Source: Fusobacteriota bacterium (GTDB lineage Bacteria > Bacillota > TC1). From it: 64,000 bases of DNA. Below the pieces are notes generated by a model. The model saw only the letters and a program-made list of their open reading frames with translations, was not told the DNA's origin and did not search any database. Below, one piece after another: positions 1-64,000 of the stretch (its first letter is position 1; every line of letters starts with the position of its first letter). The position numbers were made by a program, and so were the translations under genes. The stretch lies in NCBI GenBank assembly GCA_009773805.1, contig WTXA01000001.1, forward strand, positions 62,001-126,000, written 5' to 3'.

Positions 1-71
1 TTAGCGATGTAAGAGTTGGAGATATAATTGAAGCCTATACCTTACAAAGTATAGCAAGAAAGTTAGATTAG
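1..71 (+). CDS. infB: Translation initiation factor IF-2, C-terminal end (partial)
   Basis: Only the last 22 complete codons and the stop (69-71) lie in the window, with the reading frame starting at base 3. The residues read S-D-V-R-V-G-D-I-I-E-A-Y and end in A-R-K-L-D, which fits the last beta strand of IF-2 (family pattern 'di+vGDiIE.y'). IF-2 is the GTPase that brings initiator tRNA to the 30S subunit. Gene order supports the call, because rbfA follows 9 bases after the stop, as in most Firmicutes. The fragment is too short for an independent homology call, so identity rests on the tail pattern and synteny. Confidence 0.8.
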   Translation, partial: SDVRVGDIIEAYTLQSIARKLD

Positions 72-80
72 GAGTAAATT

Positions 81-464
81 ATGATAAGAAAACATCATCG
101 TAGTCAAAGACTAGAAGGTGAGTTAATGAAAGTTTTAGCTGAGGTAATAAGGGAGGATCTTAAAGATCCTCGCTTAAACTTAATTACTATTACAGATGTA
201 ACAGTAGCTAAGGATTTATCATTTGCAAAGATATTTATTAGTCATCTAGATGAAGAAAAGGCAAAAGCAGGTTTGGATGCTTTAAATAAGGGTAAAGGAT
301 TTATAAGAAAACAAATTGGAATGAAACTTAAATTAAGAATAGTTCCAGAAATAGCCTTTTTTATTGATGATACACTTAACTATAGCTTGAAGATTAATAA
401 AATTCTAAAAAGCATTGAAAAAGAAAGTAAACCTGACAATGAAGAAGACGAAGAGAAAGAATAG
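81..464 (+). CDS. rbfA: 30S ribosome-binding factor RbfA
   Basis: 127 residues, the usual family length. RbfA is a small KH-fold protein that binds immature 30S subunits and helps late 16S rRNA 5'-end maturation in the cytoplasm. Family signatures are the N-terminal 'R..R..gel...l..ii...lkDPR' region (DPR around residues 29-31), a central strand resembling 'vt.d...akv.is', and a 'lR.vPel.F..D' region near residue 90 (here R-I-V-P-E-I-A-F-F-I-D-D). The tail is acidic. It sits in the infB-rbfA-nrnA-truB-ribF translation operon, with the start-proximal TTAGGAG overlapping the infB stop. Confidence 0.96.
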   Translation: MIRKHHRSQRLEGELMKVLAEVIREDLKDPRLNLITITDVTVAKDLSFAKIFISHLDEEKAKAGLDALNKGKGFIRKQIGMKLKLRIVPEIAFFIDDTLNYSLKINKILKSIEKESKPDNEEDEEKE

Positions 465-466
465 AT

Positions 467-1459
467 ATGAAGGAATTTAAAAAATATCTAAAAAAACTTA
501 AAAAGCAACCAGTTCTTGTTGTGAGTCATGAATCACCTGATGGTGATGCTATAGGCTCATCAATAGGGATGGGCTTTTTGCTTAAGGAATTAGGTTTTGA
601 GCCACTCGTTATTAATAAAGATCTAGTTCCGGAAAAATATAGTTTTTTAGAAAATAACATAAAAATAAAAAAACTTGATGATTTAAATCAAAATGAAAAA
701 CTAGAGAAATATCTGGTTTTTGTTATGGATTCTGGAAAACTAGACAGAATTGGATTTGTTTTAGAAGATATATTCCCTAAGTACGTTGGAATCATTAATA
801 TTGATCATCATATAAGTAATGACTTTTTTGGAATTAAAAATTTTGTATATCCTAAAATGGCCGCTACTTCTGAAATTGTTGGAAGTCTTTTTCTTGACTT
901 GATTGGATATATACCTAGTGAAGCTGCTACAGCCATTTATACTGGAGTTATGACAGATACTGGGAATTTGACCTATGAATCAACAACTAGCGCTACTGTG
1001 GCTCTAGTCAGCATTTTGCATGAAATGAATGCTGACTTTAACAGTATGAGAAAATTTGTATATGAAAACGAGAGTATTGGTCAAATAGCTGGTGTTAGAG
1101 CAATATTAAATAATTTAGACTATTTGATGGATGGTTACATTGCCTATACTTATCTGAATTATGAAGATATTTTAGCAAACAATTTGACGGCAGGTGATAT
1201 AGAAAATTACGTTGATTATCCAAGAAAAGTATCAACTAGTGAAGTTGCAATTTTATTCAAGGAATTTACCAAGGATGAAATCAGAATATCCATAAGAACA
1301 AAAAGCAAGATTGATGCAAATAAAATGGCTGCTGGATTCGGTGGCGGAGGACATAAAAGAGCAGCTGGATTCAGAATTAAAAAACCTTTAAATGAAGCCA
1401 TAAAGTTTGCTTTAAACAAAATAGTTGAAGGTTTGAAAAATAATGAATGGAATAATTAA
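467..1459 (+). CDS. nrnA: Bifunctional oligoribonuclease / pAp phosphatase (DHH-DHHA1 family)
   Basis: 330 residues, a typical NrnA length. Family enzymes degrade nano-RNAs of 2-5 nucleotides and dephosphorylate 3'-phosphoadenosine 5'-phosphate. The N-terminal DHH domain shows H21 and D25-G-D27 for metal binding and a D-H-H triplet near residue 115. The C-terminal DHHA1 domain ends with the glycine-rich RNA-binding motif GGGGH-K-R-A-A-G (about 292-301). It starts 3 bases after rbfA and its 3' end overlaps truB by 17 bases, so translation is probably coupled. Pairing of nrnA with rbfA and truB is standard in Firmicutes. Confidence 0.95.
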   Translation: MKEFKKYLKKLKKQPVLVVSHESPDGDAIGSSIGMGFLLKELGFEPLVINKDLVPEKYSFLENNIKIKKLDDLNQNEKLEKYLVFVMDSGKLDRIGFVLEDIFPKYVGIINIDHHISNDFFGIKNFVYPKMAATSEIVGSLFLDLIGYIPSEAATAIYTGVMTDTGNLTYESTTSATVALVSILHEMNADFNSMRKFVYENESIGQIAGVRAILNNLDYLMDGYIAYTYLNYEDILANNLTAGDIENYVDYPRKVSTSEVAILFKEFTKDEIRISIRTKSKIDANKMAAGFGGGGHKRAAGFRIKKPLNEAIKFALNKIVEGLKNNEWNN

Positions 1460-2339
1460 TGTCTATAAAGAAAAAGGCATGACTTCACATGATGTTGTCT
1501 ATGGAGTAAGAAGAATACTAAAGACCAAGAAAGTTGGCCATGCAGGAACTTTAGATCCTGAAGCTGAAGGCGTTCTTGTAGTTGGTATTGGTAAAGGGAC
1601 AAGATTACTGGAATATGTTGGAGATGGTTATAAAGTTTATGAGGGTGAGATTGTTTTTGGTCTTAATTCTGATACTGAAGATATGCATGGTACCTTAGAA
1701 AAGGTAGAATATTCATTAGAATTATTGGAAAATTCTAAGTTAGAAAAAGTTTTTGATAGTTTATCAGGAACTATTATTTCTCAAAAACCTCCAATGTATT
1801 CAAGTGTTAAAGTAAAAGGTCGGAAACTTTATCAATATGCTAGAGCAGGTATAGAAATTGAAAGACCTAGTAAGAATATAGAAATTAGCAATTTATTATT
1901 AAAGCAACACCTGTATTATGAAAACGGATATTGGCGAGCTAGATTTATAGCTGGAGTCTCTAAAGGTACTTACATCAGAACGTTATGTGTGCATATAGGG
2001 AATTTGCTTGGTATACCTGCTGTGATGGGTAGTTTAACAAGAGTTCAAATAGGACATTTTCTTATTAATACTAGTTTTAAACTTGAAGCTTTAGCTGAAA
2101 TGGAAAATAAAGGGGATAGATCGTTCCTTTTATCATTTAGGGAAGCAATCATAGACCAAATGCTACAAGTAGAAATTGATAATGATTCCTATAGTAAGAT
2201 TAAATTAGGTCAGAAAATTGAAAATATATTTCTTGTAGATGATCAAGTTATATTTGCTGGTATATATCAAAATGAACTTGTTTGTATATTAAAGAATGAG
2301 AATGGTATTTTAAGAATAATTAAAAATGTAGGTGTTTAA
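1443..2339 (+). CDS. truB: tRNA pseudouridine(55) synthase TruB
   Basis: 298 residues. TruB converts U55 in the T-loop of tRNAs to pseudouridine and acts as a tRNA chaperone. The catalytic motif G-H-A-G-T-L-D-P is at residues 32-39 with the nucleophile D38. The N-terminal 'G.(i/l)nvyKekGmTShdvv' is clear, followed by 'T.T.DaeG'-like S-D-T-E-D and the 'Q.PP.ySAvK..G+..Y..AR.G' block (S-Q-K-P-P-M-Y-S-S-V-K near 115-125). A shortened PUA-like C-terminus follows. It overlaps nrnA upstream and ribF downstream (shared A of TAATG). Confidence 0.97.
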   Translation: MNGIINVYKEKGMTSHDVVYGVRRILKTKKVGHAGTLDPEAEGVLVVGIGKGTRLLEYVGDGYKVYEGEIVFGLNSDTEDMHGTLEKVEYSLELLENSKLEKVFDSLSGTIISQKPPMYSSVKVKGRKLYQYARAGIEIERPSKNIEISNLLLKQHLYYENGYWRARFIAGVSKGTYIRTLCVHIGNLLGIPAVMGSLTRVQIGHFLINTSFKLEALAEMENKGDRSFLLSFREAIIDQMLQVEIDNDSYSKIKLGQKIENIFLVDDQVIFAGIYQNELVCILKNENGILRIIKNVGV

Positions 2340-3268
2340 TGGTTATCTTTAATGGAATAGATAAATTCAATCTAAAAGGTGAGATTACTGCAATATTAGG
2401 TAATTTTGACGGTTTACATCTTGGCCATCTTGAATTGATAAAGTCAGGTTTTTGTTTAGGTGGCAAGGTAGTAATTATTACATTTGAACCTCATCCTATA
2501 TCCATGAAGCATGCAACATTTAAAAGATTGCAAACTTTCAAGGAAAAACTAGCATATTTTGAAAATTTAGGAGTTGATGGATTAGTTATCATTGATTTTA
2601 ATAAAGAATTTGCTGGAATGAGTAAGGACGCTTTTATAGAAGATATACTGGTAAAAAAACTAAATGCCAGTAATATTGTGGTTGGATATAACTATCATTT
2701 TGGAAAAGGTGCTAGTGGGAATAGTTCGGATTTAGTTGAGTCGAGTATAAGATTTGGTTTTAATCCAGTCATCATACCTGCATATAAAATTGGGCATAAG
2801 GTAGTAAGTTCATCACATATAAGAAATTTTATTACAGAAGGTAGAATTAAAGAAGCAAATGAATTCTTAGGAAGACTATATTACCTTGAAGGCAAGGTAG
2901 TTAAGGGTCATGGAGTTGGCAGAAAAATTGGTTTCCCTACAGCTAACTTGTTGGTAGATACAGATAAACTTTTACCAAAACCAGGAGTCTATAGTATTAT
3001 AGCGGACGTTAAAGGTTCTGAATATGCAGGATTTTGTAATGTCGGTTTTCAGCCAACTTTTAATGAGCGTGAGAAACAACTTGTTGTTGAAGTGAATTTA
3101 TTCGATTTTGATGCCGATATATATGATGAAATAATTGGTGTTTATTTTATTGACTATTTAAGGGATGTTCAGAAGTTTTCTTCTGTCGATGCATTAATTG
3201 AAGAACTCAAAATCGACAAAATCAAAGCAATTGAATCAGTTGCTAAAAATATTGTTATTAAGTATTGA
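2339..3268 (+). CDS. ribF: Bifunctional riboflavin kinase / FAD synthetase
   Basis: 309 residues, the full bifunctional length. It phosphorylates riboflavin to FMN and adenylates FMN to FAD. The N-terminal nucleotidyltransferase half has the G-N-F-D-G-L-H-L-G-H motif at 21-30 (HxGH) and an 'SS..IR' motif (S-S-S-H-I-R) near 160. The C-terminal kinase half has G-R-K-I-G-F-P-T-A-N and P-G-V-Y, followed by a 'N.G..PTf' strand (N-V-G-F-Q-P-T-F). The start codon overlaps the truB stop, indicating coupling. It closes the infB-ribF transcription unit before rpsO. Confidence 0.97.
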   Translation: MVIFNGIDKFNLKGEITAILGNFDGLHLGHLELIKSGFCLGGKVVIITFEPHPISMKHATFKRLQTFKEKLAYFENLGVDGLVIIDFNKEFAGMSKDAFIEDILVKKLNASNIVVGYNYHFGKGASGNSSDLVESSIRFGFNPVIIPAYKIGHKVVSSSHIRNFITEGRIKEANEFLGRLYYLEGKVVKGHGVGRKIGFPTANLLVDTDKLLPKPGVYSIIADVKGSEYAGFCNVGFQPTFNEREKQLVVEVNLFDFDADIYDEIIGVYFIDYLRDVQKFSSVDALIEELKIDKIKAIESVAKNIVIKY

Positions 3269-3293
3269 TATTAACGCTTTTTTATTATATTAT
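3265..3293 (+). promoter_or_regulatory. Putative sigma-A promoter of rpsO
   Basis: TTGATA (3265-3270), 17-base spacer, TATTAT (3288-3293), each 5 of 6 matches to consensus. It overlaps the ribF stop and would start transcription near 3300, giving rpsO its own 5' leader. Confidence 0.65.
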
Positions 3294-3299
3294 TATATG

Positions 3300-3376
3300 G
3301 TGAACTTTAGGCTTGGTTTTAGGAACTCCGACCTTCGACGAGGCTTTTAGGGATAATAAATTTAGGAGGAACAACT
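3300..3376 (+). promoter_or_regulatory. Structured rpsO 5' leader, candidate S15 autoregulatory RNA
   Basis: The 77-base leader is much more GC-rich than its surroundings. Possible helices pair GCTTGGTT (from about 3312) with GACC and AGGC in the segment 3331-3345. A G-G-U-G stretch sits at its 5' end. Ribosomal protein S15 represses its own mRNA in several bacteria through structurally different leaders. That this leader is one of them is inference from position and structure. Confidence 0.45.
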
Positions 3377-3640
3377 ATGGAAAAGAAATTAAAAAAAGAC
3401 ATTATAGCAGAATATCAAACTAAAGAAGGAGATACAGGATCTCCAGAAGTACAAATAGCATTATTAACTAACAGAATATCTTATTTGACTACACACTTAA
3501 AGGAGCACAAAAAAGATTTTCATACTACAAGAGGATTAATGATGTTAATTGGTCAAAGAAGAAGATTTTTGAACTACTTAGAAAAGAATGACTTTGATAG
3601 ATACAGAAGTATTATCACACGTCTTGGATTGAGAAAGTAA
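3377..3640 (+). CDS. rpsO: 30S ribosomal protein S15
   Basis: 87 residues, one or two short of the usual 88-89. It binds 16S rRNA helices 20-22 in the central domain of the 30S subunit. Diagnostic features are the 'G.TGSPEVQ(i/v)A.LT.RI..Lt.Hlk.H.kD...rrgL..lv.+RR..L.YL' pattern: G-S-P-E-V-Q-I-A near 22-29, [11 protein letters not shown] at 44-54, then [15 protein letters not shown] precedes the ATG. A strong terminator follows, so it is probably monocistronic from its own promoter, with read-through from ribF possible. Confidence 0.98.
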
Positions 3641-3666
3641 TTAAATTAATTATTAGTAATAAGATT

Positions 3667-3698
3667 AAGCAAACATGGTATTCTCCATGTTTGCTTTT
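3667..3698 (+). terminator. Rho-independent terminator after rpsO
   Basis: Perfect 12-bp stem AAGCAAACATGG (3667-3678) and CCATGTTTGCTT (3685-3696), six-base loop, then a short T run. Confidence 0.9.
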
Positions 3699-3699
3699 G

Positions 3700-3728
3700 T
3701 TGTTAGTTATTTCAATTAGTGATATATT
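3700..3728 (+). promoter_or_regulatory. Putative promoter of the selenoprotein redoxin
   Basis: TTGTTA (3700-3705), 17-base spacer, TATATT (3723-3728, 5 of 6). It lies just after the rpsO terminator. The downstream ribosome binding site GAGGTGA is at 3757-3763. Confidence 0.5.
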
Positions 3729-3766
3729 AAGCATAAGAATAACTTTATTAAATTACGAGGTGAGTT

Positions 3767-4228
3767 ATGGCTAGAGTAGAATTGAATCAAAAAGCTCCAG
3801 TTTTTGAAGTAGAAGATTATCTTGGCAATACGATATCCTTGAAATCCTATCTAGGATCATTCCTTGTTTTACTAGTTTTTAACAGAGGTTTTATTTGACC
3901 TTTTTGTCAAAAGCATATGATGCAGTTGCATCAAGATAAAAGTGAGTTTGAAAAAAAAGATACTAAAATTATAATTGTAGGTCCTGAAAACAAACAAACA
4001 TTCAATAAATTCTTTAATAGTAATGGTTATGACTTTATAGGAATACCTGATGCTAAGAACAGCATACTAAAGACTTATGGTCAGGAGATAAATATTTTTA
4101 AATTAGGTAGAATGCCTGCTCAAGTTCTAATTGATAAAGCTGGAATTGCACGCTTTGTCTACTATGGACACTCTATGTCAGACATACCAGAAAATAAAGA
4201 CGTATTAAAGATTATTGATGAAATTTAG
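3767..4228 (+). CDS. Redoxin/peroxiredoxin-like selenoprotein (in-frame UGA read as Sec44)
   Basis: An open frame runs from ATG 3767 (RBS GAGGTGA) through a TGA at 3896-3898 to the stop at 4226-4228. Read through, it gives 153 residues. The sequence around the UGA is F-N-R-G-F-I-U-P-F-C-Q-K-H, matching the AhpC/TSA-family active site 'RGxwCPfC', with UGA exactly at the first (peroxidatic or attacking) cysteine and Cys47 as second thiol. The rest fits a thioredoxin-fold redoxin: N-terminal 'L.q.APvFevedylG.tisL', then K-I-I-I-V-G-P-E-N and a P-A-Q-V-L-I-D-K strand with a cis-Pro candidate. A hairpin 19 bases after the UGA resembles a bacterial SECIS. Gene callers will truncate it to the ATG at 3917, losing the active site. 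The alternative is a recent nonsense mutation. Confidence 0.82.
3918..3933 (+). promoter_or_regulatory. Candidate bacterial SECIS hairpin
   Basis: Six-bp stem TGATGC (3918-3923) and GCATCA (3928-3933) with loop AGTT. The loop begins 25 bases after the UGA and has G as its second base. Both agree with the published bSECIS consensus of a short stem-loop downstream of UGA with a G near the start of the apical loop. It lies inside the coding sequence, as bacterial SECIS elements must. No folding program was run. Confidence 0.6.
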
Positions 4229-4249
4229 TTTTCTTGATAAATTTTTAGT

Positions 4250-4276
4250 AAGGGAGCAGGTTTTGTCTGCTCCCTT
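4250..4276 (+). terminator. Hairpin after the redoxin, probable weak terminator
   Basis: Perfect 10-bp stem AAGGGAGCAG (4250-4259) and CTGCTCCCTT (4267-4276) with a 7-base loop. The following sequence is only moderately U-rich, so termination may be incomplete. Confidence 0.6.
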
Positions 4277-4281
4277 AACTA

Positions 4282-4310
4282 TTGCTTGAAACAATAAAAT
4301 AGGATACAAT
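4282..4310 (+). promoter_or_regulatory. Putative pnp promoter
   Basis: TTGCTT (4282-4287), 17-base spacer, TACAAT (4305-4310, 5 of 6). It leaves a roughly 48-base leader before the GTG start of pnp. Confidence 0.5.
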
Positions 4311-4364
4311 AAAAGGGATTTAAAAAGTAGAAAGAATAGAAGAGAAAGATTTGGAGGAAACCAA

Positions 4365-6524
4365 GTGAACAACCTATTAATTAAAAAATTACAACTAGGT
4401 GATGGCACATTTACCCTGGAAACAGGAAAGATGGCAAAACTAGCTGACGGAGCAGTACTAAGCACATACGGTGATACAGTGGTACTTGCAGCAGCTTCAG
4501 TTGCTAAAAAACCAAGAGAAGGAATGGACTTTTTTCCATTAACAGTAGACGTAGAAGAAAAAATGTATGCCGCAGGAAAGATACCAGGAGGCTTTATTAA
4601 AAGAGAAGGCAGAGCTGGAGAAAGATCAATTCTGACAGCTAGACTTATAGACAGACCAATCAGGCCACTATTTCCAGACGGATATAAAAACGATATACAA
4701 ATCGTATGTACAATTCTATCAGTAGAAGATGATAATGAACCAGATATTTTGGCTATGAACTCTGCATCTGCATCACTACACTTATCTAGTGCACCATTTA
4801 ATGGTCCTATAGGCGCAGTAAGGGTAGGATACATTGATGGTAAATTTATCATCAATCCAAATTTGGAACAAAGAGATTCATCTTTAATCAACCTTACGGT
4901 TGCAGGAACTAAAGAAGCTGTAATGATGGTTGAAGCCGGAGCTAAGATTGTACCAGAAAAAATCATGCTTGAAGCAATATTGTTTGGACACGAAGAAATT
5001 AAAAGAATAGTAGATTTTATTGTAGAATTTAGAAATGAAGCAGAAAAACTAGGGCTTTGTAAAGAAAAATTTGTTTTTGTACCAGAGGAAAAAGATCAAG
5101 AAGCTATAGAGAACTTCAATAGATTTATTACTCCAGCTGTAAACCAATGCATAGAAGAAATTCTAACTGATAATCTAGCTAAACAAGCAAGAGATGAAAA
5201 GATAAGTTTGATGAAAGATACATTGATCAAGGAATACTTTGCTGATAAAGCAGAAGCTTTAGCAGAAAAGCCAGAATTATTAAGATGGTTCAAGGATCAA
5301 TTTGAAAACATTGAAAAAGAAGCCTTTAGAGATTTGATGTTAGATAGACAAATAAGAATTGACAACAGAAAATTAACACAAGTTAGACCAATAACTTGTG
5401 AGGTAGATATTTTGCCTAGAACCCATGGTTCAGCCTTATTTACAAGAGGTGAAACACAGGTTCTCAGTGTTGTAACACTAGGCCCAAATAGTGATGAGCA
5501 AATTATTGATGATATAAATACAATAACATCTAAAAGATATATGCATCATTATAACTTCCCAGCCTATAGTGTTGGAGAAACAAGACCGAACAGAGGACCA
5601 GGAAGAAGAGAAATTGGACATGGTAATCTAGCAGAAAGAGCGTTAATACCAGTTTTACCAAGTCAAGAAGACTTTCCATATGTTATGAGAGTTGTTTCTG
5701 AAGCCCTAAGTTCAAATGGTTCTACTTCAATGGGAAGTGTTTGTGGAAGCTCACTTTCATTAATGTCAGCAGGTGTGCCAATACTAGGACAAGTATCAGG
5801 TATAGCGATGGGATTAATTAAAAAAGGCGACAAAATTGCTATCTTAACAGATATTCAAGGTATGGAAGATCATCTAGGAGACATGGACTTTAAAGTTGCC
5901 GGTACTAAAGATGGTGTAACAGCCTTACAAATGGATATAAAAATCGATGGTATAAATAGAGAAATACTTGAAACAGCATTAGAGCATGCCAAAGCAGGTA
6001 GAATACACATAATGAATATTATGAATGAGACTTTACAAGTAAACCGTGAAGTCCTTTCTCCTTATGCACCGAAGATAGTATCTATGGATGTGGATCCAGA
6101 TAAAATTAGAGAGATCATCGGACCTGGAGGAAAGATGATTAAAAAAATTATCGAAGAGACAGGTGTTGCTGTTAATATTGATGATAGTGGAAGAGTTGAA
6201 ATAGCTGGTGTAGATCAGGCAGGAATAGACAAAGCAATAGACATTATCAATAAAATTTGTGCAGTAGTAGAAATAGGTAAGATATACCTTGGTAAAGTTA
6301 AAAAAGTAACTGATTTCGGTGCTTTTGTTGAGGTTATTGAGGGTGTCTACGGAAACAGTGGAAGAGAAGGTCTAGTGCATATTTCTGTGCTTGATGTAAA
6401 GAGAGTAAATAAAGTAGAAGACATAGTTAAAGAAGGCGATGAAATCCTAGTTAAAGCCATGGGCATTGACGATAAAGGAAGACTGAAACTTTCAAGAAAA
6501 GATGCTATGTTAGAACAAGAATAG
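4365..6524 (+). CDS. pnp: Polyribonucleotide nucleotidyltransferase (PNPase)
   Basis: 719 residues. PNPase is the trimeric phosphorolytic 3'-5' exoribonuclease of mRNA decay. Domain order is RNase PH 1 (about 10-145), an alpha-helical linker, RNase PH 2 (about 320-545), a KH domain with G-P-G-G near 586, and a C-terminal S1 domain starting at [10 protein letters not shown] and containing T-D-F-G-A-F-V-E-V. Catalytic-half motifs such as F-T-R-G-E-T-Q and [12 protein letters not shown] are present. The GTG start follows TTTGGAGGAAA. It follows rpsO as in most Firmicutes, but with the redoxin inserted between them. Confidence 0.98.
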
Positions 6525-6536
6525 AAGGAGTCACTT

Positions 6537-7007
6537 GTGAAAAACAAGCTTATAGTTCTTTTATCAATATTATTACTAATGTTGTCGGTTTTAGCCATAG
6601 TAGTATTAGTGATAAAGGATAATAAGGAAAAAGTGAAAATTGATGTTAAATATGCTGTTACAAGTTCAACAGTTGAAGACAATAAGGCCAAGATAAAAAT
6701 TATGGCCGGTGTGTTTTCAGGAAAAGAAGTAGACCCTTACAGCTATGTAAAGTTGATTGATGATAATGATTTGCCATATTATCCTTTAAATGGATTTAGT
6801 AAACCGAGTCTTGGTAAAGGGGATTCCTTTGAGTTTACTTTTGAGTTTTTCAATCCTGGTAGAGTTGAAAATATATTGGAAATCAGAAATAGTGCAGGTG
6901 TTGTAACAAGAATAGATATAACCCTGCCTGAAATCATACAAAAAGAAGCTACCAATATAAAAGTTACTACAGAAAAAATAATCGAACCAAAAATAACAGA
7001 CAAATAA
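6537..7007 (+). CDS. Membrane-anchored small protein of unknown function
   Basis: 156 residues from a GTG start behind AAGGAG. Residues 1-26 form a single hydrophobic segment (L-I-V-L-L-S-I-L-L-L-M-L-S-V-L) after M-K-N-K, so it is either an N-terminal anchor or an uncleaved signal. No lipobox cysteine is visible. The exposed part has alternating hydrophobic strands and resembles an immunoglobulin-like beta domain, with a charged, Thr/Lys/Glu-rich tail. It starts 12 bases after pnp and probably shares its transcript. I do not recognise a family. A similarly built protein is encoded at 54373-54828, but I see no clear sequence similarity between them. Confidence 0.7.
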   Translation: MKNKLIVLLSILLLMLSVLAIVVLVIKDNKEKVKIDVKYAVTSSTVEDNKAKIKIMAGVFSGKEVDPYSYVKLIDDNDLPYYPLNGFSKPSLGKGDSFEFTFEFFNPGRVENILEIRNSAGVVTRIDITLPEIIQKEATNIKVTTEKIIEPKITDK

Positions 7008-7033
7008 AAATGAGCAGGGAATCCTGCTCATTT
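7008..7033. terminator. Bidirectional terminator between convergent genes
   Basis: 11-bp stem AAATGAGCAGG (7008-7018) and CCTGCTCATTT (7023-7033), loop GAAT. It is flanked by T-rich sequence on both strands, so it serves the pnp operon (+) and rpmB (-). Confidence 0.85.
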
Positions 7034-7087
7034 ACTTTATTCTATTAAAATGTTTGTTCCAGTAAGAAATCAACACTAGGTTGGCTG

Positions 7088-7273
7088 TTAAGCTCTTTCT
7101 ACTTTGCCAGAACGTAGGCAACGACTGCATACATTAAGCTTTTTTGATTCTCCAGCTACTGAAGCTTTTACTGGTTGAATGTTTGGATTCCACTTCCTTT
7201 TAGTTTTAACATGAGAGTGGCTTACATTATTTCCAGACATTTGACCTTTTCCACAAATCTCGCATTTTGCCAT
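7088..7273 (-). CDS. rpmB: 50S ribosomal protein L28 (zinc-binding form)
   Basis: 61 residues starting M-A-K-C-E-I-C-G-K-G. The start is ATG at 7273. An in-frame GTG nine bases upstream (7282-7280) lies inside the Shine-Dalgarno AGGAGGTG and is not the initiator. Two CxxC pairs (C-E-I-C near residue 4 and C-S-R-C near residue 49) make it a zinc-coordinating C+ paralogue. L28 binds 23S rRNA near the E-site region of the 50S subunit. It is divergent from the asp23-fakA genes, a classical Firmicutes arrangement, and has its own promoter. Confidence 0.97.
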   Translation of the reverse strand: MAKCEICGKGQMSGNNVSHSHVKTKRKWNPNIQPVKASVAGESKKLNVCSRCLRSGKVERA

Positions 7274-7326
7274 ATTTGGCACCTCCTATCTATCACAAAC
7301 GAAATATATCTAATCAATACTCTAAA

Positions 7327-7355
7327 ATTATAGCAAATGTTAATTAAGAAATCAA
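7327..7355 (-). promoter_or_regulatory. rpmB promoter
   Basis: On the minus strand TTGATT (7355-7350), 17-base spacer, perfect TATAAT (7332-7327). Transcription would start roughly 45 bases before the L28 ATG. Confidence 0.8.
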
Positions 7356-7409
7356 GTTTATATTTTGAAAATAATATAAGTTTTCAAGGTTTTTAATTTA
7401 TTGTTAATC

Positions 7410-7418
7410 TGATATAAT
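7410..7418 (+). promoter_or_regulatory. Extended -10 promoter of asp23-fakA
   Basis: TGA-TATAAT (TGnTATAAT, 7410-7418) with no convincing -35 box. GAGGAGG precedes the ATG at 7456. Confidence 0.6.
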
Positions 7419-7455
7419 ATAGTAAATAGATGTTTCTGATGAGGAGGAATTTGAT

Positions 7456-7812
7456 ATGGTAGAACTAAAAGTAACACAAGAGGGTAAAATTGATATTTCA
7501 GAAAACCTGGTAAGTAAAGTTGCTGGTAAAGCAGCAGTTGAGTGTTATGGTGTAGTAGGTATGGTTTCTAAGAATTTCAAAGAAGGAATTCAAAAATTTT
7601 TAGGTAAAGAACAATACGACAAAGGTATAGAAGTAGTATATAAAGATGGCGTTTGTGAAATAAACGTTCATGTTATTCTTGCCTACGGTGGAAAAATAGA
7701 TGCAATAGCGCAAAATATTATGGATCAAGTAAGCTATGCTGTAGAACATTATATTCCTCACATGGATAAGGTAGTAAATATATTTGTAGACGATATCGCT
7801 ATAGTAAATTAA
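7456..7812 (+). CDS. Asp23/Gls24 family envelope stress response protein (YloU-like)
   Basis: 118 residues, the typical size of the short Asp23 (DUF322) proteins encoded next to fakA. Family pattern: 'G.I.is..vi..iag.aa.e..GV.gm', seen here as G-K-I-D-I-S-E-N-L-V-S-K-V-A-G-K-A-A-V-E-C-Y-G-V-V-G-M. Then comes the V-H-V-I-L-A-Y-G strand and a C-terminal 'V.v.v.di' (V-N-I-F-V-D-D-I-A). In staphylococci, Asp23 coats the membrane and is stress-induced; the function of the short forms is unclear. The strict rpmB/asp23/fakA neighbourhood suggests a link with fatty-acid kinase. Confidence 0.92.
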   Translation: MVELKVTQEGKIDISENLVSKVAGKAAVECYGVVGMVSKNFKEGIQKFLGKEQYDKGIEVVYKDGVCEINVHVILAYGGKIDAIAQNIMDQVSYAVEHYIPHMDKVVNIFVDDIAIVN

Positions 7813-7829
7813 GAAAGAGGATATATTAT

Positions 7830-9449
7830 TTGAATACAATAACTGATGTAGGTGAATTAAAAAAAATATTTAAAGGCGCTTTAGCTTATTTAGAAAACAA
7901 AAAAGAAGAAATTAATAATTTGAATGTTTTTCCTGTACCTGATGGAGATACTGGAACTAACATGTATTTAACTATGTCTTCAGCAATAAAAACAATTGAT
8001 GACCATGAACCGAAAAACTTCACAGAATTTGCCGATGCTCTTTCTAAAGGAGCTTTGTTAGGCGCACGTGGAAACTCAGGTGTCATATTATCTCAAATAT
8101 TTAGAGGCATGTCTGTTGGTATGCATGGAAAAGGATCTGTTGATGGGAATGTATTAACAGAATGTTTTAAGTTAGGGACGGACATAGCCTACAAGGCTGT
8201 GAAAAAGCCTGTTAAAGGCACAATACTCACAGTTATGGATGGAATTAGGGATGGTGCTGTTGAAGCTCTTAAAAGACAACAAGACGTTTTTTACATATTA
8301 GAACAAAGCATACATGCAGGGAAGATTGCACTAGAAGAAACACCTAATTTGCTACCTGTACTTAAAGAAGCAGGTGTTGTTGATGCAGGGGGATATGGTT
8401 TATTGGTAATAATAGAAGGTATGTACAAAACTGCAATTGGTGAAAGTTTTCAACTAGACACTAAAGACATGGTTATTGATTCACCTGTAATTGATCAATC
8501 ATATAAAAGTCTATCTGAAATTAAATATACATATTGTACTGAATTTATAATATTGGACCCTACAGTTGACAATGAAACCTTAAGGAATAAATTAGACGAT
8601 CCAGAAATAGGAGATAGTCTAGTAACAATTGTGGCTGATGGTATAGCTAAGGTTCATATCCATACTAATTTACCAGGAACTGTATTAGATTATGCGCTTG
8701 GAGTAGGTAGCGTAACAAATATAAAAATTGATAATATGAAAGAACAATTTCTAGCTAAAAACAAGAAAATTGAAAAAAAACCAATTAGGTTAAAAGAATA
8801 TGGATTTGTAATGGTGGTCCCTGGAACTGGCTTGGCAGAAATAGCAAAAAGCATGGGAGTGGATGCTGTGCTTGATGGTGGCCAAACCATGAACCCTAGC
8901 ACTCATGATATACAAGAAGCTATAGATGCAGTACCTGCAAAAGTGGTCTATGTATTCCCAAATAACAAGAATATTATCTTAGCTGCAGAACAAACTATAG
9001 CATTAAATAATGACAAAAAAATTGTTGTTGTACCTTCAGTAAATATTCAACAAGGTTTTACAAGCATATTGGCCTTCAATGAAGAAAAAAATCAGAGAGA
9101 AAATCTGCTTTTAATGAAAGAAGCCTTTGGAACTGTTGATACTGGAGCAATAACATATGCTGTAAGAGATACGAAAAATAATGGGCTAAAGATAAAAAAA
9201 GATCAAATTCTAGTAATAAGAGAAAACTCAATTATTGGAGCGAAAGACACAGTTGAAGAAGCGGTAGATGAATATTTAAAGCAAGCTTACGATGATCAAG
9301 AAATTATGACTATATATTATGGTGATAAAGTAAGCGATAAGCAAGCTAATGAATTAAAAGATAGAATAGAAAGACAATATAAAGACCTAGAAGTTTTTGT
9401 CTATGAAGGAAAACAACCTGTGTATTTCTATTTCCTATCATTAGAATAA
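7830..9449 (+). CDS. fakA: DAK2 domain fatty acid kinase catalytic subunit FakA (YloV)
   Basis: 539 residues from a TTG start behind AAAGAGG. FakA phosphorylates exogenous fatty acids bound to FakB (DegV-type) proteins for phospholipid synthesis. The N-terminal DAK2 nucleotide-binding domain has N-V-F-P-V-P-D-G-D-T-G-T-N-M (about 31-44), whose aspartates coordinate Mg-ATP, followed by G-A-R-G-N-S-G-V-I-L-S-Q. The middle and C-terminal parts match the DUF1949-like and EDD-like domains of YloV. No FakB partner is in the window. recG, commonly next, is replaced by an M16 peptidase gene. Confidence 0.95.
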   Translation: MNTITDVGELKKIFKGALAYLENKKEEINNLNVFPVPDGDTGTNMYLTMSSAIKTIDDHEPKNFTEFADALSKGALLGARGNSGVILSQIFRGMSVGMHGKGSVDGNVLTECFKLGTDIAYKAVKKPVKGTILTVMDGIRDGAVEALKRQQDVFYILEQSIHAGKIALEETPNLLPVLKEAGVVDAGGYGLLVIIEGMYKTAIGESFQLDTKDMVIDSPVIDQSYKSLSEIKYTYCTEFIILDPTVDNETLRNKLDDPEIGDSLVTIVADGIAKVHIHTNLPGTVLDYALGVGSVTNIKIDNMKEQFLAKNKKIEKKPIRLKEYGFVMVVPGTGLAEIAKSMGVDAVLDGGQTMNPSTHDIQEAIDAVPAKVVYVFPNNKNIILAAEQTIALNNDKKIVVVPSVNIQQGFTSILAFNEEKNQRENLLLMKEAFGTVDTGAITYAVRDTKNNGLKIKKDQILVIRENSIIGAKDTVEEAVDEYLKQAYDDQEIMTIYYGDKVSDKQANELKDRIERQYKDLEVFVYEGKQPVYFYFLSLE

Positions 9450-9461
9450 GAGAGGTATTAC

Positions 9462-10733
9462 TTGTATAAAGAAACTACACTAAAAAATAATCTAAAAGTA
9501 CTATCTTATAAAATAGATAGTTCTTTTACCACAAACATAGGTATTTTTATAAAATCAGGAACTAAGAATGAAATAAATGAAAATTATGGATGTGCTCACT
9601 TTTTGGAGCACATGCTTTTTAAAGGGACAAAAAGAAGAAGTGCCAAAGATATAGCTGAAATCATCGATGGTATAGGTGGAGTAATTAATGCATATACAAC
9701 TCATGAGTTTACTGCTTTTTATACAAAAACTTTAAAAGAAGAAGCTGATACAGCACTAGATGTGTTATATGACATGCTATTTCATAGTCTTTTTAACAAG
9801 GAAGAGATAGAAAAGGAAAAGAAAGTAATCCTAGAAGAAATCAACATGTATGAAGATGATCCTAATAGTTTCATTCAAGAAGAATTTTCTAAAAATATTT
9901 TCAAGAACAACGAATTAGGTTATAGTATATTGGGTGACAAAAAACTTATCAAGAAGATTAATAAAGCAATATTGCTTAAATATTATACAACTCATTATAG
10001 ACCTGAAAATATGATTATAGCAGTCACAGGTAATTTTGATGAAAGACTAATAGATTTAATAAAAAAATTATTCTCATTTCAAGTAGAACCAGTGCAAGAA
10101 GAGCTGTTAGAAAGCAAGGGTGTGCTCTCTGAAAATTTTAGTGTTAAAGTTTTCGAAAGAGAAAATATCAATCAAGTATACTTTGCAATAGGTATGGAAG
10201 GTATTGGTAAGATTAATCCGGATTACAATAAGCTTGTACTATTAAACAATATATTAGGTGGTAGCAGTAGTTCACATCTATTTCAAGAGATACGCGAAAA
10301 AAGATCATTATGTTATGACATTGGAAGTTTTAACACAGCCTATAGAAATACCGGTGAGCTTCTTATAAGTGGTGGAGCAAATATGGAGAACTTTGAACTG
10401 GCACTTGAAGGTATATTTAAAATAGTAGAAAATATAAGTAAAAAAGGTATTAGTTTAAATGAATTTAACAGAACTAAAAAACAAATAAAAAGTCAAACTG
10501 TGATGTCTTTTGAAAATCCACAAAATATCATGTTCAAAATGGCTATCGATTATTTATACAATAATAGTTTTAAAGGTATTGAAAATATGGTTGCCTTAAT
10601 TGATCAGATTGGTTACAAAGATTTAACGGAATTTATTAAAATATATTTAAAAAAGGAAAAATTAAATGCATGCTTTCTTGGACCCAAGGGCACTAAGAAA
10701 ATAGTGAAAAAATGGGAGGAACTTCATGGATAA
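9462..10733 (+). CDS. M16 family zinc metallopeptidase (YmxG/PqqL-type)
   Basis: 423 residues from TTG 9462 (RBS AGAGAGG). The inverted zinc motif H-F-L-E-H is at 46-50, and the distal glutamate ligand lies in the E-K-K-V-I-L-E-E-I-N region about 75 residues later, the usual M16B spacing. A second, inactive half follows with the family R-E-K-R-S-L-C-Y-D-I-G motif. The size matches processing-protease-like proteins such as Bacillus YmxG (MlpA), which in Firmicutes sit beside dut and pnp. It is cytoplasmic, with no signal peptide. It overlaps dut by 8 bases. Confidence 0.93.
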   Translation: MYKETTLKNNLKVLSYKIDSSFTTNIGIFIKSGTKNEINENYGCAHFLEHMLFKGTKRRSAKDIAEIIDGIGGVINAYTTHEFTAFYTKTLKEEADTALDVLYDMLFHSLFNKEEIEKEKKVILEEINMYEDDPNSFIQEEFSKNIFKNNELGYSILGDKKLIKKINKAILLKYYTTHYRPENMIIAVTGNFDERLIDLIKKLFSFQVEPVQEELLESKGVLSENFSVKVFERENINQVYFAIGMEGIGKINPDYNKLVLLNNILGGSSSSHLFQEIREKRSLCYDIGSFNTAYRNTGELLISGGANMENFELALEGIFKIVENISKKGISLNEFNRTKKQIKSQTVMSFENPQNIMFKMAIDYLYNNSFKGIENMVALIDQIGYKDLTEFIKIYLKKEKLNACFLGPKGTKKIVKKWEELHG

Positions 10734-11178
10734 GTTGAAGGTGAAGATTGTATCAGAAAAATATAAAGCGGAGGATTTGTTGCCTGAATACAAAACTGAT
10801 GGATCAGCAGGTATGGATCTTAAAGCAGCTATAGAGGATAATATGATTTTATTACCTGGAGAACGAAAACTTATACCATCTGGAATAGCAATAAGTCTTA
10901 GCGATAAAAATACAGTAGCATTGATCTACGCAAGAAGTGGTTTAGCGTCGAAATACGGAATAGGGTTAGCCAATAGCGTAGGTGTTGTTGATAGTGACTA
11001 TAGAGGGGAGATTTTTTGTCCTTTAATTAATTTATCTGATAAAGAATTTATTCTAAAACCATTAGAAAGAATGGCGCAGTTAATTATTGCTCCAGTTCAT
11101 ATTATGGATATAGAAGTTGTTGAAGAGCTAGATTCTACTTTAAGGGGTATTGGTGGTTTTGGTCATACTGGAAGGTAG
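10726..11178 (+). CDS. dut: dUTP diphosphatase
   Basis: 150 residues, a trimeric dUTPase. It hydrolyses dUTP to dUMP and pyrophosphate, keeping uracil out of DNA and feeding thymidylate synthesis. The five motifs are visible: A-G-M-D-L near 29, A-R-S-G-L-A about 69, G-V-V-D-S-D-Y-R-G-E near 87-96, the R-M-A-Q-L motif near 113, and the C-terminal G-G-F-G-H-T-G-R that closes over the nucleotide. It overlaps the M16 gene by 8 bases and is followed 9 bases later by a sortase gene. Confidence 0.97.
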   Translation: MDKLKVKIVSEKYKAEDLLPEYKTDGSAGMDLKAAIEDNMILLPGERKLIPSGIAISLSDKNTVALIYARSGLASKYGIGLANSVGVVDSDYRGEIFCPLINLSDKEFILKPLERMAQLIIAPVHIMDIEVVEELDSTLRGIGGFGHTGR

Positions 11179-11187
11179 GCGTTTAAA

Positions 11188-11802
11188 ATGAAAATTAGAA
11201 AATTATTATTCATAGTTGGTATATTGTTGATTATAGGTGGTATAGGAGTAACTGTATGGTTCTTTGCTCAAAATCAAATAAGTCAGCAAAAGATGGAAGG
11301 CATAACTGATGAATTTATGGAGGAACTTGCGATTTGGCCAGATGGAGAGATTGTGCCAACAGAATTTAAAGCCGATGAATTATTAGTTGGAAGTACTACT
11401 GGAATTCTTGAATTTCCTAAGTTTGCTAATCAACGTGTTGCTATCAAAGAAGGTACTACAAACGACATATTAAGAATTGCTGCTGGACATATGACAAATA
11501 CAGAGCAAATTTGGGATAATGCTGGAACATCTGCTATTGCAGCACATAATGATACATTTTTTAAAAATGTAAAAGACTTTGATTTAGGCGATAAAATACT
11601 TGCTTATACAAGGTTTGGAGTATTCGAATATGAAGTTTATATAAATAAGATAGTTGAGCCTACTGACCTTAGCGTTTTGGATGATATTGAAGGTCAGAAG
11701 ACCTTGACTCTTATAACCTGCAATTTTTCTGGTTCAAAGAGAGTCATTATAATGGCTAAAGGTGGAGAGAAAGTCGGAGAAATTTCAAGTATTAAAAATT
11801 AA
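11188..11802 (+). CDS. Stand-alone sortase (probably class D type)
   Basis: 204 residues: an N-terminal membrane anchor (about 5-27, I/L/G/V-rich) and an extracytoplasmic sortase domain. The catalytic triad is visible: H120 in A-A-H-N-D, C178 in T-L-I-T-C, and R185 in S-K-R-V-I. Sortases join LPXTG-like proteins to the cell wall or pili. The compact size and the T-L-I-T-C form suggest class D, but class is uncertain. No substrate with an LPXTG sorting signal is encoded in the window, and the neighbours (dut, infC) give no functional hint, so it may be a housekeeping sortase. Confidence 0.9.
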   Translation: MKIRKLLFIVGILLIIGGIGVTVWFFAQNQISQQKMEGITDEFMEELAIWPDGEIVPTEFKADELLVGSTTGILEFPKFANQRVAIKEGTTNDILRIAAGHMTNTEQIWDNAGTSAIAAHNDTFFKNVKDFDLGDKILAYTRFGVFEYEVYINKIVEPTDLSVLDDIEGQKTLTLITCNFSGSKRVIIMAKGGEKVGEISSIKN

Positions 11803-11815
11803 TATAAGAATAATA

Positions 11816-11844
11816 TTGACTTTATAAATCAATAAGTATATAAT
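11816..11844 (+). promoter_or_regulatory. Promoter of the infC-rpmI-rplT operon
   Basis: TTGACT (11816-11821), 17-base spacer, perfect TATAAT (11839-11844). Transcription would start near 11851, giving a leader of about 113 bases. Confidence 0.88.
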
Positions 11845-11850
11845 TCAAGA

Positions 11851-11945
11851 GAAGTGGAAACGGCCTGTTTCTCACCTTATGGTTATGCTTATAAGGTAAT
11901 AATAAAGTAATTTAGTGCAGCAGGCGTTAGTCTGCTGCATTTTTT
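11851..11945 (+). promoter_or_regulatory. L20-type autoregulatory leader with attenuator terminator
   Basis: The leader contains a stem pairing GTGGAAAC with GTTTCTCAC (11853-11875, one bulge), a hairpin CCTTAT/ATAAGG (11875-11896), and an intrinsic terminator with stem TGCAGCAG/CTGCTGCA (11916-11939) and six T (11940-11945), all upstream of infC. In low-GC Gram-positives, L20 (RplT) is known to bind such a leader and promote premature termination. I infer the same here from gene order and architecture. I did not test the sequence against the L20 covariance model. Confidence 0.75.
11916..11945 (+). terminator. Attenuator terminator inside the infC leader
   Basis: Perfect 8-bp GC-rich stem, 8-base loop and a T6 tract located 18 bases before the proposed infC start. 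Its position within the leader implies conditional, not obligatory, termination. Confidence 0.88.
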
Positions 11946-11963
11946 ATAGAAGAGGTGAATAAA

Positions 11964-12479
11964 ATAAGTAAAGAAGTTTCAATTAATGAGATGATTAGAG
12001 CTAAAGAAGTTAGAGTAATCGATGAAAACGGAGATCAATTAAACATTATGAATACAAATGATGCTTTACAGCTAGCCATGTCTAAGAATATGGATCTAGT
12101 AGAGATATCTCCTAACTCACAACCACCTGTTTGCAGGATTATGAATTATGGCAAGTATAAGTTTGATCATGCTAAAAAAGAAAAAGAAGCTAAGAAAAAA
12201 CAAAAGCAAATAACATTGAAAGAAATCAAGATGAGAATCGGGATTGAAGAACACGATTTCAATGTTAAAAACAAAGCCATAGAAAAATTTTTACTTGAGG
12301 GACATAAAGTTAAAGTAACTATTATGTTTAGAGGTAGAGAAATGAATCATCCTGAATTAGGAATTGAGCTATGTAATAAAACAGCCGAACTACTTAAGGA
12401 AATTGCTAATGTTGAAAAAGTTCCTAAGAGTGAAGGCAGAAATATGATTATGATTTTATCACCTAAAAGTGACAAATAA
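11964..12479 (+). CDS. infC: Translation initiation factor IF-3, probable AUA start
   Basis: 171 residues from the start chosen here. The frame is open from GTG 11955, but that GTG is part of the Shine-Dalgarno AGAGGTG (11951-11957). Six bases later comes ATA-AGT-AAA-GAA, giving (M)[11 protein letters not shown], which aligns with the usual IF-3 start M-S-K-D-F-.-I-N-E-.-I-R. infC is known to begin at rare codons (AUU in E. coli and Bacillus), so that IF-3 rejects its own start when abundant. Other IF-3 features are [12 protein letters not shown], a basic linker [11 protein letters not shown], and the C-terminal E-H-D-F-N region. First gene of infC-rpmI-rplT. Confidence 0.95.
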
Positions 12480-12493
12480 GGAGGGGAATAATT

Positions 12494-12691
12494 ATGCCAA
12501 AAATGAAAACGCACAGAGGGGCAGCCAAGAGATTTAAAAAGACAGGCACAGGACTTTTTACAAGAGCGCAAGCTAATAAAAGCCATATCTTAGAAAAGAA
12601 AAGCCCAAAAAGAAAAAGACAGCTTAGAGGAACTAAATTAGTTGATGTAACACAACAAAAGATGATTAAGAAATTATTACCATATATATAA
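12494..12691 (+). CDS. rpmI: 50S ribosomal protein L35
   Basis: 65 residues, the family length. It begins [20 protein letters not shown], the standard L35 N-terminus, and is strongly basic. It binds 23S rRNA in the 50S subunit. AAGGAGGGG precedes the ATG by a short spacer. It is always sandwiched between infC and rplT in this operon type and shares the L20-controlled leader. Confidence 0.98.
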
Positions 12692-12714
12692 GAATATAAA
12701 AGGAGGAATTAAAT

Positions 12715-13071
12715 ATGGCTAGAGTTAAATCAAGCACATCATTACATAAAAGACACAAGAAAATCCTAAAGCTGGCTAAAGGCTACTTTGGATCAAAATC
12801 AAGACTATATAGACCAGCTAATGAACAGGTTATGAAATCATTAAGCTATTCATACGCACACAGAAAGAAAAGACAAGGTGATTTTAGAAAATTATGGATA
12901 ACAAGAATAAATGCAGCTGCAAGATTAAATGGACTTTCATATAGTCGTTTAATAAATGGATTGAAAGTTGCTGGAGTAGAAGTTAACAGAAAAATCTTAG
13001 CTGATTTGGCAGTTAATGATGCTAACGGTTTCAAACAAATTACTGACATTGCGAAAAATTCTTTAAAATAA
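12715..13071 (+). CDS. rplT: 50S ribosomal protein L20
   Basis: 118 residues, usual length. It begins [30 protein letters not shown], the basic helical extension that binds 23S rRNA during early 50S assembly. [16 protein letters not shown] block follows near 57-71. L20 is also the autoregulator of this operon in Firmicutes, acting through the infC leader. AGGAGG precedes the start. The stop codon overlaps the first base pairs of the downstream terminator. Confidence 0.98.
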
Positions 13072-13093
13072 GACTGTGAAAACAGTCTTTTTT
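13070..13093 (+). terminator. Terminator after rplT
   Basis: 8-bp stem AAGACTGT (13070-13077) and ACAGTCTT (13082-13089), GAAA tetraloop, T tract to 13093. The stem starts within the rplT stop codon. Confidence 0.9.
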
Positions 13094-13109
13094 CATATAA
13101 AGGGGTAAA

Positions 13110-13865
13110 ATGGATATTATAACATCATTTGAAAATAAGCTGATAAAGGAGTTACTGGCCTTACAAAGCAAGAAACAAAGACATAAGATTGGCAAGTTTT
13201 TGATAGAAAGCAAGAGGAGTATAGAAGAAGCCTTGATTTATGGTAGTGAACCAGAAATCATCATTTTACGTGAGAATACTCAATTGCCTGAATTTTTAAT
13301 GAACTATAAACAGATTGTTGTTGAAGTTTCAGAAAAGATATTTATCAAGATTTCAACTACAGAAACTAGCCAAGGTATAATTGGAGTATATAATTTTTTT
13401 AATTTCAAGATAAATAATTTTCTAGAAAAGAGCAAATTATTATTTTTAGATGGTATACAGGACCCAGGGAATCTAGGAACGATTATCCGATCTGCTGCTG
13501 CATTTAATATAGGTGGTATTCTAGTTGGACCAGGTTCAGTGGATATTTACAATGAAAAAGTGTTAAGAAGTACTTTGGGAGGTATATTTGCCTTGCCGAT
13601 TCTTGATATCAAAACAGAAGAACTAAAACTTTTTAAAAAACATGGTTTTACTATAATTGGAGCAAAATTAGAAGGTGGAAATCTATATAATTATAACTTT
13701 AAAGATAAGGTTATTGTTGGTATAGGAAATGAAAATTCTGGTTTATCTCAAGATTTTATGGGTATTGCAGAAGATTATGTGACAATTCAAATTAGTGAAA
13801 AAATGGAATCCCTAAATGCTAGTGTTGCAGCTAGTATTATTCTTTATGAATTAAACAGAATCTAA
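13110..13865 (+). CDS. TrmH/SpoU family RNA 2'-O-methyltransferase
   Basis: 251 residues. SPOUT-fold enzyme using SAM to methylate ribose 2'-OH in rRNA or tRNA. The N-terminal substrate-binding domain (about 1-95) has the 'k.r.....f.ieg.r.i.eal' pattern. The three SpoU motifs are D-P-G-N-L-G-T-I-I-R-S-A-A-A-F (motif 1, about 117-131), V-I-V-G-I-G-N-E-N-S-G-L-S (motif 2, near 200-212) and M-E-S-L-N-A-S-V-A-A-S-I-I-L-Y-E (motif 3, near the end). An ortholog is often found after rplT, next to pheST. The target nucleotide cannot be told from sequence. Confidence 0.93.
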   Translation: MDIITSFENKLIKELLALQSKKQRHKIGKFLIESKRSIEEALIYGSEPEIIILRENTQLPEFLMNYKQIVVEVSEKIFIKISTTETSQGIIGVYNFFNFKINNFLEKSKLLFLDGIQDPGNLGTIIRSAAAFNIGGILVGPGSVDIYNEKVLRSTLGGIFALPILDIKTEELKLFKKHGFTIIGAKLEGGNLYNYNFKDKVIVGIGNENSGLSQDFMGIAEDYVTIQISEKMESLNASVAASIILYELNRI

Positions 13866-13878
13866 TAAGCCGCTACTC

Positions 13879-13907
13879 TTTAATTAGATTAAAATTTAGT
13901 GTATAAT
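13879..13907 (+). promoter_or_regulatory. Putative promoter of the glycolytic operon
   Basis: TTTAAT (13879-13884), 17-base spacer, perfect TATAAT (13902-13907). The -35 box is poor. AAGGAGG lies before the gap ATG. No cggR-type regulator gene precedes gap. Confidence 0.5.
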
Positions 13908-13942
13908 TATAAGTGGTATTTTAATTTAAGGAGGTTTTTTTA

Positions 13943-14947
13943 ATGTTAAAACTAGGAATTAATGGTTTCGGAAGAATTGGAAGACTTGTACTAAGAGATG
14001 CTCTAAAAAGGGATGACATAGAGGTAGTTGCAATTAATAGTTTAAGAGATGAAGCTTCAAATGCTCATCTATTTAAATACGATTCAGTACACGACACATA
14101 TGATGGTATAGTTGAGACTGGAAAAGGCGAACTTATTATAGATGGGAAAGTTGTTAAAATTTTAAATGGCAGAGAACCTAAGGATATTGATTGGAATAGT
14201 GTTGGAGTAGATATTGTCTTAGAATCTACTGGTAAATTTTCTGATTATGAAACGTGTAAAGGTCATTTAAGGGGTTCTGTTAAGAAGGTGATTATATCAT
14301 CACCTGGTAAAAATGAAGATATAACTATAGTACTTGGCGTAAATGAAGATAAATATGACAAAGATAAACACAATATTATTTCAAACGCTTCATGTACAAC
14401 AAATTGCCTTGCACCTTTTGCTAAGGTAATAAATGATAATTTTGGAATTGTTAAAGGCATGATGACAACAATACATGCCTACACTAATGATCAACAATTA
14501 TTGGATAAGTATCATAAGGATCCAAGAAGAGCAAGAGCTGGAGCCTTATCTATGATTCCTACTACTACTGGAGCAGCAAAGGCTGTTGGACTTGTATTAC
14601 CAGAATTAAATGGGAAATTGAATGGCATGTCTATGAGAGTACCTACTCCAAATGTTTCAGCGGTTGATTTAGTTGTAGAATTAAGCAAGCCTACCACAAA
14701 AGAAGAATTAAACGCTACCTTAAAGGCAGCTAGTGAAAATGAACTTAAAGGTATATTAGGATATTCAGATGAACCACTAGTTTCTAAAGATTATAATGGT
14801 TCGAAATTATCATCTTGTATCGATGCTTTATCAACTATGGTAATTGAAGGAAATATGGCTAAGATTTTGTCTTGGTATGATAATGAGATGGGTTATGCTA
14901 CACGTTGTACAGATTTAGCTGTATATATTGGCTCAAAAGGACTTTAG
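13943..14947 (+). CDS. gap: Glyceraldehyde-3-phosphate dehydrogenase, type I
   Basis: 334 residues. It oxidises glyceraldehyde-3-phosphate to 1,3-bisphosphoglycerate. The Rossmann motif G-I-N-G-F-G-R-I-G-R is at 5-14, the catalytic C151 in S-N-A-S-C-T-T-N-C, and H178 in M-T-T-I-H-A-Y-T. The residues that normally select NAD differ. The usual N-D-L after the second beta strand is N32-S33-L34, and the L-P pair of the S-loop (D-L-P-H-K-D in Bacillus GapA) is K189-Y190. This raises the possibility of NADP use or dual specificity, although the operon context is glycolytic. It leads gap-pgk/tpi-gpmI-eno. Confidence 0.97.
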   Translation: MLKLGINGFGRIGRLVLRDALKRDDIEVVAINSLRDEASNAHLFKYDSVHDTYDGIVETGKGELIIDGKVVKILNGREPKDIDWNSVGVDIVLESTGKFSDYETCKGHLRGSVKKVIISSPGKNEDITIVLGVNEDKYDKDKHNIISNASCTTNCLAPFAKVINDNFGIVKGMMTTIHAYTNDQQLLDKYHKDPRRARAGALSMIPTTTGAAKAVGLVLPELNGKLNGMSMRVPTPNVSAVDLVVELSKPTTKEELNATLKAASENELKGILGYSDEPLVSKDYNGSKLSSCIDALSTMVIEGNMAKILSWYDNEMGYATRCTDLAVYIGSKGL

Positions 14948-14959
14948 GAGGTTACAGGG

Positions 14960-16891
14960 TTGCTAAAAAAATCAATTGAGAATTTTGTTGTTAAGAATAA
15001 AAGAGTGTTGGTTAGATGTGACTTTAACGTACCTGTTAAGGACGGAGTAATTATTGATAGTGCTAGAATAATGGCATCATTAAAAACTATTCATTATCTT
15101 TTAGATAATGGAGCAAAAGTTATTTTAATGTCACATTTTGGTCGACCTAAGGGTGTGCCTAATCATGAATTATCTCTAGAGTTCGTAGGAAAGTATCTTG
15201 AAGCTACTCTAGGACAGAAAATAGTTTTTGCCGATGATGATAGGGTAGTTAGTCCAAAGACAAAAGCTTTGGCTGATAAAATGAAACCAGGTGATGTCCT
15301 TCTTCTTCAAAATACTAGATTTAGAAAAGAAGAAGAGGCTAATGATGATAGTTTTTCAAAAGAGCTTGCAAGTCTTGGTGATATTTTTATAAATGATGCT
15401 TTCGGAACATCACACAGAGCTCATAGTTCAACTGTTGGTGTGGCAAAATATTTACCATCAGGTCTAGGTTTCTTGATGAAAAAAGAAGTTGAAATACTTG
15501 ACCAAGTCATGGAAAATCCTAAAAGACCCTTTGTAGCAATTTTAGGTGGATCCAAAGTAACTGACAAAATGGGTGCGATAAACAACCTTTTAAATAAAGT
15601 GGATACCTTGATAATTGGTGGAGCAATGATGTTCACCTTTTATAAGGCACTAGGATATAATACTGGGAAATCCCTTGTAGAAGAAGACAAAGTAGAGCTA
15701 GCAAAAGAAATATTAGCATTGGGTGAGAAAAAAGGTGTTAAAATTATCTTGCCAGATGATGTTGTTGTTGCAGATAAGTTTTCAAATGATGCAAAATGGG
15801 AAATTGTAGATAAACAGAATATTACTTCTGATGTTATGGGTTTGGATATTGGGCCTAAAAGCGTTAAAAAATTTACAGATATAGTTTTAAAAGCGAAAAC
15901 TGTAATATGGAATGGACCTATGGGTGTATTCGAAATGAATACCTTTGCCAAGGGTACTTTTGGAGTGGCTGAAGCTTTAGCACATTCAAATGCTATAACT
16001 GTAATTGGTGGAGGAGATTCGGCAGCTGCCATAGATATGGCTGGTCTTGCTAATAAAATGACACACATATCAACTGGTGGTGGTGCTTCTATAGAATTTA
16101 TGGAAGGAAAGCTTTTACCAGGAATAGCTGTATTAGATAACAAGTCTCGTGATCCTTTCATTTGTGGTAATTGGAAGATGAACACAACCATATCTGAAGG
16201 AGTTGAACTATTACAAGAACTTAAAAACGAAATTATGGATGATCAAATAAAGGTCGCTATATGTCCACCTTTTACACATCTTGAAAAGTTTAAAAGAGTT
16301 TTAAAAGGAAGTTTTATAAAAATAGGTGCTCAAAATGTTCATGAAGCAGATTTTGGAGCATATACTGGTGAGATTAGTATACCGATTCTCAAAGAATTAT
16401 TGATTGATATTTGTATAATTGGACATTCAGAAAGAAGAATGTATTTTGGAGAAACAGATGAATTAGTCAATTTAAAGGCAATTAAACTACTTGAAAATGA
16501 TATAGTACCAGTTTTGTGTGTTGGTGAACCATTAGAAGTTCGTCAAAAAGGAATGGAGAAAGACTATGTTAAAAAGCAGCTTATTAATGCTTTTGAAGGT
16601 ATAACAAAAAAAGATGCAATAAAAATAAAAATTGCCTATGAACCAATTTGGGCTATAGGAACAGGTAACACAGCAACTCCTAAAGACGCTGAGATTATGT
16701 GTGCATATATTAGAGAGATTATTAGTGGCTTAGGTTATGAAGGTGAAGAAATTGCAATTCTTTATGGTGGAAGTGTTAATGATAAGAATATTAAAAGTTT
16801 GATAACTCAACATAATATAGATGGAGCCCTTGTTGGGGGTGCATCATTAAATAAAAACGAGTTTATAAATATTATAAATGGATGTAGGTAA
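14960..16891 (+). CDS. pgk: Phosphoglycerate kinase / triosephosphate isomerase fusion
   Basis: One uninterrupted frame of 643 residues from TTG 14960 (RBS AGGAGG). Residues 1-395 form a complete phosphoglycerate kinase: R-C-D-F-N-V-P-V near 19-26, G-R-P-K-G, N-D-A-F-G-T-S-H-R, and the C-terminal nucleotide motif G-G-G-D-S-A-A-A. From about 398 a complete triosephosphate isomerase follows: C-G-N-W-K-M-N at 402-408 with catalytic K406, I-I-G-H-S-E-R-R, A-Y-E-P-I-W-A-I-G-T-G with the catalytic Glu, and Y-G-G-S-V-N. The linker is only about 7 residues and contains no ribosome binding site or start codon for separate TIM synthesis. PGK-TIM fusions are known from Thermotoga. The gene is symbolised pgk, but it also covers tpiA. 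Confidence 0.96.
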   Translation: MLKKSIENFVVKNKRVLVRCDFNVPVKDGVIIDSARIMASLKTIHYLLDNGAKVILMSHFGRPKGVPNHELSLEFVGKYLEATLGQKIVFADDDRVVSPKTKALADKMKPGDVLLLQNTRFRKEEEANDDSFSKELASLGDIFINDAFGTSHRAHSSTVGVAKYLPSGLGFLMKKEVEILDQVMENPKRPFVAILGGSKVTDKMGAINNLLNKVDTLIIGGAMMFTFYKALGYNTGKSLVEEDKVELAKEILALGEKKGVKIILPDDVVVADKFSNDAKWEIVDKQNITSDVMGLDIGPKSVKKFTDIVLKAKTVIWNGPMGVFEMNTFAKGTFGVAEALAHSNAITVIGGGDSAAAIDMAGLANKMTHISTGGGASIEFMEGKLLPGIAVLDNKSRDPFICGNWKMNTTISEGVELLQELKNEIMDDQIKVAICPPFTHLEKFKRVLKGSFIKIGAQNVHEADFGAYTGEISIPILKELLIDICIIGHSERRMYFGETDELVNLKAIKLLENDIVPVLCVGEPLEVRQKGMEKDYVKKQLINAFEGITKKDAIKIKIAYEPIWAIGTGNTATPKDAEIMCAYIREIISGLGYEGEEIAILYGGSVNDKNIKSLITQHNIDGALVGGASLNKNEFINIINGCR

Positions 16892-16900
16892 GGAGATATA

Positions 16901-18421
16901 ATGATAAAACCAGTTGTTCTGTTAATATTGGATGGATGGGGTATAGAAGAGTCAAGAGAAGCTAATGCTATAAAACTAGCAAATACACCCAATTATTCAA
17001 GAATAATTCAGGAAAATCCCAATACACAACTTATAACTTCGGGTATAGATGTTGGCTTACCTTATGGACAAATGGGTAATTCTGAAGTGGGACACTTGAA
17101 TATTGGAAGTGGTAGAGTTGTCTATCAAGATTTAACAAAAATTGACAATGAAATTACTACAGGTAATTTTTTTAATAATGAAGTGCTTCTAGAAAATATG
17201 AATCTTGCTAAGTCAAGTGGTAAAGCGTTACATTTGATGGGCTTATTGTCTGATGGCGGAGTTCATAGTCACATTAGTCATATAATGGCATTATTGGAAA
17301 TGGCTAAGAATCTCAATTTGGAAAAAGTATATATTCACGCATTTTTGGATGGAAGAGATGTTCCCCCAAGATCAGCTGAGGAATATATAATTTCAATTGA
17401 AGATTTCATGACTAATATTGGATTAGGAAAAATAGCTACTATACAAGGTAGATATTATGCAATGGATAGGGACAAAAGATGGGACAGATTAGAACTTGGC
17501 TATAAGGCATTGGCTTTTGGTGACGGACTCAAAGCTGAAACTGCAATAGAGGCTGTAGAGAATAGTTATGCCATAGATGTCAATGATGAGTTTGTTATCC
17601 CAACCGTAATTGGCGATTATAAAGGTCTTGAAGAGGGAGATTCATTGATTTTCTTCAACTTTAGAGGTGACCGAGCTAGAGAAATTTCAGAAGTTTTAGT
17701 AAAAAGTGATTTTACTGAATTTCCAAGAAAAAATATTAATGTTAACTTTGTTTGCATGTCTGAATATGATGAAAATCTAGGTGCTGCAATAGCTTTTCCT
17801 TCAGATAGATTAAATAACACTCTTGGAGAATATTTAAGTAAAAATGGGATAAGACAAGTTAGAATTGCTGAAACAGAAAAATATGCACATGTAACTTTCT
17901 TTTTTAACGGTGGTGTTGAAGAACCAAATATTGGTGAAGATAGAATTCTTGTTCCTTCACCTAAGGTGGCAACCTATGATCTTAAACCTGAAATGAGTGT
18001 TTACGAAGTAACGCAAAAGGTATTAGAAGTTTTAGAGGCTAAAAAGCATGAAGTGCTCATAATAAATTTTGCTAATGGTGACATGGTCGGACATACAGGT
18101 AATATACCGGCAGCTATCAAAGCTGTAGAAGCAGTTGATGAATGTTTAGGTAAAATAGAAAAATCAGTGAAGGATCTTGATGGAGTTCTATTAGTTACAG
18201 CAGATCATGGAAACTGTGAATGTATGTATAACAAAGAACTGAAAGAAGCGATTACTGCTCATTCCACCAATCCAGTTCCATTTATAGTAGTAAGCAATAA
18301 GTATATGGAAGTTAGAAAAGAAGTTGGTCTCTCACTAAGAGATATTAGCCCAACAATATTAAAATTGTTAGATTTAGAAATACCAGAAGAAATGACTGGT
18401 ACTTCATTAATAAAGGATTAA
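16901..18421 (+). CDS. gpmI: 2,3-bisphosphoglycerate-independent phosphoglycerate mutase
   Basis: 506 residues, typical iPGM length of about 510. It interconverts 3- and 2-phosphoglycerate through a Mn-dependent phosphoserine intermediate. Catalytic S61 lies in M-G-N-S-E-V-G-H. The metal site includes L-D-G-W-G near 10-14, D-G-R-D-V-P-P-R-S, and the C-terminal A-D-H-G-N-C-E. It starts 9 bases after the PGK-TIM stop and is followed 19 bases later by eno, so lower glycolysis from GAPDH to enolase is one operon. Confidence 0.98.
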   Translation: MIKPVVLLILDGWGIEESREANAIKLANTPNYSRIIQENPNTQLITSGIDVGLPYGQMGNSEVGHLNIGSGRVVYQDLTKIDNEITTGNFFNNEVLLENMNLAKSSGKALHLMGLLSDGGVHSHISHIMALLEMAKNLNLEKVYIHAFLDGRDVPPRSAEEYIISIEDFMTNIGLGKIATIQGRYYAMDRDKRWDRLELGYKALAFGDGLKAETAIEAVENSYAIDVNDEFVIPTVIGDYKGLEEGDSLIFFNFRGDRAREISEVLVKSDFTEFPRKNINVNFVCMSEYDENLGAAIAFPSDRLNNTLGEYLSKNGIRQVRIAETEKYAHVTFFFNGGVEEPNIGEDRILVPSPKVATYDLKPEMSVYEVTQKVLEVLEAKKHEVLIINFANGDMVGHTGNIPAAIKAVEAVDECLGKIEKSVKDLDGVLLVTADHGNCECMYNKELKEAITAHSTNPVPFIVVSNKYMEVRKEVGLSLRDISPTILKLLDLEIPEEMTGTSLIKD

Positions 18422-18437
18422 TTAAAGGAGGAAATAA

Positions 18438-19736
<1,299 letters not shown>

Positions 19737-19746
19737 GAGGTACAAG

Positions 19747-19968
19747 ATGCAAATATTTTTATCTATCGCAATAGGTGTAATTTCACTCTTGTTGATAGGC
19801 GTGGTTTTAATCCAGCCAAGCAAGACGGATAGTTTCCAAGGAGCAGCTCCTGCATTAGGAGATAATAGATATAGTAAAAATAAAACAGAAGTTCTGTTGA
19901 AAAAAGTAACAATAGTCTTATCAGTTTTGTTTATATTTTTAACCTTGGTATTAGCTGTAATTAGTTAA
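19747..19968 (+). CDS. secG: Preprotein translocase subunit SecG
   Basis: 73 residues with two hydrophobic segments (about 3-20 and 51-71) separated by a polar loop containing a 'L.q.....gl..a' pattern (V-L-I-Q-P-S-K-T-D-S-F-Q-G-A). SecG is the accessory membrane subunit of SecYEG. Location between eno and rnr-smpB is the conserved Firmicutes order. AGGAGG lies 4 bases before the ATG. A strong terminator follows, but rnr starts only 17 bases beyond it with no obvious promoter, so read-through is likely. Confidence 0.95.
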   Translation: MQIFLSIAIGVISLLLIGVVLIQPSKTDSFQGAAPALGDNRYSKNKTEVLLKKVTIVLSVLFIFLTLVLAVIS

Positions 19969-19972
19969 TATT

Positions 19973-20004
19973 AAAAAGCTATTGCTCAGGCAATAGCTTT
20001 TTTT
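19973..20004 (+). terminator. Terminator after secG
   Basis: 11-bp stem AAAGCTATTGC (19975-19985) and GCAATAGCTTT (19990-20000), TCAG loop, and a seven-base T run. Confidence 0.9.
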
Positions 20005-20020
20005 CAAAAAGGAGATTTTT

Positions 20021-22147
20021 ATGGATAAAGAATATATTTTAGAAAAAATTAATGAACCAAATTACAAACCAATGAATTTGGATGAAATAGGAGAACAATG
20101 GGATTTATCAAAAGATGATAAATTAATAGTTGAAAAAAATATTTTGGAGCTAATGGCTGATGGATTGATATATTCAACTAAAAAGGGCAGGTATATATCA
20201 ATAAAAGAAAAAGGACTTATGCTTGGTACTATTAGTACTAATGAGAAAGGGTTTGGTTTTTTTCAAGAAAAATCAACAAAAGCTGAGTTTTTTATACCTA
20301 ATAAAAGTCTTAAAGATGCTCAAAATAACGACATTGTTCTTGCCAAGCTTGTAGCAAAAACAGGTGGCAAGAATAAAGAAGCGAAAGTTGAAAGAATTAT
20401 CAGTAGAGGTACCAAGAGTTTTATAGGTGAAGCAGTCTATTATAAAGGTAAAATTACCATTGTACCTATAGACAAAAAAATATTTGGGAAATTCAGAAGT
20501 GATGATTTCAATTTAAAAAAGGGTGACAGAGTTTTTTCTAAGATTGTTAAATATCCAGATAATAATAATTTTGGGTTAATAGATGTTATTGGATTAGCAA
20601 CTGATCTTGACGAAGCCGATATTGCTATTGAAGAAGTTATGATTAAATACAACTTGCCAAAAGAATTTCCTGAAGAAGTATTGAAAGCAGCCACTAAGGC
20701 AGCCCATGAAGTTACTGATGAAGAAATTGGTAGTAGAAGAGATTTGCGAGATTTACTAATAGTAACTATAGATGGTGAAGATGCTAGAGATTTCGATGAT
20801 GCAATTTCAATTGATAGAAAAGGTGAAGGTTACACTCTAGGGGTTCACATAGCTGATGTAAGCCACTATGTGGTAACTGGTGATACTATCGATAAGGAGG
20901 CGTTTAATAGGGCTACAAGTGTGTATTTTCCTGATAGGGTCCTACCTATGTTACCTGAGGTGCTTTCTAATGGCATATGTAGTTTACAAGAAGGGGTTGA
21001 TAGACTTGCTATGACAGCGATGATGGACATAGATAAACATGGCAAAGTTACAAATTATGAAATATTTCCTTCTGTAATTAAATCTAATAAAAGAATGACG
21101 TATACTAAAGTTGCAAAAATATTAAAGCGTAATGATGAACCTGATCAAATTTATGGCTTGGAAGAATATAAGGACTTGTATACTTGGTTTGATCTAATGG
21201 CAGAATTATCTAATATTTTAACAAAAATGAGAGCAGCTAGGGGAGCTGTATTCTTTGATTTCCCTGAATTAAAAATATTTGTAGATGAAAATGGAAAAGC
21301 TATTGAATTAGCTAAAAGAGTTAGAAACCAAGCTGAGTCTGTTATAGAAGAATTTATGTTAATAGCAAATGAAACTGTTGCTGAACATTTATTTTGGCTC
21401 ACTGCTCCATGTATATATAGAGTTCACGAAGAACCGCCAATTGAGGGTATCAATAATTTCAATACTGTGGCAGAACCGTATGACTTAAAGCTTAAACTAG
21501 ATAGTAATGGAAAAATATATCCTAAACAATATCAGGAAATAATTGATAAATTAGAAGGTCATCCTATGAAAGAAATGATGATGAATCTTTTATTGAGATC
21601 AATGAGCCATGCTAGGTATGATATTAAGGCATTAGGACATTTTGGACTTTCTGTTACTTATTATTGCCATTTCACTTCTCCAATTAGGAGATATCCAGAT
21701 TTAGAAGTGCATAGAATTTTGAAAAGATACATGAAAGAAAGATTGCCAGATGATAGTGAAAAAACTAAAATCAATTTTAGTTCATATCGATCAGCAGTTC
21801 AATCAAGTGAAAAAGAAATTATTGCTGAAAGTGCTGAAAGAGAAGTTGATAAAATTAAAAGTGTTGAGTATATGAAAACCTTTGTTGGTGATATATTTAA
21901 CGGCAAAATTTCAGGTATGATTGGTAGTGGACTATTTATACAATTAGAGAATCTTACAGAAGGTTTCTTACCATATGCTTCATTGGAAGGATATCATACA
22001 TTCTTTGACAAGGAGATGGTTGTTAGGGATTCTGGCAATAAGGTTAAATTTAGAATAGGTGATCCTATTAAAGTTAAATTGGTCAAGGCGGAAATTTTAA
22101 CTGGACGTCTTGATTTCAATTTAGAGGATGGTGAGATTGTTGATTAA
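20021..22147 (+). CDS. rnr: Ribonuclease R
   Basis: 708 residues. It is a processive 3'-5' hydrolytic exoribonuclease of the RNB family that degrades structured RNA and, with tmRNA-SmpB, nonstop mRNAs. Domain order: N-terminal winged-helix (about 1-65), cold-shock domains, the RNB catalytic domain with [13 protein letters not shown] near 243-255 and a later R-D-L-L-like metal site, and a C-terminal S1 domain ([15 protein letters not shown]). AAGGAG precedes the ATG. It overlaps smpB, in keeping with the functional link. Confidence 0.97.
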
Positions 22148-22598
22148 ACTTGCAGAAAATAGAAAAGCTTATCATGATTATTTCATTATTGATAAATTTG
22201 AAGCAGGTATAGTACTTACAGGAACTGAAATGAAATCATTAAGAAGAAGAAGACTAAACTTAAAAGATAGTTATGGTAATATAAGAAATGGCGAAATATT
22301 TCTTGATGGTGTTCATATTAGTCCTTTTGAAGAGGGTAATATTCATAATCATGATCCTTTAAGAAGCAGGAAATTACTTTTGCATAAAAAAGAAATTATG
22401 AGGCTGATTGGTAAAATCAAAGAAGAAGGTTTAACTTTAGTTCCATTGTCTTTTTACATTAATGATAATGGAAAAGTTAAAGTTGAAATAGCCTTAGCCA
22501 AAGGAAAGAAATTATACGATAAGAGAGATGTTTTAGCCAAGAAAGAAGCGGCAAGACAAATAGATAGAGCTATGAAAGATAATAGGAATAGTATGTAG
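22128..22598 (+). CDS. smpB: SsrA-binding protein SmpB
   Basis: 156 residues if ATG 22128 is used, the usual length. SmpB binds tmRNA and directs trans-translation of stalled ribosomes. Motifs: [34 protein letters not shown], and the C-terminal G-K-K-L-Y-D-K-R. The start is ambiguous. AGAGG abuts ATG 22128 with no spacer, while TTG 22140 would give M-I-K-L-A-E-N-R with GGTGAG before it and 152 residues. The tmRNA gene itself is not next to it in this window. Confidence 0.96.
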
Positions 22599-22606
22599 TC
22601 AAGTTG

Positions 22607-22635
22607 TTGAAGTTTTTAAACCTTTGATATAGAAT
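22607..22635 (+). promoter_or_regulatory. Putative promoter of the dprA-like/addBA operon
   Basis: TTGAAG (22607-22612), 17-base spacer, TAGAAT (22630-22635, 5 of 6), located in the only gap between smpB and the DprA-like gene. Confidence 0.5.
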
Positions 22636-22664
22636 TAAGTTAAAGTTAATTTTTGGAGGAAGAC

Positions 22665-23792
22665 ATGGATGATAAGTTAAAAAGCATAATAGCTGATGAA
22701 ATTATGTTTGCTAAGGAAGCTGCTGAGTTTCTTGGTATAAGTGTACAAAGATTAAATAAACTAGTACATAAAGGTGATATTTTACCTGTGAAAATGAATC
22801 CGTCAGGAACTCTTTTTCTAAAAAGAGATTTAGAAGAGAGACGTTACAGCGGCAGTAGTATTGGTAAAGAAATACAGGCACCAAGAAATGTAGAACTATT
22901 AAAAAATAACAAGGATTCCATCCAAGAAGCTATTAATTATTTTACAATACAAAGTTACTTTAATTATGCATATAAAAAAACAGCTGCAACCTATAAGGAT
23001 TTAAAAGAAAAAGTGGATTTTACTAAGCCATTATTTTATAAAATGGATTTAATAGCTGGTTATTTTGGTGTTTCTAATGAGTCTTTTTTAGCTAGATATG
23101 AATCAGTTCTAAGAGGATTTGAAAAATTATTGGCTACCGACCATATAATTGGAGTTAATGAAGAGTATTATCCATTTGAACTGAAAAGGATTGATGGTCC
23201 ACCTCCATTTCTTTTTTTAAGAGGGCATAGGGAATTGCTTAATAAACCAATTGTTTCAATTATTGGTTCCAAAGCTCCAATTTTCGAAGAAAAAGATCTG
23301 GCCTATAAAATTACCAAATTTTTAGGTGAAAAAGGCTATATTATAGCTTCAGGGTTGGCAAAAGGGATTGATACAGTAGTTTTAAATACTGTTGTTAATA
23401 ATCGTATGCCGTCTATAGGTGTACTTGGAACACCTTTAAACAAGGCGTATCCAAAGGAAAATGAACAACTGCAAAAAGATCTATCAAGAGATGGTCTAGT
23501 AATATCTCAATACTGTCCTTCATCACCAGGAAAAAGATGGCAATTTCCAATAAGGGGAATAACCTTAAGTGGAATTTCCCAGTTTACCATTATTGTTGAC
23601 AAAAAGTACCAAGAAGGTGATTATAAACAAATAGAATACTCTTTGAAACAGGGTAGAGTAATATTTATGCCATATCCAAGTAAAATTGATACGAATAACA
23701 AATGGGTAGAAAAATACATTAATAAAAAAGGGATAATTCTATACAGAGATTATGATGATTTTATAAGACAAATAAAGATAGTCTTGAGTTAG
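22665..23792 (+). CDS. DprA/Smf-like protein with N-terminal helix-turn-helix
   Basis: 375 residues from ATG 22665. The upstream TTG at 22653 overlaps the GGAGGA ribosome binding site. Residues about 10-60 look like an excisionase/HTH_17 winged helix (F-A-K-E-A-A-E-F-L-G-I-S-V-Q-R-L-N-K-L-V-H-K-G-D-I). From about 180 a DprA-type Rossmann fold follows: S-I-I-G-S-K-A, then S-G-L-A-K-G-I-D near 240, V-L-G-T-P-L-N-K-A-Y-P-K-E-N, and a F-P-I-R-G-I-T-L-S-G-I-S block in place of the usual FP.RNR.Iag. DprA loads RecA on single-stranded DNA in transformation. The HTH domain and the degenerate RNR motif set this one apart. It is followed 10 bases later by addB-addA, suggesting a recombination role. Confidence 0.82.
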   Translation: MDDKLKSIIADEIMFAKEAAEFLGISVQRLNKLVHKGDILPVKMNPSGTLFLKRDLEERRYSGSSIGKEIQAPRNVELLKNNKDSIQEAINYFTIQSYFNYAYKKTAATYKDLKEKVDFTKPLFYKMDLIAGYFGVSNESFLARYESVLRGFEKLLATDHIIGVNEEYYPFELKRIDGPPPFLFLRGHRELLNKPIVSIIGSKAPIFEEKDLAYKITKFLGEKGYIIASGLAKGIDTVVLNTVVNNRMPSIGVLGTPLNKAYPKENEQLQKDLSRDGLVISQYCPSSPGKRWQFPIRGITLSGISQFTIIVDKKYQEGDYKQIEYSLKQGRVIFMPYPSKIDTNNKWVEKYINKKGIILYRDYDDFIRQIKIVLS

Positions 23793-23802
23793 CAGGTATT
23801 AA

Positions 23803-26800
23803 ATGGGAGTAGAATTTGTTTTAGGCAGAAGAAAAAGTGGAAAAAGCCAATATATGACAGATATAATAAAAAAGCATATTAACTCTAAGGAAATATGCTA
23901 TTTTTTAGTGCCAGAACAAAGTACTCTCGAAACTGAAAATAAAATAATCACAAGATTAAATAGTAAAGGATTATTTGATGTTCAAGTAATTAGTTTTAAA
24001 AAGTTAGGTAATTTATTATTAAAAAATACTGATATACGTTCAAGAACTTTCTTGAATGAACAGGGACAACTACTAATTTTAAACAAGATAATAAATGAAT
24101 TAGATTATCAATTAAAATATTTCAAAAAAGCAAAACCCAGTACTTTAGAAGAAATAAATAGAGTAATTGGGGATTTAAGAGATATTAGTGGTAAGGAACT
24201 AAAAAGTGAAAAAATTATTAACAAACCTGATTTACTAATAAAAATAAAAGAACTTTCTCTAATAAAAGATAAATACCAAGAATACCTAAAAGAAGGTTAT
24301 ATTGATGATATAGCTTTTAATGATAGACTACTTGATTCGATTAGTGAGTCAAGTAATATTAAAGAGGCTCATTTTTTCATTGATGATTTCTATACATTTT
24401 CTAATCAACAGTTGAAAATAGTGAAGGAATTAATTAGATCTGCCAAAACTTGTACTATAGCTTTAAATATAGATGTTAATAATTGTGAATTTAATAAAAT
24501 TAGTCAAAATATATATCAAAATTTAAATAAATTTATAGATTTAAATAATTTAAAGAATAAAACTACTGTATTAGAACAACAGTTTTTTAAATCCAGTGAA
24601 GTTTCTCATTTAGAAAATATCCTTAGTTATAACAAAATAATTAATTTTGAACAAAAAATATCTGATTTGAAACTAGTTAGTTTTACAAATATAAATGAAG
24701 AAGTTAAGAATTTATTTGAAAATATAATTAAAATTGTTGATCAAGGATATAAATATAAAGATATTAAAATTGTGTGTAATAATATTGATGCGTATAGAAA
24801 TTATTTTAAGCTTTATAGAAAAATATATGAAGTACCATTATTCATAAATGAAAAAGTATTTATCCATAACCACCCTATTGCGAGGTTATTACTTTCAATG
24901 ATAAATCTCTTGGATGATAATAAAACAGATGATATTATAAATATGCTCAAAACTGATTTCTTAGATTTTGATATCCCTGAAGTTGAATCGTTAGAAAAAT
25001 ATGTTAAAGAAAATGGTATTAATTATAATAAATGGGAAAGAAAATTTGATGATTCTGAAATTGAATTAGTAAGACAAAGAGTTCTTGAATTAATTATGAA
25101 TATTCGGATTAATGTTCAAGGTTCTAGTATAAAAGAAAAAATCTCTTGTTTGTATCAAGTTTTAATTGAGCTTAAAGTATATGAAAAATTATCAGAAAAT
25201 ATTGAAGAATTTAAAGTTCAAGAAAACTTCAAAAATGTATATTTAAATACTCAATTTTGGAATACTCTCCTAGAAATCCTTGATCAAATGGTTGGCTTTC
25301 TTGGTGATAAAGATGTTAACAACAATGAGTTGCAAAAATTACTTAAAAACTCACTTGAGAGAGAATTTCTTAGTATACTTCCAATAAATGATAATGAGGT
25401 AATGGTAATAAACAGTCAAGATGGATTTAAAGAGTCAGCCGAAGTATTGTTTATAGTAGGAGCAAATGAAGGCTTTCTACCAGAAAGAATTTCTCCTGAT
25501 CCCTTGTTTCCCCTTGATGAATCAATTTTATTAGAAGAAGTCCTAAATTGGAAAAAGGACGACCTATCAAAACAGTTGACTAGAAACATTGAGCTGTATT
25601 TCACATTAACAATTCCTAATAAGGCACTATATATAAGCTACAGTTTAAGTGATAGTCAGGGAGAAGGTATAAAGCCAGCCTACATACTAAAATCAATCAG
25701 AAAGTCTTTTAATATTAATTATATTGATTCTTTTTCAAAAAATAATAATCAATATTTTTATTCGAAGTATATTAGCTTACTTAATTTAATAAAATCAAGT
25801 CAGGGTGGTTTCCTTGAAATATCAAGGAATGAATATAATAATATATTTGTAGAATTTGGTGAATTTTTAGATAATCTCTTTACCTATAATAGAATAGAAA
25901 ATAATGAAGGTCAAATAGAGAAAGATATAGTTAGAAAGATACTTTTTAATGAGAAAGAGCCATTCTTTACAATCAGCAAACTAGAAGAATATGGTAAATG
26001 TCCCTATAGTTTTTTCATAAAATATGGTATTAATCCCACAGAAGAAAAAGAATTTGAAATAAAATCCATGGATATAGGAAATATTTATCACCATGTTCTT
26101 GAAAGAATTGGCAAGAATAATTGGTATATTGACAATGTTGATGAAAATATTTCGAAAATTATTGAAAATCATTTTTTTGAAGAGTATCAAGAAAATAACT
26201 TATTGAAATTTGACAGTCATCAATTGTCTTATAGATTGAATAAAATAAAGGATGAGGGCTTAAATTTAGTTGAGAATTTAAGAAATGACATAATTAATTC
26301 ACAATTTAAGCCGAGCTTCTATGAAGCAGAATTCGGCCCTTTAAAGACTTTTCCTGAATATAGACTAGGACTAGAAGGTGATCAAAATTTCTTCCTAGAG
26401 GGTAAGGTCGATAGAGTAGATATTCTAAAGCATGATGAAAAAGATTTTATTAGGATAATTGACTATAAATTAAAAGGTAAAAAAATGGATTATAGGAAGT
26501 TTAGAGATGGTATAGCATTTCAATTATTTGTTTATCTTAACGCATTATCAAATAAGAATCTTATACCTGCAGGAGTTTTGTATAACAGTTTAGTCGATGA
26601 CTATAATAAGGACAGAATTACTGGACTAGTAGTCAAGGCGAAGGATCAGGATTTTTTAATGCCTGAAGGTTTAAAAGAAAGTAGTGCTATTGAACCATCA
26701 GAGTATGAACTTATAAGGAAATTTACTGACGATAAAATCAAAGGTCATGTTCGAAAAATTATCAAAGGCGATTTTAAAGTTGCACCCTATTATTACAAAA

Positions 26801-26940
26801 ATGATGAAAGTGGTTGTAAGTACTGTAAGTATTCAAAAATATGCAAAAATAAAAAACAATACCGAGTTTTAAATAATGAAAAGTATGATAAAAAGTCATT
26901 TATTGAGGAGTTAAATAGTATATATGCAAAATTGGACTGA
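23803..26940 (+). CDS. addB: ATP-dependent helicase/nuclease subunit AddB
   Basis: 1045 residues, slightly shorter than Bacillus AddB (about 1170). It is a subunit of the AddAB end-resection and Chi-recognition complex in double-strand break repair. The N-terminal Walker A is G-R-R-K-S-G-K-S near 8-15. The C-terminal PD-(D/E)XK nuclease has E-G-K-V-D-R-V-D and I-I-D-Y-K-L-K near 865-890, and the four iron-sulfur cysteines are split as usual: K-C-P-Y-S near 732 and G-C-K-Y-C-K-Y-S-K-I-C near 1005. Start ATG with weak upstream GCAGGT. It overlaps addA by 17 bases. Confidence 0.95.
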   Translation: MGVEFVLGRRKSGKSQYMTDIIKKHINSKEICYFLVPEQSTLETENKIITRLNSKGLFDVQVISFKKLGNLLLKNTDIRSRTFLNEQGQLLILNKIINELDYQLKYFKKAKPSTLEEINRVIGDLRDISGKELKSEKIINKPDLLIKIKELSLIKDKYQEYLKEGYIDDIAFNDRLLDSISESSNIKEAHFFIDDFYTFSNQQLKIVKELIRSAKTCTIALNIDVNNCEFNKISQNIYQNLNKFIDLNNLKNKTTVLEQQFFKSSEVSHLENILSYNKIINFEQKISDLKLVSFTNINEEVKNLFENIIKIVDQGYKYKDIKIVCNNIDAYRNYFKLYRKIYEVPLFINEKVFIHNHPIARLLLSMINLLDDNKTDDIINMLKTDFLDFDIPEVESLEKYVKENGINYNKWERKFDDSEIELVRQRVLELIMNIRINVQGSSIKEKISCLYQVLIELKVYEKLSENIEEFKVQENFKNVYLNTQFWNTLLEILDQMVGFLGDKDVNNNELQKLLKNSLEREFLSILPINDNEVMVINSQDGFKESAEVLFIVGANEGFLPERISPDPLFPLDESILLEEVLNWKKDDLSKQLTRNIELYFTLTIPNKALYISYSLSDSQGEGIKPAYILKSIRKSFNINYIDSFSKNNNQYFYSKYISLLNLIKSSQGGFLEISRNEYNNIFVEFGEFLDNLFTYNRIENNEGQIEKDIVRKILFNEKEPFFTISKLEEYGKCPYSFFIKYGINPTEEKEFEIKSMDIGNIYHHVLERIGKNNWYIDNVDENISKIIENHFFEEYQENNLLKFDSHQLSYRLNKIKDEGLNLVENLRNDIINSQFKPSFYEAEFGPLKTFPEYRLGLEGDQNFFLEGKVDRVDILKHDEKDFIRIIDYKLKGKKMDYRKFRDGIAFQLFVYLNALSNKNLIPAGVLYNSLVDDYNKDRITGLVVKAKDQDFLMPEGLKESSAIEPSEYELIRKFTDDKIKGHVRKIIKGDFKVAPYYYKNDESGCKYCKYSKICKNKKQYRVLNNEKYDKKSFIEELNSIYAKLD

Positions 26941-29900
26941 TGCACAAAGATTAGCCATCGATTTACGAAATAAGAATTTAATAGTATCAGCAGCTGCAGG
27001 TTCAGGAAAAACTGCAGTATTAATTGAACGTATATTTCAAATTATTAAAAAAGGTGAAGTGGATATAAATAATATTCTTATGATAACGTTCACTAGAAAA
27101 GCTGCTTCTGAAATGAAGGAGAAACTACAGAAGAAACTTGACCATGAGATTGAAAATGATGGAATGAATCAAAATTTAAAAAAACAAAGAAACCTTTTGG
27201 AAGCCTCAGATATAAAGACTATTGATTCCTTTTGCCTGCAAGTTGTTAAAAACAATTATAATATATTAGATTTAGATTTAAAATTTCAAATAATTGATGA
27301 AAAAAGAAATCTAGAGTTGAAAACATTTATACTAGATAAGATTTTTGAAGAAGAATATGAAAAAGCTGATACAAGGTTTATTAACCTAGTAGAAACATAC
27401 GGAAAGCTAGAAAGTGATGAAGATTTAAGAAATTATATTATTGAACTATATGACTTTAGCCAAAGTAATCCCAATCCATCAATTTGGCTTGAACAAGGAG
27501 TAAGTTCTTATACTAAAAATATTGATGAATTTGAAAGAACACCTGTAGGTAAATACTATATAGATATTTTAATAAAAAGAGAATTAAGTAACTTGGATAA
27601 TTATCTTTCATTAGAGTATGACAGTATTGCCAATGGGGCAGAAGAATATCAGCCTATCTACGAAGATGATTTAGAGCAATTTAATTTAATGGTAGATAAT
27701 TTGAAGACTAAAGGACTTTCTTCTTTTTTGAAATCTAATATTGAGTTTAAACGGTTACCTAATGTAAAAAAAGATGATAAAAACCCATCACATGAAGATT
27801 TTAAGTTGGCCAGAAAAGAGCTTAAAGATAAAGTGAAGGAATTAACTTTAGATTTAGAAGGAAAATTAAATGAACAAGCTGAAAAAAAAGCCGATATTAT
27901 TTATTTGATAGATATTATTAATAGATTTTATAAAGAATTAATGAAGGAAAAAAGAAGAATAAATCTATTTGATTATAACGATATTGAACATTTCGCATTG
28001 GAACTTTTGTCAGATAAAGATGTTAACATGAAATATAGGGAATATTACAAATATATTTGTATAGATGAATATCAAGATACCAATGGTGTACAAGAAAATA
28101 TCTTTAATTTAATAGCAAGAGATAACAACTTGTTTTATGTTGGTGATTTAAAACAGAGTATATATAGATTTAGACTAGCTGATTCAAGTATTTTTAAAAA
28201 CAAAGTTGAAAACTATGGGGAAAATATTCTTTGTGAAGCCTTGACTTTAAACATGAATTTCAGATCCAGTAAAAGTGTTGTTAACGGAGTGAATTGTTTA
28301 TTTAATCATTTAATGGATGGTTTTTTTTCACCAGTTAAATATAAAGATGAAGCCCAATTAGTACATGGCTCAACAATATTAAATGATAATAGAATCGAAA
28401 CTTATGTTATAGATCTCGCTGGAACAGATGATTTAGAGGATGAGGAAGACGATGAAATTCAATATGATAAAGTACAAAAAGAAGCAGATGTTTGTGCTAG
28501 AAGAATAAGACAACTTGTGGACGAGGGTAAGTATAAATATAGTGATTTTACAATATTAGCAAATTCAACAAAGTTCATTGTTGATCCATTCAAAGAGATT
28601 TTTGATAAATATTCGATCCCGATTTATGGTGAAGTAGATACTGGTTTTTTAAAATCCTTAAGTGTGGGATTCTTTATTGATTATTTAGAAATTATTGACA
28701 ATATTAATAATGATCTTGCTTTAATCAACATATTAAAGAGTCCGATATATAATTTCACCTTGGAAGATTTAGCCTTAATAAGAAAGGGCAAAAGTAAAGG
28801 TGAACAAATTATTGGTTCTTTATATAGATATACAGAAAATGAAGATGGCTTTAAAAATATTAAGGACAAAATTATAGTTTTTCTTAGTAATATTAAAGAA
28901 TTAAAAATAAAATTAAATGAACACAATCTTACAGATTTTGCTATTAATCTATTAATCGACTCAAAATACTATTTCACAATTTTCAGAAAGGATGATTATG
29001 AGTTTGAAAGTTTAAATTTGAAGGAATTATTAAGGCTTATATCCGATTTTGAAAATTTGAACAATACTCATCTTAATGGTTTTTTAAAATATTTCAGACA
29101 CATTCAAAATAATGAAATTAGTATACCTAGTTCTAGTTTAATATCAGAAGAAGATAATGTGGTAAGGCTTCAAACTATTCACAAAAGTAAAGGTTTGGAG
29201 TATAATAATGTATTTTTGGTTAAATTAGGAGACATATGGAAGAGTAATGCAATCAAACAAATCAACTATCATCAAAAATTAGGCATCGGTGCCAAAATTA
29301 ATGATATTAAAAATAGAAATAAAAAGAAAACATTTAATTATGATATAATCAACAAGGCCTTGGGTTATGAAAACTTAGAAGACAAGCTTAATTTATTATA
29401 TGTTGCTATGACACGTGCTAAGGCTAATCTTTTTCTGGTAGGATCAGTGAAAAAAATGGATAAATATCGATCATATAATTTTAATAGTATAGTTAAAGCT
29501 AGATCATTCTATGATTTGATTTTGCCTATAATATTTAATGATGAAACTGCAAAGGTTAATTTTGAAGTTTCAAAGGAAAGTGGTATTATAAATAATGGGA
29601 ATTACAAGCAAAATAAAGTCTTGAAAGTCAATTTAGAATCTAGTGATGATGATTTTAGAGATAGGCATGTAATACAAACACCTAAAAAACTATCAGCCAC
29701 AGATTTTGTTAAAATAAATTCTATTGAAAAAGCATTAACAAGAGATCTGTTAAAAAACAGTCTTAAGATTAAACCTGATTTTCTACAAGGAAAAAAAATA
29801 TCTAGTGTAGAAAAAGGTATCATTTTTCATTTAGTAATGGAATTACTAGAATATTCAAAAAAATATACAATGGAACAGTTAAATGAAGCAATAAATGTAT

Positions 29901-30322
29901 TCAAGGAAAAAGGGATTCTTTCAATATTGGAAGTGGAATCTTTGGATATAGATGGTGTTTTTGGGTTTTTAGATAGCACGATATATGAAAGAATGCTGAA
30001 TTCTGCTGATTATGAAAAGGAAAAACCATTTAATTTAATGATTGATCCATCTATGATTAGTAACGATTACATAGGTGAAAATAAAATATTGATTCAGGGA
30101 ATTATTGATCTATATTTTATTGAAGATTCTAAATGTATATTGATTGATTACAAGACTGATTATGTAGACCAAGATATGATAAAAGAAAAGCTTGATGAAT
30201 ATGAAAAGCAGCTACAACTATATAAGATGGCTATTGAAAATATAAAAGGTATTCAAGTTACGGAAGCCTATTTGTATTTTAGTAAAATACGAGATTTTGT
30301 AAGAATAGATTTTGGAGGTTAA
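26924..30322 (+). CDS. addA: ATP-dependent helicase/nuclease subunit AddA
   Basis: 1132 residues. UvrD-family 3'-5' helicase plus nuclease. Helicase motifs: Q-motif W-T-D-A-Q near 4-8, Walker A A-A-A-G-S-G-K-T near 23-30, T-F-T-R-K-A-A motif Ia, I-D-E-Y-Q-D-T motif II near 380, G-D-L-K-Q-S-I-Y-R-F motif III, T-I-H-K-S-K-G-L-E motif V near 750 and Y-V-A-M-T-R-A motif VI near 825. The C-terminal RecB-type nuclease has I-Q-G-I-I-D and I-D-Y-K-T-D. It overlaps addB and so is translationally coupled to it. Confidence 0.97.
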   Translation: MQNWTDAQRLAIDLRNKNLIVSAAAGSGKTAVLIERIFQIIKKGEVDINNILMITFTRKAASEMKEKLQKKLDHEIENDGMNQNLKKQRNLLEASDIKTIDSFCLQVVKNNYNILDLDLKFQIIDEKRNLELKTFILDKIFEEEYEKADTRFINLVETYGKLESDEDLRNYIIELYDFSQSNPNPSIWLEQGVSSYTKNIDEFERTPVGKYYIDILIKRELSNLDNYLSLEYDSIANGAEEYQPIYEDDLEQFNLMVDNLKTKGLSSFLKSNIEFKRLPNVKKDDKNPSHEDFKLARKELKDKVKELTLDLEGKLNEQAEKKADIIYLIDIINRFYKELMKEKRRINLFDYNDIEHFALELLSDKDVNMKYREYYKYICIDEYQDTNGVQENIFNLIARDNNLFYVGDLKQSIYRFRLADSSIFKNKVENYGENILCEALTLNMNFRSSKSVVNGVNCLFNHLMDGFFSPVKYKDEAQLVHGSTILNDNRIETYVIDLAGTDDLEDEEDDEIQYDKVQKEADVCARRIRQLVDEGKYKYSDFTILANSTKFIVDPFKEIFDKYSIPIYGEVDTGFLKSLSVGFFIDYLEIIDNINNDLALINILKSPIYNFTLEDLALIRKGKSKGEQIIGSLYRYTENEDGFKNIKDKIIVFLSNIKELKIKLNEHNLTDFAINLLIDSKYYFTIFRKDDYEFESLNLKELLRLISDFENLNNTHLNGFLKYFRHIQNNEISIPSSSLISEEDNVVRLQTIHKSKGLEYNNVFLVKLGDIWKSNAIKQINYHQKLGIGAKINDIKNRNKKKTFNYDIINKALGYENLEDKLNLLYVAMTRAKANLFLVGSVKKMDKYRSYNFNSIVKARSFYDLILPIIFNDETAKVNFEVSKESGIINNGNYKQNKVLKVNLESSDDDFRDRHVIQTPKKLSATDFVKINSIEKALTRDLLKNSLKIKPDFLQGKKISSVEKGIIFHLVMELLEYSKKYTMEQLNEAINVFKEKGILSILEVESLDIDGVFGFLDSTIYERMLNSADYEKEKPFNLMIDPSMISNDYIGENKILIQGIIDLYFIEDSKCILIDYKTDYVDQDMIKEKLDEYEKQLQLYKMAIENIKGIQVTEAYLYFSKIRDFVRIDFGG

Positions 30323-30323
30323 G

Positions 30324-31580
30324 ATGACTGAATTTTTATTTGCCTTAGTTGGCATTTTTATTGGTGGTATAATTATTTACTTTACAAAGGTTAAGAGTCT
30401 TGATTCAGAAATTAATTTATTGAAAACTGAAATTGCAAAATATCAGTCACTATTAGAAAGTGAAAAAAAATTAGCTTTTGAAAAAGAAAAATTGCTTAAA
30501 AAGAGTGAAGAAGATTTAACTGAATCTTTTCGAACAATTTCCTATAAATTGCTAAAAGAAAATCAAGCAAATTTTTTAGACTTGGCAAAATCTGAATTTG
30601 CTAAGACTAGTATGGAAAACAAGAATGAATTAGAAAAAAAAGAAGAATCAATTAAAAATATAGTCACTCCAATGAAAGAAATACTTGGTGAAGTAAAAGG
30701 AAAAATGGAAGAAATAGATAAGGAATATCAAAAGACCTTTACTGAAGTCAAAGAACAATTTAAGTTTTTAAAAGAAGACCAAACAAAATTACAAATTGAA
30801 ACTGCAAATTTAGTGAAAGCATTAAGAGCACCTCAAACTAGAGGACGATGGGGTGAAATACAACTTAAAAGAGTTGTTGAAATGGCTGGGATGGTAAATT
30901 GTGTGGATTTTGTAGAACAATTTTCTACTGATTCAGATACAGGAAGACTAAGACCAGATATGTTGATTAAATTACCAGGCAACAAGACAATTGTTATAGA
31001 TGCTAAGACACCATTAGATGCCTATTTAAACTTAATAGAGGCAGTTGATGATATAGATAAACGAAAATATTTATTGGAACATGGCAGACAAGTAAAGGAT
31101 CATATTGGTAAATTAAGTTGTAAGGCTTATTGGGATCAATTTCCTGAAAGTCCAGAATTTGTTGTATTGTTCTTACCTAATGAAGCATTGTATGGTGCTG
31201 CTTTAGAAGCAGAGCCTCAACTTATTGAAGTTGGAGCTAGCAAAAATGTTATTATAGCAACTCCAACTACATTAATAGCACTATTAAAGGCCATAGCTTA
31301 TGGTTGGAATCAAGAAACTTTGGCAGTAAATGCTAAATTAATAAGTAATCTTGGCAAAGAGCTATATGACAGAATGTCTATATTAGCAGAACATTTAGAT
31401 AATATAAAAAAAGGTTTAGATAGGTCAGTAGATTCCTATAATAAGGCTGTTGGAGCTTTTGAGTCTAGAGTTTTACCTACCACCAGAAAATTCAAGGAAT
31501 TAGGTATATCAAGTGATAAATCAATTAATGAATTAAATAGTATTGAAATTGTAACTAAAGATCTTAGGAGCAGTGATTAA
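30324..31580 (+). CDS. rmuC: DNA recombination protein RmuC
   Basis: 418 residues from ATG 30324. An in-frame TTG at 30312 overlaps the GGAGG ribosome binding site and is rejected. It has an N-terminal membrane anchor (about 2-20), a long predicted coiled coil (about 25-160, K/E-rich heptads) and the RmuC nuclease-like domain with R-G-R-W-G-E-I-Q-L near 175, D-A-K-T-P-L-D-A-Y near 235 and F-L-P-N-E-A-L-Y near 290. RmuC limits DNA inversions in E. coli; the precise activity is not settled. It follows addA directly, in a DNA-recombination cluster. Confidence 0.95.
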   Translation: MTEFLFALVGIFIGGIIIYFTKVKSLDSEINLLKTEIAKYQSLLESEKKLAFEKEKLLKKSEEDLTESFRTISYKLLKENQANFLDLAKSEFAKTSMENKNELEKKEESIKNIVTPMKEILGEVKGKMEEIDKEYQKTFTEVKEQFKFLKEDQTKLQIETANLVKALRAPQTRGRWGEIQLKRVVEMAGMVNCVDFVEQFSTDSDTGRLRPDMLIKLPGNKTIVIDAKTPLDAYLNLIEAVDDIDKRKYLLEHGRQVKDHIGKLSCKAYWDQFPESPEFVVLFLPNEALYGAALEAEPQLIEVGASKNVIIATPTTLIALLKAIAYGWNQETLAVNAKLISNLGKELYDRMSILAEHLDNIKKGLDRSVDSYNKAVGAFESRVLPTTRKFKELGISSDKSINELNSIEIVTKDLRSSD

Positions 31581-32941
31581 TGCAAACAGCTATTGATTTT
31601 ACTAAAGGAAATATATATAAACTTATATTTACATTATCCTACCCATCAATAATTGCAATGTTAGTAAATGCCTCAAACAACATAGTCAATGGTATGTATC
31701 TTGGTAATTTAATTGGCGGCAATGCTCTTGCAGTAACGGCTGTAACTTTACCTATAGAAATGGTTTTAGTAGCACTTGGTACTATGGCAACTTTAGGAAC
31801 TGCAGCTATGGTATCTGTAAAACTAGGAAGCAAAAGACATAAAGTGATAGATAATATTGTTTGGACTGGAATAGTATCTGCTATAATACTAACAATAGGT
31901 ATTATTGTTATAGGTACAGTATTTTCAGATTTTATTATTAACTTAGCTGGTGGAAAAGGTGTACTATTTGATGATACTAAAATCTACTATTCGGCTATTT
32001 TAATAGGATGGCTATTTGCACCTACAATATTTTTGGCTAATAATTTATTAAGAACTATAGGTGAAGCAAAAAAAGCTTCTAGTATAATTCTAACTAGTAT
32101 TATAACAAATGTTATATTTACCCCTATTTTTATAGTAATATTCGATATGGGTATATTTGGTGCAGGACTAGCTAATTCCTTTGGGCAGTTCTTATCGTTT
32201 ATATTAGTTTTATATTATTATAAGGTGAAAAAATTACCAACACAACTAAATTTCAAAAAAGTGAAATTCAAGTGGATGTATTATAAAAAGATGAACTTAT
32301 TAGGTTTTTCTGCCTTTGTTAGACAAGCTTTAAATAGTGTTGGTGCTATACTTTTAAATAACCTATTCTTAGCTTATGGAGGTATTGTAGCTTTAAATGC
32401 TATTGGAATTATCTTGAAAATAAATACATTTTTATTTCTACCAATATTTGGTTTGCTTCATGGGTTACAACCATTGATGGCATATACTTACGGAATGAAA
32501 GATTTTAAGAGACTAAAAGAAATAGTAAATAAAGGTATGTTTATTGCTTTTAGTATGTCATTTATGGCTTTAATTTTAGTGATTTTATTAAATGATCAAA
32601 TTATAAATCTTTTTACAAAAGAAAATGATTTTGTAGAAATGGCAAAATATGGAATGATATTTGTTATGGGTGGAATGCCATTGGTTGGAATACAATTAAT
32701 AGGTTCATCAGCTTACCAATCCTTTGATAAACCTTATGCAGCTATACTTTTAGCAGGATTAAGACAATTGTTTTTGATGATTCCATTCCTTTTATTATTT
32801 TCATATTATTTTGGTCTTGATGGTATATGGTTTAGTTTTCCGGTAGCGGATATTCTAACTGGTGTAATAAGTTATATTGTTATAATGGTTGGTTTAAGAA
32901 AAATTAAGAATAGATGGGAGAAACAGCTTGTCAAATCATAA
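31580..32941 (+). CDS. MATE family efflux transporter
   Basis: 453 residues with about 12 hydrophobic segments in two six-helix bundles, the MATE topology. Typical patterns are the N-terminal 'l...sy P.i.....n...ni....i.g..G..aLaa.....' (L-S-Y-P-S-I-I-A-M-L-V-N-A-S-N-N-I-V-N-G-M-Y-L-G) and a matching repeat after about 235. MATE proteins export cationic drugs or metabolites using Na+ or H+ gradients. The substrate is not predictable here. ATG overlaps the rmuC stop (TAATG), so it is in the same transcript, although a role in recombination is not expected. Confidence 0.93.
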   Translation: MQTAIDFTKGNIYKLIFTLSYPSIIAMLVNASNNIVNGMYLGNLIGGNALAVTAVTLPIEMVLVALGTMATLGTAAMVSVKLGSKRHKVIDNIVWTGIVSAIILTIGIIVIGTVFSDFIINLAGGKGVLFDDTKIYYSAILIGWLFAPTIFLANNLLRTIGEAKKASSIILTSIITNVIFTPIFIVIFDMGIFGAGLANSFGQFLSFILVLYYYKVKKLPTQLNFKKVKFKWMYYKKMNLLGFSAFVRQALNSVGAILLNNLFLAYGGIVALNAIGIILKINTFLFLPIFGLLHGLQPLMAYTYGMKDFKRLKEIVNKGMFIAFSMSFMALILVILLNDQIINLFTKENDFVEMAKYGMIFVMGGMPLVGIQLIGSSAYQSFDKPYAAILLAGLRQLFLMIPFLLLFSYYFGLDGIWFSFPVADILTGVISYIVIMVGLRKIKNRWEKQLVKS

Positions 32942-34553
32942 AGAGAGTTCTTTTATTAAAAATGCTTTTATTTTATCAGCTGCAGCAATAATTTCTAAAA
33001 TATTAGGTGCTTTTTATCAAGCATTCCTTTATCAAACCGTAGGCTCAGGTGGTGTTGGAATATATATGAAAGGCATTAATTTTTATGCCATGCTTCTTGC
33101 AATATCTGCGGCAGGTATACCTATAGCTATTTCTAAACTTATGGCAGAGGAAAGAGCAGCTGGAAGGTATGATGTAGCTAATAGAATATTTACTTATTCT
33201 TTAAAATTATTGTTTTTCATTGGATTGGTACTTTCTATAGGATTATTTTTGTTTGCTCCAATAATTGCCAAATACATTTTTGTAGATTCAAGAACAACTT
33301 ATGTCTTACAGGCAATGGCTCCAGCATTATTAGTTGTAACTGTAATGTCTGCATTTAGAGGATATTTTCAAGGTAAACAACAGATGTTACCTACTGGAAT
33401 ATCTCAAGTATTTGAACAAATTGCTAGAGTTGGGTTTTCTGTTGGCATAACAATCTATATATTAAAAAACTTTGCAGGAAATAATTCTTTGAGGATTATT
33501 AATGGGGTTGCTTTTGGTCCATTTGTTGGTGCTATATTAGCATTGATTGTTCTTCTTATATTTTTTAAGAATAAAGGCGAATCTATAGTTTTGTTAAAAA
33601 GCAATAAAAAAGAAAATCTTAAAATCCTAAAAAGAATTATCTTATTTGCAATGCCTGTTACCTTGGCTGCTTTATTACCTACCTTTCTTGATGTTATTGA
33701 AGGTATTATTATTCCTATCAGATTAATGGCAACAGGTTTTAGTCTAGATGCTGCTGATAGACTTTATGGTTCTTTTAGTGGAGCAGTTTTGGCTTTAGTA
33801 AATCTGATAGTTTCAACTTCTTCAGCTTTTGCAATTAGTATAGTACCAGCTATTTCAGCTGCAATCGGTCGCAATGATAAGAAAGAGTTAGCTAGAAAAG
33901 TAAAATTATCTATTAAAATGGTTAATTTCATAAGTGTACCTGCAGGTTTTGGTTTATTATTTCTAGGTCAGCCAATACTAGACCTTATATTTAATGCTTC
34001 TGATGCTTTTAACATTATGCAATTTAGTTTTATTATGGTATTATTTATTGGATTGTATCATAATACAACAGGTATATTACAAGGTATGGGGAAAACATTT
34101 ATACCAATTATTAGTCTCAGTATTGGATTATTGGTAAATGTGGTTGTACTGAACCTATTAATATCTTTTAATTCGTTGAATATACTTGCGGCCCCAATAG
34201 CCTATACATTGACCTATATGGTTGCTTTTGGTATAAATTATTTGGCAATTAAAAGAAATATAAACTTTAAATCTGATTGGCAAATTTGGTTCCCGAGAGT
34301 AGTATTAAGTGGTTTAGTTACAGGAGTTGTGGCACTTATGTCATATAAATTATTTTTCATGATATTTAATGGTCTATTTGGATATTCAGTAAGTCAATTG
34401 ATTTCTTTAATTTTATGTGTACTAGTTGCATTCGTTATTTATGTAATTATTCTTGTAGCTACTAGAGGAATAAGTAGAAATGAAGCTATGGCTATACCGA
34501 AATTTTCGAAAATTGTACTTAAAGTATTTGATAAATTGAAAATTGAGAATTAG
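32928..34553 (+). CDS. MVF-superfamily flippase (SpoVB/MurJ/polysaccharide export type)
   Basis: 541 residues with about 14 transmembrane segments, from TTG 32928 that overlaps the MATE gene by 14 bases. The N-terminus (F-I-L-S-A-A-A-I-I-S-K-I-L-G-A-F-Y) and the G-I-Y-M-K-G block match the polysaccharide-biosynthesis/SpoVB branch of the mouse-virulence-factor superfamily. Members flip lipid-linked oligosaccharides; Bacillus has paralogues including the lipid II flippase MurJ (YtgP), SpoVB and YabM. The exact role here is undecided. YtgP-like lipid II flippase is plausible because no other copy is visible. Confidence 0.88.
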   Translation: MSNHKESSFIKNAFILSAAAIISKILGAFYQAFLYQTVGSGGVGIYMKGINFYAMLLAISAAGIPIAISKLMAEERAAGRYDVANRIFTYSLKLLFFIGLVLSIGLFLFAPIIAKYIFVDSRTTYVLQAMAPALLVVTVMSAFRGYFQGKQQMLPTGISQVFEQIARVGFSVGITIYILKNFAGNNSLRIINGVAFGPFVGAILALIVLLIFFKNKGESIVLLKSNKKENLKILKRIILFAMPVTLAALLPTFLDVIEGIIIPIRLMATGFSLDAADRLYGSFSGAVLALVNLIVSTSSAFAISIVPAISAAIGRNDKKELARKVKLSIKMVNFISVPAGFGLLFLGQPILDLIFNASDAFNIMQFSFIMVLFIGLYHNTTGILQGMGKTFIPIISLSIGLLVNVVVLNLLISFNSLNILAAPIAYTLTYMVAFGINYLAIKRNINFKSDWQIWFPRVVLSGLVTGVVALMSYKLFFMIFNGLFGYSVSQLISLILCVLVAFVIYVIILVATRGISRNEAMAIPKFSKIVLKVFDKLKIEN

Positions 34554-34561
34554 GAGATTTT

Positions 34562-35737
34562 ATGATTAAAAAAATTACCAAAGATAACAAGGAAATTATT
34601 TTATTAGGGACAGCACATGTTTCCAAGGCTAGTGCAGTGGAAGTAGCTGATAGTATTAAAGAACTTCAACCCGATGTTGTGGCTATTGAACTTTGTCAAG
34701 GAAGATTTGATAATTTAAACAATGATAATAAATATGAAAATCTTGATATTGGTGATGTGATTAAAAAAGGCCAGGCTATTTTTGTTATGGCTAATTTACT
34801 GTTATCTGCATATCAAAAGAAAATGGGCGATAAAATTGGAATCAGACCAGGCGCAGAAATGATTGCAGCAATTGAAGAAAGTGAACATATCGGCTCTAAA
34901 TTAAAATTAGTTGATAGACCTATCGATGTTACATTGAAAAGAGTTACTAGACAGCTTGGATTTATAGATAAAATTAGTATGTTAGCAAGTGTTCTTACCT
35001 ATTTATTTAGTAAAGATGAGGTAGAAGAGGTCAATGAAGAGACTATTGAGTCATTAAAGGATAGTAGTGTTATTCTTGATACAATTAATGAATTGGGACT
35101 AAAGTTCCCTAACGTGAAAAAGTATCTTCTAGATGAAAGAGATAGCTATATGGCCTATAAAGTTAGTCATATTCAAGGAGAAAAGATCCTTGTTGTCCTT
35201 GGTGCAGCACATCTTGAAGGGGTATATGCTCATCTTCTTGCTGATGATGTGACACGTGAGGAAATGAAGGAAATTTCAGCTATACCAAAGAAAAAGAAAT
35301 ATGGACATTTAATTGCGTTAGCTCTTTTAATTCTTGTGCTTTTTGTACTAGTGATGACTATAAATCAGAGTCCCTTGGAAGGAGCTACCAATATTATCAG
35401 GTGGTTAATACTAACAAGTAGCCTAGGTGGAATAGGAGCTTTTATTGCTGGTGCTCATCCTTTGTCTATTCTAGCTACAATGATTGGCTCACCAATTGGT
35501 GCTGCTTCTCCTGTTTTGTCCTCTGGTATGATTGGGGCATTAGTTGAGGCAAGACTAAGAAAACCTCAGGTGAACGACTTTAGTTCTTTAGGTGAAGATA
35601 TATTTAATTTTAAAAGATGGAGAAAAAATAATTTATTAAGGGTCTTCTTGATTTTCTTTCTAGCTTCCTTTGGTAGTGCAATAGGTAATATTATAGGTTT
35701 AAAAAGTATATTTTCAAGTTTTTTCAAATTGTTTTAA
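34562..35737 (+). CDS. TraB family protein
   Basis: 391 residues. The N-terminal TraB/PrgY domain shows L-L-G-T-A-H-V-S-K-A-S near 16-26, a conserved V-A-I-E-L-C-Q-G-R-F near 43-52, R-P-I-D-V-T-L-K-R and the late L-G-A-A-H-L-E-G motif near 217. Conserved His and Glu residues suggest a metal-dependent, Tiki/EreA-like peptidase fold. The C-terminal third has about four transmembrane segments. PrgY in enterococci reduces pheromone activity, but chromosomal orthologs in clostridia and archaea are uncharacterised. TAGGAG precedes the ATG. It is the last gene of the operon begun by the DprA-like gene. Confidence 0.9.
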   Translation: MIKKITKDNKEIILLGTAHVSKASAVEVADSIKELQPDVVAIELCQGRFDNLNNDNKYENLDIGDVIKKGQAIFVMANLLLSAYQKKMGDKIGIRPGAEMIAAIEESEHIGSKLKLVDRPIDVTLKRVTRQLGFIDKISMLASVLTYLFSKDEVEEVNEETIESLKDSSVILDTINELGLKFPNVKKYLLDERDSYMAYKVSHIQGEKILVVLGAAHLEGVYAHLLADDVTREEMKEISAIPKKKKYGHLIALALLILVLFVLVMTINQSPLEGATNIIRWLILTSSLGGIGAFIAGAHPLSILATMIGSPIGAASPVLSSGMIGALVEARLRKPQVNDFSSLGEDIFNFKRWRKNNLLRVFLIFFLASFGSAIGNIIGLKSIFSSFFKLF

Positions 35738-35740
35738 ATT

Positions 35741-35770
35741 AAAAGAGGTAGAATAATTCTACCTCTTTTT
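35741..35770. terminator. Bidirectional terminator between convergent genes
   Basis: 13-bp stem AAAAGAGGTAGAA (35741-35753) and TTCTACCTCTTTT (35757-35769), three-base loop, with A and T runs on either side. Confidence 0.9.
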
Positions 35771-35820
35771 GTATATTTCATTTATAATTTTCTTAATATA
35801 ATACTTTGTTAACTATACTT

Positions 35821-36438
35821 TTATTTCTTTATAACTAATCTTTTAGTTATAAAATATGATCCCATAAAGAATAAACCTCCAAGTATAAATCCTATGCTTG
35901 TAACAATGTACCATTGGCTAGTTTCAATAATTTCTTGTAAACTTACTAACGCAGAAATTTTACTTTGAAAAAGATTGATTATTGCAAAGACGATTACTAA
36001 AATATACAAGGCATATTGTCCTTTCTTAAAACCATACTTATAGAAGAGTGGTAATAATAATCCAGCAGTAATAAGAAATATTACAATCATTATCATAATC
36101 GAATACATAGATAATAAATCAATAATAGAACCACGAAACATTGAAACCACGTTTGATGTAAAAAAACTAATCAAGATAACTGCAAACAATAACAGCAAGG
36201 AGTATATGTATCTTGCTTTTATCATCTCAGAGTTTTGACTAGGTACTGATATGTTTTGATATTCGTCTCTTCTAAATGGTATCAAAGCGAAGCAAAGAGG
36301 AATTAAAAAGAATACCGCACCCATATCGGACCAAGTATAAATTATAAATAGTAATGCGAAAATTGTTATCATTCTTTTATTAAGTATAGCTTGGAAATCA
36401 TTGATGATGTTTTGTTTTAAATTTTCATTAATTTTCAT
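35821..36438 (-). CDS. Orphan ABC-2 type permease-like membrane protein
   Basis: 205 residues with about six hydrophobic segments. The order resembles the short ABC-2 permeases (ABC2_membrane_5) that work with a YtrB-like ATPase. After two helices comes a polar stretch with M-I-K-A-R-Y-I-Y-S-L, similar to the family 'iv.aRYi.sl', and later L-P-L-F-Y-K-Y-G-F-K-K-G, similar to 'lPl.ykfGyekgr'. No ATPase gene is adjacent, which is unusual for this family. AAGGAG precedes the ATG. The promoter region carries the same AATGTTTACAT element as the Crp-family/PLP enzyme intergenic region. Family assignment is moderate. Confidence 0.65.
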   Translation of the reverse strand: MKINENLKQNIINDFQAILNKRMITIFALLFIIYTWSDMGAVFFLIPLCFALIPFRRDEYQNISVPSQNSEMIKARYIYSLLLLFAVILISFFTSNVVSMFRGSIIDLLSMYSIMIMIVIFLITAGLLLPLFYKYGFKKGQYALYILVIVFAIINLFQSKISALVSLQEIIETSQWYIVTSIGFILGGLFFMGSYFITKRLVIKK

Positions 36439-36459
36439 TTTTAGTTCTCCTTAATTGTT

Positions 36460-36497
36460 ATGTAAACATTATATATAATATTAGTAGTATTAAGCAA
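36460..36497 (-). promoter_or_regulatory. Promoter and AATGTTTACAT element of the orphan permease
   Basis: On the minus strand there is TTGCTT (36497-36492), an 18-base spacer and TATAAT (36473-36468). The element AATGTTTACAT (36470-36460) overlaps the end of the -10 box and the likely start site. The same 11-mer occurs at 37563-37573. Confidence 0.5.
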
Positions 36498-36551
36498 CAG
36501 ATGTAGGTTTAAAATATTACGATAAATTTCTAGCACTAATAATGTGAATTA

Positions 36552-36560
36552 TGATATTAT
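36552..36560 (+). promoter_or_regulatory. Extended -10 promoter of the redox-disulfide protein
   Basis: TGA-TATTAT (36552-36560), an extended -10 (TGn) with 5 of 6 matches; no -35 box stands out. Confidence 0.45.
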
Positions 36561-36589
36561 ATAACAAGATAATGGAAAGGAAGTGCATA

Positions 36590-36796
36590 ATGGAAATTAA
36601 CAAAGATATGACAATAGGTGAATTAGTAAGAGATTTTCCTGAAGTTATTCCTGTTTTGTTCTCTTATCATCTAGGTTGTATAGGTTGTCCTTCAGCTCAA
36701 GCTGAAACCTTGGAAGAAGCCTGTATAGTTCATGGTATAGATTTACAATCAATGTTGGAAGACTTAAGAGTAGCTGTTGAAGAAGCAAAGAACTAA
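36590..36796 (+). CDS. DUF1858 / hybrid-cluster-associated redox disulfide protein
   Basis: 68 residues from ATG 36590, preceded by AGGAAGTG. An upstream in-frame ATG at 36551 would overlap the promoter. The pattern 'i...mtigelv..fPe....l..yGlgCigC..a..eTLeeac..HGid' is clear, with Y-H-L-G-C-I-G-C-P-S-A near 24-34. The CxxC pair is the hallmark of this small family (TIGR03980), often found near the hybrid cluster protein and Crp/Fnr regulators and related to the ScdA/YtfE N-terminus. It probably acts in redox or nitrosative stress; no hcp gene is in the window. Its neighbour is a convergent Crp/Fnr regulator. Confidence 0.88.
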   Translation: MEINKDMTIGELVRDFPEVIPVLFSYHLGCIGCPSAQAETLEEACIVHGIDLQSMLEDLRVAVEEAKN

Positions 36797-36798
36797 TA

Positions 36799-36828
36799 AA
36801 AAAAGCCCTGTATATACAGGGCTTTTTT
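36799..36828. terminator. Bidirectional terminator between DUF1858 gene and crp-family gene
   Basis: Near-perfect palindrome centred on TATA: six A, GCCCTGTA, then TACAGGGC and six T. It overlaps the stop codon of the minus-strand regulator. Confidence 0.92.
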
Positions 36829-37480
36829 ATTCCTGATATTTTTCCAAGCCAGTTTTATTAACAATTTTAATAGACTCTTTATAGTAGTCAATTAAACCTT
36901 CTTCTTTAAAACGAGCCATTTCTCTAGATAAAGAAGGCCTAGAAACATTAAGATATTCTGCCATCTTTTGACGATTGAAGGGTATAGAAAAAGTTAAACT
37001 GTCTTTACCCTCAGAGATATCTAATAAAAATCTGCTAAGTTTTCCTCTAATAGATTTTAGTTGTAGATAATAAACACGTTTATTCATATAAAAGGCTTTC
37101 TTAGCTAATAAAACAATTAGGTTATCTTTAAGGTCATTGAACTTATATATGTTTCTAATTGGTATAAAAATAATTTCAGTTTCATCGCTATTAGAAATAA
37201 CCAAATTACTGATTTTATTGTTAGATATAGCCATTACTTCACCAATCATACTGTTTTCTTCCAAAAGAGCTATCATAGTTTTATTGCCGCCAGAAGTTTC
37301 CTTGGCAATAAGAACCTTGCCTTTAATGATAATTCCAAGACTATCAATATATTCATCACCTTTAAAAATAATCTCGTTCTTCATATATTTCTTAGTAGTA
37401 TAATTAAGTTCAAGCATCATTTTATCAACTTTACTTTTCTTAATGTTTTTGAATAAATCACTTTGATAAGGAACAGTCAC
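36827..37480 (-). CDS. Crp/Fnr family transcriptional regulator
   Basis: 217 residues from a GTG start with GGGGGTG upstream. Residues about 15-130 form the cyclic-nucleotide-binding-like beta roll (I-F-K-G-D-E-Y-I-D-S-L-G-I-I-I-K-G-K-V near 38-56, then E-N-S-M-I-G-E-V). The C-terminal winged helix has R-Q-K-M-A-E-Y-L-N-V-S-R-P-S-L-S-R-E-M near 170-188. There is no N-terminal cysteine cluster, so it is not an Fe-S Fnr. The family includes heme-, NO- and redox-responsive regulators (Dnr, HcpR). Multiple TGTAAA/TTTACA half-sites fill the intergenic region to the divergent PLP enzyme, suggesting autoregulation and control of that gene. Confidence 0.92.
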   Translation of the reverse strand: MTVPYQSDLFKNIKKSKVDKMMLELNYTTKKYMKNEIIFKGDEYIDSLGIIIKGKVLIAKETSGGNKTMIALLEENSMIGEVMAISNNKISNLVISNSDETEIIFIPIRNIYKFNDLKDNLIVLLAKKAFYMNKRVYYLQLKSIRGKLSRFLLDISEGKDSLTFSIPFNRQKMAEYLNVSRPSLSREMARFKEEGLIDYYKESIKIVNKTGLEKYQE

Positions 37481-37481
37481 C

Positions 37482-37638
37482 TTTACACCCCCAACTTTTG
37501 TTTACACTATTAGTATAATTTAGGATAAATATTTCAGCAAGTCAAATATTTACTATATTGTAAATGTTTACATTATTTTTTATCATAAATTTGCTCTATA
37601 TAGTGGAATATTTAGTAAATTTGATGTAAAATTGTAAA
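37482..37638. promoter_or_regulatory. Operator-like cluster of TGTAAA/TTTACA half-sites
   Basis: Six exact copies of the hexamer TGTAAA or its complement occur at 37482-37487, 37501-37506, 37559-37564, 37567-37572, 37625-37630 and 37633-37638. Two overlapping inverted repeats stand out: ATTTAC-N6-GTAAAT (37548-37565) and TGTAAA-TG-TTTACA (37559-37572). They lie between the divergent Crp-family and PLP-enzyme promoters, so binding by the adjacent regulator is a reasonable inference. Confidence 0.6.
37517..37545 (-). promoter_or_regulatory. Putative promoter of the Crp-family gene
   Basis: Minus strand TTGACT (37545-37540), 17-base spacer, TAAATT (37522-37517, 4 of 6). Confidence 0.5.
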
Positions 37639-37660
37639 TGTCGTCTGGAAAGAATATAAT
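37632..37660 (+). promoter_or_regulatory. Promoter of the PLP enzyme gene
   Basis: TTGTAA (37632-37637), 17-base spacer, perfect TATAAT (37655-37660). The -35 box overlaps one of the TGTAAA half-sites. Confidence 0.7.
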
Positions 37661-37706
37661 TCTTTCTCGGACTTTTGATGTTTATAATAATATTAGGAGG
37701 ATACTA

Positions 37707-39194
37707 ATGAGAACACTTATTGACTTAACAATCAACGAAGCAGTATTAGAAAAAACTGTTCAACGTGCTAAGGAACAAAACGTTATCGTTCCAACAATTG
37801 CACAAATGAAAAATCCTGACTTGATTCCTCAAGAAATCAAGGACAGACTGAAGGAAGTAGATCCACAAGCGTTGGACCCTATTAATCTTTTCAGAATTTC
37901 ATGGTACAACGAGCCTAAGAAGCAAGGCGGCCAATACAATGCCAACAAGCTTCCTAATTATGTGGAAATCCCATCTGAAATCTCTGGTGTTAAAGCTAGA
38001 ATTTTTGCAATGTCAGGTAAATTTTTCCCAATCGGCGCTCACAAAGTTGGACCTGCTTATGCATGTTTAGTTCCAAGACTTGTAACTGGTCAATTTGACC
38101 CTACTTATCATGAAGCTGTTTGGCCTTCAACAGGTAACTACTGTAGAGGTGGAGCTTTATTGTCTAAATTGTTAGGTTGTAAATCAATTGCAATTCTTCC
38201 AGAAAATATGTCAGCTGAAAGATTCAACTGGCTTCAAAAAGTAGCTGATGAAATCATTAAAACTTATGGTTCAGAGTCAAACGTTAAAGAGATTTATGAT
38301 GAAACTTGGAGACTAAAAAGAGAAAGACCTGGAAAAGCTATTATCTTTAATCAATTTGGTGAATTAATTAACCATTTATGGCATTATGAAGTTACTGGAA
38401 GCGCTATGCAAAGCATTTATGAAGCTGAAAAAACTGAAAAATCAAGATACGCTGGGGTTTGTTTAACTTCAGGTTCTGCTGGAACACTAGCTTCAGGAGA
38501 CTATATAAAAGACCATTATCAAAGTGCTAAACTAGCTGTTGGTGAAGCAACTGAGTGTTCAACACTTCTAAATAACGGATTTGGTGAGCACTGGATCGAA
38601 GGTATTGGCGACAAGCATATTCCTTGGATTCACAACGTTAAAAATAGCGACATGTTTATTGGGGTTGATGATGCTGATGCTCTAAGATTATTCAGACTTT
38701 TCAATGAGCCAGCTGGTCATGAGTATATGAGATCACTTGGAATCAAAGAAGATGTTATCGAAAAGCTTACATGGGTAGGTGTCTCAGGTGCTGCTAACAT
38801 AATTATGGCTATCAAAATGGCTAAGTATTATGAATTGACTGAAGATGACTACATTACTACTGTATTGACTGACTCTTCAGAATTGTATCAATCACGTCTA
38901 GCTGAGATGAACGAAGAATTTGGACCATACACACCTTTAAATGCTGCTGTAGACCATGCTGTTTCAGCTTTAGAAAACGACATCGACTATGTTGAAGAGT
39001 TGACTTATGCTTCTAAAAAAAGAGCACACAACTTGAAATACTACACTTGGATTGAACAACAAGAGTATGATGTTGATGACTTAAACGCTCAATGGTACGA
39101 CTATGAGAATTATTGGGGTAAACTACACACAATGGCACCACAAATTGACGAGTTGGTTGATAACTTCAACAAAAAAGTTGGTTTGGTTAAATAG
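37707..39194 (+). CDS. PLP-dependent fold-type II enzyme (cysteine synthase-like), substrate unknown
   Basis: 495 residues from ATG 37707 behind AGGAGG; an in-frame ATG at 37638 lies inside the promoter and is rejected. The PLP lysine is probably in S-G-K-F-F-P-I-G-A-H-K-V-G, the cysteine-synthase/threonine-synthase type pattern. The glycine-rich phosphate loop is likely S-G-S-A-G-T-L-A-S-G. The protein is about 180 residues longer than cysteine synthases. Likely reactions are beta-elimination or replacement on cysteine-like or diamino acids, but I cannot name one. Codon use differs from neighbours (more GAC, AAC, ATC, TAC, TTC), as in strongly expressed genes. It has its own promoter and terminator and a divergent Crp-type regulator. 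Confidence 0.82.
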   Translation: MRTLIDLTINEAVLEKTVQRAKEQNVIVPTIAQMKNPDLIPQEIKDRLKEVDPQALDPINLFRISWYNEPKKQGGQYNANKLPNYVEIPSEISGVKARIFAMSGKFFPIGAHKVGPAYACLVPRLVTGQFDPTYHEAVWPSTGNYCRGGALLSKLLGCKSIAILPENMSAERFNWLQKVADEIIKTYGSESNVKEIYDETWRLKRERPGKAIIFNQFGELINHLWHYEVTGSAMQSIYEAEKTEKSRYAGVCLTSGSAGTLASGDYIKDHYQSAKLAVGEATECSTLLNNGFGEHWIEGIGDKHIPWIHNVKNSDMFIGVDDADALRLFRLFNEPAGHEYMRSLGIKEDVIEKLTWVGVSGAANIIMAIKMAKYYELTEDDYITTVLTDSSELYQSRLAEMNEEFGPYTPLNAAVDHAVSALENDIDYVEELTYASKKRAHNLKYYTWIEQQEYDVDDLNAQWYDYENYWGKLHTMAPQIDELVDNFNKKVGLVK

Positions 39195-39210
39195 TCTAAT
39201 ATTTAAATGT

Positions 39211-39241
39211 AAAAGGGTTTCTGAAAAGAAACCCTTTTTTT
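39211..39241 (+). terminator. Terminator after the PLP enzyme
   Basis: 11-bp stem AAAAGGGTTTC (39211-39221) and GAAACCCTTTT (39228-39238), six-base loop, long T run. Confidence 0.92.
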
Positions 39242-39271
39242 ATTTTATTTAAAGTAAATATTAAGCAAATT

Positions 39272-39280
39272 TGATATAAT
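39272..39280 (+). promoter_or_regulatory. Extended -10 promoter of the M20 peptidase operon
   Basis: TGA-TATAAT (39272-39280), a perfect extended -10 element; no good -35 box. TTGGAGG precedes the ATG at 39303. Confidence 0.65.
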
Positions 39281-39302
39281 ATACAAGTATTGGAGGTATG
39301 TT

Positions 39303-40463
39303 ATGAATTATGAATTTAACACAAAAGAATTTTTAAAAATATTAAAAGACCTAGTTGACATAGAAAGCCATTATTTAAAAGAAGGAGGAGAACTTAAGCT
39401 AGCAATGAAGTTGGGTGAAATAGCAGAGAATGAAGGACTAATAGTTGAATACGAAGAAGTAACACCTGGCAGAAATAATATATTTATAACATTTAAAGGG
39501 AATGAGGATGGTAAGCATATTGTACTATGCGGACATATGGATACAGTTTCATCTGAAGGCATGACAATAGAACCATTTAATGGATATATAGAAGAAGGTA
39601 AATTCTGGGGTAGAGGCTCAGTTGATATGAAAGGTGGCTTAGCATCTATGCTATATGCCATGATCCTATTAAGAAGGCAAGGATTTTCACCTAAGGGCAA
39701 AGTAACACTAATAGGTACAGTAGGTGAAGAGTGTCCAACAAATAGTGATGGAGCATTTGCCTTGAGAAAAAAAGGTAAGTTTGCTGATATGGCAATTGTA
39801 GGTGAGGCTACCAATCTAAATATAGCAGCAGCTCATAAAGGTACAATGTCACTTGAAATAATGATAAAAGGAAAAGCAGCACATAGTAGTAACCCAGCAT
39901 TAGGTGATAATGCTATCTATAAGGTAGTTGATCTTATAAAACTTATTAAAGAAAAACTATTACCTAAATTAGATGAAAGAAACCATCCATTATGTGGGAA
40001 GGCTACCTTGAATGTAGGGATGATTGATGGTGGAATACAAAACAATATTGTGCCAGATAAATGTAAGTTTAGTCTGAACAGAAGATATATACCTGGTGAG
40101 GAAGAAAGCCAAATAGTTGAAGAGATTGTAGAATTATGGAGAGAACTTCCATATGCATTAGACGACTTAAGTATAAGTGTTTTGAAAGAGACTGAAAACA
40201 GAATTCCAATGGAAACAGAGCTTGGCGCTCCTTTAGTTGTAAAATTGCTAGAGTCTTGTAAGAGACAAGGTTTGAATAGCGTGGTTAATGGGGTGAACTA
40301 CTGGACAGATGGAGCACACTTACGAGTTTCGGGTATACCTACAGTAATCTTTGGACCTGGGGATATTGCTCAAGCACATGCAGCTGTAGAATTCATAGAA
40401 ATTGCTTCGATGGAAAAAGCTGTAGCTGTATATATAGATTTTATTAAGGAGATGTGTAGTTAA
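39303..40463 (+). CDS. M20 family metallopeptidase / deacylase (ArgE/DapE-like)
   Basis: 386 residues. Di-zinc amidohydrolase fold. Metal and catalytic motifs: G-H-M-D-T-V near 77-82, G-R-G-S-V-D-M-K-G-G near 104-113, G-E-E-C with the catalytic Glu near 145, and a C-terminal histidine in the H-A-A-V-E region. A dimerisation insert starts about residue 180 (A-A-H-K-G-T-M-S-L-E). Members deacylate N-acetylornithine, succinyl-diaminopimelate or dipeptides; the substrate cannot be fixed from sequence. rlmH begins on the very next base after its stop. Confidence 0.92.
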   Translation: MNYEFNTKEFLKILKDLVDIESHYLKEGGELKLAMKLGEIAENEGLIVEYEEVTPGRNNIFITFKGNEDGKHIVLCGHMDTVSSEGMTIEPFNGYIEEGKFWGRGSVDMKGGLASMLYAMILLRRQGFSPKGKVTLIGTVGEECPTNSDGAFALRKKGKFADMAIVGEATNLNIAAAHKGTMSLEIMIKGKAAHSSNPALGDNAIYKVVDLIKLIKEKLLPKLDERNHPLCGKATLNVGMIDGGIQNNIVPDKCKFSLNRRYIPGEEESQIVEEIVELWRELPYALDDLSISVLKETENRIPMETELGAPLVVKLLESCKRQGLNSVVNGVNYWTDGAHLRVSGIPTVIFGPGDIAQAHAAVEFIEIASMEKAVAVYIDFIKEMCS

Positions 40464-40913
40464 GTGAATTTCAAAATAATCAGCATTGGAAGCTTGAAAG
40501 AAGATTATCTTAAAAAAGGAGTTGCCGAATATCAAAAAAGAATAAGCGGTTATGGTAAATTGGAGTTAATAGAGCTACAAGAATCACCTAGGGATAATGT
40601 GACTGATGAAGGCACTTCTATTTTAAAGAAGTTAAAGGATGATGAGTTTATAATCGCCTTGGCAATTGATGGAAGGCAATTAGATTCGATTGAACTAGCC
40701 AAATATCTAGAGGATACCTTCACCTATAAGAATTCCAGCATAACTTTCATTATTGGAGGTTCTAATGGACTTGATAATAGGGTCCTTGAAAGAGCTAACT
40801 TCATATTATCCTTTTCAAAGGTAACTTTTCCACATCAACTAATGAAGTTGATTCTTGTGGAACAAATATATAGAAGTCTTAAAATTATAAAAAATGAACA
40901 ATATCATAAATAA
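40464..40913 (+). CDS. rlmH: 23S rRNA (pseudouridine(1915)-N3)-methyltransferase RlmH
   Basis: 149 residues, about ten shorter than the common 156-159. It is a SPOUT enzyme that methylates Psi1915 in helix 69 of 23S rRNA on assembled 70S ribosomes. Motifs: K-E-Y-L-like start region with E-Y-Q-K-R-I, L-A-I-D-G-R-Q-L-D-S, F-I-I-G-G-S-N-G-L near 95, and the C-terminal S-K-V-T-F-P-H-Q-L-M-K-L-I-L-V-E-Q-I-Y-R knot. The final Y-H-K matches the invariant tail. GTG start, ribosome binding site AAGGAGATG inside the M20 gene. Confidence 0.96.
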   Translation: MNFKIISIGSLKEDYLKKGVAEYQKRISGYGKLELIELQESPRDNVTDEGTSILKKLKDDEFIIALAIDGRQLDSIELAKYLEDTFTYKNSSITFIIGGSNGLDNRVLERANFILSFSKVTFPHQLMKLILVEQIYRSLKIIKNEQYHK

Positions 40914-40923
40914 AGGAGATACT

Positions 40924-41211
40924 ATGGATAAGGAAAATTTAATAAAATTTTTAGAAGAATTCAGGAAAATAATTGTGACTGACGGTGGAGATTACGAAAT
41001 ACTAGAGTTAAAAGAAAACTATGCCAAGTTGAAGATAAAGGGTAAGAGAAATAAAAAAAGATCAAGAGACAACCTATATTCTTTAATCCAATATACATTA
41101 AAGAAAAAATTTCCTAATGAAAAGATTACTTTGGATTATGAACCTTGGATTGTACCAGATGAGGATAATACTATGATTTTAAAAGTGAAAAAATGGTTGA
41201 AGTTCAAATAA
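40924..41211 (+). CDS. NifU-like domain protein lacking the cysteine pair
   Basis: 95 residues from ATG 40924 behind AAAGGAG. The sequence V-T-D-G-G-D-Y-E-I-L-E-L followed by A-K-L-K-I-K-G and a helix L-Y-S-L-I-Q-Y-T-L-K-K-K-F-P aligns with the NifU C-terminal scaffold domain (DGGD.El....v.v.l.GaC..Cpss..tL...ie..l.e..P). The CxxC that holds the iron-sulfur cluster is replaced by charged residues (K-R-N-K-K-R-S-R-D-N), and there is no cysteine in the protein. It therefore cannot work as a conventional cluster scaffold. It lies between rlmH and yerC. Function unknown. Confidence 0.7.
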   Translation: MDKENLIKFLEEFRKIIVTDGGDYEILELKENYAKLKIKGKRNKKRSRDNLYSLIQYTLKKKFPNEKITLDYEPWIVPDEDNTMILKVKKWLKFK

Positions 41212-41224
41212 AGGAGCAAAAAAA

Positions 41225-41536
41225 ATGTACAAGCAGAAAGTAGCAGAAAAGGACTTAGAAGAGCTTTATGAAGCTATGTTGTCCTTAGATAACACTGAAG
41301 AATTTCATTCTTTTTTTGAAGATCTGTGTACAGTCGATGAATTGAAGTCTCTCGCTCAAAGATGGCAGGTGGCTCAGATGCTTTTTGAAAAGAATAAATA
41401 TAACGATATCATGAAAGAGACTGGCGCAAGTTCAACAACTATTAGTAGAGTGAAAAAATGTCTTGACTATGGTGAAGGTTATATGAGGGCTCTTAATAAA
41501 AAAGATAAAAATAATATTGACAATAAAGATGAATAA
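41225..41536 (+). CDS. YerC/YecD family TrpR-related regulator, probable histidine repressor (HisR)
   Basis: 103 residues. The TrpR-like all-helical fold shows L-D-N-T-E-E-F-H-S-F-F-E-D-L-C-T near 25-40, L-A-Q-R-W-Q-V-A-Q-M-L near 46-56, and a helix-turn-helix Y-N-D-I-M-K-E-T-G-A-S-S-T-T-I-S-R-V near 63-80. YerC-family proteins have been predicted as HisR, a repressor of histidine genes in Firmicutes, from comparative genomics. Here the gene directly precedes a complete his operon. The his promoter starts inside its last codons and carries a palindrome that fits a dimeric repressor site. No experimental proof in this organism. Confidence 0.88.
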   Translation: MYKQKVAEKDLEELYEAMLSLDNTEEFHSFFEDLCTVDELKSLAQRWQVAQMLFEKNKYNDIMKETGASSTTISRVKKCLDYGEGYMRALNKKDKNNIDNKDE

Positions 41537-41545
41537 TAATATAAT
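41517..41545 (+). promoter_or_regulatory. Consensus sigma-A promoter of the his operon
   Basis: Exact TTGACA (41517-41522), 17-base spacer, exact TATAAT (41540-41545). The -35 box lies inside the yerC/hisR coding region. Transcription would start near 41552. Confidence 0.9.
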
Positions 41546-41567
41546 TACTTTAGCAAACTAAATTAAT
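41544..41567 (+). promoter_or_regulatory. Palindromic operator candidate for HisR
   Basis: 24-base imperfect palindrome ATTA-C-TTTAG-CAAA-CTAAA-T-TAAT. All nine arm positions other than the C/T pair are symmetric. It overlaps the end of the -10 box and the start site, an ideal repressor position. Binding by the adjacent TrpR-type protein is inferred. Confidence 0.6.
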
Positions 41568-41586
41568 AAAGAAATGAGAATATATT

Positions 41587-42666
41587 ATGAAAAGAAAATT
41601 GCTGATTCCTGAAGGTACTAAGGATTATCTACAAGACGAAGCCTATATCCAAAGAAGTGTAGTCAATAAACTATTAAAACTTTTTTCCCTATGGAGCTAT
41701 AATGAAATCAAGACTCCAATGTTGGAAAAATGGGATATTGTTAAGAAAAAGAACGTCTATGACCAAAAATTCTTTTCTCTCCTAGATAAATCAGGTGATC
41801 TTTTAATTCTAAGACCAGAAATCACAGCACCTGTGGCTAGAGTTGTAGCAACACACTTTAGAGATCATGTCGAGTATCCTCTTAGACTAGCATATGCCGG
41901 AGAAGTCTTTTCTCAAAACAGCTTAAAGTCGGGTAATAAAAGACAAAAAACTCAAGTAGGAATAGAATTAATTGGTGCAGGTTCAATAATCAGTGATTGT
42001 GAAGTTATATTAATGGCTTTAGAGTCCATGGAGAACAATGAAATAAAAGGCTATTCCCTTGGTATTGGACATATGGACATAACTATAGGACTTTTAAATG
42101 AGTTGATTGAAGATTCAGAGACTAGAGATTATGTTTTAGAATCTATGATCAACAAGGATATAGTTGCATTAGAAAATATATTGCCTGATGAAATTAAGGA
42201 AAAAGTGATGATTTTAGCTGCTAGGAATGGTGGTATGGAATATATAGAAATGGTAAGAAATTTTTCAACTGATGATAAATTCAAGATTGCCATCAATAGA
42301 TTAGAAGTTATTTATGGAATATTAGAAGATCTTGGCTATAAGGATAAAATTTTCTTCGATTTTGGAATTTTGGCTGATTATTCCTACTATACTGGTCTCT
42401 TATTTGAAGGTTATGGTAATGGGATAGGAATTCCAATTCTAAGAGGCGGAAGATATGACAATTTAATCGAAGAATATTTTAAATCAAAGCCAGCTGTTGG
42501 TTTTGCAATTGACGTTGATTTATACATGAAATCAATGAATTGTTCTATAGATTTACCAAAATCACAAGGTGTTGTTGAAACACAGGACTATATTGAAAGA
42601 TTTAGAGAAGCAAGAAATGCACATTTAGAAGGAAAAATTGTTGAAATAAATCTGGAGGACAATTAA
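41587..42666 (+). CDS. hisZ: ATP phosphoribosyltransferase regulatory subunit HisZ
   Basis: 359 residues. HisZ is a catalytically inactive histidyl-tRNA synthetase paralogue that activates short-form HisG. The class II motifs are degenerate: P-E-G-T-K-D-Y near 8-14, motif 2-like L-R-P-E-I-T-A-P-V-A-R near 77-87, and R-L-A-Y-A-G-E-V-F. G-G-R-Y-D-N-L near 295-301 mimics the HisRS histidine-A region. The anticodon-binding domain is absent, separating it from true HisRS. It comes first in the his operon and is followed by a 220-residue HisG, the combination expected. Confidence 0.94.
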   Translation: MKRKLLIPEGTKDYLQDEAYIQRSVVNKLLKLFSLWSYNEIKTPMLEKWDIVKKKNVYDQKFFSLLDKSGDLLILRPEITAPVARVVATHFRDHVEYPLRLAYAGEVFSQNSLKSGNKRQKTQVGIELIGAGSIISDCEVILMALESMENNEIKGYSLGIGHMDITIGLLNELIEDSETRDYVLESMINKDIVALENILPDEIKEKVMILAARNGGMEYIEMVRNFSTDDKFKIAINRLEVIYGILEDLGYKDKIFFDFGILADYSYYTGLLFEGYGNGIGIPILRGGRYDNLIEEYFKSKPAVGFAIDVDLYMKSMNCSIDLPKSQGVVETQDYIERFREARNAHLEGKIVEINLEDN

Positions 42667-42667
42667 A

Positions 42668-43330
42668 GTGGATAAGAATAAATTAGTTATTGCCCTACCT
42701 AAAGGAAGACTTGGAGAAGAGGCTCTTGGAATATTGAAGGAAACTGGACTGCCAGTAGATGGTGTTGAAGTTGAATCAAGAATGTTGCAGTTTGAAGTAG
42801 AAGGAGTCAGGTACATTATCTGTAAACCAACAGACGTTCCAATTTTCGTTGAACATGGGGTAGCAGATATTGGCATAGTAGGTAAAGATACCATAGAAGA
42901 AGAAAAAAGAGATGTATTTGAACTCTTAGATCTTGGTTTTGGCAAATGTCACTTTTCAGTTGCACTACCTAAGGTCCTGGCAGAACAATATGGAACTCCA
43001 TTTCCCTTATACCAGTTCAACCATAAGAGGGTTGCTACTAAATTCATCAATGTAGCCGAAGAATTTTTTGCAGGTGAAGGATTGCAGATGGAATTGATCA
43101 AATTACACGGAAATGTAGAGTTGGCTGCAACAATAGGTTTGGCCGACATGATAGTGGACATAGTTTCTACTGGAACTACATTACGGGAAAACGGTCTAGT
43201 TGAAGTTAAGGAAATATTCCAGGCTTCAGCAAGACTTATAGCCAATAGAGTGAGCTATCGTGTAAAAAATGAGCAGCTATATAAACTTGCAGAAGATATT
43301 AAAAAAATATTAAATAAACGAGGTAAATAA
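42668..43330 (+). CDS. hisG: ATP phosphoribosyltransferase, short form
   Basis: 220 residues, the HisZ-dependent short form lacking the C-terminal regulatory domain. It catalyses the first step of histidine synthesis, joining ATP and PRPP. Motifs: A-L-P-K-G-R-L-G near 9-16, K-P-T-D-V-P-I-F-V near 52-60, G-V-A-D-I-G-I-V-G-K-D near 64-74, and the PRPP loop D-I-V-S-T-G-T-T-L-R near 161-170. GTG start behind GGAGGAC. Feedback control by histidine would act through HisZ. Confidence 0.96.
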   Translation: MDKNKLVIALPKGRLGEEALGILKETGLPVDGVEVESRMLQFEVEGVRYIICKPTDVPIFVEHGVADIGIVGKDTIEEEKRDVFELLDLGFGKCHFSVALPKVLAEQYGTPFPLYQFNHKRVATKFINVAEEFFAGEGLQMELIKLHGNVELAATIGLADMIVDIVSTGTTLRENGLVEVKEIFQASARLIANRVSYRVKNEQLYKLAEDIKKILNKRGK

Positions 43331-44619
43331 TGAAAAGAATTTTCTACAAGGATAAGACAGCTATAGATGCTTTGTTAAAAGATAATAAAAATCTTGGTAA
43401 CAAAGAACAGTTTGAAATTGTTTCGACTATTCTTGATGATATTAAATTAAATGGATATGAAGCAGTGAGAAAATATACAGAAAAGTTTGATGGTATTAAT
43501 TTAGATGAGAGTCAGTTCAGAGTTTCTGAAGAGGAAATCGAGGAAGCTATGTCTTATGTTGATGCTGATTTTATTGAAGCCATTACCTTAGCTATAGAAA
43601 ATGTAGAGAAATTCCATAAGAAACAAATGTTAGAGACTACCTTAGAAGAAAGTGAAGATGGAGTAATACTAGGTCAATTGATAAGACCTGTTGCGAGAGT
43701 TGGTCTTTATGTACCAGGTGGTACAGCAGCCTATCCATCATCAGTAGTCATGACAGCAGTTCCTGCTAAAGTTGCCGGGGTTAAGGATATAATTATGATA
43801 TCACCACCTGATAGTAATGGTAGAATGAATCCTTATACACTAGCAGCAGCTAGATTATCTGGTGTATCAAATATCTATAAGGTTGGTGGAGCACAAGGTA
43901 TAGGAGTGCTAGCCTATGGTGCTGGTGATTTAAAGAAGGTAGATAAAATTGTCGGACCAGGAAATATCTATGTGACTATAGCCAAGAAGATAGTCTATGG
44001 TACTGTTGATATTGATATGTTGGCAGGACCTAGTGAGATTTTAGTTATAGCTGATGATAAGGCTAAACCAGCCTATATAGCAGCAGACCTATTATCACAA
44101 GGTGAACATGATAAACTGGCATCATCTATATTAGTTACTTTCTCAGAAAAGCAGGCTAATCTTATAGAGAATGAAGTGGAGAAACAACTTAAGATGTTAA
44201 CTAGAGAGGATATTGCTAGAACATCGATAGAAAATAATGGTGCTATCATTATTGCAGATACTATAGAAGATGGAATAGAATTTTCCAATGCCTATGGACC
44301 AGAGCACTTGGAACTTGCTATTGAAGAGCCATTTAAGTGGCTAGATTCAATAGAAAACGCCGGGGCTGTATTCTTAGGTTACTATACTCCAGAACCAATA
44401 GGAGACTATTTTGCAGGGCCTAATCACGTATTACCTACAAATGGTACAAGTAGATTCTACTCACCATTAAATACCCATACATATCTAAAAAAAACTAGTG
44501 TGATTTCCTATACTAGAGAAGCGATACTAAAAAAAGGCAAATATATTGAAAAATTGGCTTCTGTTGAAGGTTTTACAGCTCATAAGAATTCAATTACAGT
44601 GAGGTTAAAAGATGAATAG
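43330..44619 (+). CDS. hisD: Histidinol dehydrogenase
   Basis: 429 residues. Zn-dependent NAD enzyme that makes the last two oxidations from histidinol to histidine. Motifs: Y-V-P-G-G-T-A-A-Y-P-S-S near 128-139, G-G-A-Q-G-I-G-V-L-A-Y-G, V-G-P-G-N-I-Y-V, D-M-L-A-G-P-S-E-I and Q-G-E-H-D, and the C-terminal G-P-N-H-V-L-P-T. The start overlaps the hisG stop by one base (TAATG) and the end overlaps hisB by 8 bases. Confidence 0.98.
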   Translation: MKRIFYKDKTAIDALLKDNKNLGNKEQFEIVSTILDDIKLNGYEAVRKYTEKFDGINLDESQFRVSEEEIEEAMSYVDADFIEAITLAIENVEKFHKKQMLETTLEESEDGVILGQLIRPVARVGLYVPGGTAAYPSSVVMTAVPAKVAGVKDIIMISPPDSNGRMNPYTLAAARLSGVSNIYKVGGAQGIGVLAYGAGDLKKVDKIVGPGNIYVTIAKKIVYGTVDIDMLAGPSEILVIADDKAKPAYIAADLLSQGEHDKLASSILVTFSEKQANLIENEVEKQLKMLTREDIARTSIENNGAIIIADTIEDGIEFSNAYGPEHLELAIEEPFKWLDSIENAGAVFLGYYTPEPIGDYFAGPNHVLPTNGTSRFYSPLNTHTYLKKTSVISYTREAILKKGKYIEKLASVEGFTAHKNSITVRLKDE

Positions 44620-45196
44620 AAAAGTTAATATAAATAGAAATACCAAGGAAACCAAAATAGCGGTAGAGTTGAATTTAGATGGTAATGGTGTTTGTCAGGG
44701 TAGCACTGGTATAGGTTTCTTTGATCATATGCTTGATTTGTTCATAAAACACAGCAACATGTCCTTGAAATTAGACGTTGTTGGAGATTTACAGGTAGAT
44801 GCTCACCACACAGTAGAGGATTTAGGTATTGTACTAGGTGAAGCTTTAAAGGGTGCCCTAGGAGACAAGAAGGGCATTGAAAGATATGGTAGCATAATAC
44901 TACCTATGGATGAAGTATTAATAATGTTAGCCTTAGACCTAGGTGGAAGACCATTTTTTGTATTTGATGTTGAACTGCCATATGAAACTATAGGTAACTT
45001 TGAAACAGAACTTGTTGAGGAGTTCCTAAGGGCATTTATCATGTCTGCAGGGATGAACCTTCATGTTAGACAACTATCAGGAAAAAATACACACCACATC
45101 ATTGAAGGTGTATTTAAAGCCCTTGCTAGAGCTGTGAAAATGGCTGTGAGGGTAGATGAAAGAAATGGCATACCTTCAACTAAGGGGAGCATATAA
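44612..45196 (+). CDS. hisB: Imidazoleglycerol-phosphate dehydratase
   Basis: 194 residues, the monofunctional form without the N-terminal histidinol-phosphatase found in enterobacteria. It dehydrates imidazoleglycerol phosphate with Mn. Motifs: G-F-F-D-H-M-L-D near 34-41, D-A-H-H-T-V-E-D near 64-71, the matching second repeat H-V-R-Q-L-S-G-K-N-T-H-H-I-I-E, and a central P-M-D-E region. Overlaps hisD and hisH. Confidence 0.98.
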   Translation: MNRKVNINRNTKETKIAVELNLDGNGVCQGSTGIGFFDHMLDLFIKHSNMSLKLDVVGDLQVDAHHTVEDLGIVLGEALKGALGDKKGIERYGSIILPMDEVLIMLALDLGGRPFFVFDVELPYETIGNFETELVEEFLRAFIMSAGMNLHVRQLSGKNTHHIIEGVFKALARAVKMAVRVDERNGIPSTKGSI

Positions 45197-45810
45197 TGAT
45201 TGGGATTATTGATTATGGTAGAGGCAATATAAGTAGTGTAGAAACTGCTCTTGAAAAGGGTGGCTTTGAAAATATAACAACTGATGATCATGAATTATTA
45301 AGAAAATGTGATGGATTAATATTACCAGGTGTTGGGGCCTTCAAAGATGGCATGCAGGACTTGGAAAGAAGGGGCCTAATTCCAATAATCAAGGAAGCTG
45401 TTGCTTTAGGTAAGCCCTTACTTGGTATTTGTCTTGGTCTTCATCTTTTATTTGAAGTTGGTGAAGAAGACGGAGAATCAGCAGGTCTTGGTATCTTGGA
45501 GGGAAGAGTTGAACGTTTGACCACTACTCTGAAGATTCCCCATATAGGTTGGAATGACTTGAGGATTGTGAGTCCGTCTCCACTACTAGATGGTATTGAA
45601 GATGGTGACAATTTCTATTTTGTGCACAGTTATCAGGCTCATCCGGTGGACAGGTCAGTAATAAGTGCTATTTGTGACTATGGTCAGGAGATTGTTGCTG
45701 TGGTTAGTCATAATAATGTCTTTGGTGTTCAGTTCCATCCTGAGAAAAGTTCAACAAAAGGAATGGTACTTATTCAAAACTTTGGAAGGTTGGTGTCAAA
45801 ATGGTCTTAG
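45196..45810 (+). CDS. hisH: Imidazole glycerol phosphate synthase, glutaminase subunit
   Basis: 204 residues, class I glutamine amidotransferase that passes ammonia to HisF. Nucleophile Cys lies in L-L-G-I-C-L-G-L-H near 75-83, and the His-Glu pair in V-Q-F-H-P-E-K-S near 178-185. N-terminal D-Y-G-R-G-N-I matches the family D-Y-G.GN pattern. hisH-hisA-hisF are contiguous here, so the HisHF complex is encoded around hisA. It overlaps hisB by one base and hisA by 10. Confidence 0.97.
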   Translation: MIGIIDYGRGNISSVETALEKGGFENITTDDHELLRKCDGLILPGVGAFKDGMQDLERRGLIPIIKEAVALGKPLLGICLGLHLLFEVGEEDGESAGLGILEGRVERLTTTLKIPHIGWNDLRIVSPSPLLDGIEDGDNFYFVHSYQAHPVDRSVISAICDYGQEIVAVVSHNNVFGVQFHPEKSSTKGMVLIQNFGRLVSKWS

Positions 45811-46523
45811 TACCTGCAATAGATATGCTTGATGGTCAGTGTATAAGGTTATACAAGGGCGACTATAATATGGTGACTGTATATGGTGATCCTGTGGAGA
45901 TTGGTAAGAAATGGCAGGACATGGGTGCTGAGATGATTCATCTAGTGGATCTTGATGGTGCTGAAGCTGGTAATCCTAAAAATCTTGAAATTATAAAAAA
46001 ACTTGTAGAGACTCTAGATATTCCACTAGAAATTGGTGGAGGAATCAGAACAATGGATACTATAAAGATGTATCTTGATCTTGGGGTAGAGAGAGTAATA
46101 CTTGGAACTGCAGCTGTAGAGAATATGGCTTTGGTAGCTTGTGCTGCTGCTGTTTATGGTAATAGAATCGTGGTTGGAATAGATGCTGAAAATGGTATAG
46201 TTAAAACCAAGGGTTGGTTAAATGATACAAAGATTGAGGCATTGGCACTTGCTTATGATATGAAGGAACTTGGTATTGAAAGAATTATATATACTGATAT
46301 AAATAGGGACGGGACTTTGACTGGTCCTAATCTGGCGGAAACGGAAGCTTTGGCCAAGGAATCTGGTCTAAAAATTACTGCTTCAGGTGGTATGTCCTCC
46401 ATGAAGGATATTAAGGCTGTAATGAAATTGGAACAATATGGTGTGGATGAGGTTATTCTTGGTAAAGCCTTATATGAGGATAAGATTGATTTGGTTGAAG
46501 CTTTGAAGCTTACTAGAAAGTAG
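45801..46523 (+). CDS. hisA: ProFAR isomerase HisA
   Basis: 240 residues. A TIM-barrel Amadori isomerase acting on phosphoribosylformimino-AICAR phosphate. Motifs: P-A-I-D-M-L-D-G near 4-11 with the general-base Asp, H-L-V-D-L-D-G-A near 47-54, E-I-G-G-G-I-R near 75-81, the C-terminal-half catalytic Asp in I-Y-T-D-I-N-R-D-G-T near 165, and S-G-G-M-S-S near 192. The two-fold repeat of the barrel is evident. It overlaps hisH by 10 bases and lies 8 bases before hisF. Confidence 0.97.
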   Translation: MVLVPAIDMLDGQCIRLYKGDYNMVTVYGDPVEIGKKWQDMGAEMIHLVDLDGAEAGNPKNLEIIKKLVETLDIPLEIGGGIRTMDTIKMYLDLGVERVILGTAAVENMALVACAAAVYGNRIVVGIDAENGIVKTKGWLNDTKIEALALAYDMKELGIERIIYTDINRDGTLTGPNLAETEALAKESGLKITASGGMSSMKDIKAVMKLEQYGVDEVILGKALYEDKIDLVEALKLTRK

Positions 46524-46531
46524 AGGGATAA

Positions 46532-47290
46532 ATGTTAAAGAAGAGAATTATCCCTTGCTTGGATGTAAGGGAGGGTCGTGTGGTCAAGGGTATTAATTTT
46601 GTTGATATTACTGATGCAGGTGATCCTGTTGAGATGGCTAAGTTTTATGATAAGGAAGGTGCCGATGAGTTGGTGTTCCTGGATATTACTGCGTCTCATG
46701 AGAAACGTGATACTATGATAGAGGTTGTAAGGCAGACTGCGAAGCAGGTTTTTATTCCTTTTACTGTTGGTGGAGGTATCAAAACAATTGAAGATATGAG
46801 GAATATTCTAAGGGCTGGAGCAGATAAGGTTTCTATTAATTCTCCTGCTATTTTGAATAAGAATTTAATAACTCAAGGTGCAAAAATTTTTGGTTCACAA
46901 TGTATGGTAGTTGCCATAGATGCTAAAAAGAATGATGAAGGTATTTATGAAGCCTATATAAATGGAGGCAGGATTAATACTGGGCTAGAAGTTATTTCTT
47001 GGGCTAAGGAAGCTGAGGCTTATGGTGCAGGTGAGATTTTACTAACTAGTATGGATAGAGATGGAACCAAGGATGGATATGATTTAGAGTTGACTAAACT
47101 TGTTAGTGAAGCTGTGTCGATTCCAGTTATTGCATCTGGTGGAGTTGGGAACTTGGAGCATCTTTATGATGGCTTGGTTGAGGGTAAGGCTCAAGCTGCA
47201 TTAGCGGCTTCTATATTTCATTATGGGACATATTCTATAAGAGAAGCGAAGAAATACTTGATTGATAAAGGAGTAGATATTAGATGGTAG
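46532..47290 (+). CDS. hisF: Imidazole glycerol phosphate synthase, cyclase subunit
   Basis: 252 residues. TIM barrel that closes the imidazole ring and releases AICAR. Motifs: [16 protein letters not shown] near 5-20 with catalytic D11, F-L-D-I-T-A-S near 49-55, P-F-T-V-G-G-G-I near 77-84, V-A-I-D-A-K and T-S-M-D-R-D-G-T near 171-178, and I-A-S-G-G-V-G. It partners HisH encoded just upstream. It overlaps hisI(E) by 7 bases. Confidence 0.98.
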
Positions 47291-47949
47291 ATTTTTATGA
47301 TAAATTGAAGTGGAATAGTGATGGTTTGATTCCGGTTATTGCTCAGGATGCGACTACTGAAGAGGTGTTGATGCTTGCCTATATGAATAGGGAGTCCTTG
47401 TCAAAGACTCTAGATTCTGGTGAGGCTGTGTACTATTCAAGGAGCAGGCAGGAATTGTGGCGTAAGGGTGAGACTAGCGGTCATTATCAGAAGGTTGTTT
47501 CTATGAGTTATGATTGTGATGCTGATACTATTTTAATCAAGGTTAATCAGGTTGGTGTTGCTTGTCATGAAGGTGATAAGAGTTGTTTTCACTATGATTT
47601 GAAGAAACTATTGGAAGATGGTTCAAAGGTCAAGCTAGAAGCTGATCCTACAGTAAATGGAGTAGCTCTAGGTAAAAGGCTTGGTTTATTGGAAAGTGTA
47701 ATAGCTGACAGATATGCTAAGAGACCTGAGGGTGCCTACACAACCTACTTATTTGAAAAAGGTATTGATAAGATTTTGAAGAAGGTAGGCGAGGAGACTG
47801 CTGAAGTTATTATCGCAGCTAAGAATAATGGTAGAGAAGAGGTTGTTTATGAAGCTAGTGATTTAATTTATCATTTATTAGTGCTATTTAGACAAAAAGA
47901 TGTTAATATTGCAGATATAGAGGCAGAGTTAGCCAGTAGATACAAATAA
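47284..47949 (+). CDS. hisIE: Bifunctional phosphoribosyl-AMP cyclohydrolase / phosphoribosyl-ATP pyrophosphohydrolase
   Basis: 221 residues with two domains. HisI (about 1-115): M-L-A-Y-M-N near 30-35, [16 protein letters not shown] near 52-67, then zinc residues in D-C-D-A-D and C-H-E-G-D-K-S-C-F. HisE (about 130-221): a MazG-like helical domain with [15 protein letters not shown] and [12 protein letters not shown]. It catalyses steps 2 and 3 of the pathway. Last his gene; hisC and a histidinol-phosphatase are not present in the window. Confidence 0.97.
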
Positions 47950-47968
47950 ATATTTTGGAGGGTTGATA

Positions 47969-48217
47969 ATGGATTTTGTTTTAAGAATTAATGAGCAAAT
48001 AGGTGAAGTTATAAGTAGTAACATAAGAGGAATCTGGGGTCTAGTTATTCATGGTTTGTTATTATTTGTTTTTGTTGGTTTACTTGGATATATTGTTTTT
48101 TGGGTAACAAAATTATTATTAGTGTCATTGGTATGGCTTGCTCCCGCAATAGTTATTGTATTAGTTGTTCTGATTATTGCTTACATGTTATCAAAGGTTA
48201 GTGGTTTATATAAGTAA
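47969..48217 (+). CDS. Small two-helix membrane protein of unknown function
   Basis: 82 residues from ATG 47969 behind GGAGGG; the in-frame TTG at 47963 touches the ribosome binding site. Two long hydrophobic stretches (about 24-45 and 48-72) are joined by a very short turn, and the ends are polar. I recognise no family. It lies 19 bases after hisIE and ends just before the terminator, so it is the last gene of the his transcript. There is no evidence for a role in histidine metabolism beyond that position. Confidence 0.7.
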   Translation: MDFVLRINEQIGEVISSNIRGIWGLVIHGLLLFVFVGLLGYIVFWVTKLLLVSLVWLAPAIVIVLVVLIIAYMLSKVSGLYK

Positions 48218-48228
48218 AATTAATTCAT

Positions 48229-48254
48229 AAAAGCACCTTTAAGGTGCTTTTTTT
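48229..48254 (+). terminator. Terminator of the his operon
   Basis: Stem AAAAGCACC and GGTGCTTTT around TTTAA (48229-48250), followed by further T. Confidence 0.92.
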
Positions 48255-48268
48255 ATGCAAAAATATGG

Positions 48269-48297
48269 TTGACAAAAAAATGTTCAAATGTTATTCT
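48269..48297 (+). promoter_or_regulatory. Promoter of the hrcA-grpE-dnaK-dnaJ operon
   Basis: Exact TTGACA (48269-48274), 17-base spacer, TATTCT (48292-48297). The CIRCE element begins 5 bases downstream, so it covers the start site. Confidence 0.85.
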
Positions 48298-48301
48298 GTA
48301 T

Positions 48302-48328
48302 TTAGCACTCTCAGACTTAAAGTGCTAA
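48302..48328 (+). promoter_or_regulatory. CIRCE operator
   Basis: TTAGCACTC (48302-48310), 9-base spacer, AAGTGCTAA (48320-48328). The consensus is TTAGCACTC-N9-GAGTGCTAA, so the right arm differs at one base. HrcA binds CIRCE and represses heat-shock genes. Confidence 0.96.
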
Positions 48329-48340
48329 AGAGGTGATTAG

Positions 48341-49348
48341 ATGGATTCGAGAAAAGAACAAATATTAAAGGCTATAATCAAAGAATACATTTTTGGAGCC
48401 GAACCAGTAAGTTCAAAAACCATAGTAAATAGATACGGTCTAAATGTTAGTTCAGCTACAATAAGAAGTGAAATGGCAGCTTTAGAAACATTAGGATATA
48501 TTAAACAACCACATATATCAAGCGGAAGAGTACCAGCTGCTTCGGGCTATAGATATTATGTTGATTATTTGATGGATAGTGATAATATTTTAAATGAATT
48601 TAATTTATTGGATGTAAACACAAATAATCTAAAAGACATAAATAACTATTTAAAAGAAGTGGCTATAATTTTGGCCGGCCTTAGTAATTACACAGTAATA
48701 ATAACTGAAGAAAAACAAGGGGAAGACAAAATTCACCATTTGAAGCTTGTAGGTCTTCTTGAAGATAAAGCACTTCTGGTTCTAGTTTTAAGTTCTAAAA
48801 AGGTAAAAGACTACGTATTATCATTTATGGAAAAAATAAGTGATGATGACCTTATAAAATTAACTGATATTTTAAATTATCACTTAATTGACAAGAACTT
48901 AGATAGTATTACGCTTGAACTTAAACAGGAAATACTGAACATATTTCCTGATTCACCTCTACTTGTTGATGAGATTTTCAAGATAATATTGATTGCTTTA
49001 AATGAAGAAAAAAATGTTGATTTTATTGTTGAAGGCATGAAAAATATTTTTAAATTACCAGAATTTAACGAAGTGAAAAAAATAGAAAGCTTTATTAATA
49101 CCTTAGGAGATCAAGAAAGGGTCTCGAAGATATTTGATAATATATTGGGTCAAGAAAAAGGCAAGATTGATATAAAGATAGGTGATGAAATAGGTATTGA
49201 AGAATTAATAGACTTCACTGTCATTGCAACAAATTGTTCTTTTTGCGACGGTATCCAAGGAAAAATTGGAATAATTGGCCCAACAAGAATGTTTTACGAA
49301 AAGAACATAACTTTATTAGAATCGTTATTCAAGAAAAAGGAGGAATAG
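48341..49348 (+). CDS. hrcA: Heat-inducible transcription repressor HrcA
   Basis: 335 residues. N-terminal winged helix (about 1-75) with P-V-S-S-K-T-I near 22-28, the recognition segment S-S-A-T-I-R-S-E-M-A-A-L-E near 36-48, and I-K-Q-P-H-I-S-S-G-R-V-P near 54-65. The GAF-like and C-terminal domains end in I-G-I-I-G-P-T-R-M-F-Y near 312-322. It represses its own operon via CIRCE and is stabilised by chaperonin. RBS GAGGTGA lies directly after the CIRCE, so the operator is within the mRNA leader too. Confidence 0.97.
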   Translation: MDSRKEQILKAIIKEYIFGAEPVSSKTIVNRYGLNVSSATIRSEMAALETLGYIKQPHISSGRVPAASGYRYYVDYLMDSDNILNEFNLLDVNTNNLKDINNYLKEVAIILAGLSNYTVIITEEKQGEDKIHHLKLVGLLEDKALLVLVLSSKKVKDYVLSFMEKISDDDLIKLTDILNYHLIDKNLDSITLELKQEILNIFPDSPLLVDEIFKIILIALNEEKNVDFIVEGMKNIFKLPEFNEVKKIESFINTLGDQERVSKIFDNILGQEKGKIDIKIGDEIGIEELIDFTVIATNCSFCDGIQGKIGIIGPTRMFYEKNITLLESLFKKKEE

Positions 49349-49350
49349 AA

Positions 49351-49854
49351 TTGGAAGAAAAAATAAAAGAAGAAAAGTCAATTAAAAAACCTAAAGTGAA
49401 AAAAGTTGACAAACATGCTGAAGAAATTAATGAAATAAAAGACAAATTAGTTAGACTTCAAGCAGAGTTTGAAAACTATAAGAAAAGATCAAAGACAGAA
49501 TTAGAAGATATGGCTAAATATGGATCTCAAGAATTAATGACGCCATTATTAGGAGTTATAGATAATTTCGAAAGAGCACTATCAGTAAAACCCGATAGTA
49601 ATTCGATTGATAAATATACTGAGGGCGTAGATATGATTTACAAGCAATTACTTGAAATATTATGTGCTTGTGGCCTAGAAAGAATTGAAGCTGAAGGCCA
49701 ATGTTTTAATCCAGGTTATCATCAAGGTGTTATGAACGAAGTAGTAGAAGATGATGAAATGGTTGATAAGGTAGTTGCAGAATTTCAAAAAGGATATATG
49801 TTAAATAAAAAAGTAATTAGACCAACTATGGTTAAAATAGGTATTAAAGGATAA
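49351..49854 (+). CDS. grpE: Nucleotide exchange factor GrpE
   Basis: 167 residues from TTG 49351, with AGGAGG 7 bases upstream. The frame extends further upstream inside hrcA but without a ribosome binding site. GrpE dimerises through a long N-terminal helix (E/K-rich, about 1-65) and opens the DnaK nucleotide cleft. The hallmarks R-L-Q-A-E-F-E-N-Y-K-K-R near 31-42, L-L-G-V-I-D-N-F-E-R-A-L near 66-77, and the C-terminal beta-wing H-Q-G-V-M ... G-Y-M-L-N-K-K-V-I-R-P-T-M-V-K are present. Confidence 0.96.
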   Translation: MEEKIKEEKSIKKPKVKKVDKHAEEINEIKDKLVRLQAEFENYKKRSKTELEDMAKYGSQELMTPLLGVIDNFERALSVKPDSNSIDKYTEGVDMIYKQLLEILCACGLERIEAEGQCFNPGYHQGVMNEVVEDDEMVDKVVAEFQKGYMLNKKVIRPTMVKIGIKG

Positions 49855-49871
49855 TTTAGGAGGAAAATTAA

Positions 49872-51698
49872 ATGGGAAAAGTAATAGGAATCGATTTAGG
49901 AACAACAAATTCATGTGTAGCAGTTATGGAAGGTGGAGAAGCTGTTGTTATAGCAAATGCAGAAGGTAACAGAACAACTCCATCAGTAGTAGCTTTTACA
50001 AAAGATGGAGAAAGATTAGTAGGACAAGTTGCTAAAAGACAAGCAATAACAAACCCTGATCACACAATTGCATCAATTAAGAGACAAATGGGATCAGACT
50101 TTAAGGTGAAAATTGAAGGAACGGACTATACTCCACAACAAATTTCAGCATTTATTCTACAAAAATTGAAAAAAGATGCAGAAGCCTTTTTAGGACAAGA
50201 AGTAAAAGATGCTGTGATTACAGTACCTGCATACTTCTCAGACAGTCAAAGACAAGCAACAAAGGATGCTGGTGCTATTGCAGGACTAAATGTTCTAAGA
50301 ATCATCAATGAACCAACAGCTGCTGCATTATCATATGGTTTGGACAAAGGAAATGATCATACAATACTTGTCTATGACTTAGGTGGTGGAACCTTTGATG
50401 TTTCAGTACTTGAATTAGGAGATGGAGTATTTGAAGTTAAAGCTACTAGTGGTAATAACAAGCTGGGTGGAGATGACTTTGACGATAGAGTTATTGAATA
50501 TTTAGTAAGTGAATTTAAAAAATCTCATGGTATAGATCTAAAGAATGACAAGATGGCTATCCAAAGATTAAAAGAAGCCGCTGAAAAAGCAAAATGCGAA
50601 TTATCTACAGTAACTAATTCAAATATAAATCTACCATTTATCACAGCTAATGAATCAGGACCACAACACTTAGATATTACACTATCAAGAGCTAAGTTCG
50701 ATGAACTAACAGCCGACTTGGTACAAAAAACAATGGGACCTACAGAAACAGCCTTGAAAGACGCAGGATTAACTGCTAGTCAAATTGACAAAGTTATCCT
50801 AGTTGGTGGTTCAACAAGAATTCCAGCTGTACAAGATGCTATCAAAAAGATTTTAGGCAAGGAACCATTTAAAGGTGTAAACCCTGACGAATGCGTTGCC
50901 TTAGGAGCAGCTATTCAAGGTGGAGTTTTAACTGGTGAAGTACATGATATTCTATTATTAGACGTAACTCCACTATCACTAGGTATTGAGACTTTAGGTG
51001 GTATTGCAACAAGAATTATCGAAAGAAATACTACAATACCTACATCAAAAAGCCAAGTATTTTCAACTGCTGCTGATAGTCAACCAAGTGTTGATATAAA
51101 TATAGTACAAGGTGAAAGACAGATGGCTGCTGATAATAAGAGTATTGGAAGATTTATGCTTGATGGCATAGCTCCAGCACCAAGAGGTATTCCTCAAATC
51201 GAAGTAACCTTCGACATAGATGCTAACGGAATCTTGAACGTTTCTGCCAAAGACAAAGGTACAGGAAAAGAACAAAAGATTACAATTACAGGAAGCACAG
51301 GCCTTTCAGACGACGAGATCGAAAAAATGGCTAAAGATGCAGAAATATATGCAGAAGAAGATAGAAAGAAAAAAGAATCAATTGAAGCTAAGAATAATGC
51401 AGACTCAACAATCTATCAAGGTGATAAATTGATTAAGGACAATACAGACAAGATAGCTGAAGAAGATAAACAAAAATTTGAAGAAGCTAAAAAAGCCTTA
51501 GAGGAAGTAGTTAGCAAAGATGATGTTGAAGGAATTAAGACTGAAACTGAAAAAGTACAAAAAGTACTAGAAGAAATCGGAGCTAAGATTTATCAACAAG
51601 CTGCAAGTGAACAACAAGGAGCTGGTACAGAATCTGGACAAGATCAACCTGATGATGTAGTAGATGCTGATTTTACTGCTGAAGATAAAGATAAATAG
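49872..51698 (+). CDS. dnaK: Chaperone DnaK (Hsp70)
   Basis: 608 residues. ATPase domain signatures: [10 protein letters not shown] near 4-13, [12 protein letters not shown] near 165-176, and [11 protein letters not shown] near 306-316. The linker D-V-T-P-L-S-L-G leads into the substrate-binding domain, and the C-terminal lid is charged and ends in an acidic tail. It lacks the about 24-residue ATPase-domain insert of proteobacterial DnaK, as usual for Gram-positives. TTAGGAGG precedes the ATG. Confidence 0.99.
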
Positions 51699-51731
51699 AA
51701 AATAAAAAGATAATTTTATCGATAGGACTGA

Positions 51732-51761
51732 CATACATCACCTCAAAAGGGGTGATGTATG
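51732..51761 (+). other. Stable hairpin between dnaK and dnaJ
   Basis: 13-bp stem pairing CATACATCACCTC (51732-51744) with GGGGTGATGTATG (51749-51761), one G-U pair and an AAAA loop. No T run follows, so it is not a classical terminator. It may set the ratio of DnaK to DnaJ by partial termination or by protecting or processing the mRNA. Confidence 0.7.
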
Positions 51762-51790
51762 ACGTCTATTGATCTATTGGAGGTATTTAA

Positions 51791-52927
51791 TTGAGTAAAA
51801 GAGACTACTATGAAGTTCTAGGCATTGAAAAGAATGCTTCGGAAACCGAAATAAAGAAAGCTTACCGTAAATTGTCTATGAAGTACCATCCAGACAAAAA
51901 CAAGGACCATGATGCCACAGATAAGTTTAAGGAAATACAAGAAGCTTATGATGTGTTAAGTGATTCAACTAAACGTAGCCAATTTGATCAGTATGGCCAC
52001 CAAGACTTCAATGCCGGAGGCTTTGGACAAGGTGGTTATGGTGGATTTGAAGATATGAACTTTAGCGGCTTTGGAGATATTTTTGACAATATTTTTGGTG
52101 GCTCAAGAAGCAGGAAAAAATATAATGGTCCAATTAAAGGTGATGACCTAAATTACCGTTTTACAATATCATTTATGGAAGCAGCATTTGGTGTTGAAAA
52201 AGATATTGTAATTAGACGTGAAGATTTATGCGATACTTGTGGAGGCAGTGGAGCCAAACAAGGAACAAGTAAAGAAACATGTCCTATGTGTAAAGGTACT
52301 GGACAGGTTATGTCTTCGATGGGCTTTTTCCAATCAGTGAGAACATGTCCCCGTTGTAATGGTGCTGGCACCATTATTAAAGACCCTTGTAATACTTGTC
52401 ATGGACAAGGTAGAGTTAAAAAAGAACGAAAAATACATTTGAATATTCCAGCTGGAGTCTTTGAAGGAGCAAGAATTAGAGTTCCTGATGAAGGTGATGC
52501 TGGAAGAAATGGTGGTTCTTATGGTGATTTATACGTATTAGTAAATATTGCCCCTCACCAAGATTTCAAACGTGAGGGTAATGATGTCTATAGCGAAGCT
52601 AAGATCAACATTATACAAGCAGCCTTAGGTGATACAATTGAAATTAATACTATTCATGGTAAAGAAAAACTTGAAATACCAGAAGGTACCCAGTTTGGCT
52701 CTACTTTTAGAATAAAGGATAAGGGAATAGCTAAATTGAAGTCTAATGGACATGGTGACCACTATATATATGTAAAAGTGGTTGTACCAACCAATCTTTC
52801 AAAGGAACAAAAAGCACAAATGGAAGCCTTAAAGTATTCTTTAAGTAATTCTCCATTATCCTATAATCCTAGAAGAGAGAAAAAAGTATTTTTTGAAAAG
52901 ATTAGAGATTTCTTTTCAGGTGAATAA
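51791..52927 (+). CDS. dnaJ: Chaperone DnaJ (Hsp40)
   Basis: 378 residues from TTG 51791 behind TTGGAGG. J domain (about 3-67) with the H-P-D motif in K-Y-H-P-D-K-N, then a G/F-rich linker (about 75-110). Four zinc-binding CxxCxGxG repeats follow: [24 protein letters not shown] and C-N-T-C-H-G-Q-G. The two C-terminal beta domains close it. DnaJ stimulates the DnaK ATPase. A 92-base gap with a hairpin separates it from dnaK. Confidence 0.98.
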
Positions 52928-52930
52928 GTG

Positions 52931-52959
52931 TTTAAAAAAACTTTATAGTATGTTATAAT
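52931..52959 (+). promoter_or_regulatory. purB promoter with extended -10
   Basis: TTTAAA (52931-52936), 17-base spacer, TGT-TATAAT (-10 at 52954-52959, TGn extension). Transcription would begin near 52966. Confidence 0.7.
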
Positions 52960-53055
52960 TTTAGTGGTTATTTATCCACGTAGAGGTAATATTTAGTTTA
53001 AAAAATTGAATTGCCACTCAGTATATAATTGGGTGGCAATTTTACTTTTAAGGAG
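52960..53055 (+). promoter_or_regulatory. purB leader with two mutually exclusive hairpins
   Basis: Hairpin 1 is GTGG (52964-52967) with CCAC (52976-52979). Hairpin 2 is an 11-bp stem AATTGCCACTC (53009-53019) with GGGTGGCAATT (53031-53041), followed by a T-rich stretch and the ribosome binding site AAGGAG (53050-53055). GTGG and CCAC of hairpin 1 can pair with CCAC and GTGG of hairpin 2, as in an attenuator or ribosome-binding-site switch. I see no known purine riboswitch core. Confidence 0.4.
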
Positions 53056-53061
53056 TATAAA

Positions 53062-54360
53062 ATGATTGATCGTTATTCTAGAAAAGAAATGAAAGCTATT
53101 TGGTCTGAAGAAAATAAGTTCAAAGCATGGCTAGAAGTTGAGATATTGACTGTTGAAGCTTATGCCCATTATGGAATGATACCAAAAGAAGATGCAAAAG
53201 CAATAAGGGATAAGGCTTGTTTTACAGTCGATAGAATATTAGAAATCGAAGAAACAACAAAGCATGACGTTGTGGCCTTTACAAGGGCTGTGAGTGAAAG
53301 TCTTGGAGATGAGAAGAAGTGGGTGCATTACGGACTGACTTCTACTGATGTTTGTGATACTGCTTATGGTTATCTTTTTAAACAAGCTAATAAAATATTA
53401 ACTAAGGATTTGCTTAGATTAAAAGAAACTCTAAAAGTTAAGGCATTAGAGTACAAATATATCCCGATTATTGGTAGAACACATGGTATTCATGGCGAGC
53501 CAACTGCACTTGGACTTAAGTTTGCTCTTTGGTATGAAGAGATAAATAGGAATATTGAACGTTTTGAAATGGCTAAAAGACAAATAGAAGTAGGTAAAAT
53601 TTCTGGAGCTGTAGGTAACTTTGCTCATAGTAGGCTAGAAATTGAAGAATATGTCTGTGAACATCTAGGAATAGATTATGCAAAAATTAGTACTCAAGTT
53701 CTGCAAAGAGACAGACATGCTTTTTATCTTTCAACGATAGCTATTATAGCTTCTAGTTTGGAAAAAATGGCAGTAGAAGTAAGACATTGGCAAAGAACTG
53801 AAGTTCAAGAACTAAGTGAATTCTTTAGTGAAGGTCAAAAAGGATCAAGCGCTATGCCTCATAAAAGAAATCCTATCGGATCTGAAAATATAACTGGTTG
53901 TGCTAGAGTAATTAGGGGCTATATGTTAACTGCTTTTGAAAATATTCCATTGTGGCATGAAAGAGATATATCCAATTCAGCACCAGAAAGAATAATAATG
54001 CCTGATGCTACAATATTATTAGATTATGCCTTGTATAGATTCAATAATATTCTAACAAATATTTTAGTGTTTGAAGAAAATATGATGGCTAATATAAATA
54101 AGACCAATGGCCTTATCTATTCACAAAGAGTAATGTTGGCGCTTATTAATAAAGGTTGGTCTAGAGAAAAAGCCTACGATATAATTCAACCATTGGCGAT
54201 GAAATCATATAAAGAAAAAATTTTATATAAGGATTTGTTAGCAGCCGATAATGAAGTAGCTTTAATTTTGAACCAAGAAGAACTAGATGGATTATTCAAT
54301 CCTGAATATTATTTGAGAAATGTAAATAATATTTATAAAAGAATTGGACTTGTTGAGTAG
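53062..54360 (+). CDS. purB: Adenylosuccinate lyase
   Basis: 432 residues from ATG 53062 behind AAGGAG; an upstream in-frame ATG at 53029 is inside hairpin 2 of the leader. PurB acts twice in purine synthesis, cleaving SAICAR and adenylosuccinate to release fumarate. Signature [11 protein letters not shown] near 262-272, the T-S-T-D-V motif near 85-93, and the catalytic H-G-I-H-G-E region with G-R-T-H near 140. It stands alone with no other pur genes nearby, so regulation through its own leader would make sense. Confidence 0.97.
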
Positions 54361-54372
54361 AAAGGTGTATTT

Positions 54373-54828
54373 ATGAGAAAAATATTTATTTTTTTATTAA
54401 TTATAGGGATAGGTGTTGGGACATACTTTGGTATTAAAAGCTTGTCAAAGCAAGGTGAACCAGCAAAAACGATAGAGCAACCAAATGAAATTGTTTATAA
54501 GTTGGTTTCAATTGAAAGACTACAGGAACTACCAGGTGATATATCAGCTAATGGTACTAATGAGTGGCTTGTTGTTAAAGTTTTCGGACAGAATCATGAT
54601 ACAGTAAATAGGTTGTTCAACATGTATTATTTTACTTTTGAAGATGAAGAGGGTAATATTTATGAAAACAATCCAAATAGTTTAAATGATGCAATTATTT
54701 ATGGAGAATTAGTTGTGGATGGTACAATATCAGGCACCATAGTGTTCAAAGTTCCTGCTGAATCTGTGGGGAAATTAATTATAACTGATGAAGAATACAT
54801 AGAAGTTCAAGAATTGAATATAAAATAA
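54373..54828 (+). CDS. Membrane-anchored protein, possible immunoglobulin-like domain
   Basis: 151 residues. M-R-K is followed by a hydrophobic segment (about 4-22, I-F-I-F-L-L-I-I-G-I-G-V-G) without a lipobox cysteine, so it is an N-terminal anchor. The exposed part (about 45-150) has alternating strands and the pattern E-W-L-V-V-K-V-F-G-Q-N ... T-F-E-D-E-E-G-N, like the DUF4352/Ig-like accessory domains in Gram-positive envelope proteins. That match is by pattern only. It follows purB by 12 bases and ends in a terminator. No function proposed. Confidence 0.65.
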   Translation: MRKIFIFLLIIGIGVGTYFGIKSLSKQGEPAKTIEQPNEIVYKLVSIERLQELPGDISANGTNEWLVVKVFGQNHDTVNRLFNMYYFTFEDEEGNIYENNPNSLNDAIIYGELVVDGTISGTIVFKVPAESVGKLIITDEEYIEVQELNIK

Positions 54829-54853
54829 AACCTAGGTTGTCCTAGGTTTTCCT
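54827..54853 (+). terminator. Terminator after the anchored protein
   Basis: 10-bp stem AAAACCTAGG (54827-54836) and CCTAGGTTTT (54841-54850), TTGT loop, then CCT. The T run is part of the stem. Confidence 0.75.
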
Positions 54854-54877
54854 ATAAATAAACAGTAAAGAGGCGAA

Positions 54878-55768
54878 ATGGAAAAATACCTAATATTAAT
54901 TAAAAAATTCGATAATCTGAATGAGGCAGCCTATGAAGTCATTATTGATCAACTTTATGATCTTGGTGTTGAAGGGGTAGAGATTAAGACACCTTGGACC
55001 CAAAAAGAATTAGATGAAGTTAATGGGGACTATTTTGATATAGAAAATAATGCTGATGAAACTATCATAAATGCCTATATTACGGAAGAAACATTTCTAA
55101 TTAATAAGGCATCTATTGATAGATTAATTGGAGATTATGAGATAAGTGGTGTGGAAGAAGAATCTAAGTGGTTATTAGCTTATCAAAAATATTTTAATAT
55201 AATGAAACCAGGTAAAAGATTTGTTATAGTTCCAGCCTGGATGGAATATGAGCCAAAAGAAAATGAACTAATCATAAAAATAGATCCTAGTATAGCCTTT
55301 GGTACAGGTAGTCATCCAACAACTAAGAATGTTTTATTGTTAATGGAAGAGATGGATTTTATAGGCAAGAAGGTTGTAGATGTAGGAGCTGGTTCAGGTA
55401 TTCTATCATACGGGGCTAGTTTACTTGGAGCTAAGGATATTTTAGTAATTGATAATGATTTGGATGCAATTAAGGTATCTAAAGAAAACCTTACTCACAT
55501 AGAATGTATTGAATACAAAATAAATGATTTATTAGATGGAATTGATAATAAATTTGATATTATTATTGCAAATATAGTTGCAGATGTTATTGTCCTATTA
55601 TCAGACTATCTTGAAGTTAATCTTTCTAGTGGTGGAGTATTCCTAGTTTCTGGCATAATTGAAAATAAATGGCCAATAGTTTTTCAAAAGATTCTTTCTA
55701 AAGGACTTGTTCTTGAGAAGATGATAAAAGAACAAGATTGGGTTACTGCAAAGTTTATCAAGGAGTAA
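54878..55768 (+). CDS. prmA: Ribosomal protein L11 methyltransferase
   Basis: 296 residues. It trimethylates ribosomal protein L11 using SAM. The N-terminal L11-recognition domain is followed by the Rossmann methyltransferase domain: F-G-T-G-S-H-P-T-T near 141-149, motif I V-D-V-G-A-G-S-G-I-L near 166-175, and the catalytic-loop N-I-V-A near 227 (family NI.A). It lies between dnaJ-purB and mtaB; prmA after dnaJ is typical for Firmicutes, but here purB and an envelope protein intervene. It overlaps nothing upstream and adjoins mtaB. Confidence 0.95.
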   Translation: MEKYLILIKKFDNLNEAAYEVIIDQLYDLGVEGVEIKTPWTQKELDEVNGDYFDIENNADETIINAYITEETFLINKASIDRLIGDYEISGVEEESKWLLAYQKYFNIMKPGKRFVIVPAWMEYEPKENELIIKIDPSIAFGTGSHPTTKNVLLLMEEMDFIGKKVVDVGAGSGILSYGASLLGAKDILVIDNDLDAIKVSKENLTHIECIEYKINDLLDGIDNKFDIIIANIVADVIVLLSDYLEVNLSSGGVFLVSGIIENKWPIVFQKILSKGLVLEKMIKEQDWVTAKFIKE

Positions 55769-55770
55769 TG

Positions 55771-57045
55771 ATGAAAAAAGTTGCGATATATATATTAGGC
55801 TGCAGAGTAAATCAAAGTGAAGGTGAAAGCTTCATTGAGTACTTCAAAGAAAATGGCTATGAAGTTGTAGATTTCAATGAACTGGCAGATATATACCTAA
55901 TACATACCTGCACTGTTACTAGTCAGGCTGATAGCAAAAGCAGACAAATGATCAGAAAAGCTAAAAAAATTAACCCATTAGGTAAGGTTATTGTTACAGG
56001 TTGTTATGCTCAAACAGAACCAGGCACTATACTTGGGATGCCTGAAGTTGATTTGGTTGTTGGCATGAGAGATAGAAACAAGATATTAGAATTACTTGGT
56101 GAAGAAAAAGCTCATATTATAGAATTAAATAGAGAACAAAAATTTGAAGATCTAAAATTGGCTACACCAGAAACAACAAGAGCTTTCCTTAAGATACAGG
56201 AAGGTTGCGAAAGTTTTTGTAGCTATTGTATAATACCAATTGCTAGAGGTCCTGTTAAAAGCAGACCAGAAAATAGTATAATACAAGAAATAAAAATGCT
56301 TGAGAGCAAAGGTTACAAGGAAATTATATTAACAGGTATTCATGCTGGAGCTTATGGTAAGGATACTGATTCATCAATTACACAACTGATGAGAAAGATA
56401 GTTAAAGAAACCATTATTACTAGGATAAGATTCGGATCACTAGACCCAAATGAAATAACCTCTGAATTTATTGAGTTATTTAAAAATGAAAGATTTATGC
56501 CTCATATACATTTGGCTCTTCAAAGTGGCTCTGATAGTGTTCTGAAAAGAATGAACCGTAAGTACGATACAAGATTGTATAAAGAAGTAATTCATAGATT
56601 AAAAGAAATCAAAGGGCCAACACTTTCAGTAACAACTGACATAATGGTAGGGTTTCCTGGTGAATTAGAAGAAGAACACAAAGAATCAATGAAGTTTATT
56701 GATTTAGTAGGGATAGATAACTTACATATATTTAAATATTCCAAGAGAAAAGGTACTAGAGCAGCGGATTTTCCAGACCAAGTTAATGATCAAATCAAGA
56801 AAGCTAGAGCTTTGGAGATGGCAAAATTAAGAGATTCTCTTCACAAGCAGTTCTTAAAAAGCTTAATTGGCATGGAAATGAATGTACTTATTGAAAAACA
56901 TTCAAATAACCTGATAGAAGGTTATAGCGAAAACTATATAAAAGTCATAATTAAAGGAAATGATAAAAAGTTATTAGAAAATACCATCGTAAAAGTGGAA
57001 ATTAGTAATGTAAACAAAGACATGTTGATAGGAGGTATATTATGA
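55771..57045 (+). CDS. mtaB: tRNA (N6-threonylcarbamoyladenosine(37)-C2)-methylthiotransferase MtaB
   Basis: 424 residues from ATG 55771, which has AGGAG at good spacing; ATG 55768 overlaps the prmA stop and is only 2 bases from the ribosome binding site. MtaB is a radical-SAM enzyme that turns t6A37 into ms2t6A37. N-terminal UPF0004 domain: G-C-R-V-N-Q-S-E-G-E near 10-19 and later Cys in H-T-C-T-V-T and T-G-C-Y-A, for the auxiliary cluster. The radical-SAM motif is C-E-S-F-C-S-Y-C-I-I-P near 143-153. A TRAM domain closes the protein. Confidence 0.95.
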   Translation: MKKVAIYILGCRVNQSEGESFIEYFKENGYEVVDFNELADIYLIHTCTVTSQADSKSRQMIRKAKKINPLGKVIVTGCYAQTEPGTILGMPEVDLVVGMRDRNKILELLGEEKAHIIELNREQKFEDLKLATPETTRAFLKIQEGCESFCSYCIIPIARGPVKSRPENSIIQEIKMLESKGYKEIILTGIHAGAYGKDTDSSITQLMRKIVKETIITRIRFGSLDPNEITSEFIELFKNERFMPHIHLALQSGSDSVLKRMNRKYDTRLYKEVIHRLKEIKGPTLSVTTDIMVGFPGELEEEHKESMKFIDLVGIDNLHIFKYSKRKGTRAADFPDQVNDQIKKARALEMAKLRDSLHKQFLKSLIGMEMNVLIEKHSNNLIEGYSENYIKVIIKGNDKKLLENTIVKVEISNVNKDMLIGGIL

Positions 57046-57380
57046 GTGATTGTTTATTTTGTAGAATAGCCAATAAAGAATTAGGAACTGAAGTCTTAAT
57101 GGAAAATGACTATTTTATGGCCTTTAGTGATATTAATCCTAAGGCACCTGTTCATGTGCTAATTATACCTAAAAAGCATTTTCAGGACATAACTGATATT
57201 GAAGGTGATATAATAGCTAAATTACCTGATTTTATAAAGGAATTAAGTGAAAAATTGGGAGTTAGTGAAAGAGGCTTTAGAATAATAACCAATAAAGGAA
57301 AAGATGGAGGTCAAATAATATTCCATACTCATTTTCATTTATTGGCAGGAAAAGACCTTGGGGATTTAATAAAGGAGTAA
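57042..57380 (+). CDS. HIT family nucleotide-binding protein
   Basis: 112 residues, the standard HIT/HINT length. The N-terminal zinc-type pair C-L-F-C-R-I is at 4-9 and the catalytic histidine triad H-T-H-F-H-L-L near 94-100. These proteins hydrolyse AMP-N or AMP-O linked substrates such as adenosine phosphoramidate. The start overlaps the mtaB stop (ATGA), so it is coupled. In Firmicutes an HIT gene commonly follows mtaB and precedes rpsU; here gltX and glnS come between. Confidence 0.96.
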   Translation: MSDCLFCRIANKELGTEVLMENDYFMAFSDINPKAPVHVLIIPKKHFQDITDIEGDIIAKLPDFIKELSEKLGVSERGFRIITNKGKDGGQIIFHTHFHLLAGKDLGDLIKE

Positions 57381-57384
57381 TAAA

Positions 57385-58821
57385 TTGAATGAAGTAAGAA
57401 CTAGATATGCACCAAGTCCAACTGGTTATATGCATATAGGAAATCTCAGAACAGCATTGTATGAATACTTAATAGCCAAAAAATTTAAAGGTAAATTTAT
57501 ACTAAGGATAGAAGATACTGATCAGGAAAGATTAGTTGAAGACTCCTTAGAGGTAATATATAAAACTTTAGAACTTGTAGGTATTAAATATGATGAAGGT
57601 CCATATTTTCAAAGTGAAAGATTAGATATTTATAAGCCATATGCCGAACAACTTGTTGAAAAAGGTGAGGCCTATTATTGTTTTTGTACCAAAGATAGAT
57701 TAGATACTTTAAGAAAAAAGCAGGAAGAAGCCGGTGAATTTGCCCATTATGACTATAATTGTCGAAATTTAGCAAAAGAAGAAATTGATGAAAAATTAAA
57801 ACATAATCAACAATATGTTATTAGACAAAAAATGCCACTAGCTGGTGAGACAACTTTTGATGATGTAGTTTATGGTAACATAAAGGTTGATAACAGTGAG
57901 TTAGAAGACCAAATTCTTTTAAAGACCGATGGTTTTCCTACATATAATTTTGCAAATGTTGTAGATGACCATTTAATGAACATAACCCACGTTGTAAGAG
58001 GTAGTGAATACCTATCCTCAACCCCTAAGTACAACTTACTATATAACTCCTTTGGCTGGGAGATACCTACATATGTACATCTACCGTTGATACTTAATGA
58101 AGAAGGACATAAACTATCCAAAAGATTAGGTGATAAAAGCTTTGAGGATTTATTAGAAGAAGGATATCTAGTGGAAGCAGTAATTAACTTTATAGCCTTA
58201 CTTGGATGGAGCCCAGGAGATGAACGTGAGTTTTTTACCTTAAAAGAACTTGAAGAAAATTTCACTATTGAAGGTATAAGTAAATCCCCATCAGTATTTG
58301 ACAAAACTAAATTAAAATGGATGAATGCTGAATATATAAGAAAAATGGATCTTATTAAATTTGCTGAATTAATCAAAAATCAGATAATAGGTGAAATAGG
58401 TAATGAACTTGATTACATTAAGATTGCTAAACTTCTTCAAAAAAGGGTTGAACTATTAACTGAAGTTGAAAGCTATCTTGGAGTATTTAAAAGTGTAGCT
58501 GAATATTCATCTGAACTATATATTCATAAGAAAATGAAGACGGATCAAGAAATTGCTCTTTCAAGTTTACAATTAGCTATTAAGAGATTGACTGAGTTAG
58601 ATGAAAATCAATACACTGAAGAAATTCTACACGATACTTTAATCAGCTTAGCAGCTGAACAAGGATTGAAAAACGGACAACTGCTTTGGCCTTTAAGAGT
58701 GGCACTAACAGGAACCGAACAGTCACCAGGTGGAGCTATAGAACTTATCGAGATATTTGGAAAAAGTAAAAGTATTAATAGAATAAATGAAGCTATTGGA
58801 AAATTAATGAAGGGTGAGTAA
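57385..58821 (+). CDS. gltX: Glutamyl-tRNA synthetase
   Basis: 478 residues from TTG 57385, AAGGAG 7 bases upstream; no in-frame ATG is near. Class I synthetase: P-S-P-T-G-Y-M-H-I-G-N at 10-20 (HIGH motif as H-I-G-N) and K-L-S-K-R near 245-250. A cysteine-containing insert (C-F-C-T-K near 98-102) suggests a zinc-like site, but the other ligand cysteines are not all clear. Because a dedicated glnS follows, this enzyme may be discriminating (Glu-tRNAGlu only), but that needs the rest of the genome. Confidence 0.95.
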   Translation: MNEVRTRYAPSPTGYMHIGNLRTALYEYLIAKKFKGKFILRIEDTDQERLVEDSLEVIYKTLELVGIKYDEGPYFQSERLDIYKPYAEQLVEKGEAYYCFCTKDRLDTLRKKQEEAGEFAHYDYNCRNLAKEEIDEKLKHNQQYVIRQKMPLAGETTFDDVVYGNIKVDNSELEDQILLKTDGFPTYNFANVVDDHLMNITHVVRGSEYLSSTPKYNLLYNSFGWEIPTYVHLPLILNEEGHKLSKRLGDKSFEDLLEEGYLVEAVINFIALLGWSPGDEREFFTLKELEENFTIEGISKSPSVFDKTKLKWMNAEYIRKMDLIKFAELIKNQIIGEIGNELDYIKIAKLLQKRVELLTEVESYLGVFKSVAEYSSELYIHKKMKTDQEIALSSLQLAIKRLTELDENQYTEEILHDTLISLAAEQGLKNGQLLWPLRVALTGTEQSPGGAIELIEIFGKSKSINRINEAIGKLMKGE

Positions 58822-58823
58822 TT

Positions 58824-60473
58824 ATGCTAAATTTTAAAGAAGTTAATTTTGGGTTTTTAGATGACATAATTTCTGATGACTTAAAGAGTGGTTATCACAA
58901 AGATATAATTACAAGATTTCCTCCTGAACCAAATGGCTATTTGCATATTGGACACGCAAAAGCTATATCAGTAAATTTTGGCCTTGCGGCTAAATATGAT
59001 GGGAAATGTCATTTGAGATTTGATGATACAAATCCGGAAAAAGAAGATAAGGAATATGTTGAGGCTATTAAGAATGATATTAAATGGCTCGGTTTTAATG
59101 TTAGTGACAATATATATTATGCTTCAGAATATTTCCTCGAAATGTATAACTTTGCAGTAAAACTAATCAAGGATGGTTTGGCTTATGTTTGTCAACTAAG
59201 CCCTGAAGAGATGAGAGAATATAGGGGAACGTTAACCACACCTGGTAAAGATAGTCCTTATCGTAACAGAAGTATTGTAGATAATATACAGATGTTCCAA
59301 GAAATGAAAGCTGGACTTCATAATGAAGGTACAATGGTCTTAAGATTAAAAATAGATATGAAATCACCGAATCTTAATATGAGAGATCCAATAATTTACA
59401 GAATATTAAAGCAGGTGCATCATCATATAGGTGAGGGTTGGAATATTTATCCGATGTACGATTATGCTCATCCAATTGAAGATGCCTTGGAAAATATTAC
59501 TCATTCTTTTTGTAGCTTAGAGTTTGAAGATCACCGACCACTTTATGACTATATATTAAAGAATTTAGAATTTGATAAACCACCAAAACAAAGAGAATTT
59601 GCAAGACTTAATATCAATTATACAGTTATGAGTAAAAGAAAACTTCTCGCACTAGTTGAAGAAGGATTAGTAGAGGGTTGGGATGATCCTCGAATGCCAA
59701 CTATTTCAGGTTTAAAAAGAAGAGGCTACCCAAAGGATGCTATTATTAAGTTCGTTATTGAAGCTGGTATAGCCAAAAGTAACAGTGTTGTAGATATTGC
59801 CCAATTAGAAGCAGCAGTTCGTGAAGAATTAAACTATACAGCTGTTAGAGGTATGGCAGTGGTGGATCCTATAAAAGTAATAGTAACTAATTTTGAAAAA
59901 GAAATTGAATGGCTAGAAGTGGATATTAACCCAGAACAAATGGACCTAGGTAAAAGAAAAGTACCCTTTACAAAAGAACTATATATAGAAAAGAATGATT
60001 TTTCTCTAGACCCGCCAAAAGGATATAGAAGACTTTTTAAAGGTAATGAAGTGAGATTTAAAGGGGCCTATTATCTAAAGTGCGAAGACTATAAACTTGA
60101 CGAGAACGGGGAAGTAGTTGAAGTCTATTGTACTTATGATGAAAAAACTAAGGGTGGCTGGACTGATGATGGTAGAAAAGTTAAAGGAACAATCCAGTGG
60201 ATATCTGTAGAACATGCCCTTCCTAGTGAATTCAGATTGTTTGACAGACTCTTTAGGGATGCTAATCCTGAAAAGGACGATTTTAGAGATAATATCAATC
60301 CTGAGTCTAAAGTTGTAAAAAGTGGCTTTGTTGAAGACTTTTTAAGAGGCTCTGATGTAGGTCATGCTTGTCAATTCCTAAGAAATGGATATTTTGCATT
60401 AGATCAAGATAGTTGTGATGATAAATTAGTTTTCAATAGAGTTGTTTCGTTAAAAGATTCATTTAATAAATAA
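58824..60473 (+). CDS. glnS: Glutaminyl-tRNA synthetase
   Basis: 549 residues, typical GlnRS length. HIGH motif in P-P-E-P-N-G-Y-L-H-I-G-H-A-K near 32-45 and the K-M-S-K-S equivalent V-M-S-K-R near 268-272. The GlnRS-specific R-F-D-D-T-N-P near 68-74 and the two C-terminal anticodon-binding beta barrels (from about 340) are present. It charges tRNA(Gln) directly, unlike most Firmicutes, which use GatCAB transamidation; some clostridia acquired glnS by transfer. It starts 2 bases after gltX. No base-composition break is obvious, so any transfer is not recent. Confidence 0.95.
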   Translation: MLNFKEVNFGFLDDIISDDLKSGYHKDIITRFPPEPNGYLHIGHAKAISVNFGLAAKYDGKCHLRFDDTNPEKEDKEYVEAIKNDIKWLGFNVSDNIYYASEYFLEMYNFAVKLIKDGLAYVCQLSPEEMREYRGTLTTPGKDSPYRNRSIVDNIQMFQEMKAGLHNEGTMVLRLKIDMKSPNLNMRDPIIYRILKQVHHHIGEGWNIYPMYDYAHPIEDALENITHSFCSLEFEDHRPLYDYILKNLEFDKPPKQREFARLNINYTVMSKRKLLALVEEGLVEGWDDPRMPTISGLKRRGYPKDAIIKFVIEAGIAKSNSVVDIAQLEAAVREELNYTAVRGMAVVDPIKVIVTNFEKEIEWLEVDINPEQMDLGKRKVPFTKELYIEKNDFSLDPPKGYRRLFKGNEVRFKGAYYLKCEDYKLDENGEVVEVYCTYDEKTKGGWTDDGRKVKGTIQWISVEHALPSEFRLFDRLFRDANPEKDDFRDNINPESKVVKSGFVEDFLRGSDVGHACQFLRNGYFALDQDSCDDKLVFNRVVSLKDSFNK

Positions 60474-60493
60474 TCAATTTTTAGATTGAAATA

Positions 60494-60522
60494 TTGACTA
60501 TCTGTATATAATTAGCTATAAT
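60494..60522 (+). promoter_or_regulatory. rpsU promoter
   Basis: TTGACT (60494-60499), 17-base spacer, perfect TATAAT (60517-60522). Confidence 0.88.
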
Positions 60523-60577
60523 GTTAAAGTAAGTATAAAATTAAACCCATCCTGTAACGGTGGAGGGAGGGATAAAT

Positions 60578-60751
60578 ATGAGTGAAATTAAAGTAGGAAA
60601 AACTGAGTCTCTTGACGCTGCGCTACGTAGATTTAAGAGGTCTTGTCAAAAATCAGGAGTTCTTTCAGAAGTTAGAAAGAGAGAGCACTATGAAAAGCCT
60701 AGTGTTAAGAGAAAGAAAAAATCTGAAGCTGCAAGAAAACGTAAGTTTAAA
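60578..60751 (+). CDS. rpsU: 30S ribosomal protein S21
   Basis: The gene runs from ATG 60578 to a stop ending at 60754, giving 58 residues. GGAGGG lies at -12; an in-frame ATG at 60560 falls in the ribosome binding site region. The basic sequence has the [10 protein letters not shown] near 14-23 and [10 protein letters not shown] near 34-45 blocks of S21, with a K/R-rich tail. S21 sits near the mRNA path on the 30S. Own promoter, followed by a terminator-like hairpin and thiN. A competing longer frame across this region, starting at 60612, is not a gene. Confidence 0.97.
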
Positions 60752-60762
60752 TAAGCTAGTAT

Positions 60763-60793
60763 TGGGTCTACCTTTGGGTAGGCCTATTTATTT
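60763..60793 (+). terminator. Terminator-like hairpin after rpsU
   Basis: 8-bp stem GGTCTACC (60765-60772) and GGTAGGCC (60777-60784, one G-U pair), TTTG loop, then TATTTATTT. It overlaps the thiN leader, so thiN may be reached only by read-through. Confidence 0.65.
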
Positions 60794-60803
60794 GGAGGGG
60801 AAA

Positions 60804-61439
60804 ATGAAAGGATTAATAATATTACCATATACAACAATTGATAAGATTAGTCTATTGAAGTTGGTAAGCGAAGCTGATTATATAATTGGCGTTGATGGCG
60901 GTTGTGGTGTAACCTACGAGAATAAGATTACACCTGATTTAATTATTGGCGATTTTGATTCCCTAAATATAAATATATTAGAATATTATAGAGATCAAAA
61001 AACAGAAATTATAACTTTAGAAGAAGAAAAAGATATAACTGATGGGGAAGCAGGAATCATTGAAGGCTTTAAAAGAGGATGTACTGAATTATTGATATGT
61101 GCTCCTAGCTATTATTTGGAAACTGATCATATATTGGGGAATATTTTTCTTTTAAGTAAATACAAGAATTGTACAATTATAAATGAAAATGAAATGATTA
61201 AGATACTAAAAGCAGGAAATATGATTTTAAATAGAGCTGATGGACTAAAAGTATCAATTATTCCCTTGATGAAATCAGAAGTCAAAATAAGTGGATTTAA
61301 ATATGATGGTATTTTTAATATTGATGTTGGGGACTCTCTAACATTAAGAAATGAAATAGTAGAAAAAACAGTTGAAATAGCCTTGATAAATGGCGAAATA
61401 TTGATTATTCAAAGATTTAAAAGTGATAGTATGATATAA
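60804..61439 (+). CDS. thiN: Thiamine pyrophosphokinase
   Basis: 211 residues from ATG 60804, GGAGGGG 4 bases upstream. It transfers pyrophosphate from ATP to thiamine. Motifs: I-I-G-V-D-G-G near 29-35, P-D-L-I-I-G-D-F-D-S-L near 47-57, the E-K-D-I-T-D-G-E-A Mg region near 76-84, and the late D-G-L-K-V-S-I-I-P strand. The usual order rpe-thiN-rpmB is not kept. Here it follows rpsU and precedes phoH, and the longer open frame beginning at 60612 out of frame with rpsU has no ribosome binding site. Confidence 0.93.
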   Translation: MKGLIILPYTTIDKISLLKLVSEADYIIGVDGGCGVTYENKITPDLIIGDFDSLNINILEYYRDQKTEIITLEEEKDITDGEAGIIEGFKRGCTELLICAPSYYLETDHILGNIFLLSKYKNCTIINENEMIKILKAGNMILNRADGLKVSIIPLMKSEVKISGFKYDGIFNIDVGDSLTLRNEIVEKTVEIALINGEILIIQRFKSDSMI

Positions 61440-61468
61440 TTGAAGATGATGTTTTTAAGGAGGAAAAA

Positions 61469-62425
61469 GTGATTAAGAATATCAATTTCGAAATTATAAA
61501 TAATGAAGATTTGGCTGAATTATGTGCAGATGAATTTAAGTACATAAAAATGATTGAAGTCAGCCAAAATATTAAATTGGAAATAAATAAAGATAATATA
61601 AATATATCAGGACAAGAAGAAGACATATATAAAGGGAAGAAAATTATTGATGTTTTGTTAGGTAGAATTAATAGTGGTTTAAAGTTAAATGTGGAAACTT
61701 TAGAACATTATACTTCAAATGATAACTTCCAAGAAATAATTGATAAGAATATAGAAAATTCAAAAGAAGCAATAGCCTTCACTTATGATAACAAAATCAT
61801 TAGGGCTAAATCTCATGGTCAAAAATACTATATTGACAGTATAAATAGAAATGATTTAACTTTTTGTTTGGGACCTGCAGGAACAGGTAAAACTTTTCTA
61901 GCTGTACTTATGGCAACGGAAGCTTTAAGAAAGAAAGAAGTAAAGAAAATAATTTTAGTCAGACCTGCTGTAGAAGCAGGAGAACAACTAGGATTCCTTC
62001 CAGGTGATCTTCAAGAAAAAATACAACCATACATAAGACCCCTTTATGATAGTTTATTCTTTTTATTAGGTTTTGAACAAGTTGAAAAACTTCTAGAACG
62101 TAAGGTGATTGAAATAGCGCCTTTAGCCTATATGCGAGGGAGAACTTTAGATGATGCGTTCATCATACTTGATGAAGGTCAAAATGCCACTGTAGAACAA
62201 ATGAAAATGTTTCTAACTAGATTTGGATTTAACTCAAAAGTTGTTGTTACTGGAGATCCTTCACAAAATGACTTGAAAAAGGGAGAAGTTTCAGGTTTAT
62301 TACATAGTGTTGAACTTTTAAGAGGTATTAAAGGTATTAAAATTATAAAATTATATAAAAATGATGTTTTCAGACATCATTTGGTAAAAGAAATTATTGA
62401 AGCATATGAAAAGGGAGGTATCTAA
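61469..62425 (+). CDS. PhoH family ATPase
   Basis: 318 residues from a GTG start behind AAGGAGG. Residues 1-110 include a KH-like part; the ATPase domain has Walker A G-P-A-G-T-G-K-T-F near 135-143, R-P-A-V-E-A-G-E-Q-L-G-F-L-P near 167-180 and Walker B I-I-L-D-E-G-Q-N near 232-239. PhoH proteins pair almost always with YbeY, as here with a one-base overlap. The role is thought to lie in RNA metabolism (helicase or endonuclease linked), not well defined in this group. Confidence 0.95.
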   Translation: MIKNINFEIINNEDLAELCADEFKYIKMIEVSQNIKLEINKDNINISGQEEDIYKGKKIIDVLLGRINSGLKLNVETLEHYTSNDNFQEIIDKNIENSKEAIAFTYDNKIIRAKSHGQKYYIDSINRNDLTFCLGPAGTGKTFLAVLMATEALRKKEVKKIILVRPAVEAGEQLGFLPGDLQEKIQPYIRPLYDSLFFLLGFEQVEKLLERKVIEIAPLAYMRGRTLDDAFIILDEGQNATVEQMKMFLTRFGFNSKVVVTGDPSQNDLKKGEVSGLLHSVELLRGIKGIKIIKLYKNDVFRHHLVKEIIEAYEKGGI

Positions 62426-62901
62426 TGGATATTATAATTGCAAATGAACAGGACAAGGTAATTATTGATGATAGTCTTTATGAGAAATTAGAACAAGTTG
62501 GAATACTTGCTTTAACTGAAGCAGGAAGTGTTGAAAATTACGAAGTTTCAGTATTATTAACAGATAATACAGAAATTAGAAGTTTAAATAAAAAATATAG
62601 AAATGTTGATACTGACACAGATGTTCTTAGTTTTCCACTTTTTGAGGAAAATGCAGATAGTGACGAGCCATTGTTCTTTAATGAAACAGAAGAAATAATT
62701 TTAGGTGATATTATCATTTCAGCTGAAAAAGCCTTAGAACAAAGTGAAGATTTTGGACATTCATTTCTTAGGGAATTAAGTTATTTGCTGGTTCATGGCG
62801 TTTTACATCTTTTAGGATATGACCACCAAACAGTGGAGGATAAAAAAAACATGCGCAATATGGAAGAAAAAATCTTAATGAAATTGGAGATTGGCAGATG
62901 A
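62425..62901 (+). CDS. ybeY: Endoribonuclease YbeY
   Basis: 158 residues. Metal-dependent RNase for 16S rRNA 3'-end maturation and 70S quality control. Zinc motif H-G-V-L-H-L-L-G-Y-D-H near 128-138 (H-x3-H-x5-H) and the N-terminal half with D-V-L-S-F-P-L near 66-72 are diagnostic. An acidic insert (about 74-90, E/N/D-rich) is a little longer than usual. Overlaps phoH by one base and cdd by four; the phoH-ybeY-cdd-era order is conserved. Confidence 0.97.
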   Translation: MDIIIANEQDKVIIDDSLYEKLEQVGILALTEAGSVENYEVSVLLTDNTEIRSLNKKYRNVDTDTDVLSFPLFEENADSDEPLFFNETEEIILGDIIISAEKALEQSEDFGHSFLRELSYLLVHGVLHLLGYDHQTVEDKKNMRNMEEKILMKLEIGR

Positions 62902-63281
62902 TTACAGATTTAGATTTAAAAAAAGCTGCTGAGAAGGTTATTAGTTATGCCTATAGTCCTTATTCAAATGTCAGTGTAGCTGCGGCCGTATTAACAAAGA
63001 ATGGTAATGTATACACTGGAGTTAATATTGAAAATAGTAGTTATGGTTTGACTGTATGTGCTGAAAGAAATGCAATAGCATCAGCCATATCAGCTGGTGA
63101 AAAAGATTTTACAAGAATGACTATAGTTACTAATAGTAAAATGGTGAATTCCCCTTGTGGTTCATGTAGACAGGTTATATTTGAATTTAATAATAATATG
63201 CCAATAGAATTTTTTGGACCAGATGGTTATCATAGAAGTTTTAATAGTGCAGAACTACTGCCTGAAGGGTTTGAACTATAA
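62898..63281 (+). CDS. cdd: Cytidine deaminase
   Basis: 127 residues, the short tetrameric form. It converts cytidine and deoxycytidine to the uridines in pyrimidine salvage. Zinc and catalytic motifs: N-I-E-N-S-S-Y-G-L near 44-52, C-A-E-R-N-A near 55-60 with the catalytic Glu, and P-C-G-S-C-R-Q near 88-94. Short overlaps on both sides: with ybeY (ATGA-like, 4 bases) and era (TAATG, one base). Confidence 0.98.
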   Translation: MITDLDLKKAAEKVISYAYSPYSNVSVAAAVLTKNGNVYTGVNIENSSYGLTVCAERNAIASAISAGEKDFTRMTIVTNSKMVNSPCGSCRQVIFEFNNNMPIEFFGPDGYHRSFNSAELLPEGFEL

Positions 63282-64000
63282 TGGAAAAATTTAAATCAGG
63301 TTTTATATCAATTATAGGCAGACCAAATGTTGGTAAATCAACTTTATTAAATACTATGGTAGGCAAAAAGATTGCTATTATGTCCGATAAGCCTCAAACA
63401 ACTAGAAATGAAGTGCTGGGTATTCTAACAAAAGAAGACTATCAATTAGTTTTCATTGATACACCGGGTATCCACAAACCAAAGACCAATCTAGGTGAAT
63501 ATATGATGGATATGGTCAAGAAAAACTTAAGAAATATTGATTTGATACTATATATTGTCGATAGTAGTAAAGAAATAGGCAAGGGTGAAGAATATATTAT
63601 TGAGATGTTGTCTAAGACCAAGACACCAATAATACTAGTTATCAATAAAATCGATCTAGACAACAAGGAATCAGTCTTACCAATAATTGAAAAATATAAT
63701 GAACTAATTAAAGTTGAAAATATAATACCTATTTCAGCCTTAAAAAATCAGAATTTAGATGAATTACTTACTAAAATCCTTGAAAATATTGAAGAAGGTC
63801 CTATGTATTTTCCTGCAGAAGATACTTCTAATGTCAGTGAGGCATTTCTTGTAAGTGAGATTATTAGAGAAAAAATCTTACGTTTGACTGAAGAAGAAGT
63901 CCCCCATTCATCAGCTGTACTTATCGATTTGATTGAAGAAGATGGTGAACTTATAAATGTCTACGCCTCAATATATGTTGAAAGAAAATCACAAAAAGGC
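63281..64000 (+). CDS. era: GTPase Era, N-terminal part (window ends within gene)
   Basis: The first 240 codons are in the window, open to the last base. Era binds the 3' end of 16S rRNA during 30S assembly. GTPase motifs: G1 G-R-P-N-V-G-K-S-T near 13-21, G2 Q-T-T-R, G3 D-T-P-G near 60-63, G4 N-K-I-D near 121-124, and a G5-like S-A-L near 151. The KH domain begins near 205 with the 'e..ReklL...eEvPhs..v' pattern (I-I-R-E-K-I-L-R-L-T-E-E-E-V-P-H-S). Its stop and probably recO lie beyond the window. Confidence 0.97.
   Translation, partial: MEKFKSGFISIIGRPNVGKSTLLNTMVGKKIAIMSDKPQTTRNEVLGILTKEDYQLVFIDTPGIHKPKTNLGEYMMDMVKKNLRNIDLILYIVDSSKEIGKGEEYIIEMLSKTKTPIILVINKIDLDNKESVLPIIEKYNELIKVENIIPISALKNQNLDELLTKILENIEEGPMYFPAEDTSNVSEAFLVSEIIREKILRLTEEEVPHSSAVLIDLIEEDGELINVYASIYVERKSQKG

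Follow-up and report, generated by a model that had tools for sequence, protein, structure and literature searches.

A UGA-interrupted Prx-like redoxin gene between rpsO and pnp and its predicted selenocysteine active site

Selenoproteins of the AhpC-TSA family (PF00578) in which a UxxC motif replaces TxxU form a described, computationally predicted class known as 'Prx-like' (PMC1088965). The class has also been named 'Prx-like 1' in the GOS survey (PMC2398784) and 'Prx-like thiol:disulfide oxidoreductase' (PMC13188914, Table 1). Bacterial SECIS hairpins, which follow the selenocysteine (Sec) codon UGA, have been modeled with a loop of 3-9 nt, a stem of 4-16 bp and a G as first or second loop nucleotide, at a spacing of 16-37 nt from the UGA and with an energy at or below -7.5 kcal/mol (PMC13188914). 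A full-text literature search for Anaerolineae selenoproteins and the deep-Sep paper yielded nothing specific. Here we describe a gene that very probably encodes a stand-alone selenoprotein of this Prx-like, thioredoxin-fold class. It lies between rpsO and pnp in a stretch of DNA of 64 kb (the window) that belongs to a genome of 1.68 Mb in four contigs, estimated to be 98.5% complete. Judged by gene order and composition, the phylum of the window is probably Bacillota.

Reading frame and genomic setting

The frame opens at ATG 3767, closes at a TAG (4226-4228) and holds a single in-frame TGA (Table 1). With this TGA read as U, the translation around it is R-G-F-I-U44-P-F-C47. An earlier note on this DNA had described a frame broken by this codon alone, with the redoxin fold kept on both sides of it, and our reading bears this out. 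There is no further lesion, and the full frame, with Cys in place of U, matches Pfam AhpC-TSA over residues 7-129, spanning both sides of the UGA (66.3 bits, E = 3e-18, against a curated cut-off of 26 bits for PF00578). The note had also expected standard gene calling to return a truncated ORF, and a table-11 ORF finder lists exactly such a remnant and nothing more of the gene; the ribosome-binding site that it had proposed is likewise present. The genome gains a clear selenoprotein where standard annotation would give a fragment without the active site.

Table 1. Features of the redoxin locus (positions in the window)
Feature	Position	Strand	Remarks
rpsO intrinsic terminator	3667..3696	+	hairpin between upstream rpsO and the redoxin gene
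Ribosome-binding site GAGGTGA	3757..3763	+	seen in the sequence
Predicted selenoprotein gene	3767..4228	+	153 residues; Prx-like/thioredoxin-fold oxidoreductase (AhpC-TSA, PF00578); Sec is residue 44
In-frame UGA (U44)	3896..3898	+	TGA kept at this column in all intact close orthologues; Cys in five homologues; L142/L141 pair
Cys47 codon	3905..3907	+	no other Cys in the protein; pairs with Sec44 at +3 (UxxC)
Spurious 103-aa ORF	3917..4228	+	table-11 caller output, starting at ATG 3917
Bacterial SECIS hairpin	3918..3933	+	6-bp stem UGAUGC/GCAUCA, loop AGUU (3924-3927), 25 nt after the UGA
Terminator-like hairpin	4249..4277	+	13 bp, weak T tract; 3' of the redoxin gene

The signals around the gene are of unequal standing. 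The downstream hairpin that had been proposed is real, as is that of the rpsO terminator, and terminator-like sites as a whole are far above the shuffled expectation (5 found, 0.2 expected). The promoter that had been assigned to the gene itself was not borne out, with promoter-like sites at chance level (5 found, 6.6 expected). A redoxin between rpsO and pnp had further been thought to be lineage-specific, and this stands for the place but not for the gene. None of the relatives checked shares the location: in them rpsO and pnp lie close together or are split by other genes, and the redoxin is found elsewhere. The gene itself is widespread in Chloroflexota and Desulfobacterota. Within the genus, the rpsO-pnp interval (window 3641-4364; L099-L102) is a variable insertion site, occupied here by the redoxin, in G003 and G004 by a Wzz-like gene and in G001 by further genes, including one Wzz-like and one glycosyltransferase-like gene. 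Among 31 neighbourhoods searched for a conserved operon partner, none was found across clades; clade-local neighbours recur, including alpha/beta hydrolases and others in Anaerolineae.

Selenocysteine machinery and the SECIS hairpin

The UGA at 3896-3898 is almost certainly read as selenocysteine at the redoxin active site. The core claim of the earlier note, Sec at the catalytic position of a redoxin, is upheld by several kinds of sequence evidence: the Sec machinery of the genome, conservation of the TGA, the occurrence of Sec/Cys pairs, covariation in the SECIS hairpin and selection beyond the UGA. The four genes to which the note had pointed are all encoded in the genome, each above its curated cut-off: selA (548 bits), selB (352 bits), selC, the gene for tRNA-Sec (67.7 bits), and selD (351 bits). 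Among the orthologue-bearing genomes tested first, selA was found in 18 of 18. One genome (G756) carries a TGA copy of the redoxin, and a full selA was not seen there; its assembly may be incomplete.

The genome encodes other selenoproteins. In its selD (L035, C2:241798-242727), itself one of them, an in-frame TGA falls close to the N-terminal end (KAAGUASKIG), and a second redoxin selenoprotein, a BCP/PrxU-type peroxiredoxin with a TPGU active site specified by TGA, is encoded at C4:53269-53634 (L002). No other convincing UGA-interrupted gene emerged when the 64-kb window was searched for them. The redoxin orthologue of one Chloroflexi MAG is followed, 2.8 kb downstream, by a SelB-like gene (L004:7677-9617).

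The hairpin behind the UGA agrees with the published SECIS model in its spacing, its stem and its loop, which has G in second position; its energy of -7.3 to -7.5 kcal/mol is borderline against the published threshold. In orthologues the stem covaries and the loop is kept (UGGCGC/GCGCCA, GACGC/GCGUC, UGGCAC/GUGCCA, UCACGC/GCGUGA), and one Chloroflexota clade has an equivalent hairpin, GCGCGC-AGUUG-GCGCGC, shifted to 16 nt. Across 20 aligned sequences we counted 12 double-change cells, compared with 3.4 in shuffles, and slid versions of the pairing did worse. In 64 of 67 Sec genes the UGA is followed by a hairpin whose stem has 4 bp or more. Hairpin loss was seen only in the Cys genes L092, the member with a CxxC site, and L141, and the Cys genes L144 and L145 have a 4-bp hairpin by a loose criterion. 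Shuffling of synonymous codons gave an average z of -1.74 for 42 genes and p = 0.18 for the window gene alone, so the case for a SECIS rests on the family. Rfam, at gathering and at permissive thresholds, returned no credible RNA family at the locus. On binding the AGUU-capped hairpin about 25 nt downstream, SelB would bring Sec-tRNA to the UGA, and the 153-residue protein would be made.

Homologues, residues 44 and 47, and decayed copies

When 84,980 species genomes were searched with the protein, 13 orthologues of 36-58% identity came up, in Chloroflexota and Deltaproteobacteria-type genomes, and all 13 have TGA at the column of residue 44, as do three intact copies from the same genus and two from the same order. 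Once phylum-wide samples had been added (about 30 Chloroflexota, three from the window's own phylum and about 20 Desulfobacterota-type), the intact homologues, from three phyla, comprised 67 with Sec (the window gene and 66 others) and five with Cys. No intact homologue has any other residue at this column, and Trp never occurs there. In the gene tree, the sequences of the window's phylum fall on one branch (support 82) inside a set that mixes all three phyla, which is compatible with old horizontal transfer. The orthologous group so defined has a C-terminal signature, MSDIPEN, and no NCBIfam model passes its cut-off for the group.

Cys homologues at this column, which the earlier note had held to be informative, differ in their second position: L092 has CPFC, L141, L145 and L146 have C..S, and L144 has C..T. 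They include one half of a Sec/Cys pair, L142 and L141, whose proteins are 82% identical and whose surrounding DNA is nearly identical, reading CGGGGATTCGCC-TGA-AAGCAATCC in L142 and CGGGGATTCGCC-TGC-AAGCAATCC in L141. L141 belongs to a Desulfobacterota genome (G791) with five redoxin paralogues (L132, L141, L144, L145 and L146), one with Sec (UPFA) and four with Cys. L092, the sole Cys member with CPFC, comes from a Chloroflexota genome in which selA is in two fragments (G302:C6:30365-31518), through a frameshift or an assembly error; together these suggest Sec-to-Cys conversion with loss of the machinery. More distant Prx-like Sec proteins (L147, L148, L149, L116 and L117) have the motifs REFNUMQC, RHTWUPNC and RGTWUPNC, with in-frame TGA.

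Residue 47 is less constant. Among the 67 Sec genes it is Cys in 58, Ala in six, Thr in two and Ser in one, leaving nine without Cys47. The UxxC redox pair that had been proposed therefore holds in the window protein but is not a constant of the family, given its UxxA, UxxT and UxxS members. The TGA/TGC pair, the hairpin loss in a Cys member and these variants make up a natural series on the roles of Sec and of the second thiol in Prx-like enzymes.

The interrupted frame might instead be explained by a nonsense mutation, a pseudogene or a sequencing error in a Cys redoxin. TGC and TGT are one base from TGA, and decayed relatives exist. L044/L115, from a genome of the same genus (G002), retains the TGA and the greater part of the SECIS but is broken by two in-frame TAG codons, and its MSDIPEN motif is degraded; L090 (G332, Chloroflexota) has the Sec TGA and a later in-frame TAA, as a pseudogene or through a sequencing error; and L138 and L143 are frameshifted copies. 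The earlier note had set out what damage would look like, namely a sense codon in relatives together with other lesions in this copy, and we found the reverse: the relatives, dozens of genomes from three phyla, carry TGA at this very column, and the window copy has no other lesion. Between the window gene and the same-genus copies, the part after the UGA has a dS of about 1.5 or more, or saturated, and a dN of about 0.3, with purifying selection no weaker than before the UGA. Low dN relative to dS past the UGA means that the downstream part has been translated, and a SECIS hairpin and a full set of Sec genes go with it. Mutation or error is refuted by the conservation of the TGA across species, and we consider it very improbable. 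The G002 copy itself is probably a decaying gene, and the redoxin looks dispensable in that lineage, because in-frame TAG codons are present and part of the conserved motif is missing.

Another way to read through the codon would be a general code change, with UGA specifying an amino acid such as Trp, or leaky read-through. TGA is indeed a rare stop in the window, ending four of the 58 ORFs of at least 100 aa. Still, ribF and other genes end in TGA, with the frames beyond them closing within 10 codons; where the column does not hold Sec it holds Cys; and tRNA-Sec, SelA and SelB are present. General reassignment of UGA is ruled out by the TGA-ended genes of the window, and the chance that either explanation holds for this codon is slighter still than that of a mutation.

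Active site, proposed chemistry and known relatives

With Sec as the preferred reading of residue 44, the predicted structure bears on what the protein may do. AlphaFold2, run on the orthologue alignment, gave a mean pLDDT of 93, and Foldseek matched the model to BCP (BCP1), AhpE, AhpC2 and ResA structures with query TM-scores of about 0.77-0.89. In a profile alignment with the solved peroxiredoxins 2ywn and 3drn, Sec44 occupies the column of the Thr in TxxC, and Cys47 that of the peroxidatic Cys; the first Pro is replaced by Arg40 and the catalytic Arg by an invariant Pro117. The canonical peroxiredoxin motif, PxxxTxxC with a catalytic Arg, is thus absent, and the position of Cys47 alone is shared. 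Compared with ResA and thioredoxin, Sec44 presumably takes the place of the first, attacking Cys of CxxC, and Pro117 that of the cis-Pro, so that the site resembles a thioredoxin-like UxxC with a cis-Pro. The proposal that the UGA replaces an attacking Cys accordingly stands in the ResA/thioredoxin-like comparison only; against peroxiredoxins, the residue replaced is a Thr.

The selenoprotein might nevertheless act as a canonical peroxiredoxin of the BCP or AhpE type, with Cys47 peroxidatic and Sec44 as a helper. It has the PF00578 domain, BCP1, AhpE and AhpC2 are among its best structural matches, and Cys47 aligns with the peroxidatic Cys. We find this unlikely: Sec44, Arg40 and Pro117 depart from the peroxiredoxin site as set out above, nine Sec homologues lack Cys47 and carry Ala, Thr or Ser instead, and the genuine Sec peroxiredoxin of the genome is a separate gene.

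A thiol/selenol oxidoreductase or a thiol-dependent selenoperoxidase seems more likely than a canonical peroxiredoxin. Sec44 is most likely the essential nucleophile, because residue 44 is never anything but Sec or Cys, unlike the variable residue 47, and the UxxC pair would be a common but dispensable addition. From its place at the N-terminal end of the active-site helix, opposite Pro117, the Sec44 selenolate may attack an oxidised substrate, which could be a disulfide, a sulfenic acid or a peroxide. Cys47, the window protein's sole Cys, could then act as the resolving residue through an Se-S bond, to be reduced by thioredoxin or another thiol donor of that kind; in members without Cys47, an external thiol would have to resolve instead. 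Taken as a whole, these catalytic details have roughly an even chance of being right. A broader proposal, which we offer tentatively and think somewhat less probable, is that the group is a Sec-first family: catalysis would rest with a single Sec, and the +3 thiol could be dispensed with. Its members would then be monoselenol oxidoreductases or peroxidases, set apart from peroxiredoxins as well as thioredoxins, and the Cys forms would derive from Sec.

The locus can be set against four described groups. ResA/TlpA-type oxidoreductases share a CxxC-like site with the attacking residue first, and the window protein scores 40 bits with the NCBIfam ResA model and matches the structures 4nmu and 3c73 well; it differs in having no evident signal peptide or membrane anchor and in having Sec in place of Cys. 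The PrxU/BCP-type Sec peroxiredoxins (TxxU), one of which is the TPGU protein of this genome, share the fold, but their Sec occupies the peroxidatic position, whereas that of the window protein lies three residues earlier. Within NCBIfam, the window protein scores best with the SelL-related redox protein model NF040769, which also matches all 14 proteins of alignment A1 in the active-site half. At 69.1 bits against a curated cut-off of 120, however, the window protein is not a member by the NCBI rule, and every homologue for which bits were shown is below the cut-off as well; the window protein also lacks UxxU.

By shared domain and motif, the gene is placed among the known Prx-like selenoproteins (PF00578, UxxC), of which WP_010940744.1 is the named representative. 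With the UxxC/UxxU proteins of that class it has in common PF00578, a UxxC site (UPFC here), predicted thioredoxin-like chemistry and a SECIS directly after the UGA, while its orthologous group adds the members with Ala, Thr or Ser in place of the second Cys and the C-terminal MSDIPEN. The gene is genuine, and a rather ordinary representative of an already known class of bacterial selenoproteins that standard gene callers truncate.
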